A stretch of 64,000 bases of DNA, taken from Morinoia aosen (lineage: Eukaryota > Arthropoda > Malacostraca > Amphipoda > Talitridae). Below the pieces are notes generated by a model. It was not told the origin of the DNA. It did not search any database and worked only from the letters and a program-made list of their open reading frames with translations. Location: contig CM059568.1 in the NCBI GenBank assembly GCA_030386875.1, forward strand, positions 28,080,120 to 28,144,119, in the 5' to 3' direction. Positions within the stretch are counted from its first letter, which is position 1. Each line of letters starts with the position of its first letter. A program made the translations under genes and the position numbers. Positions 1-64,000 of this stretch are shown here, piece after piece.

Positions 1-118
1 CATCACTGGCAAGAGCGCCGGTACCAGAGTGTCAGTAAGTAACCGCCATCACTGGCAAGAACGCCAGCACCAGAGTGCCAGCAGCCGCCATCACTGGCCA
101 GAGCGCCAGCACCAGCAC
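1..118. repeat. GC-rich minisatellite, about 2.8 units, cut by the window edge
   Basis: Three direct copies start at 1, 47 and 89, each beginning CATCACTGGC and containing GCGCC or ACGCC followed by a CACCAGAGTG-like stretch. Unit length is 42-46 bp. The array is open at the left edge, so its true size is unknown. Open frames across it look like repeat artefacts. Confidence 0.8.
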
Positions 119-3100
119 CAACAACACGCAGGGCTGAGCAAGGGCGTGAAACCAAAGGTCGTGGGGCACTCGGGCAAATTGCGGCACAAAAACAGGACAG
201 ACTGATGCTCCTGCCCCCACCTCGCGGCTGTGTTACTTGACGACTGCAACGCCCTCTTCTTGATATTCTAACACATGCAGCCCCTAAAAAATTCATGAAA
301 CCTAACTGAAAAGGATGACTCGCATCTGAGATGCTTTTGAAGAAAAAACAAATCTCCCACAGGAAAATATTCATAGCACTAAATTATGGGTTAATGCTGA
401 ATTCCGTGCTTAGGGGCAAACGCAATAACCTTACTAATATTAGGATTTGTGAATAAAAGTAAACTTCGAAAACTTGTTTGCAAATCGCTTTTCTGATGTC
501 AAAGACTTTCTATTTTTCTCAGGTTTCTTTCAACGCGCTGACTTTAAAAATACTTCATGTGGTACATTGGGTGTTTGTGACAAACACTGTTGCATCATAT
601 TTGACGAAATAGCAGCACCAGCCAGGCGTCCATGTGATTCAAGCATTGTCTTTTGTGGGTTGCACTTAAGTTTTATCCATCATAAAGGATTTGTTTGTAG
701 TCTATAACTTGCTTTACTGTTCAGCACCAATAAATGAATTGAATGATAAACCTTTCAGGCTGTAAACTTTAATTACAAACTTGATCCGTACAGAAAATGA
801 GCGCGCATGAGCAGAAAAGGAGTGTAAAATCAGGTATAAATGTTAGTCTTGTGAATCAAGATAAATTGTAAAATTCACGTTCAGTAATTGGGTTTAGGTA
901 AAAAGAACTTTATAAGCTAAGCAAAAATTATGCTAAATAGATATTGATTTTTCCATTTGTGAATAATTGCACTTAGAAGGTCATCCTCAATAAACAAATT
1001 CTCTACTTAGCATTGCAATTTTCCGCCTTGAACGGTGTTCTCTGTCGAGTTGCCAGAATCTCAATAGTTCTAAAAATTTATTTGCATTCATTATGCTGAA
1101 GATACGAAAATATATTTGTTATTGAATTAAAACGATGTGTATCAAAACAAAGTTACACAACGATATCCTATCCAAACTATTACGACGGCGAAAATACTGG
1201 AAGTCATCTTATTTTGAACTATACAGACTCAATCTGCATAAACAATTATACATTCGAAATGTGTTCAACTCCCACGAGTTCTCCTCGCGCGTGATTACGA
1301 ACTTATAGCGCACCACACCTAGGATATATGGAATGTGGCTAAATGCTCCTGCCTACGCGGCTTTAGCTCCCAATAAAGGAATTTACCTTAACACAAAGCA
1401 GAATAAAGCATTTATAAAGGAGAAATTTTCAAACTAGTTGCGGACAGTCTGTTAAAGCGCGTCATGGAGAGAAGACCAGTCTTAATCGCCGAGTCAGGGA
1501 CTGAAACGACTCGGCGAGTCCGCTGAGTGTCTCATGTACACCCAAGTATTCAAATTTTCCAACATCTTGTCCGTAATAAAAGACTCAAAATAACTGTGAC
1601 CAATTTTATTCCAGACCTAAAAGAATACAATTTTACACATCGATGCGGAACTACCACTGATGGAGAGTTCGGAGAAACAGATATAGCGATGCCAAATGTA
1701 GATGAAGGTTCTTTTTTGGCAGCAAGATTTTGACGCCCGACTGGGATAAGGATATTTAGTCCTGGCTTATTTACTTAGTGCCAAGTTCCGCCTACACCAA
1801 CTCAAATCACGGGAATTTTTTAATTTTAATGTATTATATGATTTCAGATTTGATAGCCACAACAGACACTATCTCGCGAGAGCGAAAAGAATGGACCATT
1901 CAATGAGGATTGTAGAAAACAGGAATTTATGCACTAAGTGCGTTTCTGCTCAGGCTCCCGTGAGCGTAGAATCAACAAGTTAAAAATTAAAAGGAAAATT
2001 GACAAAGAAATGATAGGGAAGCAAGCAAATAACTGAAAGAACCTGAGCACGCACGAACGAATGAAGTCCTTAAAGCCTATTTATAACTGAGGCAACACAA
2101 CATTGCAAGGTTGCCAGTCCCCATAGCATAGGATAGACAAACCTAACTCGCCTAAACTTATTGCATGTCCTCTGCTCTCTAAGTAAATTATTTCTTCAGC
2201 ATATCGTTCATAACAGCATTTTTTTCTTAAAGTTTTTAAGAATACAGAACAATTTGAACATTTAAATTTCTTTGCATCTATAATGCAAATCTTATAAACA
2301 TTTGAAAATGTCGGGTGTACGATAATTTTGCAGCAAATTCACAAGACTTCCGCCTTTGATGAAACGTAGCAATATAAAATACGATACGTTTTCACGGAAC
2401 AGTAGTAAATGTCACGCCGTTTAATATCTTTACGGTCAGAAATTAGATGAAATAAAGGTCGTGAGGTTCACACAATTTGATTAATGGAAATGGCAGTGAA
2501 GATAAGAGGTGAAAGGGCGCTTTAGAGTGGCATATCCTTCATAAAAAAGCTATCTTAAATCAATAATAATGCATCAATGGTGCTGTATGAACATCAGAAG
2601 AAAAAAAAAGCTTCCTCGCATCGCAGATCAGCATAGGAACCCTCCATGGTGTCGAGTGCAGCTGTGAAACAAATACAGCGAAAATGTATTAATACTAATA
2701 ATATGGTGTTTAGCTTATGTACAGTATCTATTTTGACTGTACGTTGTCACAGTTTAAGCCATGTGTGAATGAATTTCAACTAAGGATATTATTTTCCTAC
2801 ATTGCCGCATTCAATGTCAGGCTGTCAAGTGTTTCACAAACAACACCTGTCCTGTTCTGTAGTATCTCCATGCATACGAGTTCAGTGCATCGTTACCCAA
2901 GGGGCTCGGCATAATCTTTACAGCGCAGCTCGGCTACATCACTATATTGAAATCATAAATATGTCCTCAAACGGCCTGAGTTATTTTTCCTCCTAAGAAA
3001 CGACTGAATATTTATGCTACGCATTCAGTTTAAGTATATGCACCTTTCACGTCCTAAAAAGTAGCAAATAAAAAGCTCTTGAATTCTTCCTCAAGTCGAA

Positions 3101-3848
3101 ATCAACCCTGCAGTCCGTGACTCGCTCTTTTGTGTAATCTGATATGAAACTTAGAAGTACGTTCTGCTAATCAAATTCTCATACGAATGCGGAAGAATTC
3201 AACGATGCCTGTGAATATCTTATGACGATCTACTTAACTCACACATTAATTTCAGGAAGCACGCAGAACAATTCCAATTGTCAGAACTGGACCCAAGATC
3301 TGGCAGGTAAGCGAGACTGTCCAGGCCATGTCCGAACATGAGGGGGCATAAAAACCACTTCAGAACACAATGTCACACAGATTTCCATTAGGCCCCAAGC
3401 TGCCGTAATAAACTTGTTGATGTGGAGCGTCACGAGTTGTGTAGCTCTGACTTCCTGATACACGTGCGCAGAATACAGCGACTCGTTACATGCGATACGG
3501 TCTTGTTTCTAAAGATAATACACCACATGCGCCGAAAAGTATAAAGTCTTCTGTGAAACACTCACAGTTCATATAGACTTTGTGTTTCGAGGTCCGGAAA
3601 AGATCCATCAATTTTCATTTGGTCGACTCAATTTTTTCCTCTGGTCGCGTGTGCGTAACAAAAAATCCTTAGCAGTTATCACGACATCGATGTTGCAATC
3701 TGATAGTCCATTTTAATTCTGTTCTTGTACGGGGTCTGGCAGAGAAAAGGCGAGTGCTTTATGACAAACTTTACCGCCACTCATGCGCAACAATTTTGGA
3801 CATGTCAAATGGCGTTATTCAGATGTTCGCGAGCAAGTATAACAAATA
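119..3848. other. Unassigned AT-rich sequence
   Basis: No gene, RNA or intact element is recognisable. Open frames are below 125 codons and none resembles a family I know. At about 1880-1975 a stretch resembles the middle of retroposon R (an accatt-like segment, then a tatgcac-like one, then a CGTGAGCGTAGAA-like one) and may be a very old copy. I give that only about 0.3 confidence. Confidence 0.5.
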
Positions 3849-3987
3849 AGATTAGAAGTTGGTTTAAACCTCTCTATCCGCAACAAAGGCGATCCAAAGA
3901 AAGGAAGTAGGGAGGCACCACTTAGTACGGAGATAAGGAAACGCAGAATCTATGCACAAGATGGATATAAACAGCAAGTTGAGAAAG
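3849..3987 (-). mobile_element. Retroposon R, 5'-truncated copy
   Basis: This matches the 3' half of the family: an AGATTAG tail remnant, then the landmark segments seen in all copies (complement of the GCCTCCCT-like block, an aggcaccatttagta-like block, a gaatctatgcacaag-like block). It stops before the 5' part. A second partial copy follows within 20 bp in the same orientation. Confidence 0.8.
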
Positions 3988-4002
3988 ATTGATCATGATT
4001 AT

Positions 4003-4175
4003 AAATTAGTTTTAGCCTCCCTTTACCACAATAAAGATGTTTAAAGAGAGGAAGGATGAGGGCATCATTTAGTATGGAGTTAAGGGAACGTGGAGTCTAT
4101 GCACAAAGGGTGGTCCCGCAAAGAATCCCGTGAGCATAGAAACAGTAAGAGAAGGGAGGTTATGAAATATGGACA
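4003..4175 (-). mobile_element. Retroposon R, 5'-truncated copy
   Basis: A second partial copy, in tandem with the one just before it. It retains the TTAGTTTTAGCCTCCC end, the region around GGCATCATTTAGTATGGAG and the CGTGAGCATAGAAACAGTA block, then fades at about 4175. The 5' hairpin region is absent. Confidence 0.8.
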
Positions 4176-7100
4176 GAAAGCGTCCTAAACTCGCATCATC
4201 TGAACATAAGTCATCAGAACTCGAGAACATTTTCTCAACGAGGCTAAACTACATTTCCTCCTAGAAAAAAGTCAGTGACTTTATTCCTTTTTGCTATAAG
4301 AGAAGCGCAAATTACCAACAAGGAATTTTGAGGAATGCCCTAATTCTTCAGTTTGTGCAGGCCACTTGTTGAGTTTCCTTCACGAAATTAAAAGTTTAAA
4401 AGTTCCAAAATGTTACATTCGTCTTCTGGGTGTTACGACCTCCGCGATCGTAAACGATTCATGTACCAAACTCAACAACATAACGAGACGAAACAAACCA
4501 TAAGGGTGTGTAGCCATGAATTTTAAAAGAAGAGCATAAGAGTAAGGAACGAATTTTCAGTGCACAAAAAGTTAGAGCAGCAGCGTAGGACGGTCGCCAA
4601 GGTGAACGCATATATGCGCCGTTGCTGTGCCTGCGCGCAGTCCCTGCAAGTGCAGGCCGTCCTTTGGCATTTGAGGAGGTGGCTGCTTGCACATCACGCA
4701 TCCTCTCGGGCACCCCCTTCGGATTTGCGTGTAAAAAAAATCACGTCGAACAGGATCAACATCTTCAAACATTCTAGCAATGAATGGTAGATTTAGTTCT
4801 TTCGTTTAGTCTATCTGATGTTTTTCATTCACACAATAATTGATTGTCGGTTGCCTATATCAACGAGACTAGGAAATTTCAATCTATTTTCGTAAGAAAT
4901 TGGCAAATTATCTACCCGTTAGAAATACTTTATATCTTAAAATTTTAGATATGAAAATACTTATAACTTGAGTTTTTGAATTTTAAGTTTCAAAAATAAA
5001 GACATAAATTTCACATCTTAACCTAATTGTTGAGCGAAGGCAGCGCTAGCGCAAACAACCGTCAGTTTCCTCCCAATCAAAAGATTATCCCACCCAAATA
5101 TCTTCTATGAGCGGCTAATAAATTTCTTCTATGAAATACTTGATAACTAGAAAAACGAGCACCGCTCAGTAGGACAGGAAATCAGAAACACGTCGACCTC
5201 CTTGACTAGACAAGATCCATATCGGAATTTTTCAATTATTATCTCTAAATTTATTCACGAATACATTTCAGGTTTAAAATGGGCAAATTCCATTTCAGCT
5301 TTTGATTACCAGATTGCGCAGATATTTTCCTACAGGAATCAACAGCTGTACGTCCACTGACCCATTTCTTAAGTTCTCAGTACAACAAACTATGCAACGA
5401 GGGCAAGCAAAAGAGGCAACTTACACAGAGTGTTAATTAATTCTCAGCACTGGAGGAAATTGGTAAAATATCCGTAACGGTGTGTGTTCTGCCAACCTGC
5501 GCAGACAGCAGAGGTGGTCAAATTGGCGAGGGGGTGCGGCATGAAACGTTGACTTGCACGCCACATGAACGAAATTAACGGCGATCGCCTTCGATTGTAT
5601 CAAATGCTAAGCAAATTTACCAGGACATACACGAATTCACAGCTATTGTTAAAAGTATGCAGCCTTGAGTAGGGAATAACTTCCACGAGACTCGGGTTAC
5701 GTAGTGACGAATCGCCGATATTTAACAGAAATAAAATGTTGCTGAAAACCATTGAATACTTAAAACGTCCCAGCTTATGTCTTTGTAGCTTAATATCTGA
5801 ATAGCTGATACTTTCCAAAATAAATAAATGGCTAGGCAGCTAATATCTACCAAATTTCCTACCTAGGTAGCAACTGTACTCCTAATGACGGATGCAATTT
5901 TTAGTAAATCTAACCGGACACTTACATTACCCCAAACATGCTTAATTGGGTGATAGTTTTAGCAAAGACTTGTCAAAATTTACGCAATTAAAAAATGCAC
6001 ACATTGAAAATATCTACTTCAAAAAAGAGTAGAAAAGTTTTTTCAGAGCAAAACCTTGCGCGGAGAAACTTCAGTTACACCTCGAGGAACCCAAATGTTT
6101 TATCGGTGTTGCATAACGTAAAAACTCTTTAAAAACCGTTTACAACCTCATTCATATTTTTTTTAAGTATTTAAAAATATTGAACTATGATTACATAGGG
6201 TGTGGTTTGATTGCAAGATTGTTGTTACAAACTATAACTTGGCAACAATATACCTAAAGATAAAAGTTATACAAGAAATTCTTAAAATTAGAGTACAAAA
6301 GTTTGTAGGTTGAAGTCGTCGCCTTCACAGGCACACCGAAATAGCAGCCAATAAATGTAGTTACACATTCTTTGTAGTTAAGATACGCAACACCAGGCGC
6401 CTGAAGCAATTCAAAGAAAAACGTTTACTCACGCGCCGCTGCGCACGCTCCGACACCACTTTTACGCACCCAGCACTCGGCCTCACCTGGAATGTAAAGA
6501 ATAGTCACGTCATTGTAAAGTGCCTGCAACCTCAATAAAACATTCTCGTGTGGATGATTATTCGTGAGTAATGGGAGAACGATATTCTTCCAATCTTCCC
6601 CCTCTAATCATCTAGAGGCTACAATGTGCTGTTCTAGCGATGGTGCAACAAAGACACTATAAAATACAAAATAAAACAGTTTTACATAAAATTTTCTTCA
6701 GAAAAAACGAGTGGAGAAAATTTTCTATGCTAATTTTGGACAAACTGTTTTATTCAACACAATCATAGTTTTTGTTATATTATATTCAACACATTTTTGT
6801 ACCATCTAAAACACCTGCATCAAATAAATAAGCACATGATGTCAAAAGTTTGAGCGCTTCAAAAATGGTTGTAAGTTCAATGTAGAAGGTGTAAATTCTG
6901 GTGTGTTACCATTAGCATTCTATATATGGCCAATTTCATTTCACTTACCAATTCTGCTAGAACTGTCATTAAGAAAACTCCGAGCAGTTTCTTCCCGTAT
7001 CAAATGCAAGAGTCAAGGGAAGCAATTGATGAAATTAAAACCTTTTATATTTTCTGATTATTTCTTTCGATTTTTTTACGAAATTTGCACTCAATTGAAA

Positions 7101-7268
7101 CTAATAATCCCCCAAAAAATTGAAAAAATATTAAAAGATGAAATGTTTCGATGCTTTATCGCCAACTTGAGATGAATAAACTGTTTTTTAACCCATAAAT
7201 GTAACGGGGGATTTTTAAAAATGGGACCTAAAAGAATATTTAATAACGTCTATATTATCGAATGGATT
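4176..7268. other. Unassigned sequence with one small GC-rich island
   Basis: Mostly AT-rich with no recognisable gene. A GC-richer patch at about 4560-4730 carries overlapping open frames on both strands (76 codons plus, 84 and 66 minus). None resembles a known family and there is no convincing splice pair, so I do not call a gene. It could be an exon or an old element fragment. Confidence 0.45.
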
Positions 7269-7663
7269 TTAACGCGTTCGTCACGTATTGGGCCATATGT
7301 GTCCCATTCGGTAAACTTCTAATTCGCGTTCTGGTATATATGAATGACATTCAGCTGGTTCGCAACCTTTTTAATCAATAACTCATACGACGTGAAATGT
7401 GTACAATTGCACGATAGTATTTCACCTCGTATGAGTTATTTATTAAAAAGGCCGCGAAATAGATGAAATCCTATGCATTTATACCAGACATGAATTAGAC
7501 GTTTACTGATTAGGGCACATATGGCCCAATAAGCGTCGAACGTGTTAAAACCCAGCAGTAAAGAGCAATAAAGTCGAGCAGTAAAGTCGATTTCTCAATT
7601 CTGCTACTTATAACCTAACCAAACCAGCCGTTAACAACCGTGGAAATGCGATGAATGTGTTAA
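7269..7663. mobile_element. piggyBac-like MITE, compound fold-back copy
   Basis: TTAA at 7269-7272 is followed by CGCGTTCGTCACGTATTGGG. An inverted version of this end runs into TTAA at 7545-7548, so 7273-7544 is a fold-back with arms of about 130 bp. A further segment (7549-7659) ends GATGAATGTG then TTAA at 7660-7663. That segment is homologous, in reverse orientation, to the left end of the MITE at 31383-31646. TTAA duplications and the TTAACRCGTTCG-type end are hallmarks of piggyBac-like elements. The copy seems to hold two inverted right ends plus one left end. No transposase is present, so it is non-autonomous. Confidence 0.75.
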
Positions 7664-9817
7664 AAACAAAGTATTTGTGCAATCCTGAAAAACACTAACA
7701 GTTTTATTGGATTAGTTTGCAACCAAGATATACGATTTGGCATGAAAGCCACATTCAAAGGAAAAATGCATACGATTTTAATGTAAACCCAAAAATGACA
7801 AGCTGGACAAAATACCTCATCTTCCCTTTGGACTATCATCTCCCCTTTGACCTATAACATATGAATTTCTCATGAAGGGGATGCCCTAAAAAAGAGTTCA
7901 CTGAAAAAAATCAAATCTACATTAGCTCAAGGCATCCATCGAGAAAGAAATCCACCGAATTATATTTGATCCCACCATCGGCGTAATAAACAGCCGGCTT
8001 AATTGTGAGACCAACAGATGAAGAATATTATGTTCAAAATTAATCGGCATAAAACCAGTATTTTTAAGAATTTCGTTAATACTTTTTTAAAAAAAATCTC
8101 CCAGAACTTCAATATCCCAGTAGCGAAAACACCGCCTAAATCAGTGATTTTTACCTTTTCCTCTGAGGCACAGCGAGCTAAGCAGTAAATGATCGAAGCA
8201 TAACATTAGCATTCAAGAAGCTATTTAATCGTTTAAGAAAGTAGAAGCGATGAGAATACGTTCATAGGTTTAAAAAATTAACTTAGGTTTTATTAACTTT
8301 TATATATAAAGAGCAGATCATGGTTTTCAATCGTGTGTTGAAGATTCTCCATAATCGAATAAAACTTAGGAGGAAACAAGAAAATCTTTCACACGTTTAT
8401 GACTAATTAACTTCGAAAAAAAAGGAAGGGCAATTTTAAGCAGTAAACAAGCAGATACTTTATCGGCGTTGAAACTAACATTTTTTTGAAGGAAATACAG
8501 TAATATCTTAAAGAAATTAATGTGAAAAAATTTTCACATCTGTACATTTTATCGGCAAACCCAGGGGTGTTTCACGGCACACAAGTTAAAAAATCACTGA
8601 TTTAACCCAATGTAATATAGAGATCATTTGCTCAGAAAATTTTTAAAAACACGGCTAAAGCAGGATTTCACCAAAGTGACGCGTTGGCGTCCTCTTAGGA
8701 AGAAGAAGAGAAAATGAAATATTGTGCCTTCCTACATACAATCAAATTAACACCTAGCCCAGGTAGTCAAAGCGCTCGCTGTATAATTCTGTCGAAAATA
8801 GTTCAGAAAATCTCTGCGAATCGCAAAATCCAACGAGCCACTAGGTAAAATAGAGACTTAACATTCCACCCTGGCACGAAACTGGGGATTCCTTCTTAAT
8901 TCCAAAAGGTCGCTAAATCCTAAAGATGCGCTGAAAGGCAGATCCCTTCAGCGAACTGTCAAGGGAAATGTGAACTAAACTACAGAGAAGACTTATTACT
9001 ACTAATACATTGGAGATCAAATTCTTCAGATAACGAACTAAAGCTTCGTAACAAAGTGCATGAAAAAGTTGTAGTTGCGTCGTAACTCATCGATGCATTG
9101 CTTTAATTTATAGAATGAAAAAAAAAGACACAAAGCCAAGCGAACAACTATAAAACTCAACATGCAATCTCGATATTTAGATATACATTGGGTCCTGGTA
9201 AGTCCCAAGGACACTTCTTATCACGGACGTAATAAGGAATCGAATTTCAAGCGCTGATACTTGAGCAAAATTTTGATCTGGCTTTAGAATGGTTCGGTGT
9301 GACACTATTTCCTAAATTTAATCATTTTTCAACGATGACCATGCGAAAGTTAGTACTTAGCTTAAAACGTGAGTGATTTAGCAAACCAGCTACAAAATTC
9401 GTCCGTCAATAGTTGCGATGAATTTTAACTACAATCAAAAGTCCAATTGAACCAAGAGCAAAGCAAGAATCAAGTTGACAATGAAGTCAGTAAAAACATG
9501 CACTGCCATCATCTAATATTCCTGGATGCGCACAAAGTGCCATGTTCGCCAGTCCACTAAAAACAAAAGTGTTCTGCAAGGCTAGCCAGTTCATTTAGTC
9601 GTCCTCATGCGTGTTATCGCACAGTTTAGTTGAGGGCGTGGAGCAGCGTCATCATGGAGCGATATTAGTGCAGAACCCCAGTGTGATCTTCATTTACTCC
9701 TGCGTTATTTTTTCTACGCCTACACCCCACATCATTTTATATATGTCTACAGTTAACGTAACAAGCTCAAAATTATAGTGCCGCTGTTGGCAGAGCCAGG
9801 AACAGCCATGTAACTCT
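7664..9817. other. Unassigned AT-rich sequence
   Basis: No open frame of note, no tandem repeat and no recognisable element end. I see nothing supportable here. Confidence 0.5.
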
Positions 9818-10172
9818 GATTATAAGTTAGTTTGAATTTCCCTAACCACAACGAAGGTGTTCCCAAGACAGAATGGAAGGGGGTACCATTTAGTACGGAA
9901 TGAAGAGAACGGGGAATCTATTCACAATTTCACAAGGAGTGTCCCCACACCCTACGCATAGAAACAGCAAAATGCAAGTTTATGAAACAAGATAAACGTT
10001 GAATAAAAAAGCAACAGGTACTAGAAAAAGGGCAACAGTGAACCGAAAAAGACGGTCTTTAACAAAACGAAAAACCTATTTGATTTCAACAAAAGCAAAG
10101 CCTACCTAGCCTTCAGCACGGGACCTCACTTCTTCCTCTAGGGAGGGCTAATTCCCAAAAATACAACCCCAC
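9818..10172 (-). mobile_element. Retroposon R, near full-length, diverged
   Basis: It has the tail-side GATTATAAGTTAG and the block order of the family through to CTAATTCCCAAAAATACAA, where the terminal hairpins have decayed. Sequence divergence marks it as an old copy. It lies about 310 bp from the only plus-strand copy. Confidence 0.85.
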
Positions 10173-10481
10173 AGTGATGAAATGTATCCGAACATTAAAA
10201 CGAACTCTTGCCGAGCCAGTTCTAGTGGAACCAGCCGGCGTGCGCGGTGCGATTCATACCCTGGAGCTACAGCTGGGCAGTACAGCAGCTCAACCTCTGA
10301 AACAGACACAGCATGCACTCTTGAGAGAAGCCAATGAGTCCTGCGTATCATCGATGAGGAATGAGTTTGCAATATATGTACATGGACAACATCAACTTGA
10401 GTACAACACAGAACCAAATTTTCACAATCACAGTTGAATACAAAGATTACAAATAGTGAATAACTCTTTATTTTCAACTGA
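10173..10481. other. Spacer between two opposed R copies with overlapping open frames
   Basis: A moderately GC-rich segment carries an 87-codon plus-strand frame (10174-10437) and a longer minus-strand frame over the same bases. Neither has a motif I recognise. Both being open is what chance gives in a short GC-richer stretch, although an isolated exon cannot be excluded. Confidence 0.35.
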
Positions 10482-10840
10482 CCCCTCAGGGGGATACAAC
10501 TATTGTATCTATGGGAATTAGCACTCCCAGGGGGACTATGTGAGTGCCCGAGCTAAGGGTTAGGTAGGCTTCCTTTTTGTTGAAATAGAATAGGTCTTTG
10601 TTTTGTTACACACCTTCTTTCTTTCGGTTCACTGCTCTCCTGTTTTTCAGCACCTACTACTTTCTTCTCCAACTTTTATCTTGTTTCATGAACTTCTTTC
10701 CCAAATTACTGTTTCTATGCCCCTTCTGCATAGATTCCACATTCCCTAATATCCATACTAAATGGTGCCTTCCTACTTCCTCTCTTCGATACGCTCTTTT
10801 TTGTAGCGGTTAGGGAGGCTTAAACTAACCTATAATCGGT
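10482..10840 (+). mobile_element. Retroposon R, full length, the only plus-strand copy
   Basis: It begins CCCCTCAGGGGGATACAAC and ends with a TATAATC tail remnant. It is flanked by TTCAACT at 10473-10479 and 10843-10849, a short target duplication. The family's 5' end can form three short hairpins: CCCC/GGGG, GATACAA/TTGTATC and GGGA/TCCC. The body contains several T-runs of five or more. The 71-codon frame within it (10598-10813) recurs in other copies only because the repeat recurs, and is not evidence of a gene. Confidence 0.9.
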
Positions 10841-12857
10841 AATTCAACTCCAATCCACACATCTTATTACTAGTGCTAGAAATACAGAAGCGATAAAATA
10901 AACAATATTATGCGAATTGCACAACAATACTTTCATACTGTTTCCAATAAAAATATCACAGGTATAAACCAGGCAAAATCGCCGGTCCTTCTCTCCGCTG
11001 AGGGCATGGTAGACTATACACGTCTACCATGGCTGAGGGGGGCGGACGAGCGTCACGTTGCGGCGGTCAGGGCACGCGGCGGTGGTTCGCTGTTTCCAAA
11101 TTTGCTCTCAGCCAACGCTGCTACCGGCAGCCGCCGCAAACGTGGCTATCAGTGAAAAGTTTATAGATTTACCGAAAACTAACGCATGGCAATAGGTATC
11201 AAACGGTGCAGCGTCGTCACTCAGTGCGTCAAAACATCGCATGAACTTCGATAGTCTTCAGTGACTTCAATGATTGCTCCTTATCAGAAGGGATATCACT
11301 GTAGAATGAACAGTGGATATCGTGGTAAGCAAACAGAAGAACTGAGCATTAGAGGTCCTGTTAGAAAAATTCAATCAACTCAAGCGAGTGGCAATTCAGG
11401 AGCAGTTACCCAGAATTATCATTTATCAAGCGATGATAGTAACGGTATAGCCAATCGCTGAGGCGAATGTTACGCCCTCTTCACTTGCGCCACTTGCACA
11501 GACGATGGAGAAAAAAGTAGAAGGAAGTCGTTCGAAGTGACACCTAAGGGTATATTCTACCTTTGCTACATCTAGAGATCAATAGGTGGGCTGAACAAAA
11601 TTATTAAATATTCATAATGACTCTAATCGACGCAAGATTTTATGGTTTAAGTCGATCCCCTTTGAAAACAGTTTCTTGCATTTTCTCCGCACAAGACATC
11701 ATATTTTTACAAAGGAAGTAAGTCCGAGGTATTGACTTAGTTGCCTGGCAAAAAAAAGAAATCAAATTTGTCATGAGCAAACAAGCTCACAAGAGTAAAT
11801 GGTATAAAAAATAAACATTTTTTCCCAGAGTGTCTGACGGAAATATTCGTGGAGCTTTCATTTGTATGCACACAAAGCAAGCGGTTTTTGTTCAGAAAAC
11901 GAGTTCATCGTTCCTCGTCACCAAGCTAAATAGAACTTTTGAAGCCTAGAAGATACATGATAAAGCATGCTCAGTATTTATTATTTAAAATGAAGAACCC
12001 TTGAACATCCTCTATACCTCCGAGAAAAGATGTCTGTCCAAAACATCGTGAAAGTGCTAAAAAATCTGTTTTGGAGGATACTCGTAGAAAGAAGTTGAAC
12101 GGCAGCGACGTCGCCGAAGGCCGATTACGGTGCGCGGAACGCGTCGGGGCAGGCAGCTGCCGGCCATATGCTGGAGATGATCTTGCGGCGACTGTCTTGA
12201 TGAGCGCCGTGTCACCTCGGCAAAATCCGTGCAAGGAGAATAACGTATGAAGAAACAGTGTCGGGACTTGTTCCAGGGGTTTCTTTATTTCCAAGGTTCA
12301 TTTCGCTATCGATGAACGCGTAGGAAATTGCCAGAAAGAGTGAGTGATTTAGTATCAGAAAATGGATAATCCCATGCGCACAAAATTTCTTAGGAAAAAA
12401 TTCTACAGTACTTATTGCAGACAAAATAAATCGCAAGTAAACCAGCTGCGACAATACCACAACCATGATGGAAGGAAAGTGCTTTCAAATTTTCCAACTG
12501 GCTGTATCGATAGCTCGACCTGTTATTGCCTTTACTGAACACCTACTGCAGCAATCAAACAATAATTAATGGAATTAAATTTAAATGTTCTTCTGTCTAC
12601 ATTATTGCACTACACAGCTTTGCCTAATTTTCAATTTGTGAAATTAAAAACGTACAATTTTAATGTCCAGATTGTATTTAATTGTACATAACACAAAAAT
12701 GTCCGTATACCCATGAACTATTACAGCCAAATTTTAAACTGTGCGCTGAAGACATAGTAATTACGCCAACAAGAAATAAATATTAAAATCTCTATCATAT
12801 GAGTACAGGAGCGAAATTTCGTGAAGTTGAGATAGTAAAAGTAATACTATCGCTAAT
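10841..12857. other. Unassigned sequence with two GC-richer patches
   Basis: GC-rich patches at about 10980-11150 and 12090-12210 carry open frames of 81 (plus) and 107 (minus) codons with no recognisable domain and no clear splice signals. They may be exons of an unrecognised gene. I see no element ends. Confidence 0.4.
11005..11031. repeat. Perfect 10-bp inverted repeat (hairpin)
   Basis: CATGGTAGAC at 11005-11014 pairs perfectly with GTCTACCATG at 11022-11031 across a 7-base loop. It lies inside the GC-richer patch. Its role is unknown. Confidence 0.75.

Positions 12858-12889
<32 letters not shown>
12858..12889. repeat. (AAT)n microsatellite
   Basis: About ten AAT repeats, nearly perfect. 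Confidence 0.95.
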
Positions 12890-12891
<2 letters not shown>

Positions 12892-13020
12892 GTAATCATA
12901 TCGGCATAATAGTTGAAATAATCTAGATATAAAGAATAGCAAGAAGAAAACATTTCCTTTCCAACAAAGTTGATACAAACACCACCAGTGGTTTTAAAAT
13001 GTCATAACGTAGAAGTTGGT

Positions 13021-13577
13021 AAACGCCTATGCCAATGTCTGCAAACAAAAGGGCGAGACAAAACGCCTATGCCAATGTCTGCAAACAAATGGGCGAGACA
13101 AAACGCCTATGCCAATGTCTGCAGACAAAAGGGCGAAACAAATCGCCTATGCCAATGTCTGCAGACAAAAGGGCGAGACAAAACGCCCATGCCAATGTCT
13201 GCAGACAAAAGGGCGAGACAAAACGCCCATGACAATGTCTGCAGACAAAAGGGCGAGACAAAACGCCCATGCCAATGTCTGCAGACAAAAGGGCGAGACA
13301 AAACGCCCATGCCAATGTCTGCAGACAAAAGGGCGAGACAAAACGCCCATGCCAATGTCTGCAGACAAAAGGGCGAAACAAATCGCCTATGCCAATGTCT
13401 GCAGACAAAAGGGCGAAACAAATCGCCTATGCCAATGTCTGCAGACAAAAGGGCGAGACAAAACGCCCATGCCAATGTCTGCAGACAAAAGGGCGAGACA
13501 AAACGCCCATGCCAATGTCTGCAGACAAAAGGGCGAGACAAAACGCCCATGCCAATGTCTGCAGACAAAAGGGCGAA
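13021..13577. repeat. 40-bp satellite, block A (about 14 units)
   Basis: Direct tandem repeats of a 40-bp unit. Each unit contains the 10-bp palindrome GTCTGCAGAC and a GGGCG/CGCCC inverted pair eight bases apart. Two main variants alternate: one with GAGACAAAACGCCC, the other with GAAACAAATCGCCT. The left edge lies at about 13019, after GTAGAAGTTGG. The unit lacks stop codons in most phases, so frames of up to 221 codons run through it. They are repeat artefacts, because 40 is not a multiple of three and the same bases are read in all phases. Confidence 0.97.
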
Positions 13578-13935
13578 GTTTATTATTAGTTTATTAGTTA
13601 GTTTAAGCCTCCCTATCCTCAACAATGAGATGTAAAGAGAGGAAGGAAGAAGGCACCATTTAGTATGGAGTTAAGGGAACGTGGAATCTATGCAGAAAGG
13701 GCACAGAAACAGAAAGCTAAGAAAGAAGTTCATGAAACAAGAAAAAGTTGAAGAAGAAAGTGGTAGGCGGTGAAAAACAGGACAGCAGTGAACCGAAAAA
13801 AAGATGGCCCGTAACACAACAAAACCTATTCTATTTTAACAAAAGAAAGCCCACCTAACCTTTAGCTCGGGCCCTCACATTGTCCCCCTGGGAGCGCTAG
13901 TTCCCATAGATACAATAATTGTATCCCCCTGAGGG
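13578..13935 (-). mobile_element. Retroposon R inserted in the 40-bp satellite (first copy)
   Basis: A nearly full-length R copy starts GTTTATTATTAG and ends CCCCCTGAGGG. It is flanked by CAAAAGGGCGAA at 13566-13577 and 13938-13949, a 12-bp duplication made of satellite sequence, so the element inserted into a pre-existing array. The same junctions recur at 14671-15040 and 16054-16411. All three therefore descend from one insertion followed by segmental amplification. Confidence 0.92.
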
Positions 13936-13937
13936 AT

Positions 13938-14670
13938 CAAAAGGGCGAAACAAATCGCCTATGCCAATGTCTGCAGACAAATGGGCGAGACAAAACGCCC
14001 ATGCCAATGTCTGCAGACAAATGGGCGAGACAAAACGCCCATGCCAATGTCTGCAGACAAAAGGGCGAGACAAAACGCCCATGCCAATGTCTGCAGACAA
14101 AAGGGCGAGACAAAACGCCTATGCCAATGTCTGCAAACAAATGGGCGAGACAAAACGCCTATGCCAATGTCTGCAGACAAAAGGGCGAAACAAATCGCCT
14201 ATGCCAATGTCTGCAGACAAAAGGGCGAGACAAAACGCCCATGCCAATGTCTGCAGACAAAAGGGCGAGACAAAACGCCCATGCCAATGTCTGCAGACAA
14301 AAGGGGCGAGACAAAACGCCCATGCCAATGTCTGCAGACAAAAGGGCGAGACAAAACGCCCATGCCAATGTCTGCAGACAAAAGGGCGAGACAAAACGCC
14401 CATGCCAATGTCTGCAGACAAAAGGGCGAGACAAAACGCCCATGCCAATGTCTGCAGACAAAAGGGCGAAACAAATCGCCTATGCCAATGTCTGCAGACA
14501 AAAGGGCGAAACAAATCGCCTATGCCAATGTCTGCAGACAAAAGGGCGAGACAAAACGCCCATGCCAATGTCTGCAGACAAAAGGGCGAGACAAAACGCC
14601 CATGCCAATGTCTGCAGACAAAAGGGCGAGACAAAACGCCCATGCCAATGTCTGCAGACAAAAGGGCGAA
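13938..14670. repeat. 40-bp satellite, block B (about 18 units)
   Basis: Same unit as block A. One unit near 14300 has an extra G (AAAAGGGGCG), which shifts the reading phase without breaking the open frames. This is further evidence against coding. The block starts with the GAAACAAATCGCCT variant, as do blocks C and D after their R copies. Confidence 0.97.
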
Positions 14671-15040
14671 GTTTATTATTAGTTTATTATTAGTTTATTA
14701 GTTAGTTTAAGCCTCCCTATCCTCAACAATGAGATGTAAAGAGAGGAAGGAAGAAGGCACCATTTAGTATGGAGTTAAGGGAACGTGGAATCTATGCAGA
14801 AAGGGCACAGAAACAGAAAGCTAAGAAAGAAGTTCATGAAACAAGAAAAAGTTGAAGAAGAAAGTGGTAGGCGGTGAAAAACAGGACAGCAGTGAACCGA
14901 AAAAAAGATGGTCCGTAACACAACAAAACCTATTCTATTTTAACAAAAGAAAGCCCACCTAACCTTTAGCTCGGGCCCTCACATTGTCCCCCTGGGAGCG
15001 CTAGTTCCCATAGATACAATAATTGTATCCCCCTGAGGGA
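14671..15040 (-). mobile_element. Retroposon R in the 40-bp satellite (second copy)
   Basis: Nearly identical to the copies at 13578 and 16054, with an extra TTATTATTAG-like duplication at the tail side and one base lost at the far junction. It shares their satellite insertion point, so it is a duplicate rather than an independent insertion. Confidence 0.92.
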
Positions 15041-16053
15041 TAAAAGGGCGAAACAAATCGCCTATGCCAATGTCTGCAGACAAATGGGCGAGACAAAACG
15101 CCCATGCCAATGTCTGCAGACAAAAGGGCGAGACAAAACGCCCATGCCAATGTCTGCAGACAAAAGGGCGAGACAAAACGCCCATGCCAATGTCTGCAGA
15201 CAAAAGGGCAAGACAAAACGCCCATGCCAATGTCTGCAGACAAAAGGGCGAAACAAATCGCCTATGCCAATGTCTGCAGACAAAAGGGCGAGACAAAACG
15301 CCCATGCCAATATCTGCAGACAAAAGGGCGAGACAAAAGGCCCATGCCAATGTCTGCAGACAAAAGGGCGAGACAAAATGCCCATGCCAATGTCTGCAGA
15401 CAAAAGGGCGAGACAAAACGCCCATGCCAATGTCTGCAGACAAAAGGGCGAGACAAAACGCCCATGCCAATGTCTGCAGACAAAAGGGCGAGAAAAAACG
15501 CCCATGCCAATGTCTGCAGACAAAAGGGCGAGACAAAACGCCCATGCCAATGTCTGCAGACAAAAGGGCGAGACAAAACGCCCATGCCAATGTCTGCAGA
15601 CAAAAGGGCGAGACAAAAACACCCATGCCAATGTCTGCAGACAAAAGGGCGAGACAAAACGCCCATGCCAATGTCTGCAGACAAAAGGGCGAGACAAAAC
15701 GCCCATGCCAATGTCTGCAAACAAAAGGGCGAGACAAAACGCCCATGCCAATGTCTGCAGACAAAAGGGCGAGACAAAACGCCTATGCCAATGTCTGCAG
15801 ACAAAAGGGCGAGACAAAACGCCCATGCCAATGTCTGCAGACAAAAGGGCGAGACAAAACGCCCATGCCAATGTCTGCAGACAAAAGGGCGAAACAAATC
15901 GCCTATGCCAATGTCTGCAGACAAAAGGGCGAGACAAAACGCCCATGCCAATGTCTGCAGACAAAAGGGCGAGACAAAACGCCCATGCCAATGTCTGCAG
16001 ACAAAAGGGCGAGACAAAACGCCCATGCCAATGTCTGCAGACAAAAGGGCGAA
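15041..16053. repeat. 40-bp satellite, block C (about 25 units)
   Basis: The longest block. Private variants include AAAAGGCCC in place of AAACGCCC (near 15337), AAAATGCCC (near 15377) and a one-base insertion AAAAACACCC (near 15615). The AAAAGGCCC and AAAATGCCC variants also occur, in the same order, in block D, so C and D share a stretch by duplication. Confidence 0.97.
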
Positions 16054-16411
16054 GTTTATTATTAGTTTATTAGTTAGTTTAAGCCTCCCTATCCTCAACA
16101 ATGAGATGTAAAGAGAGGAAGGAAGAAGGCACCATTTAGTATGGAGTTAAGGGAACGTGGAATCTATGCAGAAAGGGCACAGAAACAGAAAGCTAAGAAA
16201 GAAGTTCATGAAACAAGAAAAAGTTGAAGAAGAAAGTGGTAGGCGGTGAAAAACAGGACAGCAGTGAACCGAAAAAAAAAAGGTCCGTAACACAACAAAA
16301 CCTATTCTATTTCAACAAAAGAAAGCCCACCTAACCTTTAGCTCGGGCCCTCACATTGTCCCCCTGGGAGCGCTAGTTCCCATAGATACAATAATTGTAT
16401 CCCCCTGAGGG
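16054..16411 (-). mobile_element. Retroposon R in the 40-bp satellite (third copy)
   Basis: Nearly identical to the two preceding intra-array copies and with the same junctions. It differs from them at a few sites, including a longer A-run near 16272. Confidence 0.92.
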
Positions 16412-16412
16412 A

Positions 16413-16866
16413 TCAAAAGGGCGAAACAAATCGCCTATGCCAATGTCTGCAGACAAAAGGGCGAGACAAAACGCCCACGCCAATGTCTGCAGACAAAAGG
16501 GCGAGACAAAACGCCCATGCCAATGTCTGCAGACAAAAGGGCGAGACAAAACGCCCATGCCAATGTCTGCAGACAAAAGGGCAAGACAAAACGCCCATGC
16601 CAATGTCTGCAGACAAAAGGGCGAAACAAATCGCCTATGCCAATGTCTGCAGACAAAAGGGCGAGACAAAAGGCCCATGCCAATGTCTGCAGACAAAAGG
16701 GCGAGACAAAAGGCCCATGCCAATGTCTGCAGACAAAAGGGCGAGGCAAAATGCCCATGCCAATGTCTGCAGACAAAAGGGCGAGACAAAACGCCCATGC
16801 CAATGTCTGCAGACAAAAGGGCGAGACAAAACGCCCATGCCAATGTCTGCAGACAAAAGGGCGAGG
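16413..16866. repeat. 40-bp satellite, block D (about 11 units)
   Basis: The last block. The right edge is abrupt, after GACAAAAGGGCGAGG, and passes into non-repetitive sequence. It shares variant order with the first part of block C. Confidence 0.97.
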
Positions 16867-17458
16867 AAAACGTGAAAATGTCTTTCCACGGTCAAGCAAT
16901 TCTAATTTTCACTTTGCATATAAATACACGAAGTAATGAAAATATAAACATAGATATAAGAGCTTCTGCAGCAGCAGGGAACAATTATGGAAGTATAGTG
17001 GGTAGAATAAAACATTCTGTAATTAAGACTAAGAAGTTGGCATGGTAGCAATTCAAAGCTATCGTTTCGCACATTTCAAAATAGTACCAAGGTATTAACC
17101 TTAGGGAACATGCTTTAAAGACCGCAACAAACTTATTTTTTCTTCAGATATAATCCTGGAAAAAAGGAAAAACTGTTTCATTCGAATGAGGATGAAACAG
17201 CAAATTTGTTACAACATTGTTATTAAAAACTTTTGACAAAAATTACTTCAATTTTTACTCGAACCATTACAGTTATTATTGTAGCAATGTAAATTGTTGA
17301 ATAAAATATCGAGGTAAAACATAAAAATTATTCTTTGGGATGGTTTGCACGAAGTTAAAAAGCTTATAAATACCGCTCACCAGAGGAAAGGCGATGAAAA
17401 TTTACAGAAATGCATTGGAGAACATAATCTATGTTTATATTAGCGCATTAGTTCAGCA
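16867..17458. other. Unassigned AT-rich sequence
   Basis: Non-repetitive flank of the satellite. Nothing recognisable. It ends in the left target duplication of the next R copy (GCATTAGTTCAGCA at 17445-17458). Confidence 0.5.
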
Positions 17459-17818
17459 GATTAGATTAGATTATTAGTTAGTTTAAGCCTTCCTATCCTC
17501 AACAAATAAGATCCAAGGAGAGGAAGGAAGAAGGCACCATTTAGTATGGAGTTAAGGGAACGTGGAATCTATACAGAAAAGGCACAGAAACAGTAAGATG
17601 AGAAAGAAGTTCATGAAACAAGACCAAAGTTGAAGAAGAAAGTAGTAGGTGGTGAAAAAACAGGACAGCAGTGAACCGAAAAAGATGGTCCGTAACCAAA
17701 CAAAAACCTATTCTATTTTAACAAAAAGAAAGCCTACCTAACCATTAGCTCGGGCCCTCACTTTGTCCCCCTGGGAGCGCTAATTCCTCTACATACAATA
17801 GTTGTATCCCCCTGAGGG
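17459..17818 (-). mobile_element. Retroposon R, full length, clear target duplication
   Basis: The element lies between GCATTAGTTCAGCA (17445-17458) and GCATTAGCTCAGCA (17819-17832), a 14-bp duplication with one mismatch. On the given strand it starts with GATTAGATTAGATTATTAG, which read on the minus strand is a (TAATC)n 3' tail, and it ends with the CCCCTGAGGG hairpin that is the 5' end. This is one of the best copies for defining the family. Confidence 0.95.
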
Positions 17819-17832
17819 GCATTAGCTCAGCA

Positions 17833-18714
17833 ATTCTGTGATAGTGACCAACGTTATGATTAACGGAACTAATATGTTCTCAGCGCACCCCTGATGCAAA
17901 GTTAATATTTTCCTTCTTATTTGTGGCATATCTTCGGGCATTTCCGCACTTGCTTGACAGTAAAAATACAACGAACTGATATATGAATCCACGTCAGAAG
18001 TTGATCGTAGAAAAACATGGAATTTAGAGCGTAAATGGAAGGCACTGGCTTAGCACTTCAGCTGTAACTGCCGTGCGTGTGCACATACCTAATACGTAGT
18101 AGAATGCTAGAGATCACTTCCCATCCGCATGCTACCAAAGCTAAGGATCGGAAATCAAGGTATGTAAAATAATCAAGGTATATTGTACCTGCTTTTGTCG
18201 CATTTACATCAGCATACAGTTAGAATTTGAAATCAACTTCTCATTCTAAATGAGTATGAGGGTATGTGTAACGCACGGTTTCACTGACAACTAGACATGC
18301 TTTTGTCATTCACGGTGTTTTTGATTAAAAGTAAATATATCGTTTTTTAATGAGTACACTTGGAAAGAATATCTAATGACAGATTCATAATTCTACTGAA
18401 AATGTGACTACGAGAAAAAAATATATCAGAAACTGCTGATGCGAGAAGGTTACCGTCATGTTGGACTGGTTTTGAGGATTGTGTCAAAATAGTTAGGCTT
18501 GAAAGTAAGGCTTTGAAATGAAATGCTTTGATCAACCCTTATATTAAGGCTGTTTCTAGCTTGCTTTGTTAGTCTCTCCGTTGTCCTCGCCATGATAGAA
18601 AGAAAAAGAGAAACAGTTTATTTACAATAAAGTTGAAATAAAAATCATCATTAATTTATGAAATTTTTGAACATAAAGGGCCTTAGTTATTGAATATATA
18701 TATATATTTATATA
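17833..18714. other. Unassigned AT-rich sequence with a (TA)n patch
   Basis: No gene seen. A short TA repeat at about 18694-18714 abuts the next transposon, which inserts at TA. Confidence 0.5.
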
Positions 18715-19510
18715 CAGGGTGTTTTTTTACTTTGAACAAACTTCGAACTTAGGTACAAAAACTCAAAATAAATCGATTTTCATGAATGACAAAATGTCCA
18801 AAACTCATTAGTTTTCGAGTTATGGCGTCGCAAAGCATGTTTATAAGTGCACGTTATAACTGGGCCGCACACCAATTGTTATTTAAAGTTGTTAGTTTTC
18901 GAGATTTTCGAATACAATTAAAGCATTTTTTCTCATTTCATTATGGGTTATCCATTCCATACAATCAACGACAAGATTTCAAGATGCAATGTGAAACTGA
19001 TATTACGGAAATGCCTGGCATGTTTCAATCTGTAAGGCGCTCACTGGCTGTTAGATGTCGTAAATGTGTTGAAGTTCATGGAGGCCATTTCGAGTAACTG
19101 TTGTAATAAAACTGTATTCAAGTTTGTTCTTGCGTTAAAGTTCTTACATTAAAGTTTGTATTGATTATGTTTTTTACCTGTGTCCTGCAATGCTTACTGA
19201 TTAATGGTTAGCTTACATGATAATTGATAATAACTCATTTAGGACAATTTATTCTTATTTGCAAAACGTGTACACGCAAATTTCATTGTGAAATCACAAA
19301 AATACTACATTAGTGGGGCCCAAAAACCTCTATCAAAGGTAGCGCTAAAAATGGTGCGCGCGTTCTTGAACTTGAAGTTCTAATATTCTTCAAGTAACTA
19401 TACCTCGAAAACTAAAGAGTTTTGGACATTTTGTCATTCATGAAAATCGATTTATTTTGAGTTTTTGTACCTATGTTCGAAGTTTGTTCAAAGTAAAAAA
19501 AAACACCCTG
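18715..19510. mobile_element. 796-bp DNA transposon with 110-bp terminal inverted repeats
   Basis: The ends are CAGGGTG (18715) and CACCCTG (19510), flanked by TA on both sides. The inverted repeats (18715-18824 and 19400-19510) match almost throughout, differing by a T-run length and a few bases. CAGGGTGT ends with TA duplications are widespread in insect Tc1/mariner-type elements. It is too short for a full transposase. A relic frame lies between the repeats. It is a deleted, non-autonomous copy. Confidence 0.9.
18786..19097 (+). pseudogene. Transposase C-terminal remnant inside the 796-bp transposon
   Basis: A 103-codon frame starts inside the left inverted repeat. Its final residues run SVRRSLAVRCRKCVEVHGG then HFE and stop. 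This resembles the Cys-x-x-Cys...GGHFE tail I associate with insect Tc1/mariner-type transposases. The catalytic part is missing, so only the 3' end of an ancestral gene was kept. Family assignment rests on this tail and the flanking inverted repeats. I am fairly but not fully sure. Confidence 0.55.
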
Positions 19511-21691
19511 TATATGTATGTATATATGTATCATAATAACCATCTCAATAGTTGAACAAAAGATCAAGAAAAATACAAGAGATTATTTTCCATGAGATGA
19601 GTTATTGTTTGATTATGCTCATGAATACATGCCATAAAAAATTGAAGACAGCGACGTTGCTAACAATAGCTTATCAGAATCGTCACTTACATTGACAAAA
19701 GAACTTTAGTTGGTGCAATGTCACGGAATAATGTTAAAAGTGAAATGGATTCAATATTTCTGCATCAGTAATTACAGAGTGGACATGGTAAAAATTCGGA
19801 ACTATCTTTTCGTGGTTTTACAATATATTAAATAGTCCCACAGTGTGGAAACGTTTTCCCACACTAAAATTTATGATATTTCTTATATAAATTATGCAGT
19901 CACAAAGAATGCATGAGAATAAGTAAATACAAATATCAGTGAAAGTGGCATGATGTGTTTAAGTATCAAGCAGAATAGGCATCAACACGAAAAAAAATTA
20001 TGGATGCTACTGATAATAAATTATTTCTCGAACCCCGCATTGAGGAAATTGACCCAAAAGTTAGAAAGAACTTTCCCGAAGCCAGTTCAAGATAAGTGCG
20101 ATGTACGATGATAAACCGAAATTCAACGCGGAGACAACTTCAATTAATATAAAACATTTGCCTGCAGCTCAAAAGTTACCAGCAGGCAAGCAAGCGAAAA
20201 ATTGAAAAATACACCCCAAAATTATTTTCATGTGTTCATCCTCAAAGATGCACCACGTGCGGGAAAACAATCCTTGTTTTCAAAGTCAAACTTAACCAAC
20301 GTCACAAACGTGAGAGGGATCTTAACGCATTTGAAAGGATTCGACTGCGGCTTTCCAGTGTCGCAGACCTCTATCACTCGCAGCTCTGCAAGCCTCACAG
20401 AGCAAAAGAGAGCTCGTCAGCTGAAAACGAGCACCTTCTCCACAACTTGAACTAAAGACAATAATGAACGCCACGAACCAATGTGAAGCGCTCACTAGAG
20501 CGTTACCGGTTCATTTCCTTCACCCAGCTACGAAAGTTAGCGTAGTAAGCTAATTCGCGGGCACCAAGTATGTAATGCTTAATTGCACGTTGAAGTTTTG
20601 GCACTCCCACAAAAATTAATGACCACTTTTATTTCTACAAATCTATGAATTTAGAAATTACATGTGCGTGACCAAATGAAAATTTTTTTTATTGTTACCG
20701 AATGTAAGAAGTGATTCAGCTTTTATTCAATCAAGAAGGTCAACCTCCCGGTAGATTGAAGTAAGTTGGATGGATAAAAGAAGGCAGCCACACATGCGTG
20801 TGCTAATGCTAAAAGTGTGTTAACATTTCGCCAGCACAGGGAGAAACAATTGCAATTGAATTGCCAGGTTACGAAAATTTCTTTAACTGGATATCGTCAA
20901 GCCCAATGAATACGACTTGTGCAAAGCGCTGAAATACAATATAATCCAACCCTTAAATCAATGTTTCGAATCTTCTAGGAACCCTTTTTTTCGTTCAGTC
21001 ACTTTTAAAACTGAAATTTGAATAGAATCCACTTTCAAAAAAAAAATAGAATACAGATACGCCGCAAATGCAGTCACTAAACTGGACGATGTCCTCGACT
21101 AATCAATCAAGCATTTAATTTCAAGAGCTAGGAAAACTTGCAACACGGTCCTACTCAGGGAACGAACAATCTGCCTGCCTGTGAAAAATGCACCTCGCTC
21201 CCGCATGAAATAAAAAATAGTAGACGACAATAGAATTGAGACCATTTTGAGCGGTTGAACTCGTCAGTTCAATTCGCTGCATTCGGACAACTTCGTTTAA
21301 AAGTCATGTGTCAGTGTTCACGCAGCGTGTAAGAAGAGACAGAAAAATAGAACAGGTCAGAAATGCAATCCAATTATAACACAAACCCCTCATGTAAGAG
21401 CAGAGTTACCCAAATAGAGTGCATGACCTAGGCAGTTCATAAAATCTGCCATAACTCGCGGAGGTGAAATAGAAACAATAGCCCAGAATTAAAGCTATGC
21501 TAAAAATTTAATACAGATATCAGTCAAGTTCAAGTCAGAGCTGGCATGCTGAAATTAAGACAATGGCGGGAAAGAGAAACGCAAAAGAGACACACAAGCG
21601 CGGGTGTTCGTGAAAGGTAACATTGCGCTCGCTTGAAAAGAATAGTCACGAATATAAGAGGCAGGCCTCGCTTGCCAAAGCGTGGCAGAAC

Positions 21692-21726
21692 GGGGGGGGG
21701 GGGAGGGGGGGGGAGGGAGGGGGAGG
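21692..21726. repeat. Long G-run / polypurine tract
   Basis: About 35 bases of G interrupted only by single A residues, enough for a G-quadruplex or triplex-forming tract on the plus strand. It lies in two or three short overlapping frames that encode only poly-Gly or poly-Pro. Confidence 0.9.
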
Positions 21727-24700
21727 AATTGCATCTGGCTCCTCTCGATATATGAGAATAAGAATAAGGCAACCAGCACACTCTACAATAGCATTCGCGG
21801 TCTTTGTTGCATTCGTCAGAATGAATACAGTGAATATTCGCTCGTCATTGTACAAAAAAAGACACGACGTTCGAGTCAGACCTACTGAAATCAATTATGC
21901 ACTCGTCAAGTGTCGCAACATAATCGCAGCTAACGTCGGAATTGGCAAATAAAGTAACCGAGTCAGTAATGAAGTTGAAAAAGTGCGCCAATAAGTGATG
22001 ACGCGTTGAGAGAGTAATTTCTTTGCCTGAGTTCATGCACAAATGACCACTCGGCGGCTGAATGCACTGTCCATAGCAGACAAGATCGTTCACCCGTCGA
22101 GATAGGAATTTGTTCTCAGCTACCAAGTCATGACAGCAACTATGTTTCATGAGTAATTACGCCGTGCATCTTGTATGGCAATGAACACCGACACTTCAAT
22201 CGCACACATAAAAACCTATTTCTCTAGGACAATTAAAGTTGCACGAGAATGACGTAGACGGATGTTTCAACTTAAAGTCAGCCATTCGCAGCGGCATGTA
22301 CTTCGAGTAATTGTAAAATTTGTTCTATAGTTGTAGGCTTCAGCTAAACTGCCCAGAGAGAAAGCAAATGTGATAGAATTTTCCCTGCTATAAAACGGCT
22401 CGCGTGGCGGTTAGACTAAAGAAGATAAAGGCCGTGCTTTTTCTTCGTGTATAAATCTGAATCAGAGGTTTCACACACATTTTGATCAAGTACAGCGATG
22501 TGACTTCGCCTACAAATTTCTCAACAGAGCTTCACTTGATTCATTAATTGTAACGAAACAGTAAAAAAACGCTAATTTCATCGCGCAGGATTAAACATCA
22601 ACCGTAGAAAATGAAGCCATGCGTAAATAAAGGGAAATAGCAAAGCAAACACATTATCCTCGCAGGCGATTTCATGGCAGAATAGAGACCATTGGAGCAA
22701 AATTTGTTTAGCTAGCATCAATATGCCAAACGAGGATATCACGCTCACAGCCCGAAAAATATGAATTTAAGAAACAAATTTTACTATGCCCCACGAACTT
22801 TGCTCGCTTAGTAGAAATAATTTGAATTTAATTTATTCAGCATTATGATTGTAAAAACCTAAAATTAAAACTCTTATGTTATGTAACAGTATTATGGGAG
22901 CCTAAAATGCCGGCTGACTTTGAGGGAATGCGATGCTGTTGGACCTCGAATAAAAAATGAATATTTTAGGTCTCATAAAACGTTTAGCTGAACAATTAGG
23001 AACAATGAACAGCACGATAAAGCAGTCTGCGTTTCGCAGTATTAACTCCAGGGCGAGGGCAGAATATAGCCTGTTGTCAGGAGTGCATCGCAAGCAAATG
23101 TGACCGGTCTTCAGTTGCAAAACGTGGAAATTGCGCTGTGCTTTTATTATTCATCTCGAAAATCTTCAAATTCTGAAAACAGTTTCACCTTCAGTGAACG
23201 AGCTACTGCCTGTACAACATATGAAGTAAAGACGTTTTTATAAGTATTAACAAACAAGAAATATAGACGCGCAGGCTTTTAATACAATCATGGACGTAGT
23301 TTTGACGAGTATAAAGAGGTGTTAAAAATACTTAGTTGTAAGGCAGTTAATGCGAACACCCTTCAAACCAATAAAGCTTGTTAAGGAAAATCCATGAGTG
23401 CAGTGTTCCAACCAGTGCGTCGAAAATTAGCAGTTAACTGATCCACATAGAAAGGTTGACAGCATGCCTGAAAGGAAAAAATATCCCGATTCTACACAAG
23501 ACCCTCGAGCCAAATTTTTTTGGACGAAAAACGCCCTCATGTCGATTCCATAAGCTGAAATTGTGAGCGCGCTGAGGCCAAACTGCTTGTAGTACCGTTA
23601 CTGCTCCCCTGAGGGGCGCGCCTCCAAACCCTGCTGAGGCCCCCTCCCTGCGGTGCAGGCCGAGTATGTGGGGCATGAGGCGTACTCAGACCAGTGTCTT
23701 GCCAAAACTTGTTCCATACGAACATTAGGAGAAAATTCTTCGCTGTGCTAAGTTTCATGTCATGACTGTCAGTATCAGTGAAAAAACTTGCGGAATGCGG
23801 TATAAGACTGTTGTTTTTTGTTGTTTGTTCCTGTTGTTTGATTCAGATAATAGCATGGTGTAATTTGATTTGAAGCAGCGTTTGGCAATAGGCACAGCTC
23901 ACAGCACCACACGAATAGTGCAACACTCTGGAGTGCCGGGCCGAAGCCGCACCACTGCTAGATCATGATTCTCGAAACTCGTCTCGCTGCTTCCATGTGG
24001 CCGCCGTCCTTCTGGCTCTAAATTTTTTCAGGTATGACCATCACTTCGACCAGTAGAAATGTACGAGAAGCCGTTACTGTCCAAAATTATTGTGCATTTC
24101 GAAAGCTTTCGTCGTCGGCATTATGTTCTTATAGTTTATAATATCCTTACTTTTCAACGGTTCAGAACGTGTGAGAAACTGACTTACGAGAGTAGTGTAA
24201 AAGAGGAGCAGCAATCTCGCTTCTGTGGGCCAGCTGTACATTACAAACAGCGTACAAAGCTAGCTCATTCCTAGGCTACGATGTCAATATGTGTAGATGA
24301 GCATCAATGTAGCAAAATAGATTTGAAACAACAAATCAAGGTTCTCTAACACGCTCTTAAACTCAGTCGAACCTAAAATTATTATTTTGCTACCGAATTT
24401 TCGAAGCAGAAGAACTCAGAACTATATTTTATACATTTTTCAGATATTACGCCTTGCATTAAAACATTAGTATTCTTTATTCATAAGAGAACCTTCTTAG
24501 CAGGATTATCACAGATCAAAATGCGTTCAGTATGTTCTAGAAATGGGGACTCTGCCCGAACGTCGCTAGACGGTGCTGGACTTGACTCTTTTCCAGCCTC
24601 GTGAGCGCAGCAGTTCGGAGAACGTCACATGCGACGATACGGCGCGACTGTGTCACGTCGAGCTTTCTAAATCAAAACCACATTACATTTCTTTAGATGC

Positions 24701-27700
24701 TAACAAAATTTAATAAACTCTATACATATTCTATTCATAAATGATTGAATATTTATTTACACTAATGAGCCGACAAGTTGATCGTCGGCACGTAGTTGTG
24801 TAAAGAGAGCGTAGCTCAACAGTGAACACTCCAGACTAATCGACATTACAATCACATACAATACAATATTTCAATCACATTGTCCGCCATTCCAAGTTAA
24901 ATTAAGTAAATAAATTTACGGTCTCACACACCTGTCCTTTATGAAAATATCACAATACCTAGCGTGGGAAGGAAGCAATAACATACGCACATCGAAAGCT
25001 GTTGATTTTAAACTTTTGATAGATTTGTTTGCCACGAGCTTGTTCATTGTTGCAAATAATGTGCAAGAATATACCCAGTATCTAGCAATCAACACTGTAG
25101 ACATTGTGGGCGTAATAATTAAGGTATGATTGAAGAACCTGTGACCATCCATCAGGAAATGGACGAATTCTAAAGTTACACGAGTAATAACTTCCTCTAC
25201 TAACGTATCTAACTCCTAATTTCTGAAGGAGATAACACGGACTATGTCAATATCAAAAGGAACAAAATAAAATTTTTCAGTGAGGCTAATGTTTTTCACA
25301 AAAAGTATTTTACTTAAAATGTGCGTAATAAACACACACACAAGCATATATATACTCAGAATTGTAGCTCTATCACTATAGTTTCACCTAGCGCATTATT
25401 CAAGGTGAGGAACATAGTTCAGAGATGACACCTTGTTTAGTTCTTCTTTATTCGCTTCGCCTTTCCGTCAGCTTTTATTTTTCAAACATCCAAATAGTAA
25501 TTTGAGTTTATAATGTTCAAGTCCGATTTTGAAAGCTGAATAAATGGGGAATCGTAATTATCATCAAGGAAGTGATTCCAGAATTTGAATTCAGCCAAAA
25601 GGAAATCGTGACAGAAATTTAGCATTAGTAAAAGGAGACTTACATTTGTGTTTTATTTTTCGTCAAGATGTTATGATTTACAGTTAGAGCAATGAGTTGC
25701 TGTCTAAGTTTTGAGTTCTTGTTTTTAGTATTTTGTACATAAAAAATTCATGAGCAAATCGATGGTAGTCCCGAAATTTCATAATTGTTAGGTTCTTAAA
25801 GGAATCGTTAGTGCGGGAGACGAATTCGAAGTAAGAGATAGCTCGAATAAATATTTTTTGTGGTGTGAATACTATAACAGGCTTCAATGCCTTGTCAGAT
25901 AAACGTGTGAATCAATGTGCTGTAAAGGATTTTTATCGCATCCTTTAGTAAGAAGTGTTAACTTCATGTAAAATTCTAATAGTAAAAATTGGTTAGTTTC
26001 ATGCGTATATGATTGAATGGGTCTGTAAAAGTCAAATTTTAATTAGTATTATACACTCAAATTTATAATTGCCAGCTTCTTGAATTTTTCCGTCCCCAAT
26101 CATGATGCAAAAGAGTAGTGTTTTTTCTTACACGAGAAAAATATACATTTTGCCTTTTTGGAGACGAAAGGGTATACATTTACACACATTTTGTTCGCTC
26201 AGGGCCAGAGCCGAATATTTACTGGTTCCTGATTTGTTTGAACGAAAATTTTTCCACTGCATGTTTTCGTGGGGATAACTCGTAGATAATGTGCTGTCGT
26301 CCGCATAAAGTGTGAATTTGAAGAATGATGTTCATTTTACAATTAGTGTGTATAAATGAGTAATAGATGGGTCCAAGAGCTGATCATAGGATAATGTCAT
26401 TAGTCATGTTTGTAATAGTTAATTACATTTGTTGAGTCATTGTTTAGATGATAGCTTTTTTGGATATATATATATATATACACCACCAAATGTATGTTCT
26501 GAAGTTGAAGAAAATTGAGAGTGCTATATGTTTCTTTTATCAATATTTGAATAAAAGAATTATAGATATATTTAGCATGGCTTGAGTAGGTACCTTTTGG
26601 AAATGAAAACAGAAATGCTCGTCATAGAGATACGAGTTATGTGTGCAAACGTATGGTATATTTATACATTTTCTTCGGAAATCTTGCTAATGAATGCCAA
26701 TTTTGTGATTGGTCTAATAGAATTATTCCAGGTTTTGTTATCGCTCGTGAAGATGAGAGACGCACAGGCAATTTTCTATGAATTATGAAACATGCCGGAG
26801 AGCAATCCGTTTATAAAAGTAAGAAGAGGTAAAATCAAAGAGCTACATAATTGAGCAGTTTGAGAGAAAATTAATTTTTTTTCATGTGATTTTTCAATAC
26901 GTTAACGCTGCTGGCATCAGCAGAACTACTCCCTGGAGTGAAAAGGACTGAATTAAGTTTAGATCTGCAAGGTAAAGTAAGTAACTATTAGAATCACACA
27001 TTTTTCCATCGAGATTTCAGCCTAATTAACAAATCAATATTTGAATACGTTCGCGGTGCTTCCTCAATCAGTATGTTACATTATGTAAATTGAGCAATGT
27101 TTTTCATTCCATATTGATGATTTTTATTCGGTCTTCATAATGATTTTAAAAAGCTTCACCAATTGCTTGTACTAGGACTGAACAGCGGACATTTTTCAGT
27201 GAAATAGTTCTTTTTGGTGCTCTGGGTTGGCTTGTCACGTTAACGAAATCTTCGGTACAGTTTTAAAAGAAGTTTTCCTTCGTGGTGCTAAATCAAACTT
27301 GCCTTTCTTACCCCTTTATTGAAGATAATTTCAACCGTGATCCACTGCATTTCTCAGCATGTCATTTGGCGTGACTGTGCAAGTTATAATCGGACAGAAT
27401 GTGTCTTACGTATCATTTAGAAGGTTTGTCAGGGCAATGATTGCTTAATCAGTGTGTTTCATTCACAATGTGATTTGGATCTCTTCTTGATAAGAATTCC
27501 TGCTTGTGGTTGAGGGTTTGAGACTGAGTTATCGCGACGATTCAGAAAGGTCTTAGTTGAGTTAGCAGGTTTTTTGCAAAAGACATCCTATTTCAATATA
27601 AGAATAATAAAGTGACCCCATGTACCAAAGGTTTAAATTTCAGTTTAGCAAGCAGTTGGTTGCGTTATGAAAATATTATCTATTATTGAAGCAGCATAAG

Positions 27701-28520
27701 CGAAAATTTTAGTAGATTTTCTTATAAGATGGAGAAAATGTTTTAATTGTATTAAATTCAGAAAGCTCACATTAATTTAAAATTCTGCATTTTAAGCAAA
27801 TACAGATTAAAGTTACCGCAAATTATTGCATCATCGTAGCCAGAGTTGATGAGAAATTGGGATATAAACTAGTTTTTTCATGAATTATTACAGGTTGATC
27901 TATAGATTGTAGCTATGGAAAGTATTTATCATTCTTTTTGGATTCAATGAATAGGTTTATAATGCAATCGAGATTGGATTTTATTCGGGAGAATTTTAAC
28001 ATTCTATTCCTCAGCAAAAAAAATAAATAAGCAGAAGTAGAAACTCAATATTTCATCATGAATGTGCTCAAACTCTGCAGTTTCTTTCATACAAAAAAAA
28101 AAAACCCAAAACGTGAGTTCACGAATAGGCCTTTAGAATACAAATCTGTAGAGGTGTCGGAGCATCAAGTGCCGTGGTTGGGAATGCAGCGTTGAAAATG
28201 CAGGAGCAGTTTTTAGAAAAAGAAAAAATTCCGTGTGAATATAAACTATTCCATCATACGACTCATTGTTCGACTACAGGGAGATTACGAGTGACCCACA
28301 CTAGAGAGTGTCTCAAAAGAGGAAACGATAATTAACGAATTGATTTATCTATTAATTGCAATAAATGCGACTGCAATTGTCTTCCCTGTAAGAAAAGATT
28401 AATATGAAAGTATTAGTACGGATTTATTTAACACGACACCGAAGTTAGATTTCAGCTGTAAATCAGAGCACACTATTTATTCTAATAATTGTTCGCCTAC
28501 CAGACCTTCCATTCACCCGC

Positions 28521-28549
28521 CAGCACCACCACCACCACCACCACCACAC
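28521..28549. repeat. (CAC)n microsatellite
   Basis: About nine ACC/CAC repeats, nearly perfect. Confidence 0.95.
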
Positions 28550-28640
28550 TAATCTAGAAGCCCCACTAAAAAAAATCCTGATCAATTTTTCGCGTACTTA
28601 GTCTAACCAGTCACAGTTTATACTGCAGAGTAGCAGAGAA

Positions 28641-28963
28641 GATTATATTTTAAGTTGGTTTAAGACTCCCTAACCATTACTAAGGCGCTTCCATGCAGGA
28701 GAGGAAGGAAGAAGGCAACGCGTTTTAGAATTAAATGAATGAGGAATCTGACTGCAAGGTGTGTCCTCACATCTTGTACATAGAAACAGCAAGATGGAAA
28801 GAAGTTTACGGAACAAGATATAAGTAAAAAAATTGCAAATGCCGAAATAAAGGAGAGCACTTGGAAAAAAGAGAAGCTTACCCAGCCTTTAACTCTAGCC
28901 CTCAAATCTTCCTGCTCGAAGCCCTAATTCCCATAGATGCAAAAGTTGTTGCCCCCTGAGGAG
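28641..28963 (-). mobile_element. Retroposon R, diverged, just inside the host gene's intron
   Basis: The tail side is GATTATATTTTAAG and the 5' side ends TTGCCCCCTGAGG. Internal blocks are recognisable but mutated. It ends about 55 bp downstream of the splice donor of the 29020-30895 exon, in the same strand sense as that gene. It could affect splicing or polyadenylation, though nothing here shows that. Confidence 0.85.
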
Positions 28964-29013
28964 AGAGTTGCCGCTTTTCTATTCTGTTGCTGTACATCAA
29001 AACGTTTAAAGAA

Positions 29014-29020
29014 ACTTACC
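29014..29020 (-). promoter_or_regulatory. Splice donor of the acidic-protein exon
   Basis: On the minus strand the bases read G/GTAAGT, with the exon ending at 29020 and the intron starting at 29019. It matches the metazoan donor consensus and fits the loss of coding character beyond it. Confidence 0.85.
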
Positions 29021-30895
29021 TTCTTTGAAGAGAATTGTAGTGAAGCTTCTTTTGACGACAGGAGCGGGGTCAGAGTCGTCATCGGAAGGCTGAGAAGGTT
29101 CCGAAATCTGTACGATCTCGAGCTGAATATCTGGCTTTGAAATCTCGACGGTAGACTCGACGCTTGGTATTGTCTGGAGTTGAGTTAGGTCAGTCTGACA
29201 CTGTTTTTGCGCTCTACAAGCTTGTTTGCCATCACTAACCGTGTGAACTGGAACCATACACGCTTCCTGCGCTGTTTGCGTGGTGACGACTGCCTTCGCC
29301 GCGTTTGAGCTCGGCTCAGACTGTGATACTGACGTGTCCGAGAAAACTCTACCATCAGACTCTTTGAATGTGGCCAAGCCTTGAGGGAATTCTCTCACAG
29401 GAAAGAAACTTTCTTGCGCCTCGGGAAACTCAACAGCTTCCAAAGCATTTGCGTCATGCTCTGATGCTGCTGTTGACGGTTTTCTCTCAATATTTGCTAT
29501 ATCTAGTACTGCGAACTGAATTGCCGAGTCAGAAGGAGCTTCAGAAAATTTACGGGAATCTATTTTTGAATCGTTAGCCGAGGCCGATGAAATTAAGTGC
29601 GAATTTTCTATTTGATCGTTCAGAGAGCAATTTTCTTCGGCTAGTGAATCATTCACTAGTGAGTCGGAAACGATCTTTTGGAAAAATGGAGGATCATTTT
29701 TAGAATCATTCATTTTAGCTTCAACCGGTTCCGAGAACGAAACCAGTTTCATTTCCTTCATTTCAGACGGCACGCCTTCGTCGATGTCGTTCATCAAGCT
29801 GTCGATAGAAGTCAGAGGAGTCGATGCGTCAGTTTCATAAAGAGATTCCTTCAATTCTTCCGATGGGCTAAGCACCTCACGATTTTCAACTTCAGATGTG
29901 GCCAGCAAATGAGCCTGGATCATTCCACCTCCATGACTGTCTTCCTTCAATCCCTCCCCGTCCAGCAATAGTGCTTCATTCCTACACGACTTGTCAGCAG
30001 TCTCCACCACTGATGTTTCTAGGACACAATTATCACCTCCGGTTGGCGGAGGAATGAGGGCGTCTCGGGTTTGTTTTTCATGAATCTCTTCAGAATCCTT
30101 CAGATCAACACCACTGAATTCATTCACTGAACTACTCTCAGTTGGTGGAGGGACTTCATGTTTTATTTCATCATCATCACTGTTGTTCATGTCTTTGGCG
30201 TCAGTGATTTTGATTTCATGAATGCTAAGTATGCCTGAAGTTTTTGTTTCCGATTCTGTCTCAGAAGTTTCAGTTTTTGTTTCAGATTCCGTCTCTGACA
30301 TTTCCGCTTTTTCATCTTTCATGTCTTTGCACACGGTAGGCATCCCCTCTGAACAATCAACGCCATTGATAGGGATGGTTAAACTCAGGAAATTTCCATT
30401 TTCTGTTTCTTCATTTTCTTCGGCGTTCAAATAAACTTTAGTGGTGTTACCTACCGTAATTTTTGATGGAGAGACGACAAAGTCGTCAGAATTTGGAACG
30501 AACGACACTTTCCCATTTTCGAGCGACCTTGACTGCAAGTTTCCATGATCGCAATTAATCTTATCAGAAACGACTTGAATCACTCCATTAGCTGAGGTAG
30601 CCAGGACTTTCTCTGAGGTTTCTTCGCGATGCGGCAGTTCAGTCTGATTCATTTCTTTACAACTAACGCTGAATTTTTCTTTGTTTTCATTTTCGTCGGG
30701 GAGTTGGGACGTGACAGAGAGCGACGTCGCACAAGTCACCTCGCTGTCGCCGACGCCGTTAAAGAAATCATTGTTGCGGTCGAAGAAGTCACATCGCTCA
30801 CCTTTGACAGAGAAACCGTCCCTCGAGGGATCTTCGTCGTCGACTTCGGGGGCGACGATGAGATCGTCATTTGTGATCTGAACGATAGACGTCAT
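29020..30895 (-). CDS. Long 5' coding exon of an acidic, probably disordered protein (partial)
   Basis: About 625 residues are open, far longer than any other non-satellite frame here. The start at 30895 has the insect-like context CAAAATG; the product begins MTSIVQITNDDLIV. An upstream in-frame ATG at 31000 would add 35 residues. The frame stays open to 31069, but that codon is GTG. The exon ends at 29020 with AAG/GTAAGT, a consensus donor splitting a codon after ...TTILFKE (phase 1). Reading on hits a stop within five codons, so those residues are intronic. The protein is rich in Glu, Asp, Ser and Asn, with no tryptophan seen and no transmembrane segment or signal peptide. Residues 197-222 hold a duplicated SETESETKTE-type repeat. 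Near the end an acidic DDDSD precedes a basic VVKRSF. I do not recognise the family. A scaffold or cytoskeletal protein is possible, but that is a guess. Confidence 0.85.
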
Positions 30896-31362
30896 TTTGG
30901 TGGAGGGTGAGCTCTGCCCCCCACACGCCGCAGGTTCAGACCCCCCAGCTTGAGGCGCCCCCCGTTGCAGCACCAGGCTGCAGAAGCTGCGATATGACAT
31001 CGCGTCCCGTCTCGAAAACGCTATGCAATAATTTTTCCCTTCACTTTGGTTTTCAGTCAATTTGTGCACTAAACAACACTAGCACATGAACTCTCGTACC
31101 TTGAATGAAATTAGAGTCTAATGTTGACCAAAAACGTTTTAAACGTAATACTCAGTCTAAATTAAAGCGCTTTCACCACTTTTTGCAAGAATTGACAAAC
31201 TATTCGCAAAGCAACTGCTCTGAAATAAATGCGTAAATTTTGCTGCATTAACACACGCTGCATATAAAAGTTACGCACGTAAAACCTGTCTGCTTGGTAA
31301 CTCTATTGGTTGTTTCTATACCTTAAAAACATGAAATAATAAATATTTTCAACATTTTATTT
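30896..31362 (-). other. 5' flank of the acidic-protein exon
   Basis: The frame remains open back to about 31069, and 30900-31000 is GC-rich, consistent with a 5' UTR or a coding extension from the ATG at 31000. An in-frame TAG lies about five codons further upstream. No convincing core promoter is visible on the minus strand. A TATAAAAG at 31263-31270 is on the plus strand and may be chance. Confidence 0.4.
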
Positions 31363-31948
31363 GATTGAATAGGTTAGTTTAACACATTCATCGTGTATCC
31401 GAGGCTGTAAACGCTTGATTTAGTTAGGTTGTAAGTAGTACAACAGGGAAATCAACTTTACTGGTCGAATACATTTTTATCTTTCCCAAGAAATATGCAA
31501 ACACAATTGTACGATAACATTTCACCTCGTATGATAAGTTATTCATTAAAAACGTCGTGAAATAAATGGAACGTCATTCATTTATCAAAACGTGAATTAG
31601 AAATTTGCCAAATGGGACACATGTGGCCCAATACGCAACGAACGTGCTAAGCCTCCCTAACCGCAACAAATGCGTTCCAAGGAGAGAAAGAAGGAAGGCT
31701 CCGTTTTGTATGGAGTTTAGGGAACATGTGGGAATCTATGCACAAAGTATATTTCCACAGAAGATAAAAATCACCTGAGCATAAATAGAAGAAATTGAGA
31801 ATGAAGTTTATGAAATTAGATGAAATTTGGATAAGTAAATTTAGGTGCTGAAAAAAGGATGGCAGTGAACCAAAACAAGATGGTCTTTCATAAAACAAGA
31901 ACTTTCAACAAAAGGAAGGTATACCTAGCATTTACCTCGCAACTCTAC
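31363..31948 (-). mobile_element. Retroposon R split by a piggyBac-like MITE
   Basis: The tail side GATTGAATAGGTTAGTTTAA (31363-31382) is separated from the rest of the element (GCCTCCCTAACC from 31651) by the MITE at 31383-31646. In other copies these two parts are contiguous and join through the same TTAA. The 5' part fades at about 31948 and the terminal hairpins are missing. Confidence 0.85.
31383..31646. mobile_element. piggyBac-like MITE, 264 bp
   Basis: The left end is TTAA (31379-31382) then CACATTCATCGTGTAT. The right end, inverted, is CACGTTCGTTGCGTATTGGG, next to CTAA (31647-31650), a one-base-mutated TTAA. The two ends are related (CACRTTCRTYG). The body is homologous to the compound MITE at 7269-7663. 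TTAA target duplication is specific to piggyBac-type transposition. No coding capacity. Confidence 0.85.
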
Positions 31949-32167
31949 ATCATTACGAATTTCAACAAATGATTTCACGACGCCTTGTGAGCCACCGGTG
32001 GCGCACGGAGGGTGTTTTCACGATGTTGTTGAAACATCTCGATCATGCCTTCATTTAACAATTAAATATTAATGATAACTGAGTTTGTCTCTACTGGTCC
32101 GTCAGTAGTATTATGAAACTCCTCTCCGTGCCCACTGCATGGTGGTGCACGTTGTGATCAAGGTGTA

Positions 32168-32760
32168 AAAGGAACGCGGAATCTATGCACAAGGTACACG
32201 GAAACAGTAAATTGAAAAGGAAGTTTATGAAACAAAATAAAAGATTTGATTAGAATATTAGTTAGTTTAAGCCTCCCTATCCTCAACAAATGAGATCCAA
32301 AGAGAAAAAGGAAGAAGGCACCATTTAGTATGGAGTTAAGGGAACGCGGAATCTATGATTAAAGGGCATAGAAACAGTAAGATGAGAAAGACGTTCATGA
32401 AACAAGATTAAAGTTGAAGAAGGAAATAGTAGGTGCTGAAAAAACAGGACAGCAGTGAACCGAAAAAAGTTGATCCGTAACAAAACAGAAGCCTATGTTA
32501 TTTTAACAAAAAGAAGGCCTACCTAACCTTTAGCTCGGGCCCTCACATTATCCCCCTTGGGAGCGCTAATTCCCACAGATACAATAGTTGTGTCCCCGTG
32601 AGGGGAACAAGATAAAAGTTGAAAAAGAAAGTTGTAGGCGCTGAAAAACAGGACAGCAGTCCGAAAAAAATGATCTGTAACAAAATAAATATCCATTCTA
32701 CCTCAACGAAAGGAAGGCCTTCCTAACCTTTAGCTTGGGACCGTACATATTCCCCCGGAA
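32168..32760 (-). mobile_element. Retroposon R (older copy) split by a second R copy
   Basis: Fragments at 32168-32243 and 32606-32760 join into one R copy once the inner copy is removed. The target duplication AACAARATAAAAG lies inside R's own sequence. Both outer edges are truncated. Confidence 0.88.
32244..32605 (-). mobile_element. Retroposon R, full length, inserted in an older R copy
   Basis: Flanked by AACAAAATAAAAG (32231-32243) and AACAAGATAAAAG (32606-32618), a 13-bp duplication with one mismatch. It has the tail side GATTAGAATATTAG and a 5' end close to CCCCGTGAGGGG. It must be younger than the host copy. Confidence 0.93.
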
Positions 32761-33840
32761 GGGAAACGAGTCCAGCGAATTTTACTCGTCACGTGACGGG
32801 GCGAAAGTGACGGCCTAAAGATTACACCAAGACATCAAGTGTTAATGAACGTTGACAAAGCTTTCCACTAAAGAACGATAAAAAATTTAGCTAATCATGA
32901 CGAGCAGTAGCATCGAGGCTTGAAGAGCTTCTACAATTTCATTACAATAGAAGAATATTGCGTAAACAAGAAATCATAGTAGTTGATCGAAAGCTTTTCA
33001 GGGACGCACATCATTATTAGAGAAAAAGTCAAGTTATTAATGAATAAAGTGCAAACTAGATAGAAATTTTATAAGGTCAACCATTGAAAAAACAAAAAGA
33101 GAGTTTAAATAAAATGAAAGTAGAGAGTATGATGCGTGGATTGGAACATATGTTCAACATTATCGAAATAAAGGCAGTAATCGGAAAGCGTATGAAATTT
33201 TGTTCAAGCTTGGCACAGCAGCAACGCCCAACAAAACTTGAATGAGTGGGAAGCAAACCACGGCTACCTGAATTTAGAAGTGACAAAAAATGAGCATTCA
33301 CGAGGTGCCAACTCGTTGCGTGCGTGCTGGAGTCCGTTATCTGCACTCCGTTTGTTTGATCATGCTTACTTTTCCCTGGTCTGTCTCGAGCGTCAACATA
33401 TCAAATTAATATCTAGTTTTCTCCCCGCTCTTGAGGAGTAGAGAGTCATACATGCGTAATTGCGACCGTCTCAACAGCAGGAAGCTGCGAGATAAAGGGC
33501 TGCCATGACACTCGAGAAGCTGATGGCGTGTCGCAGTACACAGATACAAATGGATGAACCTGTCACGCCTTAAATATTTCTGATAACAAAATGAAAATTG
33601 AAATTAAACATCGATGTATAAAGGCAATAGTATAATCCCATTACAATTCTATTCAGCACGTGCATTCATTATATTATCAACGAGGTTATGACAATTTACC
33701 ATCGAATCAATTCGTACACGAAGATATTTGAAAAATACGGCAAAAATGTATTTCCAACGTTTCATCAAGAAAATGTTATTCTGAACTCATAATTAGAGCC
33801 CTTAACTTTAGATAGCAAGAATATTTATTGCTCTGTTATT
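32761..33840. other. Unassigned AT-rich sequence
   Basis: No gene or element recognised. The largest frame is 89 codons on the minus strand (33077-33346), without a recognisable motif. Confidence 0.45.
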
Positions 33841-33912
33841 TATTTTAAGACTTCCTAGCCATAACGTAACGATTGCAAGAGACCGAAGAGAAGGGACCAT
33901 TTCGTACGGACT
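33841..33912 (-). mobile_element. Retroposon R, short diverged fragment
   Basis: It resembles the tail-side third of R (GACTTCCTAGCCATAACG, then GGGACCATTTCGTACGGA), very diverged. It precedes a better copy in the same orientation. Confidence 0.6.
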
Positions 33913-33935
33913 GTAAAAAATTAAATAATTAGAGT

Positions 33936-34285
33936 AGCTAAATTAGTTTAAGCCTCCCTAACCCCAACAAAGGTGTTACAGAGAGAGGAAGGAGGTTGAC
34001 ACCGTTTAGTATGGAGTTCAGGAAAAGGGATTTCTATGCACAAGGCGAGTCCCCGCTCCTCACCTCAGCACATAGAAACGGTAATTTGTTTTCGAAGTTT
34101 ACGAAACAAGATAAATGTTGAAGAATAAAGTAGTGGGTGCTGAAAAACAAGACAGCAGTGAACCGAAAGAAGACTCCGTGACAGAACAAAAACCCATTCC
34201 ATTTCACCAGAAGGAAGGCCTACCTCACCTTTAGCTAGGGACCTCACATTTTACTCCTGAGAGGAATAATTCCCATATATATCCT
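33936..34285 (-). mobile_element. Retroposon R, near full length
   Basis: It runs from AATTAGTTTAAGCCTCCC to TTCCCATATATATCC, so the last hairpin is degraded. Block order is complete. It includes the longer middle variant with a GTCCCCGCTCC insertion relative to the satellite-embedded copies. Confidence 0.88.
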
Positions 34286-34932
34286 AGGGTAGAGATAGAG
34301 GAGTTTATATTCAAGGTGTATTTACTTAACACAGGATAACCTGCGATTCGGAAAAGCCACTTTGGTCGGAAGAGGAAGAAAAAAACGAAGAAAAGATGGT
34401 GAAGGAGTGAAAACTGGAAGATCTAAAGTGAGCACGAAATACAAAAGTCGTGAAAGCCTGTCGATAATAGCCTATGTAACCTGGCAAAATCCCCTGAAGG
34501 TTTCTTTCGTATAGCTCAGGATAGATAAACCTAACCAATTTGGACCGATTAATTGTCCGATGCTGAGAACTTCAAATGCACATTAATTGAAAAACGCAAA
34601 TTTGAGAACATGAATCTAATTTTGTGTGATCAATATGACTACCAAATTGGCGCACATTATTGCGCTCAAGGTTATAAGAAAGACACAGGACTCGTGTTAC
34701 CACCAATCATGAATAAATAAATTTTTGGGAATCGCCATAAAACTGCAAAACGGAAAATATTTAATACTTTCAAATTCAATGCGCTTAAATTGCATTTATT
34801 GCACGCACTATTATAAACCGTAGAGGAACGAGTTTGCATTTATATCACTTGAAAAATATCATTCTAAAATATATTTCAATCATTCTGACGTTCTCAACAA
34901 ACATCCTTTTCAGTCGTCCAGAGCGATGTTCA
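34286..34932. other. Unassigned AT-rich sequence
   Basis: Nothing recognisable. It ends in the left target duplication AGCGATGTTCA of the next R copy (34922-34932). Confidence 0.45.
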
Positions 34933-35280
34933 TCAGATTGGATGTTAGTTTACGCCTCCCTAACTGTAAAAAAAAAAGCTTTCCTAAGAGAGGAATGCCC
35001 CATTTAGTACGCAGATAAGGGAATGCGAATTAATGCAGACGGAGCTTAGAAACAGAAACTTGAAAAAGAAGTTTATGGAACAAGATAAAAGTTGGAGAAG
35101 CAAGTAGTAGGTGCTGAAAAACAGGATAGCAGTGAACCGAAAAAAAGATGGTCCTTAAAATAACAAAAAAATTTTTCCAAGAAAGGAAGGCCTACCCAAC
35201 TTTCAGCTCGAAGTCTCACGTATTTTCCTCCTGCGAGTGCTAACACCCATTGAGACGATAAATGTATCCACCCGAGGGGG
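34933..35280 (-). mobile_element. Retroposon R, full length, with target duplication
   Basis: Flanked by AGCGATGTTCA (34922-34932) and AGCGATGTGCA (35281-35291). The 5' end is CCCGAGGGGG and the tail side is TCAGATTGGATGTTAG. It is moderately diverged. Confidence 0.9.
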
Positions 35281-35291
35281 AGCGATGTGCA

Positions 35292-38200
35292 GCGTAAATA
35301 AGTGAAGATAGCCATATAATTATAATCCAATGCTATAAAACTTTCATAATTTTACAGAAACACAGCATTGCTGGTAATGTCAATAATGATTAAAACAATA
35401 CAAAGACATACAACTAAACAATTACCGTTGCAAAGAAGCAACATCTCCGTCTGCGAGTTGATGCCTTCGCTTATCTATAGTAGGAAACTCCTGTGTAATA
35501 TCACTCGGGCTATTCTGCACCACACATCGCCGAGAGCGCAATAAAGTTCGTCGCTTATGACATTTTGTTACACGGAACGATACAGCGACAGACTTTCTCG
35601 ATAGTTCAGAGGGCAGGCACATAAACAAGTGATGTCGATCAATGGAAAAGGCTGCTGGTGCTCGACTTCCCGGCTGTGCGGCGCTGATGCGGTCGTGAGG
35701 CGAGAGTGCGTCAGATGAATGCAACCGTAAGACGGACTGTATCGAATGTGTTCGCCCGAAATTATCGCAAGATCAAATGAACGTTTTGCTCTAGGCTATA
35801 AAACTGCTCATCTATGGAAAATCAAGCATTACACTTTCCATTGCAGGTTTTCGAAGAGGAACAGAGTTTCAGCTTCAAATGCGTTCGTTGACGGGTTTGA
35901 AATATATATTTATCCTTCACGAGTAACGTCAACGCACAAGGTACAGTGAAGTTTGCACCAAATTTCTTTAGGAATTTCGAAGGTATGAAATTTGCAGAGA
36001 GTTTCTTTGATGGAAGCTTCATATAAAAAAATTTTGGAGAATTGCTCAGTCACTCGATTAAAGCTAAAAAAACTATCTTGGAACTTAATTCCGAATTTTT
36101 CGGGCCACGAAGACTCAGGGGACCACAGCCTCCCGGATGCAACAATTTCTCACGGACCTTCAACGAAGGAAACGTCCACAAAAACTACATTCGCGAGTTT
36201 CCTCCAGAAACACCAAAGTGAAAATACGAAACAACTAAGGAACCATTTAGTATCCTTAAGCAGTGCTAGCATAGTTCAAATAGCTTCAGAAAAAGTACAC
36301 AAAACGATTTAGTAGATGATTCGAGCGTAATAAACTCGTTGGGAAAAAGGAATTCGTAAAATTTACAAGAAAGTAACTTTCAGACTATTTGCGTAGGTTA
36401 GCTCTTACTATGTTGCTCAACTCATTGTGGTACAAAAATCACGAAATATTTCAATCAAATAATCACAACTATACTTTTGAGAAATAGACAATCTCGAAAT
36501 AGAGGCTTCAACGTTGAATAAAAATGCGATCAGTTTTATTAATTACCACCATTTCTATTTGATTTTCCAAGAAAAATAATTTATCATAAATGAATTCGGT
36601 ACGTGACACAGAAATAACCAAGTCTGACATGGCAGCACACATTGAACATGAGCGCAAGTGTGCACAAGTGTATCGTCGACCGCATTTGCGGCAAGCAATG
36701 GAAGATGTTGTCAATGCTGAGTAAGAAATTTAGCTGCTTCGACAGCGAGCTGCAGCATAGTCGAGGCAGTGTCCAGACGACCAAACGTGACGCGGGAACA
36801 AGCGCTGTTTTTTCATGATGATCGAAGCATGTCGCAAGCAATCACCGAAGAAAGCCGCGTCGACGCGACAAAATGATAAATTGCAAATGATAAAAAGCGA
36901 CTTGAGCTCGACAGGAAGGTACGTCTGAAAAGTTGAACTCCACGATAGTAGAATTGTTAAAATGAGCGAACATTGCTCAATGTTCTCCAGCTTTATAATA
37001 GAGAACTGCAACATAATCATATCAATATTTAAACAATAGACCAAGTTGCATTATAAGTAGACTTAACTGATGGTGAAATACTGTACCTAAAGCATGTTTT
37101 TAGCTTATTACAGAATAAGTTGAAAGATTTTTCATGAAGTTCATACCTATAAGCCAAGCACGACGTATTACCAAAACTACGTCATGCAGCCGCGAAGTCA
37201 ACCACAAGAAAAATGGACAAGTATCCGCAAGCACAAATATAATTTGGGTTATCACACGCGCCTGACGACCTCTCGTGAGAAGCAGCACTGGGCCGTTCAT
37301 TCATGCGGCGAGAGCCGCTGCAAGAAAGCTTGACCAAATTCTCCCTGCGAGTGTCGGACATCTAAAAGACGACGAACTACGTTGTGAACTCCAAGAAAAA
37401 ACGCGAGCGCGAAAAAAGACAGCCAGAAACTGACGTTGGAGAACAGGCACTGTTATGTTGGATCAGGCTTTCTCCGCGGATTTGAAATAAACTTCAATGC
37501 ATTTTCATCTCTAGAATGTATTTAGTGAGAGTAAAAGGAAAATAAAGTATGGGGCTGTTGATGTTGAAAGTAGGCCCAAATAAGCTACAGAGGTTCACTA
37601 TGGTCGACAAAATGAAGGAAAAGTTAAAAGATGAACTTCAATATTGCTGCATCGGTTTGCTGCACTTTCAATATACATTGACTACGATGACTCCGAAAAG
37701 GAAACATTTCCGTGTCAGACCGCACTGTCTACGACAATATAGATTAAATCTGACGATTGAAGGATTTAAAAAAATTGTACGTTTGTGTCAGGAGCTGTAA
37801 ACTGTTCGCCAACCAACAACGTGAGGCCATGTGTGAATTTTTTTGAACAATTTACGACAAGTAAAAATACCCTCCCTGAAACCAAGTCTTCTCGAAATCC
37901 AATTCTAAGAGTATGAAGCAACGCACAACCCCCCAAGTGTGAAGCAAGAGGATTGCAGAACCCGTTTCCTTGAAGTACATTTGGGAAAGCCTCGTTTCAG
38001 TCGAGATAGGAAAAAACAAATCCAGTGAGAGCGACGATTTGATTCGTAACTTCACTACTATAGAACAAAGGAAACCGAAGCATTCGCTCGCATAATTTCA
38101 TTTGTTTTCTGAGCATGACTGAGATCCTTACATTCCTACGCGCAATTAAAGAAAACATAGTATATTAACTCATGCATGCTAACCAGAATAAACAAAAATC

Positions 38201-39724
38201 CATTCTGCCGCATGTTCGCTTTCCCAACAAATTTTAATATAACGATGTCGCAACCGAACCATTTTTCACTTCAATGAGAATGAATAATGCAAGATCAACG
38301 TAGACATTAATTTCCTTCAACGGAAACACGGGAAATACAAGTTTTAATTGAACGCAAGAATCCCATGACTCTATTTAAAAGATTGCTTCAAAATGAATTA
38401 CGACACAGACAAAGAACTAATTTAAAGACATCTCAGAAAAATGAACACGGTTTTCAAAAGTAGTTTTAGCAACCAAACTTGCGCAATACAAAATGAGCGT
38501 AATTTACAGAATAGACTGAACCAAATTGCGAAATGCAACAGAGCAAAACTGCAATACAAATGATACTTGACTTTCAGAAACGTCGTTTTCAAGCAAGAAA
38601 CCTAAAACCGCACCTTTTAATACGCATACATGCTTAATCGCAGGTGCTATTGACTGAGTTCATTCACCGCAATTAACCCATACATTGTCGTTTGCCATGA
38701 ATTCGGCTCATCGATGTTTTGTGCAGCAGCGATTTCGTTTCAATTAAAATCTGTTCACGTACTTTTATTGACCGACCTGTGGAGGGAATTGAAGTGTTCA
38801 ATAACCATTCATTTTTCAACTGTGTTTCAATAGAAAAAAAGATGAAATGCCCGTAATGTGCGACTGGCGATCAAGTTTGTGTTGATGAAACAATATGTGA
38901 AACACAACCGACTGCCCACTGAGCTCGGAACTGAGAAGGTATAGCGACCGAGTTCCATTCATGGCACGTCATCCTCGAAACTCGGGGTGAACACTCGATG
39001 TAAGCTAAAAAAATTAATTATTTTATATTTGCACTACTTTTTCTATTTTTACTTCAGGAGTTGAACTAAGATATTTTTCGAGGTCATTAGCTTCTCTGTA
39101 AATCATATCGATTTAAAATACGTTAATTTTTTATTAAATCTTTCGTCACATTTTTTGGTGTCGGCGACACAGACAGGGCTCGGAATACAGCACGTGAATC
39201 GCTTACATAGTTCTTTCAGTCAATGAAAAAAAAAGTTAGTCAGTTTCCCTCACAATACTTTACTGAAGTAAATTTAATTATCCTAGTTAATAATTTAAGA
39301 ATTAATTCATACGACTATTATTTAGGCAAAGCGTCCGACCATAACACAAGTTTCTTTTGTTCAGAAGCCCAGTTGCTCACATTGTGCATCGGAGGTCAAC
39401 ACGCACACCTCTTGCTCTCAGTGCCAGAGTATGGGAGTATTCTACACGAGTTTTAAAAAAACGTTCACTGTTAACAGCTTCTCTACTTCTACGATGTCAG
39501 CGAGTTTCTGAATTATACAGTAACCTAGTACCTATTAATCTGCTTTCAATCTTGGCAAAAGAGCAGTTCTTTACAAATACACGAATATGCTAGAGTCCTT
39601 GTATATTTTTAAGCATATATGAGGGTTTGAACCAAAGTATCGGTTCATACCTCCTAACAATAGTGAATGGGCTGTAGCATGTTTTCTGTTTGAGACTATT
39701 AGGATGGAAGATAAGATTGGAGGA
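35292..39724. other. Unassigned sequence with several short open frames
   Basis: No element ends are recognised. Frames of about 100 codons occur on the minus strand (35422-35724, ending at a donor-like CG/GTAATT; 36730-37044) and on the plus strand (35992-36312; 37549-37800). None has a motif I know and none pairs into a convincing gene model, so they are left uncalled. Confidence 0.4.
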
Positions 39725-39895
39725 GTTAATTAATTAATTTGCACCTCCCTAACCATAACGAGAGAAAGAAAGGAATGTGTTATTTAGTATGGAAAGAAGG
39801 AATAATTATGGAATCTACGTACAGATGTGTTCCCCACACAGGATCCATTGCGCATAAAACTGACAGCATTGAAAGAAGTTCCCCAAACACTAAGT
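39725..39895 (-). mobile_element. Retroposon R, 5'-truncated and diverged
   Basis: The tail-side block GCACCTCCCTAACCATAACG, then TTATTTAGTATGGA, then TGTGTTCCCCACACAGGATC and GCGCATAAAACTGACAG follow in R order. Similarity fades after about 39895. Confidence 0.75.
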
Positions 39896-41598
39896 AAATT
39901 GAAATAGGAAATTACAGGTCTATTATTTGTTTCATAATTGTAAATTATATCTATTATTTGAAGCGTGAAAGTTTTGGATATTTGAATGGAACTGCTTCCT
40001 TTGGTCGTAGTCATTCATGAGATGATCTCAAGTTGAAAAGTCCTAAAGAAGAATTTTGAGAATGTCTCAATCTCGAGGAATGTCTGAGTTTACCTGACAT
40101 CAAGAGTTATCAAAATGAGAGATACTTTCACTCAAACCACGTAAATCTGAGCTAATAAATTCAGCTTAACTGCTTAACTGACAAACTTCTCTGCGCTTTA
40201 AAGAGCTCAAGACCGCATTGCGCCTGCGTAAGCAACGACGGCTACGCTCAGTTTCTTCCAAATTAAAGTTCAGTTGAAATCGTAAAGCGCGCGAGACCAA
40301 CATAAACATATCAGGATTTTGAATGAAAAGATGCGTGGGAGAAAACAAGCAAAAAGTTACACAAGTATACATACTTCATGCATGAAAAGGAGTCGAAATC
40401 GAGGGTAAAAGGCAGCTCTTGAGACAGGGGTTCTTTTAGAGCTGAAAGTAAAAGATAGAAACTCACGGTAAATTGACAGGTTATGGGCGAGTTTATGGAG
40501 CGCACGTAATGGCGTTAGTTTGCATGGTGACTTGTTCGCTGGATTCGCGCGTGTGAACGGCGCAATAAAAGCAGAACGTGAGGCGTGATGAACACTTTCC
40601 CTGCCGCGCTGTCTGCACGTCACGTTCCAGTGCGAAAGAGGGACGGTAAAACTGAACGTTTAGATGGCCCAGAGGCGCTCTGTACACAAATGGCGATGTT
40701 GGCCAATGGCAATTGTAGCCGCTGGCAACTGCGCGACGTGGTCAAGTTCGACTGAGATTACGTGTGCACATCGAGTTTTGAACTCGGCAGGAATGTTGTG
40801 AAACGAAAAATTTCAAATGAAGATTATCACTTAATAGCAAAAAATTTAACATTCAGTTGTCGTTCACTCTTAATATCCTCAAGATACTAATTGCAAAATT
40901 CTAATAGCATTTTTAAAGTGAGCGAAAATATACATCGTTGTCAAGAATTACGCATGGCAAGAATACAATTTTAGGTCGATGCAAGTAAGGTTCAACTCCG
41001 TGTCGTGACTAGTCAACTTTGTGCCCAAGAGCCAGATTTTCATATAATTTTCGTCATCGTAGCAGTACATCCGGGAAAGTAAGTTCTAAGTAGACGCAAC
41101 TCTGCGAGGCGTACTGCTAAAACGACGCCAATTATTAGAAAATCAGCCTCCACATAAGCAGCACAGGACGCGTCCGGCCGAAAACGAGCTCAGAGCCGCA
41201 GGCCGGACTGCCCAGAGGCGCGTTCTGCCAAGGTCTTCTGCTGGAGCAGTCCTTTCTCCCTGGCCACGACCTTGTGTGCCGGTCTCCCAGACACTCAGCA
41301 AACTTCAGCTAAGTAAAACTCACCCTGAATTTAAAAAAAAAATTGCACTAGTGCTTCTCCCTACGTTCCACAATGCGATTTTTTAACTAAAAGATTATTC
41401 GAAACCCAGCTTTGCAGCCATGACTAATTTTATCACACGGAGGACCGCTGAGGACCGCGTCGGAGGATCACTAAAATATCAATACAATAAACTCTGTGTT
41501 TTCCATGACATGCAGACATAAAAGGAATGGAAGAATATACGGGTGCATAATAATTTAGGTTACTGCTATAGAACTTCTACAAAGAACGTTCTCTTTCA
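39896..41598. other. Unassigned sequence with a GC-rich patch
   Basis: A GC-rich patch at about 41150-41310 has an ATG-less open frame on the plus strand next to a donor-like CTAA/GTAAAA. It could be an internal exon but there is no homology I recognise. Another patch at 40490-40740 has overlapping minus-strand frames of 64-88 codons. Confidence 0.35.
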
Positions 41599-41649
41599 GA
41601 TTAGATTACAAGTTAGTTTAAACATCCCTAAACACAACAAAGGTGTTCC

Positions 41650-41676
41650 GGTGCTACTATAGCGTGAGGTGTCCCA

Positions 41677-41738
<62 letters not shown>

Positions 41739-41902
41739 TGCCTATCCAGGTGCAGTTTGAGATAAACAAATTAAGTGTTTATCGCTAAATTAAATGTATG
41801 GAAATAAGTAATATTCATTAGTAACCTAACCCTACCCTATAGTACTGGCTAGAGGTAGATCTCATGCTTTAGGGTGGTAGATCTCAAGCTATAGCAGCGT
41901 CT
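41650..41902. mobile_element. 253-bp MITE with internal (AT)n
   Basis: Flanked by GTGTTCC at 41643-41649 and 41903-41909, a 7-bp duplication of R sequence. The ends are imperfect inverted repeats of about 28 bp: GTGCTACTATAGCGTGAGG on the left and, on the complement, ACGCTGCTATAGCTTGAGA on the right. Inside are a 58-bp (AT)n tract and three direct GGTAGATCTCA-type motifs near the right end. There is no coding capacity. Superfamily is uncertain, because the end does not match hAT or piggyBac. Confidence 0.82.
41679..41736. repeat. (AT)n microsatellite, about 29 repeats
   Basis: A perfect AT dinucleotide tract inside the MITE, probably length-variable and prone to cruciform extrusion. Confidence 0.97.
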
Positions 41903-42279
41903 GTGTTCCTAACAGAGAAAGGATGAAGGCACCGTTCACAGCAAAATTTAGGGAAACGGAAGTCTATAGATGAAGTGTATTCCCGCACTCTCCGCAAAGG
42001 AAAAGCAAGGCTGAAGGTAATTTATGAAACAAGATCAGAGTTCAAGAAAAAAGCAAAAGGAGCAGTGAGGCGAAAATTTTGTCCTTAACAAAACGAAAAT
42101 TAAAGCTATTTAAAAAAACATCTAAACCAACTCGGAACCTCACATCTTCCCCCTGGGAGGACAAATTTCTAACCGCTAATGGGAAACGATGTTTTTCAAT
42201 AACTACGTTTAGAGTTACGCTTCCTTGCTTAGGCATCAGCATTGCTATGAAAAATACAAACGTTATAGGTAATTAGGAA

Positions 42280-45200
42280 AACATCTCTGTACCTCAGCAG
42301 TCCTGCCAACGATCTCTGTACCTCAGCAGTCCTGCCAACGATCTCTGTACCTCAGCAGTCCTGCCAACGATCTCTGTACCTCAGCAGTCCTGCCAACGAT
42401 CTCTGTACCTCAGCAGTCCTGCCAACGATCTCTGTACCTCAGCAGTCCTGCCAACGATCTCTGTACCTCAGCAGTCCTGCCAACGATCTCTGTACCTCAG
42501 CAGTCCTGCCAACGATCTCTGTACCTCAGCAGTCCTGCCAACGATCTCTGTACCTCAGCAGTCCTGCCAACGATCTCTGTACCTCAGCAGTCCTGCCAAC
42601 GATCTCTGTACCTCAGCAGTCCTGCCAACGATCTCTGTACCTCAGCAGTTCTGCCAACGATCTCTGTACCTCAGCAGTCCTGCCAACGATCTCTGTACCT
42701 CAGCAGTCCTGCCAACGATCTCTGTACCTCAGCGGTCCTGCCAACGATCTCTGTACCTCAGCAGTCCTGCCAACGATCTCTGTACCTCAGCAGTCCTGCC
42801 AACGATCTCTGTACCTCAGCAGTCCTGCCAACGATCTCTGTACCTCAGCAGTTCTGCCAACGATCTCTGTACCTCAGCAGTCCTGCCAACGGTCTCTGTA
42901 CCTCAGCAGTTCTGCCAACGATCTCTGTACCTCAGCAGTTCTGCCAACGATCTCTGTACCTCAGCAGTTCTGCCAACGGTCTCTGTACCTCAGCAGTTCT
43001 GCCAACGATCTCTGTACCTCAGCAGTTCTGCCAACGGTCTCTGTACCTCAGCAGTTCTGCCAACGGTCTCTGTACCTCAGCAGTTCTGCCAACGGTCTCT
43101 GTACCTCAGCAGTTCTGCCAACGGTCTCTGTACCTCAGCAGTTCTGCCAACGATCTCTGTACCTCAGCAGTCCTGCCAACGATCTCTGTACCTCAGCAGT
43201 CCTGCCAACGATCTCTGTACCTCAGCAGTCCTGCCAACGATCTCTGTACCTCAGCAGTCCTGCCAACGATCTCTGTACCTCAGCAGTCCTGCCAACGATC
43301 TCTGTACCTCAGCAGTCCTGCCAACGATCTCTGTACCTCAGCAGTCCTGCCAACGATCTCTGTACCTCAGCAGTCCTGCCAACGATCTCTGTACCTCAGC
43401 AGTCCTGCCAACGATCTCTGTACCTCAGCAGTCCTGCCAACGATCTCTGTACCTCAGCAGTCCTGCCATCGATCTCTGTACCTCAGCAGTCCTGCCAACG
43501 ATCTCTGTACCTCAGCAGTCCTGCCAACGATCTGTGTACCTCAGCAGTCCTGCCAACGATCTGTGTACCTCAGCAGTCCTGCCAACGATCTCAGTACCTC
43601 AGCAGTCCTGCCAACGATCTCAGTACCTCAGCAGTCCTGCCAACGATCTCTGTACCTCAGCAGTCCTGCCAACGATCTCTGTACCTCAGCAGTCCTGCCA
43701 ACGATCTCTGTACCTCAGCAGTCCTGCCAACGATCTCTGTACCTCAGCAGTTCTGCCAACGATCTCTGTACCTCAACAGTCCTGCCAACGATCTCTGTAC
43801 CTCAACAGTCCTGCCAACGATCTCTGTACCTCAGCAGTCCTGCCAACGATCTCTGTACCTCAGCAGTTCTGCCAACGATCTCTGTACCTCAGCAGTTCTG
43901 CCAACGATCTCTGTACCTCAGCAGTCCTGCCAACGATCTCTGTACCTCAAAAGTCCTGCCAACGATCTCTGTACCTCAGCAGTCCTGCCAACGATCTCTG
44001 TACCTCAAAAGTCCTGCCAACGATCTCTGTACCTCAGCAGTCCTGCCAACGATCTCTGTACCTCAGCAGTCCTGCCAACGATCTCTGTACCTCAAAAGTC
44101 CTGCCAACGATCTCTGTACCTCAGCAGTCCTGCCAACGATCTCTGTACCTCAGCAGTCCTGCCAACGATCTCTGTACCTCAGCAGTTCTGCCAACGATCT
44201 CTGTACCTTAGCAGTCCTGCCAACGATCTCTGTACCTCAGCAGTCCTGCCAACGATCTCTGTACCTCAGCAGTCCTGCCAACGATCTCTGTACCTCAGCA
44301 GTCCTGCCAACGATCTCTGTACCTCAGCAGTCCTGCCAACGATCTCTGTACCTTAGCAGTCCTGCCAACGATCTCTGTACCTCAGCAGTCCTGCCAACGA
44401 TCTCTGTACCTCAGCAGTTCTGCCAACGATCTCTGTACCTCAGCAGTTCTGCCAACGATCTCTGTACCTCAGCAGTCCTGCCAACGATCTCTGTACCTCA
44501 GCAGTCCTGCCAACGATCTCTGTACCTCAGCAGTCCTGCCAACGATCTCTGTACCTCAGCAGTCCTGCCAACGATCTCTGTACCTCAGCAGTCCTGCCAA
44601 CGATCTCTGTACCTCAGCAGTCCTGCCAACGATCTCTGTACCTCAGCAGTCCTGCCAACGATCTCTGTACCTCAGCAGTTCTGCCAACGATCTCTGTACC
44701 TCAGCAGTCCTGCCAACGATCTCTGTACCTCAGCAGTCCTGCCAACGATCTCTGTACCTCAGCAGTCCTGCCAACGATCTCTGTACCTCAGCAGTTCTGC
44801 CAACGATCTCTGTACCTCAGCAGTTCTGCCAACGATCTCTGTACCTCAGCAGTCCTGCCAACGATCTCTGTACCTCAGCAGTCCTGCCAACGATCTCTGT
44901 ACCTCAGCAGTCCTGCCAACGATCTCTGTACCTCAGCAGTCCTGCCAACGATCTCTGTACCTCAGCAGTCCTGCCAACGATCTCTGTACCTCAGCAGTCC
45001 TGCCAACGATCTCTGTACCTCAGCAGTCCTGCCAACGATCTCTGTACCTCAGCAGTCCTGCCAACGATCTCTGTACCTCAGCAGTCCTGCCAACGATCTC
45101 TGTACCTCAGCAGTCCTGCCAACGATCTCTGTACCTCAACAGTCCTGCCAACGATCTCTGTACCTCAACAGTCCTGCCAACGATCTCTGTACCTCAACAG

Positions 45201-45560
45201 TCCTGCTAATGATCTCTGTACCTCAACAGTCCTGCCAACGATCTCTGTACCTCAGCAGTTCTGCCAACGATCTCTGTACCTCAGCAGTCCTGCCAACGAT
45301 CTCTGTACCTCAGCAGTCCTGCCAACGATCTCTGTACCTCAGCAGTCCTGCCAACGATCTCTGTACCTCAGCAGTCCTGCCAACGATCTCTGTACCTCAA
45401 CAGTCCTGCCAACGATCTCTGTACCTCGACAGTCCTGCCAACGATCTCTGTACCCCAGCAGTCCTGCCAACGATCTCTGTACCTCAACAGTCCTGCCCAC
45501 AATCTCCATCAGTTTAGCCAATAGTCTTCTGCTTTCAGTCCTACCAACAATCTGCATCAC
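42280..45560. repeat. 29-bp satellite, about 111 units
   Basis: Direct tandem repeats of a 29-bp unit built from CTGTACCTCAGCAG and TCCTGCCAACGATCT. The core runs to about 45500; 45500-45560 are decayed edge units. Variants cluster: units with GGTCT and TTCTG dominate 42880-43150, units with CTCAAAAG recur 2 and 3 units apart at 43940-44100, and CTCAACAG units cluster near 43780-43815 and 45130-45490. Such clustering is expected from local unequal exchange. The plus-strand frames (up to 548 codons) are artefacts of a stop-free 29-bp unit cycling through all three phases. Confidence 0.97.
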
Positions 45561-45673
45561 TCACAAATAATCTTTGATAACACGCAGAATAAACCTTGAG
45601 AAAACCACAAAAACCTTCAATGAGCTGAGGTAATATTTGGCGATCAATTGAGAACATTTGGTCGAAGGTAGGG

Positions 45674-46328
45674 TAAATCTGAAGGAAAGAACAATAATCG
45701 ATTTTGTAAATTTCGATGCCTAAACATAGTTAATTAGATCGAAATAAACAAGTTTTCTTCTATGTACTTTCCGTCTGAAATGAGTATTTTATTAGATAAA
45801 GCGGTAAATGATTTACCGCAACTCCAGTACTTGAAGCGAAAAGAAATTCATCGTTCCCGTGGTAGGGCATCACTGCAATGGAGTCTCGCTTCCAGCGCGA
45901 TCGTCATCAAGACGAAACCAAACCTACCGCTATACCTCGTTAAATACTCATTTGACGAAAAAAGTGTATGGAAGAAAAGTTGTTTATTTCGATGTTATTA
46001 GCATGATTCAAGCAACAAAAATTCGAAAATCGATGAGTAGCTGTTTATTCGAGCGCATTCGTCATCAAAGACGAAACTAAACCTATGGCCATAACTCGTT
46101 AAATACTCATTTGAGACGGAAAGTGCATAGACGAGAATTGTTTATTTAGATCTAATTGCCTATTTCTAGGCACCGAAAAGTGGAAAATCGATTACTGACC
46201 AACGCTACACATTTACCGTCATTTCAGACGGAAAGTGCATAGAAGAAAACTTGTTTATTTTGATTAAATTAATTATGTTTAGGCACCGAAAAGTCGGAAA
46301 TCTGTTTTTGTCCTTTCCTTCAGATATA
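45674..46328. repeat. Inverted and direct repeat cluster, probable TIR-element remnants
   Basis: Arms of about 110 bp at 45674-45782 and 46219-46328 are inverted copies (shared blocks CTGAAGGAAAG, GCCTAAACATA, AAACAAGTTTTCTTCTATG, TTTCCGTCTGAAATGA). Between them are two direct copies, about 156 bp apart, of a related segment containing CTCGTTAAATACTCATTTGA (about 45895-46050 and 46050-46205). This looks like a non-autonomous element with internally duplicated ends. No transposase, and no clear target duplication found. Confidence 0.7.
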
Positions 46329-48363
46329 CCGCAGGTAGCACATGAACCGATATTTCCTTCATGAGTGGCCAGTCAGCCGTCACACCTGACCAACTCGATT
46401 TACGACCAAGAATTGGGAACAACCACGCCGCTCTCGTTGCCCTGCTTGGCAGCGCAGCGCCTCGAGCTCGGTTACAGGTCCTTCAATCATCGATCAAACT
46501 AGCGACGAGTTCATCGTGAAACAATCACAAATTTTCGATCTGAGAAAGTGGCTGCAAAATTTGCAGATCTTTTCTGCTTTGACTATCAACAACAAAATGA
46601 GCACAATAGAAAAAAGTGCGCGACTGGAAATAGAGGTGGAAGCTTCTTTCCTGTATCCGGCTTTCTTGCGTTATCGTGGGGAAGAAAACGCTCTTCCTCA
46701 CACCGTGAGCTCGAAAACTGAACAATGCCATAGCAAAGGTCACCCTACTGACAGAATAGGCGACTGCACATCCTCGTGCAAGGCGTGCAACATTCGTGTA
46801 CGACAACAAATGAACATTGAGAGTCATCGCATAGGAATTTCACAAGCGAACGCTTCTGCCACAATGTCTATATGACCATACACCATGTCTATATGAGCCG
46901 AGAAAACAACATAGCGCGTAATTGTAGGGGCAAAAAATAGAAAATTTCCCGAACACGATGATCCAGCGAGCAAGTGAATGAGCAACGATGTTTTAAAAAA
47001 GGGCAGGTACTAAGCGAAGGGTCACGCCACTGAGTACGCGGGCTGTACATTGGTCAGTAAATTATGTGAGCTGCTATCGGTCGCGGCTGCTCATCTATCG
47101 AAGAAGCTGTGAATTTTCACAATTCTTTTTTATGTCGATTTCTCTAGAAAAATCAGCTTTTAATTGTCATCAATCTTAAATTAAAAGTTAAGACCTAAAT
47201 TTTTTCACAGTTGCATTAACATGTGCTAAACGGAGAGTGAAATTAAGGACTCCATATTTTAGAAAGCTCAGACAAAGTTTAAATTGACTCCTGTAAGGGT
47301 TCCCAAAGGAACTCTTCGCAATCATTGTAAAGCTAAGATTAAAATGAACATTTCTTCACAATAACAAATTTTAATCACCGAGAGTTACCGCAAACAATGT
47401 GTAGAGCTGCACCAATTAACGAAAAAGTGTTGAAATAACAATTCGGTAGGCTACTGTGTGTCTTCTGCGGAATTGAATGGAAACATTTTCATTAATGCAG
47501 TAAAAAAACTGACTAGAAATTTATAATACAAAAAAATGGTTAAGTCTCTAGGCCATGTTTCTAGCCCATTATTTCCAGAACCGGTCCACCTCAGGGCGCC
47601 GCTGCACGCGTTTTATTGCACCTCCTTCGCCCACCGCGTCTGCGCACTCACTGACTGCGGACCAGGTATCCGCGCTACTTACGGCAGCTTCTTGCCGTGA
47701 TGAGGTGGCTGCGAGAAGCGGATTTTTGGCGATTGCGCAGGTTTCCATCCACGTTTTCGGAAGAAGCATAAAGGACGCGCGAAGGTTGCGCCTTCACTCC
47801 TCCAGTTAATTGTCTCGGCAGTAATGCTGAAATGTATCTAACGGAGCCAAATGCAGTTTATAAATTTTTCGCAACGCCATGAACAGAAGAATATGTTCCA
47901 TGATGAGGTGATTGAAAGCCTTTGCTGTGCATGAGAATGAGAGCGTAGAGTAGAAATATTTCCTTAATTAATGAGCAAATGAACCACGAAGTTTCTTCTT
48001 CACGGACAAAGGAGCATCTCGACTGCTGAGTTGCATACTTTCTGCCATCACTAGGAAGCTACACTTTTCTCTACTGCTCGAACACAGAATTCTAAGGATT
48101 TATTTTAAAGAAACAGATCTAGTGGAGCAAACATGACCTCTTTAAGCCACATGTTTACACAACAACATAACTACTCACATAGATTGTTCCGTACAAGGAC
48201 ACCATGAATGTTACTCTACTGTTAAGTGGTTAAAAATAATTCATGACCCACATACCTTCATAACTTTTTTAACACTAAGGTACTTTTAATTCATTGAAGT
48301 TTTTGCTAATTTGGGTATTCTAATATTGAAGAGAAAAAGGGTTAAATTTTTCAGTTATTTTCA
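46329..48363. other. Unassigned sequence
   Basis: The largest frame is 119 codons (46516-46875, plus) with no recognisable domain. A small direct repeat of ATGTCTATATGA lies at about 46865-46897. A GC-rich patch at 47580-47800 has overlapping frames on both strands (84 and 66 codons). No gene is called. Confidence 0.4.
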
Positions 48364-48732
48364 GATTAGATTAGGTGTTAGTTTAAGTTTCCCTAACCGC
48401 AATAAAGGCGTTCTAAAGAGAAGTAAAGGAAGGCACCATTCAATATGAACTTTAGGGAACGTGGAATCTATGCTCAAGGTGCATAGAAACAGTAAGTGGA
48501 GATCTCAGTACCTCGGTTATGTTTATGAAACAAAATAAAAGCTGAAGAAAAAGGTAGTTGGTGCTGAAAACAGGTCAGAAGTAAACAAAAAAAAAAGATG
48601 GTTCGTAACAAAACAAAAAACATATTCTATTTCAACAAAAGAGAAACCTACTTAACCGTTGGCTCGGGACCGCACACATGCTCCGTGGGAGTGTTAATTC
48701 CCATAGATACAATAGTTTATCCCCTGCGAAGG
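48364..48732 (-). mobile_element. Retroposon R, full length, with target duplication
   Basis: Flanked by AGTTATTTTCA (48353-48363) and AGTTATTTCA (48733-48742). The tail side is GATTAGATTAGGTGTTAG. The 5' hairpin end is degraded (CCCCTGCGAAGG). It carries a short insertion in its middle (GTGGAGATCTCAGTACCTC). Confidence 0.9.
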
Positions 48733-49044
48733 AGTTATTTCACGACTATGCGAATTTTAATACCCACATTCAAATTTTGTTGAAGGAAATAAATTTAGGA
48801 TACTTAAAGAAAAATGTACTTACAAATGAAAACTTTTAGGTTTGATGCAACATAAGAATTAGATTTAATATTTACATGCATTTCTATTGGCATGTAGAAC
48901 GTACAGAAATCTGTACCGAGTCGATTTCGTTTGAGTAGAAAGGATTTCAAATGAAATTATATCCAAACTTTTCTTACGACAATCCATTAATGAGTTTCTA
49001 TAGCCAAACTGTCTTATACATCAGACAACCATTCCTTGGAATGC

Positions 49045-49834
49045 ACCGCAGATAATCAACGGGATGCTGTTGGCTGATCAACAACTTGGATATTGTTGAG
49101 AGTAAACCACGTGTTAGTATGCTTAGCTGCATGTATTGGAGCATCATCATGTTGCAAAAAACTCCTCTTTATCATGCAGCTGAATGTATGACGGTAGATT
49201 GTTGCCTAGGCTGCAGTGTAGTTCATTGCATTTTATTTGCCCTTCATTTCAATTAACTTGGCCTTGCCATTGGAAGAAAATGTTCGCCGAATCATGAGCA
49301 CTCCTCTCCAAATAGCCCATTGGGAAAAATCTGTTCATCCTTACTCAAATCATTCCAATACGACTGGCATCCAGCCAGACCGCCCAAATCAGACTGCTTT
49401 TCACCTGAGAAAATTCCATTCCTTCATATTTCTTTGGCCCATGAGGTTTTATTTCGCCAATTTTCTCCCTGGCTCTTATGATTTGGTAGGTAATGGTCAC
49501 TACTGGCGAGTTTAATTTTTGATAAAAAATTTTCTGAACCATGTTAACCTTAACGAACTCTTCTTGAAGTGAAAAATTAAGTTGAGTGAAAAAATTATTT
49601 ATAAACTTTTGTCAATCTTCGAAGCCTCGTTAAGCAGCCTAAGGAAGGCTGCTGGGTACAATTCTTTGGACGACCTATGCGTCTACAGTCGCCATACAGC
49701 GTTGGGTGAAAAGTTTCTAGCAACTGTCCAAGATCTTCCCATCTTCTTAGCAATCGAAGTTAAATTGTACTCTAATTCTTTGAATCTGAAATGTTACCTT
49801 TTTCAATTTATCAAAGTTGAGCGTTCTTTCCCAT
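49045..49834 (-). pseudogene. Tc1-like transposase relic
   Basis: Reading the minus strand from an ATG at 49834, pieces of a Tc1 transposase appear in order across several frameshifts and stops. They are an N-terminal helix-turn-helix segment (AKKMGRSWTVARNF), the FS-EK...YWNDLSKDEQIF region, the FSSNGKAKLIEMKGK segment, and then LQHDDAPIHAAKHTNTWF with NNIQVVDQP at about 49085-49165. The last piece carries the second catalytic Asp motif. The DLNP-x-E region that should follow is frameshifted. The gene is dead. I found no terminal inverted repeats. Confidence 0.85.
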
Positions 49835-50231
49835 ACCGCAAAAATTTCAGACTTTAAATCATGTCATTTCAAAGTTTGTTTGAATTGCAAGCAGGCACGT
49901 CTTTCCTCTATGTGCATCTCCGTAGGTTGGGGGATAAACTTTACATCAGCACGTAAACCGTGACGAGTAAGTTAATGCTCAATATTCAACACAAATTAAA
50001 GTTCACTTTAGAGATCTATTTAGAAAATAACGAACATTAAATAGATCGTGGCTTAATTTGATTGTCATTAAGTATTTATGAAAATTGATTTTTTGACTGC
50101 TGATCGGTCAGCAGCATTGTGATAATCTCCTCAGTGGCCACCGGTGAGTCACGTCGCGATCAAAGTATTACATTTTCTAAATTTATTTTCATTCCAAAAT
50201 TTGAATTTTGACTGATTACATTAAATTTTAA
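49835..50231. other. Unassigned AT-rich sequence
   Basis: Possibly the 5' non-coding part of the Tc1-like element. No inverted repeat confirmed. Confidence 0.4.
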
Positions 50232-50456
50232 AATCAGGTTGGGTCTCCCTAACCACAACAGATGTCTTCCAAACAAAGGAAGGAGGATGGCACCATTCAG
50301 TATGGAGTTAAGAACTTAAGATAACGGGGAATCTGTGCACAAAGTGTGTTCCCACACTTGAAATTTAAAAATAGTTATGAAAGCTTACGAAGCAAGATAA
50401 AAGCTGGAGAAGAAAATAAGAGGTATTGAAAAAGTGGAAAGCAATTCGAATTTTTG
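50232..50456 (-). mobile_element. Retroposon R, 5'-truncated
   Basis: Tail side AATCAGGTTGGGTCTCCC. Blocks follow in R order to about GGTATTGAAAAAGTGGAAAG, then the sequence departs. It contains a small insertion (AAGAACTTAAGATAACGG) where other copies read TTAAGGGAACG-type sequence. Confidence 0.82.
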
Positions 50457-50744
50457 CGTATAGGTGTGCTCAGTCACGGGTTATCGCGGAAATTATGAAG
50501 AAATATGCAAATGTCAACACGTAATTCCACCACCTTCCAAAAAGTCTTTCCACCTTTGGTCAGAGCATGCCTACAGACAGCTCCAGCAATACCACCAAAC
50601 CTCAGCGAGCTGGAAGCAATGAAGTGCTGTGCCAGCGGTGCATCTCCAGTGCGTTCATTTACTCGGATGATGCGCTCGTCGTGCATGAACGAACTTAAGA
50701 TGGCTAGCCTCGAATACTTAGCTAAAAAAGTCGAGGATATTATG
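50457..50744. other. GC-richer spacer with frames open on both strands
   Basis: Plus and minus strands are both open across 50520-50720 and neither product is recognised. The minus-strand frame continues into R only because R is also open there. It may be an exon or an old element and is left uncalled. Confidence 0.35.
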
Positions 50745-50756
50745 CACGAACTTATA

Positions 50757-51095
50757 TTATTATTATTATCATTATTATTATATATGAAAGTTTTAGCCTC
50801 CCTTAACCACGACAAAGATGTTCTAAGAGAGGAAAGAGGAAGGCACCATTTAGTATGGAGTTTAGGGAACGCGGAATCTATGCACAAGGTACACAGAAAC
50901 AGTAAGCTAGGAAAGAAGTTCATGAAGCAAGAAAAAAGTTGAAGAAGAAAGTAGTAGGTGGTGAAAAACAGGACAGCACTGAACCGGGAAAAGATGGTCC
51001 GTAACAAAACAAGAACCTATTTTATTACAACAAAAAGAAAGCCTACCTAACCTTTAGCTCGGGCCCCCACATGGTTCCCCTGGGAGCGCTAATCA
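50757..51095 (-). mobile_element. Retroposon R, 5'-truncated, with target duplication
   Basis: Flanked by CACGAACTTATA at 50745-50756 and 51096-51107. It lacks the terminal hairpins at the 5' end (it stops after GGGAGCGCTAAT) but keeps a (TTA)n tail on the other side. Truncation next to an intact target duplication is the classic sign of 5' truncation during target-primed reverse transcription, and it fixes the orientation of the family. Confidence 0.93.
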
Positions 51096-51107
51096 CACGA
51101 ACTTATA

Positions 51108-51205
51108 AGGGGATTGAAAACTATCATTATAAATAGAGGGTTTAAAATGCATCAGTATAGGGGTTTGAAATGTACCAATATAGGGGTTAAAAATGCACCA
51201 TTAGC
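51108..51205. repeat. Degenerate tandem repeat, about 4 units of 23-28 bp
   Basis: TATAGGGGTTTGAAATG-like units are repeated with variation just after the R copy. Confidence 0.75.
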
Positions 51206-51559
51206 TGTTAGATATGCTGCTTTGGAAGTTCCGACATAGGAAAAAGAAACAAATATTTCGCCTCCTCAAATAGTTTGTCTGATGGTTTTATGTGAATAAA
51301 TTAAACCAAACAACTTACATTTCATTAAGGAAAGAAATGTAGTAAATTATTTGAGAAAAAAATGTAAAACAGCATTGGGATATTTTCCAGAAAAAGTTCT
51401 AAATGCGTGATATCGACGAGTTTCAACAGCTAAATATTTTAGACATTTAACTTTATTAATACAGGATATGTGGGTGTCGTGATATTTTAGGGCTAATTCT
51501 ACATGTATATATATTGGAAACCTACAATCTGCTAAAGCCATGGGAGTTCACAGAGAAAG

Positions 51560-52860
51560 TGAAAGATCGTATCATATCTGCGCACGCTGCAAAAATGAAG
51601 AGTTGTTATATAAATTCCTATGAATCAAACTATCCCTTTCAGCACTGTAAGTTACATTGTGGAGATAGAAGACGGCTGGAACCACGGCAAATTTTCAAAC
51701 AATCAAGTGCACACCTGAAGAAATCAAAAAGTTCACAAGACATGTTAGATAAGGCTATAACTAACCCGGTTGTGAAGAGATATGAATTTCAAAAAGTTTT
51801 AGTGCTACTGAAACATAGATCTGTAAAAGAAGAAGTAGGAGTGAACTTCAGTGGCAAGATTAGATTAGATTAGATTATTAGTTAGTTTAAGCCTCCCTAT
51901 CCTCAACAAATGAGATCCAAAGAGAGGAAGGAAGAAGGCACCATTTAGTATGGAGTTAAGGGAACGTGGAATCTATGCAGAAAAGGCATAGAAACAGTCA
52001 GATGAGAAAGAAGTTCATGAAACAAGATCAAAGTTGAAGAAGAAAGTAATAGGTGCTGAAAAAACAGGACAGCAGTGAACCGAAAAAAAGATGGTCCGTA
52101 ACAAAACAAAAACCTATGCTATTTTAACAAAAATAAAGCCTACCTAACCTTTAGCTCGGGCCCACACATTGTCCCCCTGGGAGCGCTAATTCCCATAGAT
52201 ACAATACTTGTATCCCCCTGAGGGGTTCAGTGGCAAGAACTCAAATCACGATCTCCTTGCAAGACCCAATAACTGTATAAACGTCGTTTAAAATAAAATT
52301 TGCAACATGTGGAATCTGATGTGAATCATAACGATGATGATCTTGAATTCTGTAGTCTGACGAAAGCAAGGTAGTACTTTGTGCTATAATGGTATCACTC
52401 ATGTTTAGGAGAAGTTGGAATGCCAACACCTATCACAACATTCTAGGCTTGGTAGTGGGATTATAATGCTACCGTGCGGCTTTGCGTTTGATGGTAGAAG
52501 ACATGTATGAATATGTTTTTAAGAAACTATGGTTAAAGTTCATTATCGTAGAATATAAAACGATAGTTTGCAAAACATGCTAAGGGACTTCATCAACAAG
52601 ACAGAGATCCTAAACATCCCGCCTAGGTAATTCGTGAAGGGTTCCAAATCAATCATATCCAGGTACAAGCATGGCAAACTCAATCCTGGATTTGAATCCA
52701 ATGGAAAAGTAAAACTCAAAAGTAAGATCTACGTAAGGAACCGCAAAGCGCTATAATTGCTAATGGAGGTGCGTCAGCTTCAATGTGAACAACTTTCGTT
52801 CAAGGGCCTCAATATGTTCTCACTTCCTCTTTTGTTACATGGTGTATATATTCTATTTAG
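51560..52860 (+). pseudogene. Second Tc1-like transposase relic, split by a retroposon
   Basis: Plus-strand pieces follow a Tc1 transposase with several frameshifts. Upstream of the inserted R copy (51860-52225) are an HTH segment (PFSTVSYIVE at about 51635) and ITNPVVKRYEFQKVL. Downstream are a GSGIIMLPCGFAF segment, then HQQDRDPKH with VIREGFQINHIQVQAW at 52595-52675 (second catalytic Asp), then in another frame LDLNPMEK (third acidic residue), and LKSKIYVRK. The wording differs from the relic at 49045-49834, so it belongs to another Tc1 lineage, closer to the DPKH-type elements known from vertebrates and some insects. The 119-codon frame at 51514-51873 is only part of it. It is dead. Confidence 0.8.
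51860..52225 (-). mobile_element. Retroposon R, full length, inserted in the Tc1 relic
   Basis: Flanked by a perfect 13-bp duplication TTCAGTGGCAAGA at 51847-51859 and 52226-52238. The tail is (GATTA)4 on the given strand and the far end is CCCCCTGAGGGG. It is among the most intact copies and so among the youngest. Confidence 0.96.
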
Positions 52861-55289
52861 GGGGTAAAGATTCCAATTTTCTTTCGAAAAACTCCTCTTT
52901 ACTTTACTGTACTCTCTTCATCTTACCTTAGATTTCAAAAAGGTAACTTTACGCCGTTAAAGTGTCGCCTTTCGATGTCGAAAATAAAAGTTTAAAATTT
53001 AATAACACCACTCCATCTGCCATAACTTCAACTGAAATGTACATTTAGATGTCAAAAATGCAGATTTTTAAGATGAGAATTATTCGGTAAGAAGGTGAAA
53101 AGTTCGTTCATAATTGCACTCGATGCTTTCCAACTATAACTTACGGTTTGAAATGTAAAAAACATCATTTTATGCTTCATAAATATTGCACGAAATTATA
53201 TATGTAGGTTTAGACTTGAAAATAAAAATATAGTGTGAACTAGCTGAACATTCATAAATTGGTAATTGGTAACGTTTTTTTTTTTTAAACGAAGGGAAAA
53301 TTTCGAATACGCTGAAAACTTCCTATCTCACTTTGTGCAGAGATGTACAGAAAAAGGGAAGATTAAACTGGGATAATTTTCTGGATGGTACTCCCTCAAG
53401 ACGGTTTCGAGAACTAAACTTAAACGAAGGAAGGGAAGTGTGGGGCTAAAACATGCTGGAACATAAGACGTGCTCACTAGTGACTCGTGTTACAAGGAAC
53501 GTTGATTTAAGAAAGAGGATTAAGCTCATCCGTAATGAGTGAAGAGAAAATATTTAAGATGCTGGGCTTCCCAGCATAAAAGTCTTGAAGTACAGCATAC
53601 TGAGGAAACTCTTAACCCACCCATGGATAACAATAACTCAAATATTTCAATTGACAATCATGTCATGGTTTTTATTTTTAATAGGATTAAGGACATTTTT
53701 CCGAACGAAAAAATTGAAATCACAAATTTTAATTTTAATCCAGCTAAGTCCCCTGGCAGTAAACTAAATACACTGGAGTTATTCTGACGTGGTCGAGTAC
53801 ACATTGAGTTATTCAGTCGCGCGCACCGCTGACACTTGACAAACGTGACGCCGCAATTCAACGTCCCATGACCAAAGTAGGAGTCGAAATTTTCGTCGGT
53901 AAGAATTTCTCTCGCACATCGTGTGTGGAAGCGTAGCATCTTATGTATAAAATGTTATACATGTAGGATGTAGGGACTATTCGGTTACAAAATAGATAAC
54001 ATCAATTTTACCTAAAGATTCAGGGATGAAAATAGTATAATAATAAAAATTGCTCGAGTTCCTTCTGACGTTCGTCCCTAGAAATTATTTAAGTAGCGCG
54101 AGCTCATTTTTCATCAAAGTATGAGTTATGAATAAGCATGTTGAGACAATGCAGCATGTTCGGGAATGTGAAAAAAACAGTTTTGGGTATGGATTGATCA
54201 TTAAGAACATTTATATAGACTACATGAAAGAAAGCTTAAAATCTTACCTTTTTTAAAAAGATAGACTAACACACGATCCTGTGTAAATATCCGCTAAATT
54301 CCAGAAAATATCAAGAATCATTCAATTTAATAAATTCGTACCCTACAAAAATATACAAATGAACGATACACAGAATGTAACAGTGCACATCAGCTCTTTG
54401 AATCTTAAAGCGAAAACATAAAGCACACCTAAGCCCACACGCCTGATATCACATCATTTTTTCAACGACACAAAGCCGTTACGAGCATAATTACGGGTAA
54501 ATCAAGTATTTATGGTCAATATTTACTTTAGGTCAGGCAGGCGACTATTATGGGCGCCGCCATCTTGGATCCGATGTAAACAAGATTGCGGTCGTCACCC
54601 TAATGGGTGGGTTAGAAGCTTTATTTATAATTTTCGCTATAAGAACTATGGCTAACCCTCACGACCCAACCTCTTTACGTTTGTAATAGGGGGTTAACTA
54701 CCCTTATTAACTAAATAACGGCGCCGGCGCCAACTTCAAAGTACAATTATTCAAAAATAACGCATCAGCGAGCAGAATGTCATTCATGTAAAAGGTTATT
54801 AAATGTGTTCCTTTATTGATTATTTGCCCCCCAAATTATTAATTTCTTTGCCTGACAAAAAATAAATATTGTCCGTATTTATTTTTTACTTTTACCAGCA
54901 TTGTCAAGAAACAAAGGTGTCATATGTGCCTGAATATTTCTTAAACAGTCACCCTAAAACATTTTCGTGAATGAAAATTTTCTTTGACGGATTTTCTTTT
55001 TTTTAGAAAACTATATTCTGTTAGTAACTTAAATATTGCTTAGAAACTTGACAGAGTTATCAATATTTTTGAATTATTATAACAAAGATAGCAAATAACA
55101 TTGAATCGTGTGAATAAAAATAAAAATCTTCATGGATATTTTAAAAGTAACTTTTTTCTCTGCCTCAAATTTAAATGCATCGGTGTTGCATTAGCTATGG
55201 ATAAAAATGCAAGAGAAAGTTAATAACGGAAATTAGAAATAAAGTCATTATTAATATTCCTAATAACGTTCATTACGATTTATCATAAT
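52861..55289. other. Unassigned sequence with a GC-rich, YY1-like site
   Basis: No gene recognised. A short segment at 54545-54735 differs in composition. It has GCCGCCATCTTG at 54556-54567, a match to the YY1/Pho-type binding site. It also has GGGTTAG...CTAACCC inverted words and the perfect 12-bp palindrome GGCGCCGGCGCC at 54720-54731. This could be a promoter-like region or the end of an unrecognised element. Confidence 0.4.
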
Positions 55290-55440
55290 TTAGTTTGCTT
55301 AGGCCTCCCTTGTTACATAAAATATGATCTCAAGAGAGTGAAGAAAATGGATTGATTAGTATCGACTGTGAAAATAGGGAATCTATTCACTAAGTGTGTT
55401 CCCACACAAGATGTCATGCATATTAAAATAGCCTTTCCTA
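55290..55440 (-). mobile_element. Retroposon R, 5'-truncated and diverged
   Basis: The tail-side block ends GGCCTCCC, then TCAAGAGAGTGAAG, then GGGAATCTATTCAC and GTGTGTTCCCACACAAGAT follow in R order. It fades near 55440. Confidence 0.75.
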
Positions 55441-58400
55441 TGCCTACTAAAGGTAATACAGAAAATAGTGTACAACTAAAATAATCACAAAAATTTTAAC
55501 AGACAAAATAATGGAAAAATCACACAAAATCAGCATCTAATACTGTCATAACGTGCAAGTGAAACTTAATAAATTTCCTAACACAATCTAATTATATAGT
55601 CGATCCATCGAAGCTACTTATTTAATATACTTATTTAATAAAATCCTAAATGACAGTCGAATTAAACCGTCACACACAATAATTTTATGTCATTTCAGAA
55701 AAATGAAATGTCCGAAAAGTTCAGCTTTGGAATCACAGCACAATGCATCTCCTACCAACCCAAACAGGAAATGAAAAGTAATGTCTTGGGAACGCATTGA
55801 ACTGAACATAAGAAAACCATGTACACTATTACCAAGGCTTATCAAGCGGTTGGAGTAAACATTTTTTTAAATAGATAATAAACGGGAAACAATGGTGTTT
55901 TTAGAAGGACGGATTAAGTTTACATTAATATGATTCGTAATGAAAAAACTCTCGGGAATGAACAAAATGAATTCTCGGGAGATCATCGAATTGAGAACGT
56001 AACTGCATGCGCACTACCAAAGCTGAAAATCACCAATGAAATTTTCATAAGGAGCGCATGACAGATGCAATGAAGGTAGATAAAACTTACAACAATAACG
56101 GAGACAAAGTTTTAAAACATTGAACACGTTTAAATTAGAAGAATTGTTCAAATTCCAGAAGCACTCTGAGGTTAATAGCGTTTGGCGAATTCGAACTAAA
56201 AAAGCTTTTATGATTGCATCCAACTGATAGTTCTTCGGTTAGTCGTCGACACAAAATATGTCTCTTCATTTCTTACACAACATGTCAAATTAGCTGTCTG
56301 AATCATAGGTCACGAGAAGAGGGCGAGTAAAAAAAAATTACTGAGTAAAGGAAAGCGCGCTGAGTTGCAGAAATACAACGAACATTCTAGCAATGTTCCG
56401 GTCAGGTGTACCGTATTGAGCAGGCGTGCCCTAATGCTGCCTTAAAAAGTGTTCACAACTTGTGAGGGACAAAACAAACCTAACCGCTTTTGTACAAAAA
56501 ACTCCGTCACTACCGTTGCATGCTTTCGACTTTCAGGCTCGTCGTCGCTCAAGTAACGACTTTTTATCTCCATAGAAAGACGTGCGGAGCGAGCCTCGAA
56601 AATACGTTAATTTGACGCGAGTTTCGCCGTTGGCGAAATGACCACACAAACGACCGCGGAAGAGCGCAGCGACACTTCTTTGCTTCGTCTAGAGATAGCG
56701 CGGGCCCTGCTGCAACGCTGTGTCTTATCTCTTTGCTAACGACTATGGAAAGCAAAAAGATGTACGTATCTCCACTGCTACAACCGATAGAAGTTCTTGC
56801 ATAATAATAACAAGCGAGACGATAAATAATAAGTTTGGTTTAACTTGCGGATATTTCGAAATTAGAAGGATCGCAAATTGACGCAAATCATGGAAATTCC
56901 TGAAATAAAATCGCACAACCAGTGTGTGAAAGTCCTTTATACTTGAAAAACTAATATTTTTGGTAGAACTTACTCCCTTCAGGATTCAAGTCAATTAAAG
57001 TATACCAAGACAGCGATCACGGTAGTCGATCCTGCATTCAAATACCTCACAAAATGTAATTGTACCTCCCACATTAATTCGTCTGAAGTTCAACACTGAA
57101 AGTCTAGAACTATCATACAAGCCAGTCAAATACAAGCACTTACAATCTTCAAAGCACGATATGTTGGCAACAAAGCTGTTCGAAGAAAGCTCTCTATTTT
57201 TGCGGTTGAGACCGAACCAGCACTTTCGCTAAATCCTCTGGCGCTTCCAGGACACATTAATCAATATGCAGAGTATGCTGGAGCCAAAAGTAGTAGCTCC
57301 GTTTTAACACATTGCGCTGTTATTTTTCATGTCGTGAAATTTCAGTGCATTCGTTTGACCTTACCGCCACTAGACAGAGTTTTTTTATCAATATTTTAGC
57401 AGTAAAATAATATCTCACGTTGCAATTGGAATAACAGCAACATAAAATAACTAGCCTTATCGTTTTTGTATTCAATTTTATAACAAAGAGAGAAGCCGGA
57501 GTGGATGCGAGCGTGTATATATGATCAGAGCAAATACAACAAGCAATTGCTACGATGTTCTGCGTTCAAGACCAAATCAGATGGCGTTGTTTCTTATAAT
57601 CCTATTATTGGCACCCCCCCTCATTTTAGGTGGCAGTAATTGAGGCCATTTAAAAAACACAAAATCTCTAGAGCAATAAAAACAATTTCAAGATAACGGT
57701 AACAATAACAAGCGGATTTCCTTCAGCAAATGCCTCGTTAAAAAGGACAAAAAGACGTCAACGAGCGCTGGCTCAACTTCCCTCGCGACGCAACCTGCGA
57801 CGTAAAACCTGACCTTCGCGCTCTCGCTGTCTTTCGCGAGATTGGCGAACATTTGAATGTCGTCTCGAATGTTTAAATTCAAGCAAGGTAGATAAGCTGC
57901 TCGAGATGAAGACATTTCGTGCCAATTTAGCATGAACGGAGACCCCGAACTTTGCCCTAAAGAGTGTTATCACGGAATTGCAAAAGTGACGGGTGATATG
58001 TGTAAGTTTTCATTTAATAGGTTTTCAAAAAAGTAACAATTGAACGTATAGGTAGCTTAGTTTAGAAATGTGGGCATAACCAATTCAAGAAAGAAATTGA
58101 CAGCACAAATTCTGCAACCAATAAGTTGAAAAAAGCAGGGTATAAAAACGATAAGGAAGGCAAGAAAATAGTTGTTGTAGTAGATAACCCTAATTAATAT
58201 CAACCCTTGTGTGAGACTTTACCCATCATAAGTGTTTCAAGTTAAATAGTTTATTTTTTACTCTATTACAGGAATAGTCAACAGTGAAACAAGTATGAAG
58301 TAATGCCTTAAAACTAAGATGTAAAGAGCACCAAAGGAGTCTATTCCACTTAAATGAAAGTTTCATTTGGTGAATTGAAATACTGTCAACTAATGTCGAC

Positions 58401-59075
58401 CGCAAGATAGCAAAATGCTAAAATCCTTGAAATTAATTTCTCGGTTATTATTAAGTGCATCGCGAATTTTCAGCCTCTCGGTCCATACAGACACTACCCT
58501 GCGCTCGCCTATGCGGAGAACGAAGAGGTAAGATTTTTCGCCGCGATGAGTTAAATCATATTAACTGCTTTACTATTTATGCATACACAACACATGTCTA
58601 CAAAAAAAGTCATCCAAACTGAATACTGGAAAAACTTCTAACGTTAAAACCATGCATAGCAGAAAGTATTGTGTAGATTAACCAGAGGATGAAATTTTCT
58701 GATTAGATTTGTTGATTAGGTTGTTAGCAATGGTACGATTTCGACTAGCATTTGTACGTTTTTGATACAGGAAAATACAAAACACAATGAACAAGAGGTT
58801 TTTGAGAGCGAATTTCAGAAAGTTTTCCTCAATAAAACATTTTTAATGAAAGACAGCGAGTTGGTATTTTACAATAGCTACAACTGTAGGCATGCTAACT
58901 CTTAAGCAGCTGTGTTGAAACTAAAGCAAACTTCATAAGTCCGGCTAATGAAATGCGACCTTATTTTTTATTTTACTTGAAATTTAATGGCACTGTCATG
59001 TTTGAATTCCAGTTAAGTACTGATTTTCTTTCGATGCAAACTTCTCTCGATTGAAGTCAAAATAGAAGTCAGCCA
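55441..59075. other. Unassigned AT-rich sequence
   Basis: No gene or element recognised. A GC-richer patch at 56570-56720 contains a TTTCGCC/GGCGAAA hairpin (about 56624-56640) and a 63-codon frame. Another patch at 57690-57970 has overlapping minus-strand frames of 81 and 66 codons. None is supportable as a gene. Confidence 0.4.
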
Positions 59076-59286
59076 TAGATTCCCTAACCACAACAAAGGT
59101 GTTCCAAAGAGAGGATGAATGAAGTCGTCAATTACTATAGGAGTTGAAGGAACGGGGACGTTATGCACGAGGTGTGTTCCCACACAAGATCCTCTGCGCA
59201 TGGAAACCGCAAGTTAAGAAAAAAATTATGAAACAAGATGGAAGTTGAAGAACAAAGTGAAAGGTACTGAAAAACCAGACTGCCGA

Positions 59287-60324
59287 CCCAGGTAGCAAGA
59301 AATTATTAGGCCAATATTGGGTTGATAATTATTTATTGACCTGATATTGGAATCTTGGATTACAATAATAGGCTAATAACAAGGCAATACCGAAATAAGA
59401 TGTATTTATTTATGATATCAACTTGTTATTGGGACAATGTAGTAAATAGTTTTATTTTTAATATTAAACTAACAGTGCATATATATATGTACGATATTCA
59501 TATGAGTGGAAACTATCTCATAATAATTAAAAATCTCGCAATTTATTAAAATTTGTTGGCATATAAATTATTATTGCCCAAATATTGGGTTAATATTGTA
59601 CGCCAATAATACGGAGTTATTTGTTTAAGGAAACACCTCAATATCAAGTCAATAGTGACACAGTAATTAGCTGATACTGGGTTAAAAATAAATTATTATT
59701 GGGACACTATATTCTACCAATATATCCACTTGATGTCAGAAAATAAGTATTGGGCCTGTAGTACCCTTCCTTAGTTACCCCTCAAACTCAGTTCTAGTCC
59801 ATTTGTGTTCATTAATACTAATACGTTCGAATGTAAAATTATCCAAGAGGAAAGTGGTTAAACCTAAGAGAAAAACACCCGTACTAATGCATTGGGAAGT
59901 ACGAGTACATATTAATGGTGGTCGCTGCTTCCCTCTCCGCAAGCGGATCTCAATAGATAGAGCAGCAATAACTCCAGGTCTTAAAGGCAAATATATTTTT
60001 AAGGAACAATTCAATACCCAGTCCATAATGATAGTATAATTAGCTAATGTTGGGTTAGTGAAATTGTCATTATCGGGGCCATATTTTTCAGGAATTGAGT
60101 ACTAAGCCATTGTTATTGTAGGGAACACTTCATTATCAGGTCAATATTGGCACAATAATTAGTTGATATTGGGTTGATAATATTGTTATTGGGCCAATAT
60201 ATTTTTTTAATATCAACCGAATTTTCCAAAATAAGGTATTGCCCCAATGTTCATTTTGAATATCCAGTCAATATTGAGACTGTATATTGGCTCAATATTA
60301 GGTCAATAAATTTTGCTACCTGGG
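59287..60324. mobile_element. 1-kb non-autonomous DNA element with CCCAGGTAGCAA ends
   Basis: The ends are CCCAGGTAGCAA (59287) and its complement TTGCTACCTGGG (ending 60324), and similarity continues inward for about 40 bp. Flanking arms are packed with direct and inverted copies of CCAATATTGGGTTGATAAT-like motifs. A non-repetitive core at about 59760-59990 carries overlapping frames on both strands (83 codons minus, 78 plus) with no recognised product. It may be captured sequence. The target duplication is unclear, so I do not assign a superfamily. Confidence 0.82.
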
Positions 60325-61140
60325 GAGAACCGAAAAAAAGATAACGCGCACCAAAAAATTTCTATTTTTTTCAACGAAAAGAAACCCTACATAACCCTTG
60401 TTGGCTAGGTACCTCGCATTTTCCCCCTGGAGCGTTAATTCTCATCGATACAATAGTTGTATCTAGAGATGTGACTCAAAAAAAACCATGCCTTTTTTTT
60501 AAAAAGACACGTTTTTTTACAAAAAAACCGTGGCCAAAAAAAACGTGAATATTTTGTTTTTTTTAAATATTTTGTCTAAAATAACTCAGCAAGAAAAAGA
60601 ATCACATTACATTATTTGTTTTCATGTCAGATTACAAAATAAAACAGCATACTTCTTAATTGATGGTTTTCTATGGTTTTATGAACTTTTTCATTTTCTG
60701 CGGTTTCATGCTTTGATATTTCATTTATTTTACAATACATGTGAATGACCTTCAACTCCCAAAATGGTGTGTTATAATAACATATCTTTACTTATGGCCA
60801 TTGATAGAGATGTGTCTAAAAAACCATGCTGTTTTTTTGAAAAAAAACATAATTTATGCAAAAATTATGAATAAAAAACATGGATAATAATATATTTATG
60901 TGACCCTGAAAATCCAATGCTGTTTTTTAAAACATTGTTTTTTAAACGAAAAATCTTGACTAAAAAACATGGTTATTATATTTTATGGGACCAAAAAATT
61001 ATTTTTTTTAAAAACATTTTAAAAAAAATCATGACTAAAACAACACGGATGTAAATATCAGGAAAGTTATTTTTCTTTAATCGAATTGTCTTTAGAAACT
61101 AATAAACAAAGAATGCTGTTAACATTGAAATCATGTTGAT

Positions 61141-61389
61141 TAGAACTGTACTAGGTCTTGGAATAAAATATCTACAAAGAATCTATTTACTCCATAAAAC
61201 CTTTCGGAGACCAGCTCCATCCTCAGTCATTCAGTAAAATTTGGTGAATTGGACAATGAATTTTCACTGTTCCTTTAAAAAACATTTGACTGAATGACTT
61301 CCTGAGGATGGAGCTCGTCTCCGAAAGGTTTTATAGAGTGAATAGATTCTTTGTAGATATTTTATTCTAAGACCTGGTATGGTTCTAAT
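61141..61389. repeat. Inverted repeat, arms of about 95 bp
   Basis: The left arm (61141-61235) and right arm (61289-61389) share GGTCTTGGAATAAAATATC-like and AAAACCTTTCGGAGAC blocks. The loop is about 54 bp. Lying inside the hAT-like element and differing in composition from its A/T repeats, it may be a nested fold-back MITE. Confidence 0.9.
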
Positions 61390-61816
61390 GGATATTAATA
61401 CATCTTATGTGACTAAAAAATCCATGCTATTTTTTGAATGTTTTTGTTACAAAAAAGTCATGACTAAAAAACACGGATATTAATATACGTTATTTTACCA
61501 TAAATCACCATGCTGTTTTTGTGAAAAACATCTTTTTTTACAGAAAAATCATGATTAAAAAATGTGGATATTAATATATTTTATGTGCCAAAAAAACCAT
61601 GCTGTTTTTTTTAATCATGTTTTCTTTACCAAAAAAATCATGGCATAAAAACATGGATATTAATGCCTTTTTGTGAAAAAATATGTTTTTTAAAATGTCA
61701 TGTTATTTTGGTCAGATAAAATTTAATAACACTCCTGTTTTTTGTAAAAAATCTTTTTTTCAAAAGCATGGTTTTTTGGTCACCTAAAATAAATTAATAT
61801 CCATGTTTTTTTTACA

Positions 61817-62082
61817 GATTAGTTTTAGCCTCCCTACCCAGCAACAAATGCGATCCAATGAGAGGAAGGAAGATTATGAAACAAGATCAAAGTTGAAGAA
61901 GACAGTAGTAGGTGCTGAAAAACAGGACAGCAGTGAACCGAAAAAAGGTGGTCCTCAACATAACAAAAACATTTTATTTCAACAAAAAGGAGGCCTACCT
62001 AACTCTCAGCTTGGCCCCTCACATTGTCCCCCTGGGAGCGCTAGTTCCCATAGATACAATAGTTGTATCCCCCTGAGGGGGG
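61817..62082 (-). mobile_element. Retroposon R, internally deleted, inserted in the hAT-like element
   Basis: Flanked by GTTTTTTTTACA at 61805-61816 and 62083-62094. Both ends are present (GATTAGTTTTAGCC; CCCCCTGAGGGG). About 90 bp of the middle are missing, with AGAGGAAGGAAG joined directly to ATTATGAAACAAG. It is the youngest layer of this nest. Confidence 0.93.
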
Positions 62083-62710
62083 GTTTTTTTTACAAAGAAG
62101 TCGTGACCAAAAAATGAATCATAATAACTTTTTAATAAAAAAAATGTTTAAAAAAAACAATGATTTTTTTGGTAACATAAAATATGTTAATATCCATGAT
62201 TTTAAGACACAATTTTTTATGAAAAATACATAAAATAAAACAGCATGGTTTTTTGGTTGCATAAAACATATTCATATCCAGGTTTTCTTAAACATCATTG
62301 TTTGTAAAAAAACATATTTTTTAATAAAATAGCATGGGTTTTTTTTAGGTCTCATAAATATATTCATGTTTTTTTAGTCATGATTTTTTAGTACAAAAAC
62401 ATTTCTTTGGTCTCATAAATATACTCATGTTTTTTCAGTCACGTTTTTTTAGTAAAAAACATTTTTTTAGAAAAAACTGCATGGGGCTTTTTAGGTCACA
62501 TAAAATATATTGTTTTTTAGTCATGATTCTTTGTAAAAAAAACAGCATGGTTATATTTGGTACCAGAAAATATATTAGTATTCATTTTTATTAGTCAGAA
62601 TTTTTTGTAAAAAAACATGTTTTTAAAAAAACAGCATATTTTTTTGGTCACCTAAAATATATTAATATCTATGGTTTTTAGTCATTTTTTTTTGTAATGA
62701 AAACATAATA

Positions 62711-63016
62711 AAAAGAAACCATACAGTAAAAGTGGTGGCAGATAACCCACAATTACCTAGAGGAGTCTAAGAGGTACAGCAGGAGCCACAGAACTTACCA
62801 CAGAACTTATATTGATGGAGTCAAAATTCAGAGCTTATTATCTCTGCTATGTCTGATTTTTTTGGCCACATAAAAATAAAATCAGACATAGTTGAGATAG
62901 TAAGCTCTGAATTTTGACTCCATCAATGTAAGTTCTGTGGCTCCTGCTGTTCATCTTAGACGCCTCTAGGTAATTGTGGGTTATCTGCCACCACTTTTAC
63001 TGTATGGTTTCTTTTT
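62711..63016. repeat. Inverted repeat, arms of about 140 bp
   Basis: The left arm (62711-62860) and right arm (62878-63016) share AAACCATACAGTAAAAGTGG, GATAACCCACAATTACCTAG and TGACTCCATCAAT-type blocks in inverted orientation. The left arm has an extra duplicated ACCACAGAACTT. The loop is only about 17 bp, enough for a very stable hairpin RNA. It probably is another nested fold-back element. Confidence 0.92.
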
Positions 63017-63236
63017 GATGTTTTTATAGCAATAAAATTACTAAAAAACATGGATATTAATATATTTTAGGTGTCCCAAAAAAAACAGACATATACTTAA
63101 CAAACTTTAGGTGTGCAAAAAAAACAAAAAAAAAAAACAAAAAAAAACACATAAAAAACACGTTTTTTTGCAAAAAAAAAACGCAATCAAATAAAACCGT
63201 TTTTTTGCATCACTAGTTGTATCCCCCTGAAGGGAC

Positions 63237-64000
63237 TCGAATACTCGAATGAAGTTTCCGTTTTTGATGACGAGATTTAGGAAGTTGATCTTTCCGTCCA
63301 ATCGAACTATGTTGATTCCCAAGTTTTCAAAAAGTAGAGCAACATGATTTTAGGCTTTCAACGGCGAGAACGTCTCATAAAAGTTAAATCTAAATGAGTC
63401 AGGGCTGAGATAAATCGAGTTTTGTTCGTGAAAACCCAGGAAAATATAAGCTAGCTAATGTGGCTCGGGCCCCATCTACCTGGGAGCACAGAAGTTCATC
63501 TAATAAAAAAAAATTATCTTTAGTACAAAACTCTGAGTTTTGAAAGATTTTTGTCAAAATCTTGTGATTTAGTCACATCGCAGTTGAAAACCTATGCTAA
63601 AATGATGTCTAGAATCTACAGTAGTTTGATATCATCCTCAGGAATGTTCGTGAAAAGAAAGATTGACCATTAGATAACGAGCATATTTCTTGAACAGTCC
63701 TTGCTGCTTAATTAACGCGTAACTTTAACATTACATCATTTATTTTCAAAACAAAAATAATTTTAAAGAAACGTCTCAATTCTTATCTGCTGACGGTTGT
63801 TCGTGAGTAGCCTAGTAATGTTTTTAAGATCATGCGAGATTAGTTATGTCGACGTTGTTCTTGATGTGTTTTTAATTCCTCTCTCTTTCACATTCTCCTA
63901 ACGAAGGTCAGTTTCATGTTTTCATCAGATGCCGTCTTTATTACTCCCGGTCAACTAATACACAAAACTTCCCTTTTTAAAAACTCTAAATTGTCGTTGT
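63237..64000. other. Unassigned AT-rich sequence to the window end
   Basis: No gene or element recognised in these last 760 bases. A frame that overlaps 63107-63322 is read mostly through the A-rich end of the hAT-like element. Confidence 0.45.

Follow-up and report, generated by a model that had tools for sequence, protein, structure and literature searches.

An array of 40-bp tandem units that is interrupted three times by nearly the same element raises the question of whether this element, here called R, entered the array once and was then copied together with its surroundings, or entered it three times. The array lies within the window, i.e. the whole 64 000-base stretch of DNA analysed here (C13:28080120-28144119), and the assembly searched comprises 1.99 Gb. 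TRF delimits the array, giving a period of 120 as well as 40 bp, and three near-identical R elements of ~360 bp cut it into four blocks, A to D (Table 1). Splitting the array at a fixed motif gave a map of 68 unit anchors, with 13, 17, 24, and 11 units in blocks A, B, C, and D, respectively (the final unit of D being imperfect), and three further units split by R. The sequence-only reading of this DNA had described three near-identical R copies with the same junctions, and this is borne out: R1, R2, and R3 share one orientation and one phase, and each is bordered by CAAAAGGGCGAA to its left and by (C)AAAAGGGCGAA to its right. Their start-to-start spacings are 1104 bp (R1–R2) and 1372 bp (R2–R3).

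Table 1. Positions in the window of the array, its blocks, and the R copies in and beside it
Feature	Position	Strand	Evidence or remark
40-bp minisatellite array with three R copies	13021..16872	+	TRF, unit map, genome search
Block A: 13 whole units and left part of R-split unit	13021..13577	+	Unit map
Right end of block A, left flanking duplication	13566-13577		
R1, ~360-bp retroposon	13578..13937	- (sense)	Flanking duplication 13566-13577 / 13938-13949, 12 bp
Block B: 17 whole units between the right part of one R-split unit and the left part of another	13938..14670	+	
R2, tail ~10 bp longer, 11-bp flanking duplication	14671..15041	-	
Block C: 24 whole units between the right part of one R-split unit and the left part of another	15042..16053	+	
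R3, retroposon copy; substitutions: 3 versus R2, 4 versus R1	16054..16413	-	
R3 flanking duplication, 12 bp	16042-16053 / 16414-16425		
Block D: split-unit remainder, 10 whole units and imperfect final unit	16414..16872	+	TRF, unit map
Older R copy with flanks of its own, 91% identical to R1	17465..17818	-	Just outside the array

The genome search with the 40-bp unit found no second array of that unit in the 1.99-Gb assembly; as the search omits very common words, the result is strong rather than absolute, and its repeat counts are lower bounds. One other match, at 62% on C2, was rejected as a second locus, as it proved to be an array of a 16-bp unit with only a 17-bp motif in common. This C2 array (L058, ~855-1660) contains GCAGACAAAAGGGCGAG, the 17-bp motif that is present in the 40-bp unit too, and we take the resemblance to be fortuitous or, at the very most, a sign of remote kinship. 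Single-locus arrays with units of ~10–100 bp are classed as minisatellites, which agrees with a 40-bp unit in 3.9 kb of DNA including R, while satellite families form large arrays or occupy many loci. As far as the search shows, the array is a single-locus minisatellite and not a satellite family, and the earlier term 'satellite' is too strong because the unit was found at this locus alone. The window holds a second large minisatellite at 42283-45506, with a 29-bp unit in 111 copies at 97% matches (TRF), a strong C-over-G skew, and no R match inside.

The R family accounts for 24 alignments in the window, totalling 6404 bases (~10%), and some copies are nested in or abut other R copies, e.g. 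at 32162-32756. A genome search with the array as query counted 3515 candidate places, of which 40 were scored; 39 of these lie outside the window and 38 were usable. Flanking duplications were present in 42 of 43 near-full R copies (>90% identical; taken from the window and from the fetched loci), the sole exception being L044, and were 11–16 bp long in 37 of the 42, with the others at 7 bp (two), 9 bp (two), and 25 bp (one). The 42 include the three array copies and count one duplicated locus twice (L049/L050), and the 9-bp duplication of L055 is the start of the 14-bp duplication of L037. The target-site duplications differ between copies, as expected of a retroposon, and so does the length of the TAATAAAC-type 3′ tail, while the 5′ start CCCTCAGG is common to these copies, which were selected as near-full. 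Taken together, the sequence features indicate that R is an abundant short non-autonomous retroposon. R3 had no match in Rfam at E ≤ 5, the tRNA search of the window found none, and R showed neither a pol III B box at up to two mismatches nor a sense A box at up to one mismatch to the consensus. Since the head of a classical SINE, i.e. a relation to tRNA, 5S, or 7SL together with clear pol III boxes, was not detected, R is here called SINE-like and not a classical SINE. The first 56 bases of the R 5′ end (e.g. 16358-16413, minus strand) fold as a closed three-way structure in two of the five copies tried, of which one is young and the other diverged. The fold of the whole element is unremarkable (z = -1.06), and we therefore make no structural claim for R. 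Three ORFs of the window had no Pfam match at E ≤ 0.01. In addition, L049 and L050 (C15, 26.34 and 26.61 Mb) lie in opposite orientation ~0.27 Mb apart with R copies, flanks, and duplications common to both, and appear to be an inverted segmental duplication. The older R copy beside the array, at which a script found an exact flanking repeat of just 7 bp, is a natural control.

It had been proposed that a common origin would be refuted if R copies elsewhere were as close to the array copies as these are to each other. On its face this is what we found: the array copies differ from each other by 2, 4, and 4 bases, and the nearest outside copies from them by 2–4. Raw identity was thus rejected as a test of common origin, as it does not discriminate. 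Among the 38 young outside copies, themselves chosen for similarity to the array copies, pairwise differences have a median of 8 and a minimum of 0; because the R family is young and nearly uniform, the outcome does not refute a common origin. When the array copies were aligned in separate pairs, the differences were 1 (R1/R2), 3 (R2/R3), and 4 (R1/R3).

More telling evidence comes from the junctions and from individual bases. The 26-mer across the left junction occurs exactly three times in the 1.99-Gb assembly with no mismatches allowed, all in this array, and its reversed-pattern control does not occur at all. The 12-bp duplication previously noted around the first R is present at all three copies as TTCGCCCTTTTG (R sense; 12, 11, and 12 bp); since an identical phase in a 40-bp repeating target gives an identical duplication, this is not separate proof of one insertion. 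The unit split by R is of the B type on its right side in all three cases, compared with 9 of the 65 unsplit units. The 5′ base of R is T in 3/3 array copies versus 1/38 young outside copies, and column 88 is G in 3/3 versus 6/38. The bases that distinguish R3, at columns 106, 140, and 142, are also found in 6, 3, and 3 of the 38 outside copies, and the column 136 base of R1 in 3 of them. In a tree of 51 R copies, R1, R2, and R3 form one group with a support of 81/77, recovered in 80% of 200 bootstrap trees, and only 1 of 500 label shuffles scored as low as the observed grouping; R1 and R2 are nested inside it (96/78). Neither branch reaches the strong-support mark of the program (95 and 80), and the tree groups the three array copies with moderate support.

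The order of variant units beside R was compared between blocks for six flank pairs, and is significantly common in two of them. In the left flanks A/B, and likewise in the right flanks C/D, which adjoin R2 and R3, the common order was matched by none of 2000 shuffles. The likeness of C and D had been seen from the sequence before and is confirmed; that of A and B, which is even closer, had not been reported. No significant common order was found for the left flanks A/C and B/C (203 and 157 of 2000 shuffles were as good) or the right flanks B/C and B/D (672 and 1148 of 2000). As these four pairs lack a significant order, the data do not establish one composite unit that all three R copies share. 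The shared flanks span 13 units in A/B and 10 units in C/D, reaching the outer ends of the array. The blocks differ by 0.18% (left, A/B) and 1.18% (right, C/D), compared with 3.78% of sites between random unit pairs (62 units). Within each pair, the divergence of R agrees with that of the flank: R1/R2 differ by 1/361 substitutions in the body and 1/545 in the flank (plus gaps of 38, 3, and 1), and R2/R3 by 3/361 and 5/425. The combined changes, 8/786 for the split of R3 versus 2/906 for R1/R2 (Fisher p = 0.052, one-sided binomial p = 0.034), are suggestive of an R3 split (~1.0%) older than the R1/R2 split (~0.2%). At 3e-9 per site per year, an insect-like value that is assumed and not measured, the two splits would be ~1.7 and ~0.4 million years old.

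Because of the phase, the shared 5′ base, the tree grouping, and the common unit order, we consider it very probable that R was inserted once and then copied locally with its flanking units, by whatever route. The sequence-only reading had proposed one insertion followed by amplification of the composite, and the unique junction, tree, unit order, duplications, and preference model (see below) support it well. For the route itself, we think two steps of tandem duplication probable. R (minus strand) would have been inserted into one variant 'B'-type unit of the 40-bp minisatellite, making a 12-bp target-site duplication, and two local tandem duplications, each spanning R and many units, would have followed. 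R3 would have parted from the ancestor of R1 and R2 in the earlier of them, and R1 from R2 in the later one. Ordinary minisatellite instability would be enough, misaligned units having undergone either unequal exchange or replication-based duplication, and no function would be needed. We infer both the order of these events and the mechanism of recombination; a single haplotype is compatible with unequal crossing over, with replication-based duplication, and with long-tract conversion. Within the local-copying scenario, gene conversion or template switching could have copied R and its flanks inside the array without duplicating whole blocks. Each adjacent pair of flanks is significantly alike on one side of R only, and tracts with one long arm could give the same pattern; against this, the shared flanks are long and extend to both array ends, as tandem duplication predicts, and we hold this sub-route to be unlikely.

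Three independent insertions at one preferred site would have to be considered in a target that recurs every 40 bp, as a real preference would be hit repeatedly, identical phase in a tandem target would yield identical duplications, and each array copy resembles outside R copies about as closely as it resembles the other two. A target-preference model built from 35 independent insertions rejects this account: the observed site ranks only 15th of 80, with p = 0.014, and three insertions at any single site have p = 0.007–0.009. Independent insertions would also leave unexplained the shared 5′ T and the B-type unit at all three copies, and above all the common unit order beside R, which speaks strongly against them; we consider them highly improbable. 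An assembly duplication, with fewer real R copies on the chromosome, is as improbable. Tandem arrays are indeed where assemblies fail, but the copies differ, R1 by one base, R3 by three, and R2 by a tail extended by ~10 bp and one base missing from its junction, and many units are block-specific; from these differences an artefact appears unlikely. Moreover, at 3.9 kb the array would fit within an ordinary long read. For a composite that arose elsewhere and then moved here we found no supporting point, and the search, with its repeat counts as lower bounds, found arrays of the 40-bp unit and the exact junction nowhere else in the assembly; this origin is hardly credible.

With one insertion and local copying as the preferred history, the locus can be compared with higher-order repeats. 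The earlier likening to an incipient higher-order repeat is a fair metaphor; in the strict sense the term does not hold because there are three copies, they are unequally spaced, and only two of six flank pairs share a significant order, in place of a regular period in many copies. The locus is an irregular three-copy composite. Nor is co-duplication automatic, since at least three of the 38 outside loci have R inside another minisatellite, or at its edge, without co-amplification. Their units are 34 bp (L026), 17 bp (L044), and a different 40 bp (L020), and the 9.9-kb stretches around them hold one young R each (97.8–99.4% to R1). The remaining R matches in the 9.9-kb stretches are 64–84% identical; one, in L064, directly adjoins the young copy within its array. 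L063 has two arrays built of a similar 34-bp unit, ~3.3 kb apart (1718-1892 and 5153-5525), with R inserted at the edge of the second.

In minisatellites with internal higher-order structure, blocks of variant units are duplicated together, and the difference here is that R provides an additional tag by which such blocks can be followed. The bovine satellite 1.711b carries an inserted retroelement-like segment, and its unit has been amplified whole. It resembles the array here in that a repeat unit was enlarged by an inserted element, and differs in being a large satellite family of Bovidae in place of a single-locus minisatellite. Its monomer is ~2.6 kb long (PMC7644632). At the sheep Y centromere, a 2.5-kb unit with BOV-A2 (a SINE) and BovB (a LINE) forms an array of ~120.7 kb, and the authors hypothesise an insertion followed by replication and homogenisation, stating that the origin could not be ascertained (PMC11436988). 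There, as here, a mobile element is embedded in the repeat unit; the present locus differs in having three irregular copies in 3.9 kb, with the flanking duplication and R-less units still visible. In squamate reptiles, SINE sequence has become tandemly repeated via local duplication, so that part of the SINE is itself the unit of the satellite, whereas here a pre-existing array carries the whole of R (PMC10702118). Tandem repeats derived from transposable elements have been reviewed (PMC9659126).

Element-bearing composite repeats are therefore already known, and this locus is a small, early-stage member of that class; no case at an equally early stage was found in the excerpts of the literature searched. 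Most studies of element-containing satellites concern arrays that have already grown long and uniform, a stage at which it is difficult to establish how they arose. Here the target-site duplication, R-less units, and traces of two duplications remain readable, which makes the locus a small but useful illustration of the way in which mobile DNA enters repeat units, not a new principle. The finding is real and well explained, and modest in scope. It would gain weight if the composite proved to be polymorphic in copy number. We think it rather doubtful that the locus is a live early intermediate of a retroposon-bearing satellite, with a composite of R and about 17–24 units still expanding and varying in copy number between individuals; were it one, a single locus would allow the initial incorporation of elements into satellites to be followed as it happens.

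Among the other tandem repeats of this assembly, (TTAGG)n is abundant, with 15 492 exact overlapping 30-mer matches, which points to an arthropod genome. The coagulin family, sought as a sign of a horseshoe crab, gave no match, but the 14 control genomes of that search were equally silent, so that its absence is not established. Arrays of (TTAGG)n occur far from contig ends, e.g. at C1:29645251-29645520 and C2:18036-18290, and we take these to be internal telomere-type arrays.
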